A DNA stretch of 21,933 nucleotides. It comes from a virus. The stretch covers positions 1 through 21,933 of IMG/VR virus record IMGVR_UViG_3300044644_000117. One strand, 5' to 3'. This document shows, in pieces, positions 1-21,933 of the stretch. The position numbers were made by a program, and so were the translations under genes. Below the pieces are notes generated by a model that saw nothing but the letters and a program-made list of their open reading frames with translations, was not told the DNA's origin and searched no databases. Every line of letters begins with the position of its first letter. The stretch's first letter is position 1.

Positions 1-571
1 GTTCTTTCTTCGCAAATGAGTAGTCATTAATCTGCTTACCATACAGATATTTTTTGCGTATCTCAACGTAATCTCTTGCCCACCCATAGAAATTTTTATA
101 ATCTTTAAAAGGACTAAAAGTCGATACCCACATCTGATGGAATAACTGCGAGAAACTCTCTGGCGAAGGTGTCCCCGATAAATAGATAATTGGCTTTCCA
201 TTACATATACGTTTTAATTCTTTTGCTCTAAGTGATGGTGATGGGAATGCACCAAGGCTATGTGCTTCATCGATAATAATTAAGTCAAAGTCCTCGTTCA
301 CATTATGCAACTGCTCATAATTTGTTACATAAATCTCCAAATCTAACCCTAACTTCTTGGCTTGTGCTATAATGTCATCAATGGCTTTTTTCTTAGTCAC
401 AAACAACACCTTCTTTGCACCAAACTTATGTGCAGTAGCAAATGCAGTTAAAGTCTTACCAGTCCTGACTTCCATTGCTAAATAAACAAGACCATTGTCG
501 TACAATATCTGTGCGGCTTTATTCGATAGGTCAATTTGATAGTCTCTTAGTTGCAATTTTAATCCATCCAT
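1..571 (-). CDS. SF2 (DEAD/DEAH-type) DNA helicase, partial (C-terminus beyond window)
   Basis: Not in the supplied ORF list; translated by hand from the minus strand. It starts at ATG 571-569, with an in-frame stop just upstream at 583-581, and runs open to the window edge (about 190 residues seen). Motifs of the N-terminal RecA-like domain are clear: a Q-motif-like LRDYQ (residues 8-12), Walker A EVRTGKT (34-40), Walker B DEAH (101-104) and motif III SGTP (132-135). This is the SNF2/RecG-type organisation common in phage replication modules; the ATPase would couple ATP hydrolysis to DNA unwinding or translocation. The second RecA lobe is missing only because the window ends. It overlaps the upstream 41-aa gene by 13 nt and follows a nuclease gene, which fits replication or recombination. 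Exact subfamily is not decidable from half a protein. Confidence 0.93.
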   Translation of the reverse strand, partial: MDGLKLQLRDYQIDLSNKAAQILYDNGLVYLAMEVRTGKTLTAFATAHKFGAKKVLFVTKKKAIDDIIAQAKKLGLDLEIYVTNYEQLHNVNEDFDLIIIDEAHSLGAFPSPSLRAKELKRICNGKPIIYLSGTPSPESFSQLFHQMWVSTFSPFKDYKNFYGWARDYVEIRKKYLYGKQINDYSFAKKE

Positions 572-684
572 TTTCCATCTTTAATTAAATGCTGAAACCT
601 ATGTTTGAATACTTCAATAATTAAATAAAATAAATTATCAGATTCGTATTCACCTTGTTTGACTATTAATTTATACTTTCTCAT
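559..684 (-). CDS. Small hypothetical protein (41 aa)
   Basis: Short gene below the usual ORF cut-off. ATG 684-682 overlaps the stop of the upstream gene in an ATGA arrangement, and TAA 561-559 lies 13 nt inside the helicase gene. The product starts MRKYKLIVKQGEYESDNLFY and ends KDGKWMD; it is basic/aromatic, has no signal peptide or membrane segment and matches no family I recognise. It fills the gap between two real genes exactly and uses the same tight coupling seen elsewhere, which is the main support for it being translated. A role linked to the helicase next door is a guess only. Confidence 0.65.
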   Translation of the reverse strand: MRKYKLIVKQGEYESDNLFYLIIEVFKHRFQHLIKDGKWMD

Positions 685-884
685 AAACTATCTTTTATAC
701 GTTGAAGATATAATGCCTGATCCAAACATTCTTCTATCGCATGGTCAATCCATTGCTTAATCTCTAAGTCTGTTCTGTCCATTGTTGTGCCATACTTACG
801 AATCCCAGTCTCAGAGCGAGAGCGCAGTAGATGCGCAATGCGAAACACTACGGTGTCTTTGTTATCGATTGTTACAAAATCCAT
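681..884 (-). CDS. Small MazG-like phage protein (67 aa)
   Basis: The protein contains RKYGTTMDRTDL (residues 29-40), then W-IDHAIEECLDQALYLQRI. A KYG...L.R.DL...W..H..EE..D...Y layout recurs in short phage proteins related to all-alpha MazG-type nucleotide pyrophosphohydrolases, where acidic EExxD residues bind magnesium. Only one such motif is present and the protein is shorter than a catalytic MazG, so it may be a degenerate or non-catalytic relative. Its ATG overlaps the stop of the nuclease gene (TAATG at 886-882) and its stop overlaps the next ATG. Family assignment is from pattern memory, not a search. Confidence 0.7.
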   Translation of the reverse strand: MDFVTIDNKDTVVFRIAHLLRSRSETGIRKYGTTMDRTDLEIKQWIDHAIEECLDQALYLQRIKDSL

Positions 885-1636
885 TATTTCTTATGTTTTA
901 AAGTGTAAGATAATTGTCTCGGCTTGGTCGTCTCGTTCATATATAGCCACAATTGGTGCGTGGCTTGGAATAGTGTCCAATAGCTTAACACCTCACTAAT
1001 TGGCTTGGTGATTAGCTGCCAACCTACTCCTTGTATTGCTCCACCTTTGCCAGTTGTCCTGGTCTTGGCATTAAGCCACAATATACCTACTTCATCAATG
1101 CTTCTCACGTCAATTGCAATCTCACTTAACAATTCGTAGTAAGCTGACAATTGTAACCAATAGCTATCTTGCACAGAGTTAGATGTTTTGATGTCAAGTA
1201 GGATGCGTTTGCCATTAAGAGTCACTACACGATCAAGTGTCCCAGCAAAGCCTAACTTCTCACTAACGAAATGCGCCTCCATCATTTCAATGCTTGGCTT
1301 ATGGGTAGTGCAGAAATCAACATACCTCTCAAACATTGCCCATTCAAGGTTCTTATAAGCTGGGAAGCCATTATGGTCTAAATAAGACACTTCCTCTCCT
1401 TCATCATACCTTTCGGTCAACTGATGCACATTAGAGCCTCTGCGACCAGCCTCATCACGGATGGTATCGGCATCACCTCCCATTTCTTTCAGCCATTTGT
1501 AAAACTCAGCTCCTTTTGGGAAGCATTCTAAGATTGTTGTGACGGAAGGAACGTAGCCACCTGATGGTGTGGAATAAAAACGTGAGTCTAAAAACTCGAT
1601 GCGATTCTTGTTAAAGTCAATAGTATAATTGTTCAT
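884..1636 (-). CDS. PD-(D/E)XK nuclease, Cas4/RecB-like
   Basis: 250-aa protein with the full nuclease signature of the RecB/AddB/Cas4 group: an upstream GSNVH histidine motif (H71), a conserved Glu in MEAHF (E120), GTLDR (D135), the core LLDIKTS (D148, K150) and the QLSAY motif (Q162). These residues bind metal and cut DNA in this superfamily. No iron-sulphur cysteine cluster is seen, unlike true Cas4. In phages such stand-alone nucleases act as recombination exonucleases or DNA-processing enzymes, usually beside a helicase as here. It is the first gene after the terminator at 1695-1724, so it needs its own promoter or read-through; I found no convincing promoter in 1637-1694. Confidence 0.9.
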   Translation of the reverse strand: MNNYTIDFNKNRIEFLDSRFYSTPSGGYVPSVTTILECFPKGAEFYKWLKEMGGDADTIRDEAGRRGSNVHQLTERYDEGEEVSYLDHNGFPAYKNLEWAMFERYVDFCTTHKPSIEMMEAHFVSEKLGFAGTLDRVVTLNGKRILLDIKTSNSVQDSYWLQLSAYYELLSEIAIDVRSIDEVGILWLNAKTRTTGKGGAIQGVGWQLITKPISEVLSYWTLFQATHQLWLYMNETTKPRQLSYTLKHKK

Positions 1637-1655
1637 AGTTTAAAGTTGAAATTTA

Positions 1656-1669
1656 GTCACCGCAGTGAC
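1656..1669. repeat. Inverted repeat upstream of nuclease gene
   Basis: GTCAC-CGCA-GTGAC, a perfect 5-bp inverted repeat with a 4-base spacer, lying 20 bases upstream of the nuclease ATG and between it and the preceding terminator. It could be a protein-binding operator or an RNA hairpin in the leader of the nuclease operon. It has no T-tract, so it is not a terminator. Confidence 0.4.
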
Positions 1670-1694
1670 AATATTAGGCATAATTTAGTCAGTT

Positions 1695-1724
1695 AAAAAA
1701 GACCCAATGTAGAAACATCAGGTC
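1695..1724 (-). terminator. Intrinsic terminator after the SSB-like gene
   Basis: Read on the minus strand: stem GACCTGATGT (1724-1715), loop TTCT (1714-1711), stem ACATTGGGTC (1710-1701), then TTTTTT (1700-1695). All ten positions pair (two are G-U). It closes the transcription unit containing the HTH, membrane and SSB-like genes. Confidence 0.88.
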
Positions 1725-1868
1725 GTATGCTACACTAATGAAACACATTTGCTTAATCTTATTAAGCAATCGTCAGAATATATTGCTCAATCTTGTGGAT
1801 TTAAAATAAATGGGGTGGGATACCCTCCCTAAATGCGAACCTTCGCAACCCCCGAATACAACCCAACA
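1725..1868 (-). ncRNA. Candidate structured RNA / 3' UTR before terminator
   Basis: About 145 bases with no gene between the SSB-like stop codon and the terminator. On the minus strand a compact three-way junction can be drawn: closing helix GGGG (within 1853-1849) with CCCC (1815-1812), enclosing hairpin TGCGA-AGGT-TCGCA (1847-1834) and hairpin GGGA-GGGTA-TCCC (1829-1817). Further along lies a perfect 9-bp hairpin (1769-1749). The region is richer in G/C than its surroundings. It may be a structured 3' UTR protecting the mRNA or a processed small RNA ending at the terminator. No known RNA family is recognised; the fold is by eye. Confidence 0.4.
1749..1769. repeat. 9-bp perfect hairpin inside the untranslated region
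   Basis: TTGCTTAAT-CTT-ATTAAGCAA, a perfect 9-bp inverted repeat with a 3-base loop. Neither strand has a T-tract next to it, so it is probably an RNA structural element or a protein-binding palindrome, not a terminator. Confidence 0.5.
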
Positions 1869-2453
1869 CTAAAATGGTGTATCTTCTCCCTCGGTAACGT
1901 CTGAGAGGGTAGGTTTAATCTTTGGTAAGATAGATAATTTCACATAATCCTCCAAATATTCCATACGTTCAGAGTCATCCCACTCTTCTATTCCTTTCCT
2001 TTTAATCTTGACCATTGGTGGCAGATCACGTGGATTATCTTTGGTCCAGTAATGCTTGAGTCCTTTACCATTTTGCGAAATGAAAAGTACAGATTGCTTC
2101 TTATCACCATCAACAATTAACTTAGGTGATAAGGTAATCACTTCCGATAGGTCAGCATTTGGTAATGCCTTGAGAAATGATGTGGCATAACCACTTGCAT
2201 ACTTCATCTCAAGATTAAAGTAGCTATCCTCATCTTTAAGGGTAATGACCCAAAACTTGCCATACTCACTCTGCTTGGTCTTTACATCTGTGAGCCATCC
2301 ACTAAGTGAGTCATAAAACTCTTCGTGGACTTCTCTGCCCATCTTGTTTACACGAGATACTGATTTGTCTGTTGCTGATGGAAATTGTCTTACCAGTTTA
2401 CCATTTGTGATGCTTAAAAACACGCCTTTTGCTTGACTTTGATTTAGTCCCAT
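1869..2453 (-). CDS. Probable single-stranded DNA-binding protein
   Basis: 194-aa soluble protein. The middle (about residues 50-130) looks like an OB fold: alternating strands such as GWLTDVKTKQ, GKFWVITLKD and SYFNLEMKY. The C-terminus turns acidic and ends EGEDTPF, closely matching the acidic tip ending in Pro-Phe by which SSB proteins recruit partners. Length is about that of SSB or T7 gp2.5-type proteins. Proximity to an exonuclease, nuclease and helicase fits a replication role coating ssDNA. It follows the membrane-protein gene by 2 bases and precedes the structured untranslated region. Function is inferred from fold pattern and tail, since a classic SSB core motif is not obvious. Confidence 0.68.
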   Translation of the reverse strand: MGLNQSQAKGVFLSITNGKLVRQFPSATDKSVSRVNKMGREVHEEFYDSLSGWLTDVKTKQSEYGKFWVITLKDEDSYFNLEMKYASGYATSFLKALPNADLSEVITLSPKLIVDGDKKQSVLFISQNGKGLKHYWTKDNPRDLPPMVKIKRKGIEEWDDSERMEYLEDYVKLSILPKIKPTLSDVTEGEDTPF

Positions 2454-2455
2454 TT

Positions 2456-2788
2456 TTACTTGGTTTTTTGGTTATGAAAATAATTAATCTTTGCGTTATA
2501 CTTTTCAATTAACTGAGTCATTTTCTCATCATAAGTTACGTTCATAAATAGCCTATGATATTTCTCATTTAATTGGTTTAATTTTTGAAACACCACTCTT
2601 GCATTGCCTTGGGTCATATCATTTACTGCTTGTAGCATATCGTTGTAATCTACCCAAAATTCTGCTGGGATGATATACTTTGTGTTGGTGTGTTTGCGTT
2701 TGGATTTAATTGGTGTGTCCCATTGATTAGGGACAAAAATTACACTAGATGTAATTAACAGAATCACCAGTATTGCTATGTACTCCAT
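2456..2788 (-). CDS. Membrane-anchored hypothetical protein
   Basis: 110 aa. Residues 3-19 form a hydrophobic segment (IAILVILLITSSVIFV), giving one N-terminal transmembrane anchor or uncleaved signal; there is no lipobox. A short basic stretch (KSKRKH) follows, then a charged, helical soluble part. Family unknown. The start overlaps the upstream HTH gene by 44 bases, unusually long for this genome, but the ATG at 2788 is the only one that keeps the membrane segment. It sits between a regulator and an SSB-like gene in one short operon, where a membrane protein of early phage function (host takeover or exclusion) would be plausible but is unproven. Confidence 0.7.
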   Translation of the reverse strand: MEYIAILVILLITSSVIFVPNQWDTPIKSKRKHTNTKYIIPAEFWVDYNDMLQAVNDMTQGNARVVFQKLNQLNEKYHRLFMNVTYDEKMTQLIEKYNAKINYFHNQKTK

Positions 2789-2963
2789 AGGATTGTAAAG
2801 TATTAATAATTTTTAGGTAGTTGTTAAGATTGATATTCCCACCAGTCTCTGCTCTAAAAATAGTCTGCATAGTTACATTAGCCATCTTAGATAATGTTTC
2901 ACGAGATAATCCTTTCGATTCTCGCAATGCTCTTAGTTTCTCTTTAATTAAAATTTCAGTCAT
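2745..2963 (-). CDS. XRE-family helix-turn-helix regulator
   Basis: 72 aa, essentially one Cro/CI-type DNA-binding domain: IKEKLRALRESKGLSRETL (residues 6-24), turn and recognition helix around KMANVTMQTIFRAETG (26-41), then a helix ending near LQSYG. Too short for a dimerisation or peptidase domain like CI repressor, so Cro-like or antitoxin-like in size. It is the first gene behind a strong Bacteroidota-type promoter (2987-3017), with a leader of roughly 20 bases, and so could regulate its own operon. No toxin partner is evident: the next gene is a membrane-anchored protein. Confidence 0.88.
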   Translation of the reverse strand: MTEILIKEKLRALRESKGLSRETLSKMANVTMQTIFRAETGGNINLNNYLKIINTLQSYGVHSNTGDSVNYI

Positions 2964-2986
2964 AGTATTCTTATTTGTTATGACAT

Positions 2987-3017
2987 CAAAGTTATATGAT
3001 TATTTTTAAACCACAAA
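2987..3017 (-). promoter_or_regulatory. Bacteroidota-type promoter (TTTG-N19-TAACTTTG)
   Basis: On the minus strand the -33 element TTTG (3017-3014) is followed after exactly 19 bases by the -7 element TAACTTTG (2994-2987), an exact match to the TTTG / TAnnTTTG consensus used by Bacteroidota primary sigma factor. Transcription should start around 2980-2984, about 20 bases before the HTH gene start. It lies just downstream of the terminator at 3087-3117, so it opens a new transcription unit. Confidence 0.8.
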
Positions 3018-3048
3018 ATATATGTGTTAAAGTATTCTAAAAAAATAG

Positions 3049-3068
3049 TTTCCCCCTCATTTCCCCCC
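3049..3068. repeat. Helically phased direct repeats upstream of promoter
   Basis: TTTCCCCC occurs at 3049-3056 and again at 3060-3067 (extended by one more C), 11 bases apart, i.e. about one helical turn. They are C-runs in otherwise AT-rich DNA, about 30-50 bases upstream of the -33 box. Such phasing is typical of a site for a regulator binding one face of the helix. Confidence 0.4.
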
Positions 3069-3086
3069 ATTATGTAATTTCCTTCT

Positions 3087-3117
3087 AAAAATAAAGCCCC
3101 TCGTAGAAACGAAGGGC
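3087..3117 (-). terminator. Intrinsic terminator closing the structural/lysis transcription unit
   Basis: Minus strand: stem GCCCTTCG (3117-3110), loop TTTCTA (3109-3104), stem CGAGGGGC (3103-3096), then TTTATTTTT (3095-3087). Eight pairs including one G-U. It lies 34 bases after the metallopeptidase gene and is the first terminator seen since the one behind the capsid gene. Confidence 0.87.
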
Positions 3118-3150
3118 GAATTTGACCATACCGTATTTAATCACAAAAAA

Positions 3151-3423
3151 CTATGTCTCACCATTCTGCAATGGTATATCTTCAGTATTATCTATTCTTC
3201 TGTAACCCTCGTGCCATAAGGTTTTGGTGAGGATAATGCTTTTTCTTACTACTTCTTCCTCGCTATCCTCAGGAGCCAATATGTGACAGATCTCGTGTAT
3301 CAATATCTCCATTGCCTTGCGACCTTTGAGCCGAATATCAATCTCAATCAACTCATCCGAGTGAGCCAATCCCCAAGCCTTTTGCTTGCCAAGTTTGGTA
3401 TATAATACTTTTATCCTCCTCAT
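3151..3423 (-). CDS. Small zinc metallopeptidase-like protein (HExxH)
   Basis: 90 aa with HEICH at residues 43-47, the HExxH zinc-binding motif of zincin/SprT-like peptidases, on a predicted helix after a strand (LIEIDIRL). An acidic stretch (APEDSEEE, 50-57) that could give a third ligand follows. At 90 aa it is a minimal domain. Phages of Bacteroidota often carry such mini-zincins; the substrate is not known, and some relatives may only bind metal. The start overlaps the exonuclease stop (ATGA at 3423-3420), so the two are probably co-translated. Last gene of the transcription unit. Confidence 0.8.
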   Translation of the reverse strand: MRRIKVLYTKLGKQKAWGLAHSDELIEIDIRLKGRKAMEILIHEICHILAPEDSEEEVVRKSIILTKTLWHEGYRRIDNTEDIPLQNGET

Positions 3424-4439
3424 TTTGCGGTAGGTATTAGTAGATGTCGCTTTTGTTTGATTGTAGCTGCACCAAGTCTTTTCCTTGATACACTATTGCA
3501 ATTCCCACATCTAAATAATTCATAAATGTTAGCACTAGTGTTATAACATTTGCCTTGGTCTTGAAGTTCACTACTGCCACAACTTGGACACCTATGCTCG
3601 GTTTCATCCAATATAAATAGCCCCATATTAGGATGAGGCTTTATCCAAGGTCTGATTTGTAAGTATGTCTCTTCAAGTATGCGCACGTCTTGTACGTTAT
3701 AGTCCTCCATCTCTTTGAGTGCCTTGCGGTTACCCTTCATACAATTATCCCACAATTCGAATGAGGTCTCTTTCTTGCGCTCTAAATTCAATAGCTTATT
3801 GACATAATCTAACTTATTAGAGGTAAACCCAAACTGCCTTCTAATGTGCCTTAAAGTGTCTATTACTTGATAGGGTAGTGGTGGGTTTAGACCATTTAAT
3901 ATAAATCTTGAGTTCAGCCTTGGGATGTCAAATTTCTCAGCGTTGTGCGCAATCACTATATCCGCTTCATTAACCAATTTCCAAATACCTTCCATTATCC
4001 GCTTATCATCTTGGTTGGCTACTTCCTCAGGCTTTAATTTAGCACTATATACTTTGTCCTCAAATAGCCACTTAGCTGCCCAAGTTAGGCAAAACCAATC
4101 ACTCTTGATTTGTGGCAAGTGTATGTTCTGATTCCAAATGCCCCAAACGTAAGCACTAATAGGTGCCGTCTCAATGTCAAGTATGAGGACTTTTGCGGAT
4201 GTTTGGATTTTCTCCATTTTGGTATTGGTTGTGTCGTAGTTAAGAGGTTGCTGATGTGTTCTATTTTTTAATCTATCTCTATTTGATTGACCTTGGCTAC
4301 CACGATAATAATTTATACACGCTCTTACATTATGAAATTTTAAACCACTATTCTCTTTGCAAATAATATTAGCAAGAGTATAGCTTTTCATATCTGGGTA
4401 TAATTCCAAATAAGGAATTACCAAATCTTTTGGTTTCAT
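3420..4439 (-). CDS. DEDDy 3'-5' exonuclease (RNase H-like) with C-terminal zinc ribbon
   Basis: 339 aa. Exo I is LILDIETAP (D88, E90), Exo II IVIAHNAEKFDIPRLNSRF (D171), Exo III YNVQDVRIL (Y247, D251): the four acidic residues plus Tyr of DEDDy exonucleases, as in the proofreading domain of family B polymerases and YprB-like proteins. There is no polymerase domain, so it is stand-alone. The N-terminus (1-80) looks like a small helical, possibly DNA-binding region. The C-terminus has CPSCG (C284, C287) and CGNC (C311, C314), a four-Cys zinc ribbon likely to grip nucleic acid or a partner. Likely role: 3'-end trimming, proofreading or nucleotide salvage from host DNA. ATGA overlaps join it to both neighbours. 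Confidence 0.87.
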   Translation of the reverse strand: MKPKDLVIPYLELYPDMKSYTLANIICKENSGLKFHNVRACINYYRGSQGQSNRDRLKNRTHQQPLNYDTTNTKMEKIQTSAKVLILDIETAPISAYVWGIWNQNIHLPQIKSDWFCLTWAAKWLFEDKVYSAKLKPEEVANQDDKRIMEGIWKLVNEADIVIAHNAEKFDIPRLNSRFILNGLNPPLPYQVIDTLRHIRRQFGFTSNKLDYVNKLLNLERKKETSFELWDNCMKGNRKALKEMEDYNVQDVRILEETYLQIRPWIKPHPNMGLFILDETEHRCPSCGSSELQDQGKCYNTSANIYELFRCGNCNSVSRKRLGAATIKQKRHLLIPTAK

Positions 4440-4864
4440 CTGCGTTTAATAATATAAACCACACCAGCAATTAGTATTATCCAAGCCCAAGTTAGTAATG
4501 CTCCTTTCTGCCACCAACGGAATTGCTTCTCCGTTGCGTCTCTATCTTTCTTTGCAGCCTCATATACTTTCTTGTACCTATCTACATAAATATTCTTTGA
4601 TACTATAATGATACTATCCTTGCAAGGCTGTAATATCTTCTTTATGCGCACTCTATCAATGTAATGCGTATCATTAATCCATTGGTATAAAGTGTCTGCA
4701 ATTCTCTCCACAACCAAACTATCTTTAGTAATAATAGTGGTATCGTGTACATCATTGGTAATGTATATCGTCTCAATTGCTTCAGGGTTTTTAAGAAAAT
4801 ACCTTTCAATTTTTTTTTGTGTAACACAAGATGATAATAGCAATAGTAATAATAAATATTTCAT
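4436..4864 (-). CDS. Candidate unimolecular spanin (u-spanin)
   Basis: 142 aa. N-terminus MKYLLLLLLLSSC is a lipoprotein signal with lipobox LSSC (acylated Cys13). The C-terminus has one transmembrane helix (about 121-139, GALLTWAWIILIAGVVYII) followed by KRR. A lipoprotein anchored in the outer membrane at one end and in the inner membrane at the other is the defining topology of u-spanins such as T1 gp11 (131 aa), which fuse the two membranes in the last step of Gram-negative lysis. The 100-residue linker is rich in beta-branched residues first and charged/helical later. It overlaps the endolysin stop by ATGA, the expected neighbour. No separate Rz/Rz1 pair is seen. Topology-based call; sequence relatives not tested. 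Confidence 0.72.
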   Translation of the reverse strand: MKYLLLLLLLSSCVTQKKIERYFLKNPEAIETIYITNDVHDTTIITKDSLVVERIADTLYQWINDTHYIDRVRIKKILQPCKDSIIIVSKNIYVDRYKKVYEAAKKDRDATEKQFRWWQKGALLTWAWIILIAGVVYIIKRR

Positions 4865-5454
4865 ACTAATATATTAAATAGGACATTTGTTTTGGATAGG
4901 CGGTCAGCGATGCCATTATAACCTCCGTTCACTTTTAAGGTAACTTTCTTTACTATATCTTGGTGTATTCCTTCATCGCAAATTACCCATAGACCTCTCT
5001 TGTCAAAAAACCAAGCGGCAGATGTGAGTGGGTATTTTGTAGCTACTAAACTTGGGTCATCCATAATTTTAGGATCACCAATAAAATCAGAGAATGCTTT
5101 GAAATTTGTTCTACCTGTCAACTGCAAAAAACCCGCTCCCCTAAACATCCATCCATCATTGCTCTTTAGCTTATTGCCCATACGACCATTATAGACCATA
5201 TTGGCAATAGCTTGTGGTCGCCTTGCGTAGAGTGGTGCAGTATTTTTATCGAAATATTTTGGAAAGACTTTGAGCAGTCCTTCGGTAGAATAGTTGAGGT
5301 TCTCTCTTACGTGCTTAAAGTTACCACTCTCGTGAGCAACTTGTGCTAAGAAGTGAGTAAGCCTAAAAGAGTTGGTGATGTTGAATTGCTTCATCACATC
5401 ACCTAACTCGTTAAGGACTTGTATGGGGATTTTATTGTGCAGTTTGTTCAGCAT
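4861..5454 (-). CDS. GH19 endolysin (chitinase/lysozyme-like muramidase)
   Basis: 197 aa, a single GH19 catalytic domain. The catalytic acid lies in AHESGNF (E42) with a second Glu in RENLNYS (E51); the substrate-binding signature FRGAGFLQLTGRTNF is at 104-118. Phage GH19 enzymes cleave peptidoglycan glycan strands. There is no signal peptide or membrane anchor, so the protein should stay in the cytoplasm until a holin opens the membrane. No separate cell-wall-binding domain, as usual for Gram-negative phages. It is followed at once by the spanin candidate. The start overlaps the upstream 44-aa gene by 23 bases. Confidence 0.92.
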   Translation of the reverse strand: MLNKLHNKIPIQVLNELGDVMKQFNITNSFRLTHFLAQVAHESGNFKHVRENLNYSTEGLLKVFPKYFDKNTAPLYARRPQAIANMVYNGRMGNKLKSNDGWMFRGAGFLQLTGRTNFKAFSDFIGDPKIMDDPSLVATKYPLTSAAWFFDKRGLWVICDEGIHQDIVKKVTLKVNGGYNGIADRLSKTNVLFNILV

Positions 5455-5566
5455 CTTTCTGCATTGCCTCAGCGATTTTCTGATTGATTTCTGCTAATTG
5501 TTTTTGCAAGTATTCGATCTGAGCTAAACAGTCATAAGCACTTGCTTTGAGTTCTTTAATATCCAT
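5432..5566 (-). CDS. Small coiled-coil protein (44 aa) upstream of endolysin
   Basis: Short gene found by hand: ATG 5566-5564, TAA 5434-5432. Sequence begins MDIKELKASAYDCLAQIEYL and continues KQLAEINQKIAEAMQKDAEQ: heptad spacing (L, I, L, I, I, M) and high Glu/Lys/Gln suggest a short coiled coil over almost the full length. Its end overlaps the endolysin gene in another frame by 23 bases, implying coupled translation. No known family; may be a small structural partner of the fibres or lysis proteins. Confidence 0.68.
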   Translation of the reverse strand: MDIKELKASAYDCLAQIEYLQKQLAEINQKIAEAMQKDAEQTAQ

Positions 5567-5582
5567 AGTTTTAAATTTTACG

Positions 5583-5616
5583 TAAAGTTATATAAAATAA
5601 TTAGATAATAACCAAA
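5583..5616 (-). promoter_or_regulatory. Possible weak promoter for the lysis cassette
   Basis: Minus strand TTTG (5616-5613), 22-base spacer, TAACTTTA (5590-5583). One mismatch to TAnnTTTG and a spacer one base above the usual 19-21. It sits just ahead of the 44-aa gene and endolysin, in the only gap (34 bases) of this stretch. Weak match; may be chance in AT-rich DNA. Confidence 0.28.
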
Positions 5617-5864
5617 TTTAACTTTCCTGCAATATATTGATAAGCCTGATCGTTAGAATTATCCCAGTCAATGTAATCTTGACCATCCATACCAACGTTA
5701 CCTACTGATAATGCAGTACTAACCCCATCAACTACTTCTTTAAGTTCGTAGTAGAAGGTTGCGCTTGTTGCCAAGTCATCATAAATAATTCTTGCATCTA
5801 ACTCTGATGCTTGTTTGCTTTGTCCGTTTACCCAGATTGATACTGGTTGAATGTTTACTCCCAT
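5601..5864 (-). CDS. Small fibre-associated hypothetical protein
   Basis: 87 aa, starting MGVNIQPVSIWVNGQ and with the stretch GMDGQDYIDWDNSNDQAYQY (58-77). No signal peptide or membrane segment. A similar ending (DYIDW...YI..KLNL) recurs in small proteins found directly after tail-fibre genes in Bacteroidota phages and prophages, so it is likely a fibre-linked or tail-tip protein. Biochemical role unknown. It follows the second fibre by 11 bases. Confidence 0.72.
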   Translation of the reverse strand: MGVNIQPVSIWVNGQSKQASELDARIIYDDLATSATFYYELKEVVDGVSTALSVGNVGMDGQDYIDWDNSNDQAYQYIAGKLNLVII

Positions 5865-5875
5865 TGTTATTTGTT

Positions 5876-7909
5876 TTATATTATTTGAAAATGAAGTGTA
5901 AAGAAATAATTAAACGACCCAGTATTTGCTGGTGTAAATATTAAACTTGCTGTTGTTGAATTACCATAGATAATACCACAAATATTGTCTTGTGCCGTTA
6001 ACACACCATTGCATTGGTCTGCACTTGTAAAAGTTGTATTATATGGCAACTCAAGAATTACTGCTGACGTTACTCCAGCAGTTGTAGCATCCGCCTCTAA
6101 TCTACCACTTACAGACACAACATTGCCTATTCTAATGTATTGGCAGTTATATGCAGTTGTTGCACTAATGTTAGTACCAGCAGTCAAAGTAGGAGTGTAA
6201 TTACCACTTTGTGGTAGGTTATCTTGTGTTATAACTTGACCAAAGCCGTCATAGGCAAGTAGCCCAACCGCAGTGCCACTAAAACTTGTTGTGGAAGTAT
6301 AGGCATTTAATCTTAACTGCCCATTAGCATAAATAGCCAACTTATCACTTGATGCCGTTTGTACTTTAAACTGAGCAGATTCAGTTGTTTTAATTATTAA
6401 ATCACCAGTACCTCTATGTTCTAAAAAAGATGTTGTATTAGCACCAGCATTGTTCCGAATTAAACGCAAACCATAATCACTATATGTAGTGTCACCAATT
6501 AAATCAATATAGGCATACCCATTACCACTCCTACCACTTCCTATTTGCAAAGCATATTCAGACACACTACCTCCTTGACCAATAAATATTGAACTACCAT
6601 CATCTGATAATATACTATTTCCTATTGCAGTTGATGAGGTAAACTTAGGGATAACATTTGTTGTACCACTACCACCAATAGTGCCTGATATTGTTTCCCA
6701 TGAAGATGATATAACAGAAGTACCATCACCTATTTGTGAAAAATATTTTCTTGTCGTTGTGTTATTCCCAGCGAATCGTTCAGGCTCCCCAGTGCTTCGT
6801 GCTATCATTATATCTCCAGCAGTGGTCATTGGATTTGCAAACCCACCCAAACCAATTAATGTATATTCTGGAATATTTAATGCACCAGTTATAACATTAA
6901 ATGTACTTGCTCCACTGCTACCAGTTGTAGTTAAAGTTATTGCTGGTTGCTTTGATGAAAACGTAAGCCAATCTGCGGAGGATAAAAATCCGTTAGTACT
7001 ATTATTGGCTTGTGGGATAGACATTGTATTTGTTCCACTATTCCAAACTAATGGAGTAGTAGCGATAATATCTATTGGAGTTAAAAAGCTAGGAGTAAAA
7101 AACTCATATCCCGTACCAAGTGTATTTACTCTTAATAATTGCCCAGAAGTTACAGAACTTGTAGCAGTAAATGCACTCGTTCCATTTCCTATTAACACAC
7201 CAGATAAACTTGTAGCACCTGTACCGCCTTTACCTACATTTAATGTGCCATAAAGGTCGGTCATGTCTATTTGTTCCCATACTGGGCTTGTAGCTGCACT
7301 ACCAGTACCAGTAGAAGAAAGAAACATTTTTGTTGTGGTAGTATTACCAGCCAACCTACTTGGAACTCCTGCACCTGCACCAATGATAATATCACCAAGT
7401 GCAGTCATTGGGTTAGTTAAATAAGTAGCATTGAAAAACTCATATCCAGTAGCTGATGCATTAACTCTAAGTATTTGTAATGGCCCTCCAGTTACTGCAC
7501 TAAAATTACCAGTACCATTTCCGATAACAACACCAGTTAATGTTGCAACACCTGTACCTCCTTTAGTAACAGGAACTGTTCCTGTAATATTAGAAAAGTC
7601 TAATGTTGCCCATGATAATGCAGAGCCGTTAGTAGTTAAATACTTTCCACTATTACCACTTTGTGTTGGAAAATTACCTACAAATGTATAAGCATCATCC
7701 CAATTACTTTGTTTGGTGTTTGTAGGAATAGAGTAACCAGCACTAAACGCAAGTGATAAATTTATTGTTCCACTTGAGGTGATAGGAGATCCAGTAATAG
7801 TTGCAGTCAACCCAGTTGGCATTGTAGATGATAGTGCCACTGAGGTCACCGTACCGCTACCGCTACCGCTACTTGGGATATAAGTTATGAGTGATTTGTT
7901 TATTCTCAT
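5876..7909 (-). CDS. Tail fibre / receptor-binding protein, C-terminal knob type
   Basis: 677 aa, low in charge and rich in Gly, Thr, Ser, Asn. After a Gly/Ser-rich N-terminus come repeats of the type KGGTG-(x)-L(T/S)GV(V/L)IGNGT with following YEFF and NPMT.(A/L)GDI blocks (copies around residues 113-175 and 227-285, a partial third near 355). A LSSADW-SKQ segment resembles one in the fibre next door. The C-terminal part (from about 560) is a beta-rich GNYTPTLTAGTNISA module, a likely receptor-binding tip. No S74 intramolecular chaperone and no lectin-type DGR target motif is seen. ATG overlaps the stop of the long fibre (TAATG at 7911-7907). Confidence 0.85.
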   Translation of the reverse strand: MRINKSLITYIPSSGSGSGTVTSVALSSTMPTGLTATITGSPITSSGTINLSLAFSAGYSIPTNTKQSNWDDAYTFVGNFPTQSGNSGKYLTTNGSALSWATLDFSNITGTVPVTKGGTGVATLTGVVIGNGTGNFSAVTGGPLQILRVNASATGYEFFNATYLTNPMTALGDIIIGAGAGVPSRLAGNTTTTKMFLSSTGTGSAATSPVWEQIDMTDLYGTLNVGKGGTGATSLSGVLIGNGTSAFTATSSVTSGQLLRVNTLGTGYEFFTPSFLTPIDIIATTPLVWNSGTNTMSIPQANNSTNGFLSSADWLTFSSKQPAITLTTTGSSGASTFNVITGALNIPEYTLIGLGGFANPMTTAGDIMIARSTGEPERFAGNNTTTRKYFSQIGDGTSVISSSWETISGTIGGSGTTNVIPKFTSSTAIGNSILSDDGSSIFIGQGGSVSEYALQIGSGRSGNGYAYIDLIGDTTYSDYGLRLIRNNAGANTTSFLEHRGTGDLIIKTTESAQFKVQTASSDKLAIYANGQLRLNAYTSTTSFSGTAVGLLAYDGFGQVITQDNLPQSGNYTPTLTAGTNISATTAYNCQYIRIGNVVSVSGRLEADATTAGVTSAVILELPYNTTFTSADQCNGVLTAQDNICGIIYGNSTTASLIFTPANTGSFNYFFTLHFQII

Positions 7910-10900
7910 TATATTAACGTAAATGTTTTCGTTACTCCACCTATTCTCATTTTCAAGTCTGTGCCATCGAACCAGATATCACCATTTGCAGGGGATGTTG
8001 GTGCAGTTGATGAAGCTAAGTTTATTTGTGCGTTGCTTGTAGTACCAGCACCCATTGATAATTTGCTTGTTATCTTCGCAGTGCCAGTGACTTGTAGAGC
8101 CTCGCCGCTTGATGTTGAAGCTCCAATTAAAACTGCACCCCCTATTGGTTGTAATGATAATGGATAAATAGCACCTGCACCTTGTGCATGAGCAATAGTC
8201 TGAATATAGTTTGCAAAAGGAGATGTGCTATATGTACCAAAACTTAATCCGTTTGTTGTACTAAATGCTAATTGAAAAGCACCTTTATTTGTTGTACTTG
8301 GAGCATCTACTATTGAAGAAAAAACTGTTAAAGTAGCTGATGGTGATGTTGTTCCTATACCTAACCTTCCAGCCATATAATTATCAGCAGTTCCGTTCAT
8401 ATAGAGATTCCAACGGTTAGTCCCAGATGCTATATTCCCAAAGAACCCATAATTTATTGTAGCACCTATCAAAGTATTATCAACCTCAAAACCTACTTGT
8501 GTTGTTATAGTAGAACCAGCACCTATTGTGCCTTGATTCGCTAAGTAATGTGTTGCTCTTGCAACTGTAAACGCAGCAGCTTGTGTGCTTAATGTTGTAG
8601 CAATCACTTTTGGTGAGTTAGTTACATCGCTTTGAATAGTTGAATCAATATAAAAGTTGATTGCTGATGAACTACCAGTATGTGCTTTACTTATTCTTAA
8701 ATTACTACCCGTCAATGTTGTTTGTCCAATCCCCAACGACCCAGCCATATAGTTATTAGCAGTGCCACCCATGTATAAATTCCATCTATTAGTGCCAGAT
8801 GCGATATTACCAAAGAAGCCGTAGTTGTTGGTTGCACCAGTTAAAGAAGATGCAGCAACAAATCCATATTGGTTAGTTACAGTTGAACCAGCAGCAATTG
8901 AAGTTTGAGATGCACTGAATAAAACTATTGATGGTATAGTAAACGAAGCAGCAGCGGTTCTTGTAGCTGCATTTATATAAGTAGCTTCACCAGTAACATC
9001 AGATTGTATAGCTGCATCAAATAATGCACTTGTTACTAATGTAGAACCAGTCATATTTCTTGATGCTCTTATAGATTGAGTAGTTAATGCATTAGGTCCA
9101 ATCTTTAATCCATCAGAAATATATGTACTACCAATAACTTGTAGTTTCTCGCCCGAATCGGTTGTGCTGCCGATGAGAGTATTGCCATTGAAATAATTCA
9201 GTGCAGTGCCGTTCATATAGAGATTCCAACGGTTAGTACCACTAGCAATATTGCCGTAGAAACCAAAGTTGTTGGTTGCACCGATTAATGTACTATCTGC
9301 GTGAAATCCATATTGTGTACTTACTGAAGAACCAGAACCTATTGTTCCTTGAAATGCTCTATAATGAAATAAATTAGTTAATGTAAATGAAGCAGCTTGT
9401 GTTGCTGGTAAACTTAAATACATATGAGTTGTACCAGTAACATCACTTTGTATTGTGCCAGCACTATTTATTGCAGTTGTAGATGTACCTCCAGTAATAT
9501 TTTTAGATACATTTAATGTTGTACCAGTCAAACTCGTACTACCAATCCCCAATGACCCAGCCATATAGTTGTTGGCAGTCCCGTTCATATAGAGATTCCA
9601 TATGTTTGTACCAGCTGCTAAATCACTATAAAATGCATAATCGTTTGTAGCACCAGTCATTGTGCCTTGTACAAAAAATCCGTATTGGTTAGTTATTGTA
9701 GAACCAGCACCAACAGATGGTTGTGTAGCAAAGAAATGTCTGAGGTTTGTAACTGTTATTGCACTTGCAGAAGTAGAAGCCTCTGATTGAAAATAAGCTA
9801 CGTTAGATAGTGTTGACTGAATCTGACTATCCATATAAATACCGATAGTATTTCCAGTCGCTAATGCTTTTGATATTCTTAAACTTGAGGCAACCGAACC
9901 ACTATTGCCAATCCCCACACTATCACTAAAATACCCAGTCCCTACAACCTGTAACTTCTGCCCCGAATCAGTCGCACCAGTGCCAATACCGAAGTTGGTA
10001 GAAGAAAAAAACCTTGCTGCTTCAGCACCATTTGCTACTTGAAATATGTTTGCTGCACCTCTAAAAATATTAGATGCAAATGATACTTGTATATTTCTAT
10101 CAGTAGAACCAACTCTAAAAGACCTTCCACTAGGACTATCAATGTTGAATATTGTATTATCAGAACCGTCATAGGTTATGTATCCCCTTGTACCAGTAGT
10201 TCCAAATTGCAATCTTTTATTAGTTGTATCCCAAGTAAGACCAGCTTCCCCTGCTTGTGTAGTCGCACCAGTGAAGTATGCAACTTGACCGCTTGTACCC
10301 GTTCCCGTTATTGGGTTGGTTAAAGCGTTTTGTTTGCTATTAAATGTTGTCCAATCTGCACTACTCAATGCACCTCTATTCGTTGCACTTGCCGTTGGTA
10401 GATTAAATGTATGTGTACTTGTAGCTGAACTGATATTGAAATCAGTACCACTTGAACCCGTTGCGAAGGTTTGGGTTGTTGCGTTTAGTCCGTTTAGACT
10501 TGTAATCCCCACATCACTGCTCGGTGTCCAGATAGTGCCGTTATATTTAAGCACCTGACCATTAGTAGCACCAGTTGTGTCTACATCGTGCAACTCCCCT
10601 AACTCCCATCCGTTCATCACCTTAACATACAACTTACCATTGTTTGCGTGAGCATACTCAACGTAACCAATTATGATAATATGTTGAGGAGCAATAGGCT
10701 TGATGTTAGTCAATCTACCAGCCGTTGTAGGACTCAAATATATCACATCACCATCTGCCCAAGTTTCACCTTGTAATGAACCTGTTGTGTTGATGCTCTC
10801 AAGAGAACCAACGGTCATAATAAACCCTTCTTGGTTGGTAGCTATTGTTTCGGTAACAAGTCCAATCGTATCGGCACTATTATTGTCGTTATTAGCTTGT

Positions 10901-11370
10901 GCTAAAGCAACCGCTAATCTCTGCCCTTGTGCGCCGCTTATTCTTACCGCTTGATAGGCTGCCTTAGTTAGTGTAGTATTAGGGCTAACTTTATTTACCA
11001 CTCTTGCTACCAAGTCAACACCATTCTTTAAAATAACACTACCACCTTTTAGGGTTGTCTCGCTACTTCCTATCGTATCGTTCCACCTTGTTGTACCAAC
11101 CGCAGCCGTTCCAGTAGGAGATGTGTCAAGAGTCATCTGACCAGCCCTTAACTCAAACTCACCCAAGTTGACATTAGTCGTAGCACCTGTGTAAGGCACT
11201 TTAGCGTTTAATGCGTTTTGTAAATCGGTCTGATCTGATAATGTACCCGTAATATCTCCCCACACTGCACCACCATCATTAGGCACTTCATAAGACACGT
11301 TGATGTAAGTAGCACTTATCGTCTCACTTACATAAACATCGGTCACATTATATGATACTTTTATTGTCAT
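7909..11370 (-). CDS. Long repeat-containing tail fibre protein
   Basis: 1153 aa, the largest gene here. The N-terminus (1-100) ends in VPYTGATTNVNLGEFEL, an attachment-type segment common in fibres of Bacteroidota phages; about 100-260 is a folded domain with VKVMNGWELGELHDV at its end. From about residue 330 the shaft begins (LSSADWTTFNSKQ). Four tandem modules of about 125-150 residues follow, each with a WNLYMNGTA..Y phrase (near 592, 715, 863, 987) followed by (L/T)(G/I)IG. The protein ends GDIWFDGTDLKMRIGG, a frequent fibre terminus. No enzymatic domain or S74 peptidase is visible. Role: adhesion to host surface. It follows the BppU-like gene by 2 bases. Confidence 0.88.
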   Translation of the reverse strand: MTIKVSYNVTDVYVSETISATYINVSYEVPNDGGAVWGDITGTLSDQTDLQNALNAKVPYTGATTNVNLGEFELRAGQMTLDTSPTGTAAVGTTRWNDTIGSSETTLKGGSVILKNGVDLVARVVNKVSPNTTLTKAAYQAVRISGAQGQRLAVALAQANNDNNSADTIGLVTETIATNQEGFIMTVGSLESINTTGSLQGETWADGDVIYLSPTTAGRLTNIKPIAPQHIIIIGYVEYAHANNGKLYVKVMNGWELGELHDVDTTGATNGQVLKYNGTIWTPSSDVGITSLNGLNATTQTFATGSSGTDFNISSATSTHTFNLPTASATNRGALSSADWTTFNSKQNALTNPITGTGTSGQVAYFTGATTQAGEAGLTWDTTNKRLQFGTTGTRGYITYDGSDNTIFNIDSPSGRSFRVGSTDRNIQVSFASNIFRGAANIFQVANGAEAARFFSSTNFGIGTGATDSGQKLQVVGTGYFSDSVGIGNSGSVASSLRISKALATGNTIGIYMDSQIQSTLSNVAYFQSEASTSASAITVTNLRHFFATQPSVGAGSTITNQYGFFVQGTMTGATNDYAFYSDLAAGTNIWNLYMNGTANNYMAGSLGIGSTSLTGTTLNVSKNITGGTSTTAINSAGTIQSDVTGTTHMYLSLPATQAASFTLTNLFHYRAFQGTIGSGSSVSTQYGFHADSTLIGATNNFGFYGNIASGTNRWNLYMNGTALNYFNGNTLIGSTTDSGEKLQVIGSTYISDGLKIGPNALTTQSIRASRNMTGSTLVTSALFDAAIQSDVTGEATYINAATRTAAASFTIPSIVLFSASQTSIAAGSTVTNQYGFVAASSLTGATNNYGFFGNIASGTNRWNLYMGGTANNYMAGSLGIGQTTLTGSNLRISKAHTGSSSAINFYIDSTIQSDVTNSPKVIATTLSTQAAAFTVARATHYLANQGTIGAGSTITTQVGFEVDNTLIGATINYGFFGNIASGTNRWNLYMNGTADNYMAGRLGIGTTSPSATLTVFSSIVDAPSTTNKGAFQLAFSTTNGLSFGTYSTSPFANYIQTIAHAQGAGAIYPLSLQPIGGAVLIGASTSSGEALQVTGTAKITSKLSMGAGTTSNAQINLASSTAPTSPANGDIWFDGTDLKMRIGGVTKTFTLI
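8345..9960. repeat. Tandem fibre-shaft repeats
   Basis: Four imperfect copies of a 370-450 bp unit within the long fibre. A 29-base stretch is identical at 8393-8421 and 9209-9237, and 20 of its bases recur at 9581-9600; a diverged copy is near 8768-8790. DNA identity is patchy while protein phrases are kept, so copies are old enough to diverge or are maintained by recombination. Confidence 0.75.
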
Positions 11371-11372
11371 AA

Positions 11373-11708
11373 TTATACTGTTATTTGATCAATAACTTTA
11401 ACATATCCGTTCATATAAGTGAACGTACCACTTGGGTTAGTTACTTGCAAATCATAAGCGAACTCACCAACGACATAAGTAGCTGTTGTTACACTTGACA
11501 AAGACACACTCCTCTCGTTGGTATCTCCAACAACAAAGATTGCATTGTCCCAAGTGAACTGAGTAACCCCAGCACTATTTTTAGCCATTAGCTTAAATGT
11601 CCAAGCACTTACATTAATAGGAGTAGTCTCACACTCGTCACTATAAAACGTTAAGTTCATATTCCAAGTGTCACCTCTCCTAATTGCTTTTAAATTATGT
11701 TCGCTCAT
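11373..11708 (-). CDS. BppU-N-like baseplate/fibre adaptor
   Basis: 111 aa, beta-rich. The pattern KAIRRGDTWNMNLTFYSD...INVSAWTFKLMAKN (residues 7-45), then FAYDLQVTNPSGTFTYMNG and a closing VKVIDQIT, resembles the N-terminal immunoglobulin-like domain of BppU, which fixes receptor-binding proteins to the baseplate in lactococcal siphophages. As a single domain ahead of the fibre genes it probably links fibres to the tail tip. The start overlaps the previous gene by ATGA (11708-11705). Confidence 0.72.
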   Translation of the reverse strand: MSEHNLKAIRRGDTWNMNLTFYSDECETTPINVSAWTFKLMAKNSAGVTQFTWDNAIFVVGDTNERSVSLSSVTTATYVVGEFAYDLQVTNPSGTFTYMNGYVKVIDQITV

Positions 11709-11926
11709 TGTCTATCTGCTTTATCTTTTAACTCTAATTTTATATCTTGCAAAGCGTCAAAAATCTTACCCAACTTCTCACCAATCTCATCTTCCTTCTT
11801 CTCAAGGGTGCGGACACGAAGGTCAAGTTCTCTCAACTTAATCTTCATGTCCGTAAACATCTTCGACAATGCCATTGCAAATGCAATAGTCTGAATAATT
11901 ATCGTTACAATCACCCCTTGCTCCAT
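11705..11926 (-). CDS. Small membrane protein with coiled-coil tail
   Basis: 73 aa. Residues 4-23 (GVIVTIIIQTIAFAMALSKM) form one transmembrane helix; the remainder (LRELDLRVRTLEKKEDEIGE onward) is a charged coiled coil. The layout is like small lysis-associated membrane proteins of phages (XhlA-type proteins have the reverse order). Placed directly after the holin candidate (5-base gap), so a holin partner is plausible. Function not proven. Confidence 0.72.
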   Translation of the reverse strand: MEQGVIVTIIIQTIAFAMALSKMFTDMKIKLRELDLRVRTLEKKEDEIGEKLGKIFDALQDIKLELKDKADRQ

Positions 11927-11931
11927 CTCAA

Positions 11932-12090
11932 TTACTTTTTAGCGTCTTGAGCAAATATGCCCACTAATAGCATTCCAAGACCTGCTAAGACCATTTTCCA
12001 ATCATTAGCCATTGCACCTTCCCAAATAATTGGCAATCCAGCTACTGCTCCGAAAAGGCTTGTCTTTACATTTTCCATCATTTGTTTCAT
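11932..12090 (-). CDS. Putative holin
   Basis: 52 aa from the start preferred here, ATG 12090: MKQMMENVKTSLFGAVAGLP onward. A longer reading from 12120 adds ten polar residues and would overlap the upstream gene, so it is less likely. Two weakly hydrophobic segments (about 11-25, LFGAVAGLPIIWEGA, and 31-46, MVLAGLGMLLVGIFAQ) and a basic end (DAKK) fit very small holin-like proteins of Bacteroidota phages. A holin would open the inner membrane for the endolysin, which here lies about 6.5 kb downstream. Small size and modest hydrophobicity leave doubt. Confidence 0.6.
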   Translation of the reverse strand: MKQMMENVKTSLFGAVAGLPIIWEGAMANDWKMVLAGLGMLLVGIFAQDAKK

Positions 12091-12101
12091 ATTATTATTT
12101 T

Positions 12102-12734
12102 TTATATTGCCGTGTAACAATGTGTTACAGTCGTTCCGTTTAATGAAGCTCCTAAGTTTATTATCGGTGTTGCACCATCAAGTGTAACCGTATAATTAAA
12201 ATACCACTTGCCTCCATATCCTACTGCCACAAGTTTGTAAATACCACCAGATTGTGAACCAGCAAGAGCATTTATTTTTCCACTTGAAACAGTATTTTGT
12301 AGTCTTGTTAAAGTATCTGTTATAGGACTTGCTCCTTGTAAAGTATAAGAGTATGTAGGGAAAGTTCCGTAAGTAGAGTCTAATGTAAGTGAAGTTATTA
12401 TAACTTGAAATTCATAAGACTGATAGTTGTTCTGATTGTCAATTAAGTCTAAAAAACACTTAAATTTTGTATTCGTACCAGTTATAAAGTTATCAAAAAA
12501 ATTGATACCATTCATACTTGTTTCGGTCATTTTTGTAAGCCCAGACCCACTAACCGTGAATGATTGTCTGCCACTTACGAATGACCTATATGAGGTATTA
12601 GATATAGTAGCTATCTCTAATGTCTCACCATTTATTGTAATAGAGGAATTGGTTGCACAAGCAAACGGATAGGCATTATTACTGCTATCCATTGCTGCTA
12701 TTACTAATCCTTCTGCTTTTAATGTATCTGCCAT
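12102..12734 (-). CDS. Second tail-tube-fold protein
   Basis: 210 aa. The segment SITINGETLEIATISNTSY-RSFVSGRQSFTVSGSGL (about 31-67) has the hallmark of TP901-1-like tail tube proteins: a GETLEI..TS strand pair, a G-R-(K/Q)-S-(W/F) turn and a closing strand. Length exceeds the proper tube protein at 17841-18281. Lying after the tail-tip gene rather than before the tape measure, it may form a tip ring, cap or decoration, not the main tube. ATG overlaps the stop of the tip gene (TAATG). Confidence 0.6.
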   Translation of the reverse strand: MADTLKAEGLVIAAMDSSNNAYPFACATNSSITINGETLEIATISNTSYRSFVSGRQSFTVSGSGLTKMTETSMNGINFFDNFITGTNTKFKCFLDLIDNQNNYQSYEFQVIITSLTLDSTYGTFPTYSYTLQGASPITDTLTRLQNTVSSGKINALAGSQSGGIYKLVAVGYGGKWYFNYTVTLDGATPIINLGASLNGTTVTHCYTAI

Positions 12735-15115
12735 TATCTAAATAAATATTTTTCGGTGTATGGATCGTAGTTTAAAGTATTTGGTATATCATAACTGCTT
12801 ACGTTAAATGTACCACTTGTAAATTGAATCGAAGTTATACTTTTACCAACCTCAGTAGCATCAAAGCTAACCTCAAACTCATCTTCTGGATTTATTGTAT
12901 AAGTACCTGATGGTGATAAGTTTACAGAGAATGGAAACGGAGCAGCTCCGCTAATTGTGAATGCTTGTGTTTTTATTGTTGTACCATTCTGCTTAACATA
13001 AAATTCTACTGCAACTGGTGTTGCTCCAATATATGATATAAAATTACCAGCTAAGCTAATAGTTAAAGTTTCTGTGATTGGTTGTGCTCCTCTATAAATT
13101 ATTGTACCATTTCCAGATACAACAAAATCTGGGTTTGTAGAGGCATTGTAAGGTACTATTGATATATTAGGAAATGTGCCAGTTGTTGCATTTAAAGTCA
13201 ATGACCTTGTGATACCAGCTGCGCCATCCCTATCTTCATCCCAAACCTCTTCCATAGTACAACTCCAAGTTGCATTATAAAAATCAATCTCTTTTAAGTT
13301 AGATATATAAAATATTTTATTAGGTATGTCATCTACAAGTTTAATAGTATTTAGAAGTCCTATTGTTCTACTTGTACCAGCATCATTCCAAGTAAGTCCA
13401 TAAAAAGCTGCATCAATCTTATCTCTATCATATCTATCGTGAGACCAATGCGTTATGGCATTTTGCTTCTTAAATGATTGCCTCTCTCCATTATATCTAA
13501 ATCTATACCACTCAAAATCAGTAGGTGTTTCACCATCCATCTCATAAATTAATCCTTTATAAGACTCTGATATATAATCATTTAGATATAAGTCATAATT
13601 ATTATTAAACTTAATATTCTGAGTCTTGACAAACTTCGCTTCTATACCAGTTAGTCCTTCTACAAAACCATCAACTCTATTAAGTATTTCAAATTCCATA
13701 TTTTTGAAATATCTATTATTAGCAGATGGGGTACCTGTGGTATTAATTAAATAAACTTCTATATATCCTGATGCTGGTGCTGAAACTGATTCAATTTCTA
13801 ATGTATTCCATTCTGTTACAAATATATCATTGCCATAAGGTATGCTCAAGTCTTGATTAGACACTGATTGTAAAGTCCAGTTACCGCTTTGATTTAATGT
13901 ATAATTACCGCCAGTTGCTATTAATGTTACCTTTGCCGTAATGCCTGAACTTGAATATAAGTTATTTGCATATTTAGTATCAATTGAAAATCTAATAGTC
14001 TCACCAAAGTTAATCCAAACTTGTTCACTTGTAATTGTTGTATTAGTATAAACTACTATATAATTTTCTATTAATGCACCAAACTTGGACTCAAATCTTT
14101 CTATTCTTATTGGTGCATCATCACCTGGTGTTAAAGCGGTCCAATTATTTACTTCATAATTCTTTTCTGTTGGGTATGTTGCAATCAAGTCACCTCTTGA
14201 AAATGAACTATTTTTAATAACCTCTGCAAGCCTATCGTAATTAAATGTTACAATAGTTTCTTTTGGCTTACGATTGATAAATCTTAGCATTTGTGGAGCA
14301 ATAGGTTTTACCTCACTATTTGCACCAACTTCTATATCAAATCTTTTGTTAAACGTTGTGGTAACTGTACTAATTGTACTATAACCTCTTAAATTACCAC
14401 TTGTATATAAATCTTCTATTCTTTGTATTACCCACCTATTTTCATACTGAAATATATTTTGATTAAATGCAGTATTTACTTTATCAAGAACTGTATAGCT
14501 ATCTTCATAAGTTCTTGGCGATGTCTCAAATGTTCGTGGGTCAATTAAGCATTGATTAAGTGATGTATTCGGCAAAGTACTTGACATACTTGTGTGATAC
14601 AAATTATTAATCAAAGTGTAATCTACAAGAGGTTTAGATGTATCTTGTAAGCAATATTCTATAAGTTCAAGAGGTGTTTTTTTTACTTCTATCTCTACTC
14701 CATCATCAGATAATTGCTTATCTTTTAAAGCTCCTAAAGCCTCTGCTGCTGTAATCGTTAGTATATGATTTTGGTTTTCATAACTTTCTTGAAAATCATC
14801 TTGCAACACAAAACCACTCCAATAAATAACTCCATTATACCAAAACCTAACTTCAATGTCTGTATCTTGATCAGCCAAAAAATCATCTATGCTTACAGAT
14901 GATGAATTTGTAACTATTTGTATCTCTGCAAGAAATGGTCTAATACCTTTAAATAAATTATCGTCAGTATTAAATTCACTTAATACAAATGGTCTTGCAC
15001 CTCCATCAAGATAATATACAACACCAGCAGTATAACCTTCATAACGAAAGTCAACTTGACACAAAGTACCTTCTTTGCTATAAAACTCTACTCTATATTT
15101 TAATGCTTTAGCCAA
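12734..15115 (-). CDS. Large tail-tip / baseplate hub-like protein
   Basis: 793 aa, directly after the tape measure (8-base overlap), where siphophages encode distal tail and tail-associated proteins. Residues 1-130 are beta-rich with PFVLSEFNTDDNLFKGIRP and IYWSGFVLQDDFQESYENQN, segments seen in a family of large tail proteins of Bacteroidota phages. The middle is mixed; the C-terminal third (from about 640) has TLTISLAGNF-type beta-sandwich segments. No peptidase or lysozyme motif is seen. It probably combines the tube-closing and fibre-attachment roles. Exact homology to Dit or Tal cannot be claimed. Confidence 0.72.
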   Translation of the reverse strand: MAKALKYRVEFYSKEGTLCQVDFRYEGYTAGVVYYLDGGARPFVLSEFNTDDNLFKGIRPFLAEIQIVTNSSSVSIDDFLADQDTDIEVRFWYNGVIYWSGFVLQDDFQESYENQNHILTITAAEALGALKDKQLSDDGVEIEVKKTPLELIEYCLQDTSKPLVDYTLINNLYHTSMSSTLPNTSLNQCLIDPRTFETSPRTYEDSYTVLDKVNTAFNQNIFQYENRWVIQRIEDLYTSGNLRGYSTISTVTTTFNKRFDIEVGANSEVKPIAPQMLRFINRKPKETIVTFNYDRLAEVIKNSSFSRGDLIATYPTEKNYEVNNWTALTPGDDAPIRIERFESKFGALIENYIVVYTNTTITSEQVWINFGETIRFSIDTKYANNLYSSSGITAKVTLIATGGNYTLNQSGNWTLQSVSNQDLSIPYGNDIFVTEWNTLEIESVSAPASGYIEVYLINTTGTPSANNRYFKNMEFEILNRVDGFVEGLTGIEAKFVKTQNIKFNNNYDLYLNDYISESYKGLIYEMDGETPTDFEWYRFRYNGERQSFKKQNAITHWSHDRYDRDKIDAAFYGLTWNDAGTSRTIGLLNTIKLVDDIPNKIFYISNLKEIDFYNATWSCTMEEVWDEDRDGAAGITRSLTLNATTGTFPNISIVPYNASTNPDFVVSGNGTIIYRGAQPITETLTISLAGNFISYIGATPVAVEFYVKQNGTTIKTQAFTISGAAPFPFSVNLSPSGTYTINPEDEFEVSFDATEVGKSITSIQFTSGTFNVSSYDIPNTLNYDPYTEKYLFR

Positions 15116-17189
15116 CTCTGTTAATTGTTGTATTTGTTCTATTTATAGATGCCACTAAATCACTTCCTCTTAATTGCAAATTCACCGCACCAGCCATTTG
15201 TAATGGACTTGGACCTATGCCACTAAAGTTAGCAGTACCAAATAATCCACCAATTTTACCAAGACCGCTAAGTGTTGCAGAAATACTTTTTGCAGCACCT
15301 AATTTTGATAATCCAGCAGTTGCTCCTCCAGACAATAATGATGCAATTAAATTAGCAATACCACTTGCAATAGCTTGTGCTAAAATTCTTTTAAATGCGT
15401 CTTTTGCTAATTGAACAAACCCATCAAATGAAACCTTACCATTTGTCAATAATTCATCAAAGAAATCTCTAAATGGTCTTGTTAAATTTGACTCTATTGA
15501 TTTTTTTAGATTTTCAAAGTTTTTTATTTGGTCTTGTATTAATTTAAATTCATTAGCACCTTTATTTATAGCATCTTGAAATCTCTGTGTTATACCAGCA
15601 TCTTGTGCAACTGTTGCTCTAATTCTTGCTAGTGCTTCTGTAATAGCTTTTTCAATATCTTCATAACTTGTTTTAACACCAGTTGTTAACTCTTTACTTA
15701 TAAGAGCATCTCTTATTTGATTCTTAAATTGTTCTAATTTTGGTGCAGTATCTTTATTGATTTCATCCCAAGCATCAGATATAATTTTAAAATCTTTTTC
15801 AGAAAATAAGACATCAATTAAGGGTTCAATATTTGTTGCTGGTAAATTACTTATAGATTTACTAAATGATTCTATATATGCTTTTGCATCAACTTTTTTT
15901 ATAGGCTTTAATGTAGGGTCAAAGTCTAAAAAATCTTGATTTCTTAATGAATTTATGCTACCAAGCAATTCAAACTGCTTTTTTCTTTCATCATTTAGCT
16001 TTTTAGCAGCTTTTGCAGCATCTTCTTCAGCTTTTCTTTGTTCTTCTAATTTATTTGTTAAATCATCAGCATTGCTAGATATTTTAGATATTGCACCTAT
16101 AACTGGCTCTAATGATTTATACCATTTGTCTGTATCGGCAGTTATCCTAGATATTTCATCCCTTTCTTTTTGTACTTTTTCTGCTGCTGCATCTAATAAT
16201 TTATTTCTAGCAGCAAGATTATTTGTTTGTAATTGTGTTAATCTTTCGCCTTTATCTTTTTTTTCTTGAGCAATTTGTAAATCTGATATTAGCTTTTTTT
16301 CAGCCTCTCTTGCCGCTAAATATTTACCATTTGTTTCAAATCTTCTTTGCTCTAAACCGTCTAACGCTTTAGATATAGCAGCTGATTTTGTTTGTAATTT
16401 TATAAACTCTAACTGAGCTTTTGCGTTTTCACCAATTAATTTTATACTTTTTGAAGTAGCTAAATTCTGTTCATCTATACCAGCTACTACATCAGGATTT
16501 ACTTTTTTTAATTCTCTGTATGCTGCAAGTCTATCTTTTTGAGATGTATTTTCATCTTGTATTGTTTTAACAAGAATATTTATTTTAGCTATTTGCGCTC
16601 CGCTATTACCAGCAGCATCAGATAGAGCTTTGTTGAAATCATTTTGTGATTTTATAGCTACTGAATTTGCACCAAATAATACCCTTACAGCATTTGATAA
16701 TGATCCATATTCTTTTATTGCAAATGTTATTGCTGCCGTTACAGCACTAAATGCTAAAAACAAACCAGCAGGTCCTACTAATGATGCACCTAATTCTTTT
16801 AAACCACCTTTTAAGCCATTTGTTTTAAAATCTAATTGACCAAATGCAGATATTACTCCTGGTAAGTTATTCTGTATTGCAATAAATCCAAATGGAGCAT
16901 CTTGTGCTACAAGTGATAAACTTGTTAATGCTCTACCAGCTTTTTTTGTTGATTCTTCGCCTTTTGCAAATGCATTACTTGTGCCGTTTAATGTACCTTG
17001 TAATCTTTGAAGAGTGCTTTCTAGTCCTTTTAATTGACTAATTTCTTGATCTGTTACTAAATTAAATGGCTTGGCAGCTATTTCTTTTTGTAAAGATTTT
17101 AAAGCATCTTTTACTTCCTTAATAGATTTTTCAAACTGACTTGCATCAGCTCCTATTGGTAATATTAATGCATTTACGTTTTCTGCCAT
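15108..17189 (-). CDS. Tape measure protein
   Basis: 693 aa. N-terminus NVNALILPIGADASQFEKSI is followed by coiled-coil heptads, hydrophobic segments at about 130-165 (LVGPAGLFLAFSAVTAAITF), a long Lys/Glu/Ala-rich coiled-coil middle (about 190-400), a second alpha-helical part, and a Gly/Ala/Leu-rich region near the C-terminus (LAQAIASGIANLIASLLSGG). The ending AVNLQLRGSDLVASINRT is typical of Bacteroidota phage tape measures. At about 0.15 nm per residue it predicts a tail near 100 nm. No lytic domain seen. It follows the chaperone pair as expected, overlapping it by 16 bases. Confidence 0.93.
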   Translation of the reverse strand: MAENVNALILPIGADASQFEKSIKEVKDALKSLQKEIAAKPFNLVTDQEISQLKGLESTLQRLQGTLNGTSNAFAKGEESTKKAGRALTSLSLVAQDAPFGFIAIQNNLPGVISAFGQLDFKTNGLKGGLKELGASLVGPAGLFLAFSAVTAAITFAIKEYGSLSNAVRVLFGANSVAIKSQNDFNKALSDAAGNSGAQIAKINILVKTIQDENTSQKDRLAAYRELKKVNPDVVAGIDEQNLATSKSIKLIGENAKAQLEFIKLQTKSAAISKALDGLEQRRFETNGKYLAAREAEKKLISDLQIAQEKKDKGERLTQLQTNNLAARNKLLDAAAEKVQKERDEISRITADTDKWYKSLEPVIGAISKISSNADDLTNKLEEQRKAEEDAAKAAKKLNDERKKQFELLGSINSLRNQDFLDFDPTLKPIKKVDAKAYIESFSKSISNLPATNIEPLIDVLFSEKDFKIISDAWDEINKDTAPKLEQFKNQIRDALISKELTTGVKTSYEDIEKAITEALARIRATVAQDAGITQRFQDAINKGANEFKLIQDQIKNFENLKKSIESNLTRPFRDFFDELLTNGKVSFDGFVQLAKDAFKRILAQAIASGIANLIASLLSGGATAGLSKLGAAKSISATLSGLGKIGGLFGTANFSGIGPSPLQMAGAVNLQLRGSDLVASINRTNTTINRVG

Positions 17190-17479
17190 TTTGTTAATCT
17201 ATTAAAGACTTCTCTATATTCTTCATCCTTTGGCTTTTCTTTCTCATCACCTGGTAATTCCCACAATGCCTCTGGTGTCTTTGGCGCAGTCTTAGGGTCT
17301 CCCATCAAACGCACCATTGTAAACATTAATAGTCTTGTCTGCTTATAGTTGTCAACCTTCTTCTCGTTATAGCCTTTAAGCATAAGAGAAAAATGTCGTG
17401 GACTCATATCAAAGAAATCACGTGGAAGAAGTTGCAACTCACCAAATGCGTAAGCCTCTATTTCCTCCCACGTGAACTC
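17174..17479 (-). CDS. Tail assembly chaperone, -1 frameshift extension (gpT-like)
   Basis: This frame has no ATG near its beginning: the first Met codon is at DFFDMSPRH, well inside the domain. Read in the -1 frame from 17479 it encodes EFTWEEIEAYAFGELQLLPR and then DFFDMSPRHFSLMLKGYNEK, continuing the upstream chaperone without a gap. The FTW-EE-A-GEL-L-P-DF-MSPR pattern matches small proteins next to tape measures. Total fusion is about 219 aa (118 + 101). Such pairs (lambda gpG/gpGT) coat the tape measure during tail assembly. A stand-alone product from TTG 17437 would be truncated. Confidence 0.8.
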   Translation of the reverse strand, partial: EFTWEEIEAYAFGELQLLPRDFFDMSPRHFSLMLKGYNEKKVDNYKQTRLLMFTMVRLMGDPKTAPKTPEALWELPGDEKEKPKDEEYREVFNRLTKWQKT

Positions 17480-17490
17480 TTTTTTTTTGC
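17419..17490 (-). promoter_or_regulatory. Programmed -1 frameshift signal
   Basis: The slippery heptamer A AAA AAG (17485-17479) lies at the end of an A9 run (17488-17480) with zero-frame codons GCA AAA AAA AAG. After a 4-base spacer comes CACGTGGGAGGA (17474-17463), able to pair with TCTTCCACGTG-like sequence at 17430-17419: 12 contiguous pairs, two of them G-U, with a 32-base loop. A AAA AAG is the classical bacterial slippery sequence (dnaX), and a downstream stem is a usual stimulator. Confidence 0.72.
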
Positions 17491-17832
17491 TTTATCATCT
17501 ACTTCTTCCGATGCAGCGACATTGCTTTTAATCATATCGCTTTCACCCCAAACTTTTATAATTTCTTTGAGTTCTTCTAAAAACTCATTTTTCAATATAT
17601 TAGTTTCAACATAATCTACTAAGTTTTCAAATGTCATTTCAGGCAAAACACCTTTTACAAGGCAGTTATTATAGTAACCACTATAAACCAAGTGTGCTAC
17701 GCCAATCTCATTTAGTTCGCCATTTTCGAAAGAGATGCCATCTACAAACTTATCAGATAAGTATCTAAAAGAAGCCATCCCAAATTTAAGTCCGACCTTT
17801 TTGTCGTTAATAGTAATAGTAGTATAGTTCAT
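17458..17832 (-). CDS. Tail assembly chaperone (gpG-like)
   Basis: 124 aa in its own frame, beginning MNYTTITINDKKVGLKFGMA and ending KKKSSRGRK. It sits between the tail tube gene (8-base gap) and the tape measure, the invariant place of tail chaperones, and carries the slippery A-run near its end. The phrase IGVAHLVYSGYYNN (43-56) recurs in such proteins of Bacteroidota phages. The basic tail is lost in the frameshifted longer form, which instead gains an acidic/hydrophobic domain. Confidence 0.85.
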   Translation of the reverse strand: MNYTTITINDKKVGLKFGMASFRYLSDKFVDGISFENGELNEIGVAHLVYSGYYNNCLVKGVLPEMTFENLVDYVETNILKNEFLEELKEIIKVWGESDMIKSNVAASEEVDDKAKKKSSRGRK

Positions 17833-17840
17833 AAGTTAGT

Positions 17841-18281
17841 TTATGGAGTTACATCCAAAAGTCCAGTAGATTGAATTGTTCCAGAGAAGTTGATAAATTC
17901 AGTAGATGACTGATTCAAAGTAAGGTCAGTAATATAACCAAAGAATTGATGATAATAAACTGCACCATAAGATGAACCGCTGAATAATGGAGATTGAACT
18001 CTTACGTTTACAAGAGTCTTTGCTACCATTGCAGCCAACAATTCTTCATAAGAAATTGCAGTTGGTGACAATGATCCAGGTGATGTTTCACAGATTGCAT
18101 CAAAGTCAACTGACATCTGTGGTTCTGAAGGCGAGGTTAATACTCCGCAGTTAGTTTGCTCAGTTGTTGCATCCATTGTTGTGTTAACTGAAGATGAACG
18201 TAAGCATACTAATCTTACAAATGTTGTACCGCCCGTTACGTCTATTTCAACGTTTTGATTAGCTCCTAAAATTTGTGGCAT
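17841..18281 (-). CDS. Major tail tube protein
   Basis: 146 aa. Beta-rich with NCGVLTSPSEPQMSVDFDAI in the middle and a C-terminal GYITDLTLNQSSTEFINFSG strand pair, consistent with the TP901-1-like tube fold in which subunits form hexameric rings. Its location between tail terminator and chaperone genes is diagnostic. No Ig-like C-terminal decoration. It would be the most abundant tail protein; no promoter of its own is visible in the 6-base gap ahead of it. Confidence 0.85.
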   Translation of the reverse strand: MPQILGANQNVEIDVTGGTTFVRLVCLRSSSVNTTMDATTEQTNCGVLTSPSEPQMSVDFDAICETSPGSLSPTAISYEELLAAMVAKTLVNVRVQSPLFSGSSYGAVYYHQFFGYITDLTLNQSSTEFINFSGTIQSTGLLDVTP

Positions 18282-18287
18282 TGTTTT

Positions 18288-18719
18288 CTATTTTTGATTT
18301 ACTAAATTGTTTATTGTTATAATTTTTCTTGCTACATAATTATCTCCATCTTGCAATGGTAAGTATCTTGAACTTGTTCTTCCAAGTGGAAAAACTTGAA
18401 AGTTTGCATCACTAAACCCAGTTATTGCTGGATTAGGGATAAGTATATTTAAAATCTGTGATGCAATATTATCTACTACTCCTAAATCATTTACTCTATA
18501 TTGCTCACTAAAAATATCAACCACTACTTCTACATCATTACCAAATGAATGGTTAGTATTATCACTTGTCTCAGTTATGTTACCAATAATTACATAGTTT
18601 TGTGGTGTAGTATCAAATGGAGTCTGCCCATACACAGGCACATCTTTGCCGTTATAAGACAAGTTGCCATTTAAGGCATTGACATAAATCACTCTCACAT
18701 TATTACTACAATCAAGCAT
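18288..18719 (-). CDS. Tail terminator / completion protein
   Basis: 143 aa. Contains DVPVYGQTPFDTTPQNYVIIGN (27-48) and VEVVVDIFSEQYRVNDLGVV, a layout of DUF3168/gpU-like tail terminators: strand, P-Y-VIIG turn, then strands before a helix. These proteins cap the tail tube and join it to the head. It overlaps the gp10-like gene by 8 bases. Identification rests on gene order as much as sequence. Confidence 0.72.
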   Translation of the reverse strand: MLDCSNNVRVIYVNALNGNLSYNGKDVPVYGQTPFDTTPQNYVIIGNITETSDNTNHSFGNDVEVVVDIFSEQYRVNDLGVVDNIASQILNILIPNPAITGFSDANFQVFPLGRTSSRYLPLQDGDNYVARKIITINNLVNQK

Positions 18720-19143
18720 TTTTACTTAGTATTTTTGCTATTTTATTTTTTAGTTTTGGAATATTTTTATTTACAGTTGGATAAAAAAATGGAGTTGCTC
18801 TTACACCTTTATTTTCTCTTCTTGTCCAAAACTTTTCACCTATGCTTTGCCAAAACTGGTCATAATTTTTTATTTTAGTTTTTTCTCCAGTTCCAAACTC
18901 TACATAAGCAGCATAAGGTGCATCAGCTCTTAATTCATAAGATAATTGTCCAACTTCTTTATAGTTTATAGAACTATATAATCTTCCATCCTCAACTGGA
19001 GCAGCAGCCAATGCTTCTTTCTCCATATCTTGCATAGTCTTTACGAATGCCTTCTCAATCTTATCAAGTCTTTCAATAAATGCTTTATCTATGCTATTCA
19101 TAGACTTATTAAAAGCACTCATATTAACTTTAGCCTTTGCCAC
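18712..19143 (-). CDS. HK97 gp10-like head-tail joining protein
   Basis: 143 aa. Helical start, then AAAPVEDGRLYSSINYKEVG (50-69), AYAAYVEFGTGEKTK and ATPFFYPTVNKN (117-128), the three consecutive signatures of the HK97 gp10 family that connects head and tail. The start codon is GTG 19143-19141 overlapping the upstream TAG (TAGTG); the next Met is at residue 8. Conserved order connector - gp10 - terminator - tube supports it. Confidence 0.9.
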   Translation of the reverse strand: MAKAKVNMSAFNKSMNSIDKAFIERLDKIEKAFVKTMQDMEKEALAAAPVEDGRLYSSINYKEVGQLSYELRADAPYAAYVEFGTGEKTKIKNYDQFWQSIGEKFWTRRENKGVRATPFFYPTVNKNIPKLKNKIAKILSKNA

Positions 19144-19703
19144 TATATAACTACTTTTTTATATTGATGATAGTTAAGCCCATCCCAATATGGATATTGT
19201 GAAATAATTCCTTTAGGATCTGCGTTCATCTTCTTACCTCTGTTCTCGTACATCCAAGCCACAAGGGTTAGGATGTCGTTCTCCAAATCTGCTGGGACGC
19301 TACCATAACCAGCTTGGTAAGTAATCTCATAAGTGCCGCCCATATAGAACCACAACTTATTACCAATCTTCTCAAAGTCCTCATTAATAGTTAATGTATC
19401 CCACATATTGATGCCACTCTTATATCTTACCAAGTCAACGCAACCAAGTGGTCCGTATGGCAAATCCACCATCCAAACTGCTGGCACTTCGCCAGTTAGT
19501 TCTACATAACTCTTAATTGTCTTGTTGACAAGTGATAAGCCAGTTAGTTTCTCCAAATGCTTTCTTGAGCTTGTGATAAGCTCATCAATCAAAGTATCGT
19601 CAGTATTATAGGTTATTCTCATCCAATCTTTGGCTTGTGTGCGGCTCACTGGCTCTACACTTGCGTCAGCGGTGACTATGATACTATCTATATAAATCGC
19701 CAT
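19143..19703 (-). CDS. Head-tail connector, gp6-like
   Basis: 186 aa. A helical N-terminus (SRTQAKDWMRITYNTDDTLI...ELITSSRKHLEKLTG, about 20-55) followed by strands with TYEITYQAGYGSVPADLEND near 124-143 is the hallmark of the gp6/gp15-type adaptor that sits below the portal: residues 'D..L..LI..A...E..TG' and 'Y.AGYG.VP..L...I'. It follows the glycosyltransferase gene by 2 bases. Confidence 0.9.
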   Translation of the reverse strand: MAIYIDSIIVTADASVEPVSRTQAKDWMRITYNTDDTLIDELITSSRKHLEKLTGLSLVNKTIKSYVELTGEVPAVWMVDLPYGPLGCVDLVRYKSGINMWDTLTINEDFEKIGNKLWFYMGGTYEITYQAGYGSVPADLENDILTLVAWMYENRGKKMNADPKGIISQYPYWDGLNYHQYKKVVI

Positions 19704-19705
19704 AC

Positions 19706-20680
19706 TTATCCGTTGTATTTATTAACTTCTTCTCTGAGCCACTGCTCAAACTCATCAAGTGCTTTTCTTGGGTCGTGTTCTCTTGCTCTTCCTTTTGCTT
19801 TTTTAGATGCTGCTGCGTATGCTTTGGCATCATCAAGTTTCGTAATTTCTTTAACCCAGCTTTGAATATCATTTCTATCCTTTATAAATATTCCAGCCTT
19901 CCCACAATTCTCCTTCAACCCTTCCGCTTCAGAGCAAATAACTGGTATCCCACTACTCATTGCTTCAGTTGCAGTCATTCCCCAACTCTCATAGGTGCTT
20001 GGCATCAGTAGTATTCTTGTCTGTTTATAAACAGAAAGTATATCAGTAGTTTTGTTAATATAAGTAATATTTGGCAAGTTTGAAGTTATTTGGTTATCGT
20101 ATGAACCCATCACACCTAAAAACTTTTTATTAGGCATTAATCTTGCTATCTCTTCAAATATCTTACCACCCTTATTTTCATTTAAATTTATCAGTGTAAT
20201 ATATTGATTATCAATCGTTTCTACATTAGTATCATAATCACGATAATCAACTGGTGGTGTAAGTATAAAGTTACTCCATTTATAAGCCAATTTCTGTTTT
20301 GCCCATAAAGAGTTATACACTATATGTTGAGAAATTTCTGCATTTTGAATCTCAGGATATAAATGTGTGTTATGTATAAGATGAAATAAAGGCTTTCTAA
20401 ACATTCCAGCCATACCTATTGACCATCTTGTATAGTCTAAATGCGTAAATACACAATTTGACCATCTAAATAAATTTTCAATAACATTTTGGTTAGGAGG
20501 AAATACATCCACACCATCGTAAGTGTAAGTGTTTGTAATCTTATAATGATTAGCTTGATGCAATAACACCCTAACGTGATGCCCTTTGCTTTGTAAATGC
20601 TTTATCATTCTATGAGCCATCATCTCAGCACCGCAAAGATGCTCAGGAGGATATAAGTGTATGCTAAAAAGTATATTCAT
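19706..20680 (-). CDS. GT4-type glycosyltransferase
   Basis: 324 aa, GT-B fold. The N-terminal acceptor domain starts MNILFSIHLYPPEHLCGAEM with the Gly/Ala-Glu turn common in GT4 enzymes. The C-terminal nucleotide-sugar domain has TLINLNENKGG (162-172), LPNITYI (202-208) and the E-x7-E motif ESWGMTATE (E231, E239) followed by AMSSGIPVICSEAEGLKE. The enzyme should move a sugar from a nucleotide donor to an acceptor with retention. It lies within the capsid-to-connector gene run beside an FkbM methyltransferase, so virion protein or host-surface glycosylation are the leading guesses. Start overlaps the upstream gene by 17 bases. Confidence 0.93.
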   Translation of the reverse strand: MNILFSIHLYPPEHLCGAEMMAHRMIKHLQSKGHHVRVLLHQANHYKITNTYTYDGVDVFPPNQNVIENLFRWSNCVFTHLDYTRWSIGMAGMFRKPLFHLIHNTHLYPEIQNAEISQHIVYNSLWAKQKLAYKWSNFILTPPVDYRDYDTNVETIDNQYITLINLNENKGGKIFEEIARLMPNKKFLGVMGSYDNQITSNLPNITYINKTTDILSVYKQTRILLMPSTYESWGMTATEAMSSGIPVICSEAEGLKENCGKAGIFIKDRNDIQSWVKEITKLDDAKAYAAASKKAKGRAREHDPRKALDEFEQWLREEVNKYNG

Positions 20681-21227
20681 AGATAATGTCAGCTTCTAAT
20701 ATAATTACGTTATTTGGATTGGTCTTTTGTATAAAGTATTGTAAAAACTCATTATCTACATAATGCGTCTCAAATTTTAATTGCTTTATTTTGTACTTGT
20801 CAATATCAATGCTATCAACAATTACTTGGTCATACCCCTCACAATCTACTTGCACATAATCCACTTCCTCAAAGCCATACTTCTCGCACAACATATCAAA
20901 AGTTACTGCCTTCGCTTCGTGGTAAGTTAACTCATCTATCTTTGCCAAATATCTATTAAGTGGTGTGCCAAACTTAACTACACTACTACACCCACCTAAA
21001 AAATCCTCAGCATCAGGCAAATATGCCATCACTATGTCCTCTATCCTATCACTAACAACTGAGTTCTCAAGGAATACTTTACAACTCAATTTCTCTACGT
21101 TCTTTTGCAGTTTCTTGAACTGATGTGGTATAGGCTCCACAAATAAAGCAACATCATCTTTTGTTAGTTTGTCAAATATATTGTCAAAGCTAACTCCATC
21201 CATTGCCCCTATAATAATATAGTTCAT
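20664..21227 (-). CDS. FkbM-family SAM-dependent methyltransferase
   Basis: 187 aa from ATG 21227. A longer open frame reaches 21326 but runs through the terminator and into the capsid gene, so this later start is chosen. Motif I IIIGAMDG (4-11) binds SAM, followed by the acidic FVEPIP (29-34), and the FkbM hallmark VDYVQVDCEGYDQVIV (122-137), then QLKFE (149-153). FkbM enzymes typically O-methylate sugars or glycans, which suits the adjoining glycosyltransferase. It begins only 4 bases after the T-tract of the capsid-gene terminator, so its expression depends on read-through or an unseen promoter. Confidence 0.9.
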   Translation of the reverse strand: MNYIIIGAMDGVSFDNIFDKLTKDDVALFVEPIPHQFKKLQKNVEKLSCKVFLENSVVSDRIEDIVMAYLPDAEDFLGGCSSVVKFGTPLNRYLAKIDELTYHEAKAVTFDMLCEKYGFEEVDYVQVDCEGYDQVIVDSIDIDKYKIKQLKFETHYVDNEFLQYFIQKTNPNNVIILEADIIYEYTF

Positions 21228-21230
21228 AAG

Positions 21231-21261
21231 TAAAAATAAGGGGAGAGAAACTCCCTCCCCT
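21231..21261 (-). terminator. Intrinsic terminator behind the major capsid gene
   Basis: Minus strand: stem AGGGGAG (21261-21255), loop GGAGTTTCT, stem CTCCCCT (21245-21239), then TATTTTTA (21238-21231). Seven contiguous pairs, mostly G-C; the loop can add two more. It lies 14 bases after the capsid stop and would give the capsid mRNA higher abundance than downstream genes. Confidence 0.85.
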
Positions 21262-21274
21262 ATATTTATAAACC

Positions 21275-21933
21275 TTAGATTGCTCCGTAAACAGCAGCAG
21301 TTGGTTGGAACTGAAGAAGTTCGCAACGAGCTTCTGCTCTGAAAGTGATAAGGTTCTTGATAAAATCATCTTGATCGAACTCGGTAGAACGAACTGCAAG
21401 ACCGCTTTGCTGAGCAATAGCGTACTTAGTAGTGTCCATAACGTACATTCTAGATGCAGTTACCAAGCTATGAGGAATAACTGGGATACCTACGATTCTA
21501 ACGTTACCATTGTTATCGATAACCATTCCACCAGGTACTGAGTAATCAGCAGGCTTGGTTTTCAACAATGAAGCCCAACCAGCGTGAGTAATCAAAGAAA
21601 GGTTTGGAGTCCAGTTCAATGCACCAAGTTGTGCAACGTAATCGATGAACTTCTCAGCGGTGTTAGCACCAGAAGAAGAACCAGCAGTTGCAGAAGATGC
21701 GATAGCGTTAAGATAATAAGTATCTTCAGCCTTCTGGAAATCTTCAATCAATGACTGCTGCAAGTAAGCTTGCAAGAATGGAAGGTCATCAATCATCTGA
21801 CGAGATACTTTAGCGTAACCAGCGATGAAAGACAACGCAGTGTTTACAACTGTTACATCGTAATCAACTTGTGGCTTTGCAGAACCTTCAGTTTGCTTAC
21901 CGAAAGAACCTTCACCTACTGGAGTGTTACCTC
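21275..21933 (-). CDS. HK97-fold major capsid protein, partial (N-terminus beyond window)
   Basis: The frame stays open to the window edge; the visible 219 residues begin near GNTPVGEGSFGKQTEG and read through PQVDYDVTVVNTALSFIAGY with no start codon. Next come the HK97-type segments SRQMIDDLPFLQAYLQQSL, AEDTYYLNAIAS, a flexible Ser/Gly loop, and the late domain from WTPNLSLITHAGWASLL to YAIAQQSGLAVRSTEFDQDD and the ending FQPTAAVYGAI. This is the C-terminal two-thirds of an HK97 gp5-like coat protein (A and P domains). The ORF often starts at TTG 21835 in automatic calls, which is an internal Leu codon. Confidence 0.92.
   Translation of the reverse strand, partial: GNTPVGEGSFGKQTEGSAKPQVDYDVTVVNTALSFIAGYAKVSRQMIDDLPFLQAYLQQSLIEDFQKAEDTYYLNAIASSATAGSSSGANTAEKFIDYVAQLGALNWTPNLSLITHAGWASLLKTKPADYSVPGGMVIDNNGNVRIVGIPVIPHSLVTASRMYVMDTTKYAIAQQSGLAVRSTEFDQDDFIKNLITFRAEARCELLQFQPTAAVYGAI

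Follow-up and report, generated by a model that had tools for sequence, protein, structure and literature searches.

A structured RNA with a terminator at the ssb-exo junction of freshwater phages, and the other folds that occupy its slot

In the phage DNA that we analysed (IMG/VR record IMGVR_UViG_3300044644_000117, positions 1 to 21,933; this whole stretch of 21,933 nucleotides is "the window" below), the gap between the genes ssb and exo encodes a real, conserved, and unnamed RNA. It is a structured 3' UTR with a terminator, and is of a fairly ordinary kind; the interest resides in the slot and in its interchangeable, partly tRNA-like occupants. Both ssb and exo are DNA-replication genes of a freshwater phage group, and the junction lies within a replication operon. 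Judging from the sequences of relatives, these phages seem to need a folded RNA at the ssb-exo slot, yet can swap which one they use. We think it somewhat probable that the element makes the 3' end of the ssb mRNA and limits the expression of exo, by termination in the window and probably by tRNA-type processing in relatives.

The product of the ssb gene has no match in PHROG, so the SSB name is based on its tail motif and on context. Its homologs are present in 41 relatives in IMG/VR (57-98% identity), among which the acidic ...PF tail is retained. Bacteroidota hosts are likely, because the named relatives are a contig from a Cytophagaceae MAG (65% identity, with a terminator-only junction) and Cellulophaga phage phi46:1 (27% identity).

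The genes around ssb and exo, on the minus strand, overlap or almost abut, and the gap of 232 nt (1637-1868) exceeds the neighbouring gaps in this compact operon. An earlier sequence-only reading had recognised gene-free, structured space here, correctly, and had put it at about 145 bases, which is too short. It had also drawn a three-way junction (3WJ) closed by GGGG/CCCC, a perfect 9-bp hairpin, and a ten-pair terminator on the minus strand. All three are present, and both the coordinates and the drawing are correct (Table 1). In transcript order, the gap contains the 3WJ, the AAG-loop hairpin, a near-invariant 24-nt box, the terminator, and a leader hairpin, and then exo starts. The terminator has the parts of an intrinsic terminator: a G+C-containing hairpin and an immediate U-run, on the same strand as the gene and 3' of it.

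Table 1. The ssb-exo junction of the window, in transcript order.
Feature	Position	Strand	Description
ssb-like gene	1869-2453	minus	194 aa, C-terminus EGEDTPF (SSB acidic-tip type); upstream gene of the junction; from the open reading frame
Three-way junction (3WJ)	1811-1853	minus	43 nt; P1 1848-1852/1812-1816, P2 1843-1847/1834-1838, P3 1826-1829/1817-1820; closing stem GGGGU/ACCCC at 1812-1852
AAG-loop hairpin	1749-1769	minus	perfect 9-bp hairpin TTGCTTAAT-AAG-ATTAAGCAA, AAG triloop
24-nt box	1720-1743	minus	TTTCATTAGTGTAGCATACGACCT; near-invariant; extends into the terminator stem
Intrinsic terminator	1695-1724	minus	GACCTGATGT-TTCT-ACATTGGGTC + TTTTTT; 10-bp stem, TTCT loop, six U
Hairpin in exo leader	1656-1669	minus	GTCAC-TGCG-GTGAC; also in some relatives (L002, L008, L009, L010, L014)
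exo gene	884-1636	minus	PD-(D/E)XK / Cas4-like exonuclease, phrog_298; downstream gene of the junction

The apex of the terminator hairpin is common across these phages. Among 40 distinct tetraloop terminator hairpins, whose stems differ, 20 have U-UUCU-A, 8 have U-GUCU-A, and 5 have U-UUUU-A. (Hairpins with the shared apex are at 1724-1701 and 3117-3096 on the minus strand of the window, and also in L017, L034-L041, and L142-L211; L numbers denote individual relatives.)

The sequence-only reading had allowed that shuffled sequences might fold as well. The whole 179-nt region has a minimum free energy of -48.6 kcal/mol (z = -2.5) and is more stable than nearly all shuffles (2 of 200 were equally stable). 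With 500 shuffles, the whole region has z = -2.8 (5/500), and coding controls have z = -0.2 and +1.3. The AAG-loop hairpin has z = -3.6 (3/500) and the 3WJ alone has z = -2.2 (13/500). When the terminator is left out, the energy of the region is modest (z = -1.5; 35/500), so energy by itself is unconvincing, and it is the comparison across relatives that settles whether the structure is real.

We read the DNA 3' of the ssb stop codon in each of the 41 relatives. First, the 3WJ is retained in 17 of 17 close relatives (16 and the window), and each of the 12 distinct sequences forms all 14 pairs of the structure (100%). Second, two pairs have changed on both sides, one in P2 (C-G/A-U) and one in P3 (G-C/A-U). 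The covariation score of the 3WJ is 0.134, compared to 0.049 for shuffles (0 of 500 reach it), and the signal is confined to these two pairs, with P1 invariant; because alleles of the 3WJ, hairpin, and terminator have been reshuffled by recombination among these phages, the independent covariation events are few, and recent allele exchange may inflate the conservation. Third, RNAalifold, run unguided on 14 full junctions, predicts both the 3WJ and the terminator. The terminator is retained in 14 of 14 aligned relatives. The AAG-loop hairpin has two doubly changed pairs and covaries weakly within the clade (12 of 500 shuffles reach its score). It is missing from L005 and L042, and L017 and L018 have an AAG-loop hairpin with quite different stems at the equivalent place. 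Overall, the conservation, the covariation, and the RNAalifold prediction support the earlier proposal of a structured 3' UTR that ends at an intrinsic terminator. A small conserved ORF, which could have explained the gap instead, is ruled out by frame-breaking indels in the alignment of relatives. (In L009 and L016, an ORF of about 59 codons is inserted between the 3WJ and the hairpin.)

The element belongs to no family that we could name, as the sequence-only reading had said. Rfam 15 has no matches in the window at the gathering cut-off, and the best sub-threshold scores (SNORD77, 17.3 with a cut-off of 35; sraA, 15.3 with a cut-off of 56) are at chance level. ARAGORN found no tmRNA in the window or its relatives, and Rfam's ribozyme families have no match in either. 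We built a model of the 3WJ (R2), which gives 66.2 bits. Across 2.9 million viral contigs, the 3WJ is found in 17 contigs and the box in 16, in the same phages, with one copy per record, and both are restricted to this one clade.

The box stands out: its mean pairwise identity is 98.5%, far above the 80.6% of the ssb gene, with part of it constrained because it overlaps the terminator stem. This conservation, and a location immediately before the terminator, where the seeds of 3'UTR-derived sRNAs can lie, would fit an sRNA of 150-200 nt, either derived from the 3' UTR or transcribed independently, that pairs with phage or host mRNAs via the box. We consider such an sRNA unlikely. The overlap with the terminator stem argues against it, and we found no promoter evidence. 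Nor did we find an antisense target in the window: the best sites score 27-30, while the best sites for shuffled boxes average 28.4. The earlier suggestion of a processed regulatory RNA with early-gene targets is thus unsupported. A repeated promoter was also rejected as an explanation for the box, as no other copy in the window has fewer than 9 mismatches in 25 and no viral contig has a second copy.

The box could instead take part in a switch. CATTAG in the box could pair with the 5' arm of the terminator (CTAATG or CTGATG) to form an antiterminator, so that the junction would act as an attenuator or riboswitch-like leader for exo, with the 3WJ sensing a ligand or the SSB protein. The SSB of phage T4 (gp32) autoregulates through its own mRNA, which is a precedent; exo begins shortly after the terminator; and most of the aligned relatives allow the alternative pairing. 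But it comprises just six A/U-rich pairs, and by eye in the alignment it is not a conserved, mutually exclusive antiterminator: it is broken in L012 (which has CTAGCG) and the box is different in L017. Also, outside the helices of the 3WJ there is no long conserved sequence that could be a ligand pocket. We therefore doubt that the junction is an attenuator.

In sister phages, the slot directly after the ssb stop codon holds something else. L019-L029, L036, L167, and L352 have a mini tRNA-like structure (mini-TLS) of 51-52 nt at the ssb-exo junction, and L017, L018, and L032 have a somewhat longer version. The mini-TLS comprises an acceptor of 7 bp (8 in some), a 4-bp hairpin whose loop ends in GG, a CAAGAG-like linker, and a 5-bp T-stem with a TTCGANY loop. 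There is no anticodon arm, and 51 nt leaves no space for one. The fold is strongly supported by covariation: 12 of 16 pairs are doubly changed, and the score is 0.590, compared to 0.167 for shuffles (0/500) and at most 0.093 for slid versions. Our model of the mini-TLS (R1) matches 13 loci at 59-77 bits, none of them in the window. In the 27 records that were searched whole, it has one match per genome where present, solely at this junction. When viral contigs were scanned with a pattern and the hits scored with R1, scores of at least 65 bits were found only in this clade (the true matches score 65-77), and the best score from a control scan with the wrong spacing was 20.7. A search of 395 Bacteroidota genomes gave nothing above 26 bits, and thus no cellular source for the mini-TLS.

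The mini-TLS is neither a tRNA, as it lacks an anticodon arm with a 7-nt loop, nor a tmRNA, given its 51 nt and the lack of a tmRNA call from ARAGORN. The annotation tools that we used overlook it: ARAGORN is silent on the mini type, and the Rfam tRNA score for L020 is 13.1 (cut-off 29). A literature search whose coverage excluded most subscription papers turned up no report of a DNA phage with anticodon-less tRNA-like elements.

The 3WJ of the window is not a member of the mini-TLS family. R1 does not recognise it (in the 3WJ phages, the R1 hits are limited to T-arm pieces that belong to separate elements), nor are the tRNA-like folds picked up by the 3WJ model. The hallmarks of the mini-TLS are a 7-nt T-loop (TTCRANY), a 5-bp T-stem, and a 7-8-bp acceptor; in the window, P3 has 4 bp and a loop of 4-5 nt that lacks TTC, and P1 has 5 bp. 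The two elements occupy the same slot and are mutually exclusive. Because the models do not cross-recognise, position is the sole argument for a shared function.

To place the elements on the phylogeny, we used a maximum-likelihood tree of ssb (68 rows) and classes that include the 3WJ with its terminator, the simple hairpin or terminator, the large tRNA-like fold, and the mini-TLS. With the classes partly assigned by hand, the tree requires at least 14 changes of class (the minimum is 4 and the shuffled mean is 37.6). The 3WJ phages form one supported group (96/96), and their neighbours are largely mini-TLS phages. L017 and L018 are nested inside the 3WJ phages (98/97 support). In these two, a mini-TLS sits in the place of the 3WJ and is followed by an AAG-loop hairpin, GTTTCAT, and a terminator. 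The nesting and the arrangement imply that a cassette was replaced at one site.

These relationships raise another explanation, in which the 3WJ is a degenerate descendant of the mini-TLS that is still seen by tRNA-processing enzymes. The two share the slot, the order of three helices, and zero-nucleotide joints at the closing stem; mini-TLS phages are the neighbours on the ssb tree; and the mini-TLS of L017 precedes the same kind of downstream parts. Nevertheless, the 3WJ has no T-loop, its closing stem has 5 bp rather than 7-8, the invariant GG is absent from its hairpin loop in most members, and R1 has no match to it. We consider this descent improbable.

A profile search with ssb brought in more distant phages. 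Some of these have larger tRNA-like folds in the slot, with D-arms of the tRNA-Leu type and odd middles; others have plain hairpins or terminators there, or another motif that ends in GACNGCTTGGAAAGACAAGC. The larger folds adopt a tRNA-like shape in nearly all cases when folded unconstrained. Across about 73 loci, almost every ssb-exo junction has a structured element, as identified by script or, where the strict rules missed (as in L027, L034, L035, L037-L041, L167, L199, and L212), by eye. By script, strict tRNA-like folds are confined to the junctions and absent from the 1.03 Mb of DNA flanking these roughly 73 loci, on either strand; the three apparent exceptions lie within junctions that were lengthened by an inserted ORF. 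In many phages, exo starts about 20-30 nt past the element, which leaves little room for a promoter. Terminators and tRNA-like folds are not strict alternatives, as L017 and L042 carry both. The hairpins of L199 and L206 have no clear U-tract.

We also noted several peculiarities of individual junctions. Large elements that resemble tRNA-Leu, but have a non-canonical middle, are present in L042 (4741-4862) and in L016, L009, L024, L025, L192, L196, L202, L211, and L219. Those of L016 and L009 have an additional hairpin within the D-loop, and L042, L196, and L219 (among others) have a hairpin topped by UUGGCG in the position of the anticodon arm. In L003, L004, L015, L186, L196, and L202, a further RNA-like motif, which ends in TGACNGCTTGGAAAGACAAGCAA, lies beside ssb. 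In the junction of L037, an extra stretch of gene appears to be inserted after the terminator and ahead of exo (by script, the exo-like start comes only after 765 nt).

The larger elements retain a tRNA-Leu-like D-arm and T-arm, and that of L042, the single element among the relatives that belongs to a known Rfam family, still scores as a tRNA (43.3 bits). The junction might thus be a landing site for captured host tRNA genes that then decay, leaving structures that are passive remnants. We consider this very unlikely as a general explanation. The stems of the mini-TLS (acceptor, hairpin, and T-stem) are maintained via 32 compensatory cells while the anticodon arm is absent from all, which indicates selection on the fold, not decay; and the 3WJ is not visibly derived from a tRNA. 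Decaying captured tRNAs may be the origin of the large folds, but this leaves the compensatory changes in the mini-TLS unexplained. We also rejected the attP site of a tRNA-integrating phage, where just the 3' half of a tRNA would be expected; in the tRNA-like elements, both strands of the acceptor are present and covary. (In Cellulophaga phage phi46:1, a tRNA T-arm adjoins the integrase gene and is likely an attP; L141 2723-2739, minus strand, or 20002-20018 of the record.)

How would an operon-junction element that makes the ssb 3' end and limits exo work? RNA polymerase would transcribe ssb, the 3WJ, the AAG-loop hairpin, and the box, and would mostly halt at the terminator. The ssb mRNA would thereby acquire a defined, structured 3' end that could resist 3' exonucleases. 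A fraction of polymerases would continue into exo, giving SSB in excess of the exonuclease. It would make sense to express ssb more strongly than exo, given that large amounts of SSB are usually required. In sister phages, the tRNA-like folds could do the equivalent job if the ssb-exo transcript is processed by the host's RNase P and 3'-tRNA processing. RNase P accepts substrates comprising an acceptor and a T-arm, and its targets include tmRNA, the tRNA-like ends of viruses, and the mRNAs of operons (PMC11143913). More tentatively, it is possible that the elements, including the anticodon-less mini-TLS, are interchangeable RNA cassettes for operon punctuation, with host RNase P and 3'-tRNA nucleases cutting between ssb and exo, and with lineages swapping to the 3WJ and terminator and back.

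In a compact operon, a fixed slot that requires a folded RNA yet accepts folds unrelated to one another offers a natural experiment on the role of 3'-end elements in phage mRNAs. Should host RNase P cut the mini-TLS, this element would represent a minimal substrate from nature and, in a virus of bacteria, a counterpart to the tRNA punctuation of mitochondria.

Several known systems resemble parts of this picture. Like the tRNA-like domain of tmRNA and the TLS of plant viruses, the mini-TLS of sister phages has an acceptor and a T-arm, with a GG-loop hairpin replacing the D-arm and no anticodon arm. Unlike them, it has only 51 nt and no tag reading frame, and a DNA phage carries it between two genes; the 3WJ of the window lacks the T-loop and the acceptor length. 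Phages of Bacteroidota and Bacillota have theta (HDV-like) ribozymes adjoining their tRNAs (PMC10879173). These ribozymes too are RNA processing modules beside phage tRNAs, but no ribozyme family matches at the ssb-exo junction. The STAXI motif is another structured element that is often near ssb genes, but it consists of repeated pseudoknots (PMC2864571), whereas the window has no Rfam match. RNase P also cleaves operon mRNAs (reviewed in PMC11143913). As in that cleavage and in the tRNA punctuation of animal mitochondria, a tRNA-like fold lies between two reading frames, probably on one transcript; but the mini fold cannot decode, its processing is putative, and the window has a terminator-linked 3WJ instead. 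Finally, in the sib retroregulation of int in phage lambda, RNase III cuts the read-through RNA, which destabilises the upstream gene. There, in the 3' UTRs of phage operons, and in the window, a structured RNA and a terminator lie 3' of a phage gene and probably set the fate of that gene's 3' end. One paper terms regulation by 3' UTRs highly unusual among bacteria and notes a precedent from a phage (PMC2864571). Unlike sib, the element in the window is internal to an operon, and in relatives unrelated structures take its place.

Follow-up and report, generated by a model that had tools for sequence, protein, structure and literature searches.

Efficient programmed translational bypassing in phages is known from essentially one example, gene 60 of phage T4, which has been called unique (PMC3014915), and its counterparts have long been presumed without being found (PMC5009743). 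In T4 the gap is 50 nt long and contains a stem-loop, its take-off and landing codons are both GGA, GAG precedes the landing site, and the system also includes a neighbouring HNH gene and a nascent-peptide signal (PMC3014915, PMC5009743). Virion glycosylation has more than one described case. According to Freeman et al. (2023), as cited in PMC11256854, glycosyltransferases of mycobacteriophages Che8 and Rita have been proposed to decorate the capsid protein, and the capsid glycans of Che8 shield it from antibodies; in the cluster F1 phage Maravista, glycosyltransferases are described near the 3' end of the genome. In the chlorovirus PBCV-1, protein A064R unites two glycosyltransferases with a sugar methyltransferase and provides capsid glycans with two sugars and a methyl cap (PMC7019647).

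The window, i.e. the whole stretch of DNA analysed here, is a 21.9-kb IMG/VR fragment; gene content outside it was therefore judged from relatives. On its minus strand the capsid gene is followed by a terminator-like hairpin, an FkbM-type and a GT4-type gene, the connector gene and then the neck, tail terminator and tail tube genes. An earlier note on this DNA had placed the two enzymes between the capsid gene and a gp6-like connector, and both the order and the Pfam and PHROG matches agree. By itself this glycan slot would be a modest new member of the known virion-glycosylation systems. The surprising part of the results is a bypass-like mobile cassette in the core gene of the slot, which was found in relatives. 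The features of the window are as follows.

21275..21931, minus strand: major capsid protein (MCP), HK97 fold, 5'-truncated by the contig end, start missing (PF05065, E = 5.9e-15; phrog_10, major head protein)
21239..21261, minus strand: terminator-like hairpin 3' of the capsid gene (10-bp stem, 3-nt loop, T-rich tail)
20664..21227, minus strand: FkbM-type SAM methyltransferase, 187 aa, exchangeable partner (PF05050, E = 1.1e-8)
19706..20680, minus strand: GT4 (GT-B fold) glycosyltransferase, 324 aa, fixed gene of the slot (PF00534, E = 2.2e-15)
20632..20633, minus strand: GT4 codon 16/17 junction between TGC and GGT, empty in the window (from the alignment of element-bearing with element-free alleles)
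19143..19703, minus strand: gp6-like head-tail connector (PF05135, E = 2.6e-8; phrog_442, head-tail adaptor)
18712..19143, minus strand: HK97-gp10-like tail completion/neck protein (PF04883, E = 3.4e-9; phrog_5)
18288..18719, minus strand: tail terminator protein (phrog_176, E = 2.8e-11)
17841..18281, minus strand: major tail protein (phrog_1407, E = 3e-12)

Rfam and tRNA scans of the window gave no match. Two small ORFs at the position of tail-assembly chaperones (17174-17437 and 17458-17832, minus strand), which may form a frameshift pair, matched phrog_183 and phrog_16333 (unknown). Further along, two adjoining long tail-region proteins of 1153 and 677 aa (7909-11370 and 5876-7909, minus strand) are without Pfam match, and the larger one contains repeat units of the type GATNxYGFxGNIASGTNRWNLYMNGTANNYMAGSLGIG.

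The profile search for the two enzymes that had been recommended earlier gave significant matches to PF05050 and PF00534. Matches of the GT4 ORF were to PF00534 (E = 2e-15), PF13692 (E = 1.5e-14) and phrog_26352 (E = 4e-69). Its AlphaFold model is a confident GT-B fold (pLDDT 92.4), closest among solved structures to the retaining GT4 enzymes MshA, BshA and PimA (TM about 0.75), with WaaG and PglA also among the fold matches. In the model, codons 1-16 form β-strand 1 and a conserved loop with the invariant residues H8, Y10, P12, H14 and C16, and helix 1 begins at codon 17. The FkbM ORF, which starts with ATG, scored 35.9 bits with PF05050 (Methyltransf_21; cut-off 22.7), and its product is a putative sugar O-methyltransferase. 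No match was obtained for the FkbM protein in cultured phages or for its profile in solved structures. Loss of the catalytic residues and the SAM motif in homologues had been named as evidence against the earlier interpretation; instead, E231 and E239 of the GT4 EX7E catalytic/donor motif are invariant in 33 relatives, as are the FkbM SAM motifs G7-A-M-D-G11, E31-P32 and D128-x-E130-G131 in 23. The two ORFs overlap by 17 nt, which suggests that their translation may be coupled. The best GT4 match in a cultured phage was gp20 of Streptomyces phage TurkishDelight, whose gene likewise stands in the interval from the capsid gene to the major tail gene. GT4 relatives of ~35% identity, mostly as two tandem copies with the motif HAYPPxHNAGAE, occur on a separate branch (L263-L283, L135, L136) that has matches to Streptomyces genomes.

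The hairpin between the capsid gene and the pair is real, as the earlier note had stated: the 10-bp stem plus TTATTTTT has a folding energy of -18.4 kcal/mol (z = -2.9). Of 93 loci, nearly all have a hairpin with T-run 3' of the capsid gene, irrespective of the type of partner; Flavobacterium phage 11b, which has no glycan gene there, is among them. The terminator is a feature of the capsid gene. Since it occurs with every partner and, in 11b, without glycan genes, it gives no hint of their function, and the argument that attenuated expression favours a virion-linked role had to be given up. Being universal after the MCP gene, the terminator was discarded as evidence.

Relatives were gathered by IMG/VR protein scans (about 70 distinct loci in the first round, more later). 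An empty slot was seen in none of the close relatives, in a sample that tracked sequence similarity and in which slot-less ones could therefore be under-represented. Within the window's own lineage, 0-15 bp separate the end of GT4 from the connector in every locus that shows both genes, and in distant lineages the gene preceding the connector is still a GT4. Between capsid gene and GT4 lie one to three genes of four kinds, namely FkbM, a GT25-like gene (C1), a second SAM methyltransferase (C2) and a NUMOD4-HNH gene. The immediate upstream neighbour was C2 for 46 GT4 alleles, the GT25-like gene for 38, FkbM for 33 and the type B HNH gene (HNH_B) for seven. C2 has weak matches to Methyltransf_12/25. 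The GT25-like protein is without Pfam match, and its AlphaFold model (pLDDT 94.8) is closest to COLGALT1/GT25 (E about 1e-8, TM 0.74), a protein glycosyltransferase family.

The earlier description of an inserted pair thus needs revision, as GT4 belongs permanently to the module and FkbM is one among several exchangeable partners. Nor was the view supported that the interval is normally held by structural genes: outside the lineage, in the cultured phages Cellulophaga phi10:1 and Flavobacterium 11b, whose capsids are related, it contains small unknown ORFs alone, and the slot is therefore not required by the capsid type as such.

In distant Bacteroidota phages, including Taibaiella- and Saprospiraceae-binned contigs, the same interval is occupied by a larger glycan island in the order GT25-like gene, GT11 gene (PF01531), further genes without assignment, GT4, connector. 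The GT25-like gene of these islands is homologous to C1 (hhalign 99.6%). A gene of 193-201 aa in the islands, at first labelled FkbM-like, was rejected as a true FkbM (no Pfam match, hhalign probability 0.6%). In Bacteroidota phages the slot is a long-conserved site for glycan genes, located within the block of virion genes. Across loci, GT4 identity correlated with that of the connector (rho 0.81) and the tail terminator (0.76) and not with that of MCP (0.19, not significant), which places a recombination joint inside the slot. In one locus (L069, about 4229-4790) the GT25-like gene is frameshifted and FkbM is present in the slot as well, suggesting that partners can replace one another.

The pair probably represents, in this phage, a virion-glycosylation slot that is conserved throughout a lineage of Bacteroidota siphophages, themselves probably virulent. 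The fixed retaining GT-B/GT4 enzyme would be made late, together with the head-tail proteins, and would most likely take the sugar from a host nucleotide-sugar and attach it to a virion protein or a glycan on it. The swappable partner upstream (here FkbM, elsewhere the GT25-like enzyme or the second methyltransferase) would extend or cap the sugar, so that phages with nearly identical capsids would show different glycans. Partners would be exchanged through recombination in the slot, aided by NUMOD4-HNH homing endonucleases. The virion as acceptor and the identity of the sugar are what we infer here. The glycan-building and capping role and the link to the virion block that were proposed earlier are supported; by position GT4 belongs to the structural block, standing directly before the connector in every relative in which the two genes can be seen. 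A connector or tail protein as acceptor would be compatible with the correlation between GT4 and connector, which linkage alone could also produce. In 14 near-complete relatives (records of 30-41 kb from phages of ~34 kb) neither a tyrosine integrase nor a hypermodification gene of the thymidylate-synthase type or hydroxymethylase was found, and each record contained exactly one PF00534 gene; this gene content speaks against both lysogenic conversion and hypermodification of the DNA, and in favour of a late role tied to the virion.

It is possible, though in our view unlikely, that the enzymes alter the host surface (LPS, capsule or S-layer glycan) and so block superinfection by sister phages in the late phase. 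The fold matches of GT4 include lipid-, thiol- and LPS-sugar transferases (MshA, BshA, PimA, WaaG), so that an LPS or capsule target is possible, and the nearest solved folds include WaaG, PglA and PimA. Moreover, GT4 and FkbM families are common in LPS and capsule loci, and variation of the partner would fit diversification of a surface. Against this, the lack of an integrase in the 14 relatives leaves no lysogenic host in need of protection, neither a membrane flippase nor a GtrA/B-type partner was seen in the slot, and the position of the slot is fixed within the head-tail block. Glycosylation of phage DNA by GT4, in the manner of the T4 glucosyltransferases, is highly improbable, given that one viral structural neighbour (rank 40) annotated as DNA alpha-glucosyltransferase has to be set against the lack of thymidylate-synthase/hydroxymethylase family genes in the same 14 relatives, the location of GT4 among head-tail genes and the protein/glycan type of the partner enzymes.

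Read as a virion-glycosylation slot, the locus differs from its mycobacteriophage counterparts in that the genes lie between capsid and connector, in a fixed slot with an exchangeable methyltransferase or GT25 partner. With PBCV-1 it would share the scheme of a glycosyltransferase followed by a sugar methyltransferase that together build a methyl-capped capsid glycan; in that virus, variation of the capsid glycan yields antigenic variants (PMC7019647). A064R, however, has three domains in one protein of a eukaryotic virus and acts on N-glycans, whereas the slot consists of separate phage genes accompanied by homing endonucleases. A fixed transferase with swappable partners suggests that virion glycans of Bacteroidota phages would vary fast while capsids barely change.

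In relatives, an element of 47, 48, 49 or 50 nt interrupts the reading frame of GT4 directly after codon 16; it was seen in 16 contigs, which represent at least nine lineages. The site is HLYPPxH[L/N]C followed by GAE, and the layout is TGC, CTCTTGGGGGTGTGTCTTAAYTGATGCACCCTCARGAGGT, 4-7 nt and a second TGC, after which the gene resumes with GGA.

Hairpin elements within GT4: L018:2024-2076, L019:8043-8096, L036:2073-2124, L068:2222-2275, L118:5685-5740, L125, L126:2878-2932, L285, L286
NUMOD4-HNH genes in the slot, of at least two types: L018:1488-1982, L016, L103, L068, L134:6699-7202

All element-bearing alleles have TGC before the gap and at its end; in element-free alleles codon 16 is TGC (70) or TGT (45). 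The element folds into a hairpin of 18-19 bp (-32 to -34 kcal/mol, z about -8 to -10), and in the L285/L286 variant three stem pairs are changed on both sides with pairing kept. Every version introduces a stop in the take-off frame or a change of frame, so that ordinary reading cannot yield GT4. The first stop in the take-off frame comes 8 codons on in most elements and within the linker in L285. A purine-rich AAGAGG or AGGAGG precedes the landing site. The window was excluded as a carrier: it contains no match to the element with 3 mismatches allowed, and its GT4 site is empty. No match to the element pattern was found in a scan of bacterial genome contigs, and comparison of element-bearing DNA with cultured phages gave a 21-nt chance match alone. 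Matches of a relaxed pattern in L284 and L287 lie outside any GT4, with other stems and contexts, and were judged to be chance. The frameshift of the GT25-like gene in L069 was likewise rejected as a further element, being a small deletion without hairpin.

In the reading that we favour and consider rather probable, an endonuclease and a bypass hairpin form an invasive cassette in a Bacteroidota phage lineage that entered GT4 at codon 16/17 at least nine times, with host ribosomes skipping the 47-50 nt. To make GT4, the ribosome would take off from the first TGC, pass over the hairpin and land on the second one. It is the bypassing itself that we infer, and the element is a candidate translational bypass. 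On present evidence it would work in the manner of a byp cassette and is a candidate for one. Likeness to T4 gene 60 extends to the size of the gap, the matched codons, the hairpin, the purine-rich stretch before landing and the HNH neighbour; here, too, the gap lies inside one ORF with the downstream frame open. The matched codons, however, are TGC/TGC (Cys) and not GGA/GGA, the gap is variable in length, and unlike in T4 it consists wholly of one hairpin. T4 gene 60 has a stop directly 3' of the take-off codon and a nascent-peptide signal about 30 residues before it, whereas the element has no stop in that position, and the 16 residues that precede its take-off are too few for a signal of the T4 type. 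Finally, the element resides in a different gene and in at least nine lineages, gene 60 in one phage.

A NUMOD4-HNH gene lies directly upstream of seven of the 11 element-bearing alleles (some of them closely related, making about five independent cases) as against none of 113 element-free alleles with assigned neighbour (Fisher p = 4e-9). Its stop overlaps the GT4 start by 4 nt. This is HNH type B; type A is located directly after the capsid gene, before intact partners. In element alleles without endonuclease, FkbM or the C2 methyltransferase precedes the element. Two comparisons with element-free sisters gave a sharp step in divergence at the site, with dS of 1.38 upstream and 0.04 downstream for L018 versus L015, and of 1.70 and 0.06 for L105 versus L070. 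The resume codon is GGA in eight of nine element-bearing alleles and in 11 of 115 others, and the nine alleles that carry the element lie dispersed in the GT4 tree among sisters that lack it. Upstream linkage, replaced first 16 codons and GGA resume codon suggest joint movement of endonuclease, 5' exon and hairpin. The endonuclease would arrive, in some relatives, with the first 16 GT4 codons and the 47-50-nt hairpin at codon 16/17. The architecture, NUMOD4 plus HNH_3 (PF07463, PF13392), is that of free-standing NUMOD4-HNH endonucleases, which differ in that the present ones are tied to a hairpin in the neighbouring glycosyltransferase gene and overlap its start.

The element might merely inactivate GT4, the element-bearing copies being recent pseudogenes. 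A stable hairpin with in-frame stops that was gained on terminal branches only is what this explanation would predict, and we assign it a low though not negligible probability. It has to contend with several observations. All nine full-length element-bearing alleles retain 306-308 open codons after the gap. On element-bearing terminal branches N/S was 0.41 (S = 155.5, N = 64.5), compared with 0.53 for terminal branches that lack the element and a neutral expectation of about 3.2, and about 32 stop mutations would be expected had the element-bearing branches been unselected along their whole length; both the ratio and the stop expectation are to be read with the insertions sitting on terminal branches, where each could be late. 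The first 16 codons differ from those of the nearest element-free sister mostly by synonymous changes, and the three compensatory changes in the stem likewise speak against decay. As codons 1-16 encode β-strand 1 and its loop and codon 17 starts helix 1, both sides of the gap are needed. The split GT4 gene looks alive and under normal purifying selection, judging from these patterns.

Very improbable is a stop at TGA with restart at an overlapping ATG, giving GT4 a new N-terminus: the sequence TGATG is present in most elements, with ATG in the GT4 frame in the 47- and 50-nt versions, but in the 48- and 49-nt versions ATG falls outside the GT4 frame, the L285/L286 variant has lost it, and restart would discard β-strand 1 with all five invariant loop residues.

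If true, T4 gene 60 would no longer be the sole phage bypass system, and the cassette would be the second such system and the first to be observed as it spreads through populations. Its different gap lengths at one site, with element-free sisters, would make a natural series for comparative and experimental dissection of what bypassing needs on ribosomes of another phylum. The evolutionary logic, in which a hairpin may protect a gene from the linked endonuclease while the protein stays intact, becomes testable as well.

In a Taibaiella MAG contig (L133, about 10001-10060) GT4 carries an in-frame CCG TAA CCG in the same loop, and a 6-nt skip from CCG to CCG would restore LYPPTHNCGGE. The sequence is compatible with a minimal stop-hop, but also with a null mutation or a misassembly; as a stop-hop of 6 nt it may represent a related but minimal case of bypass.
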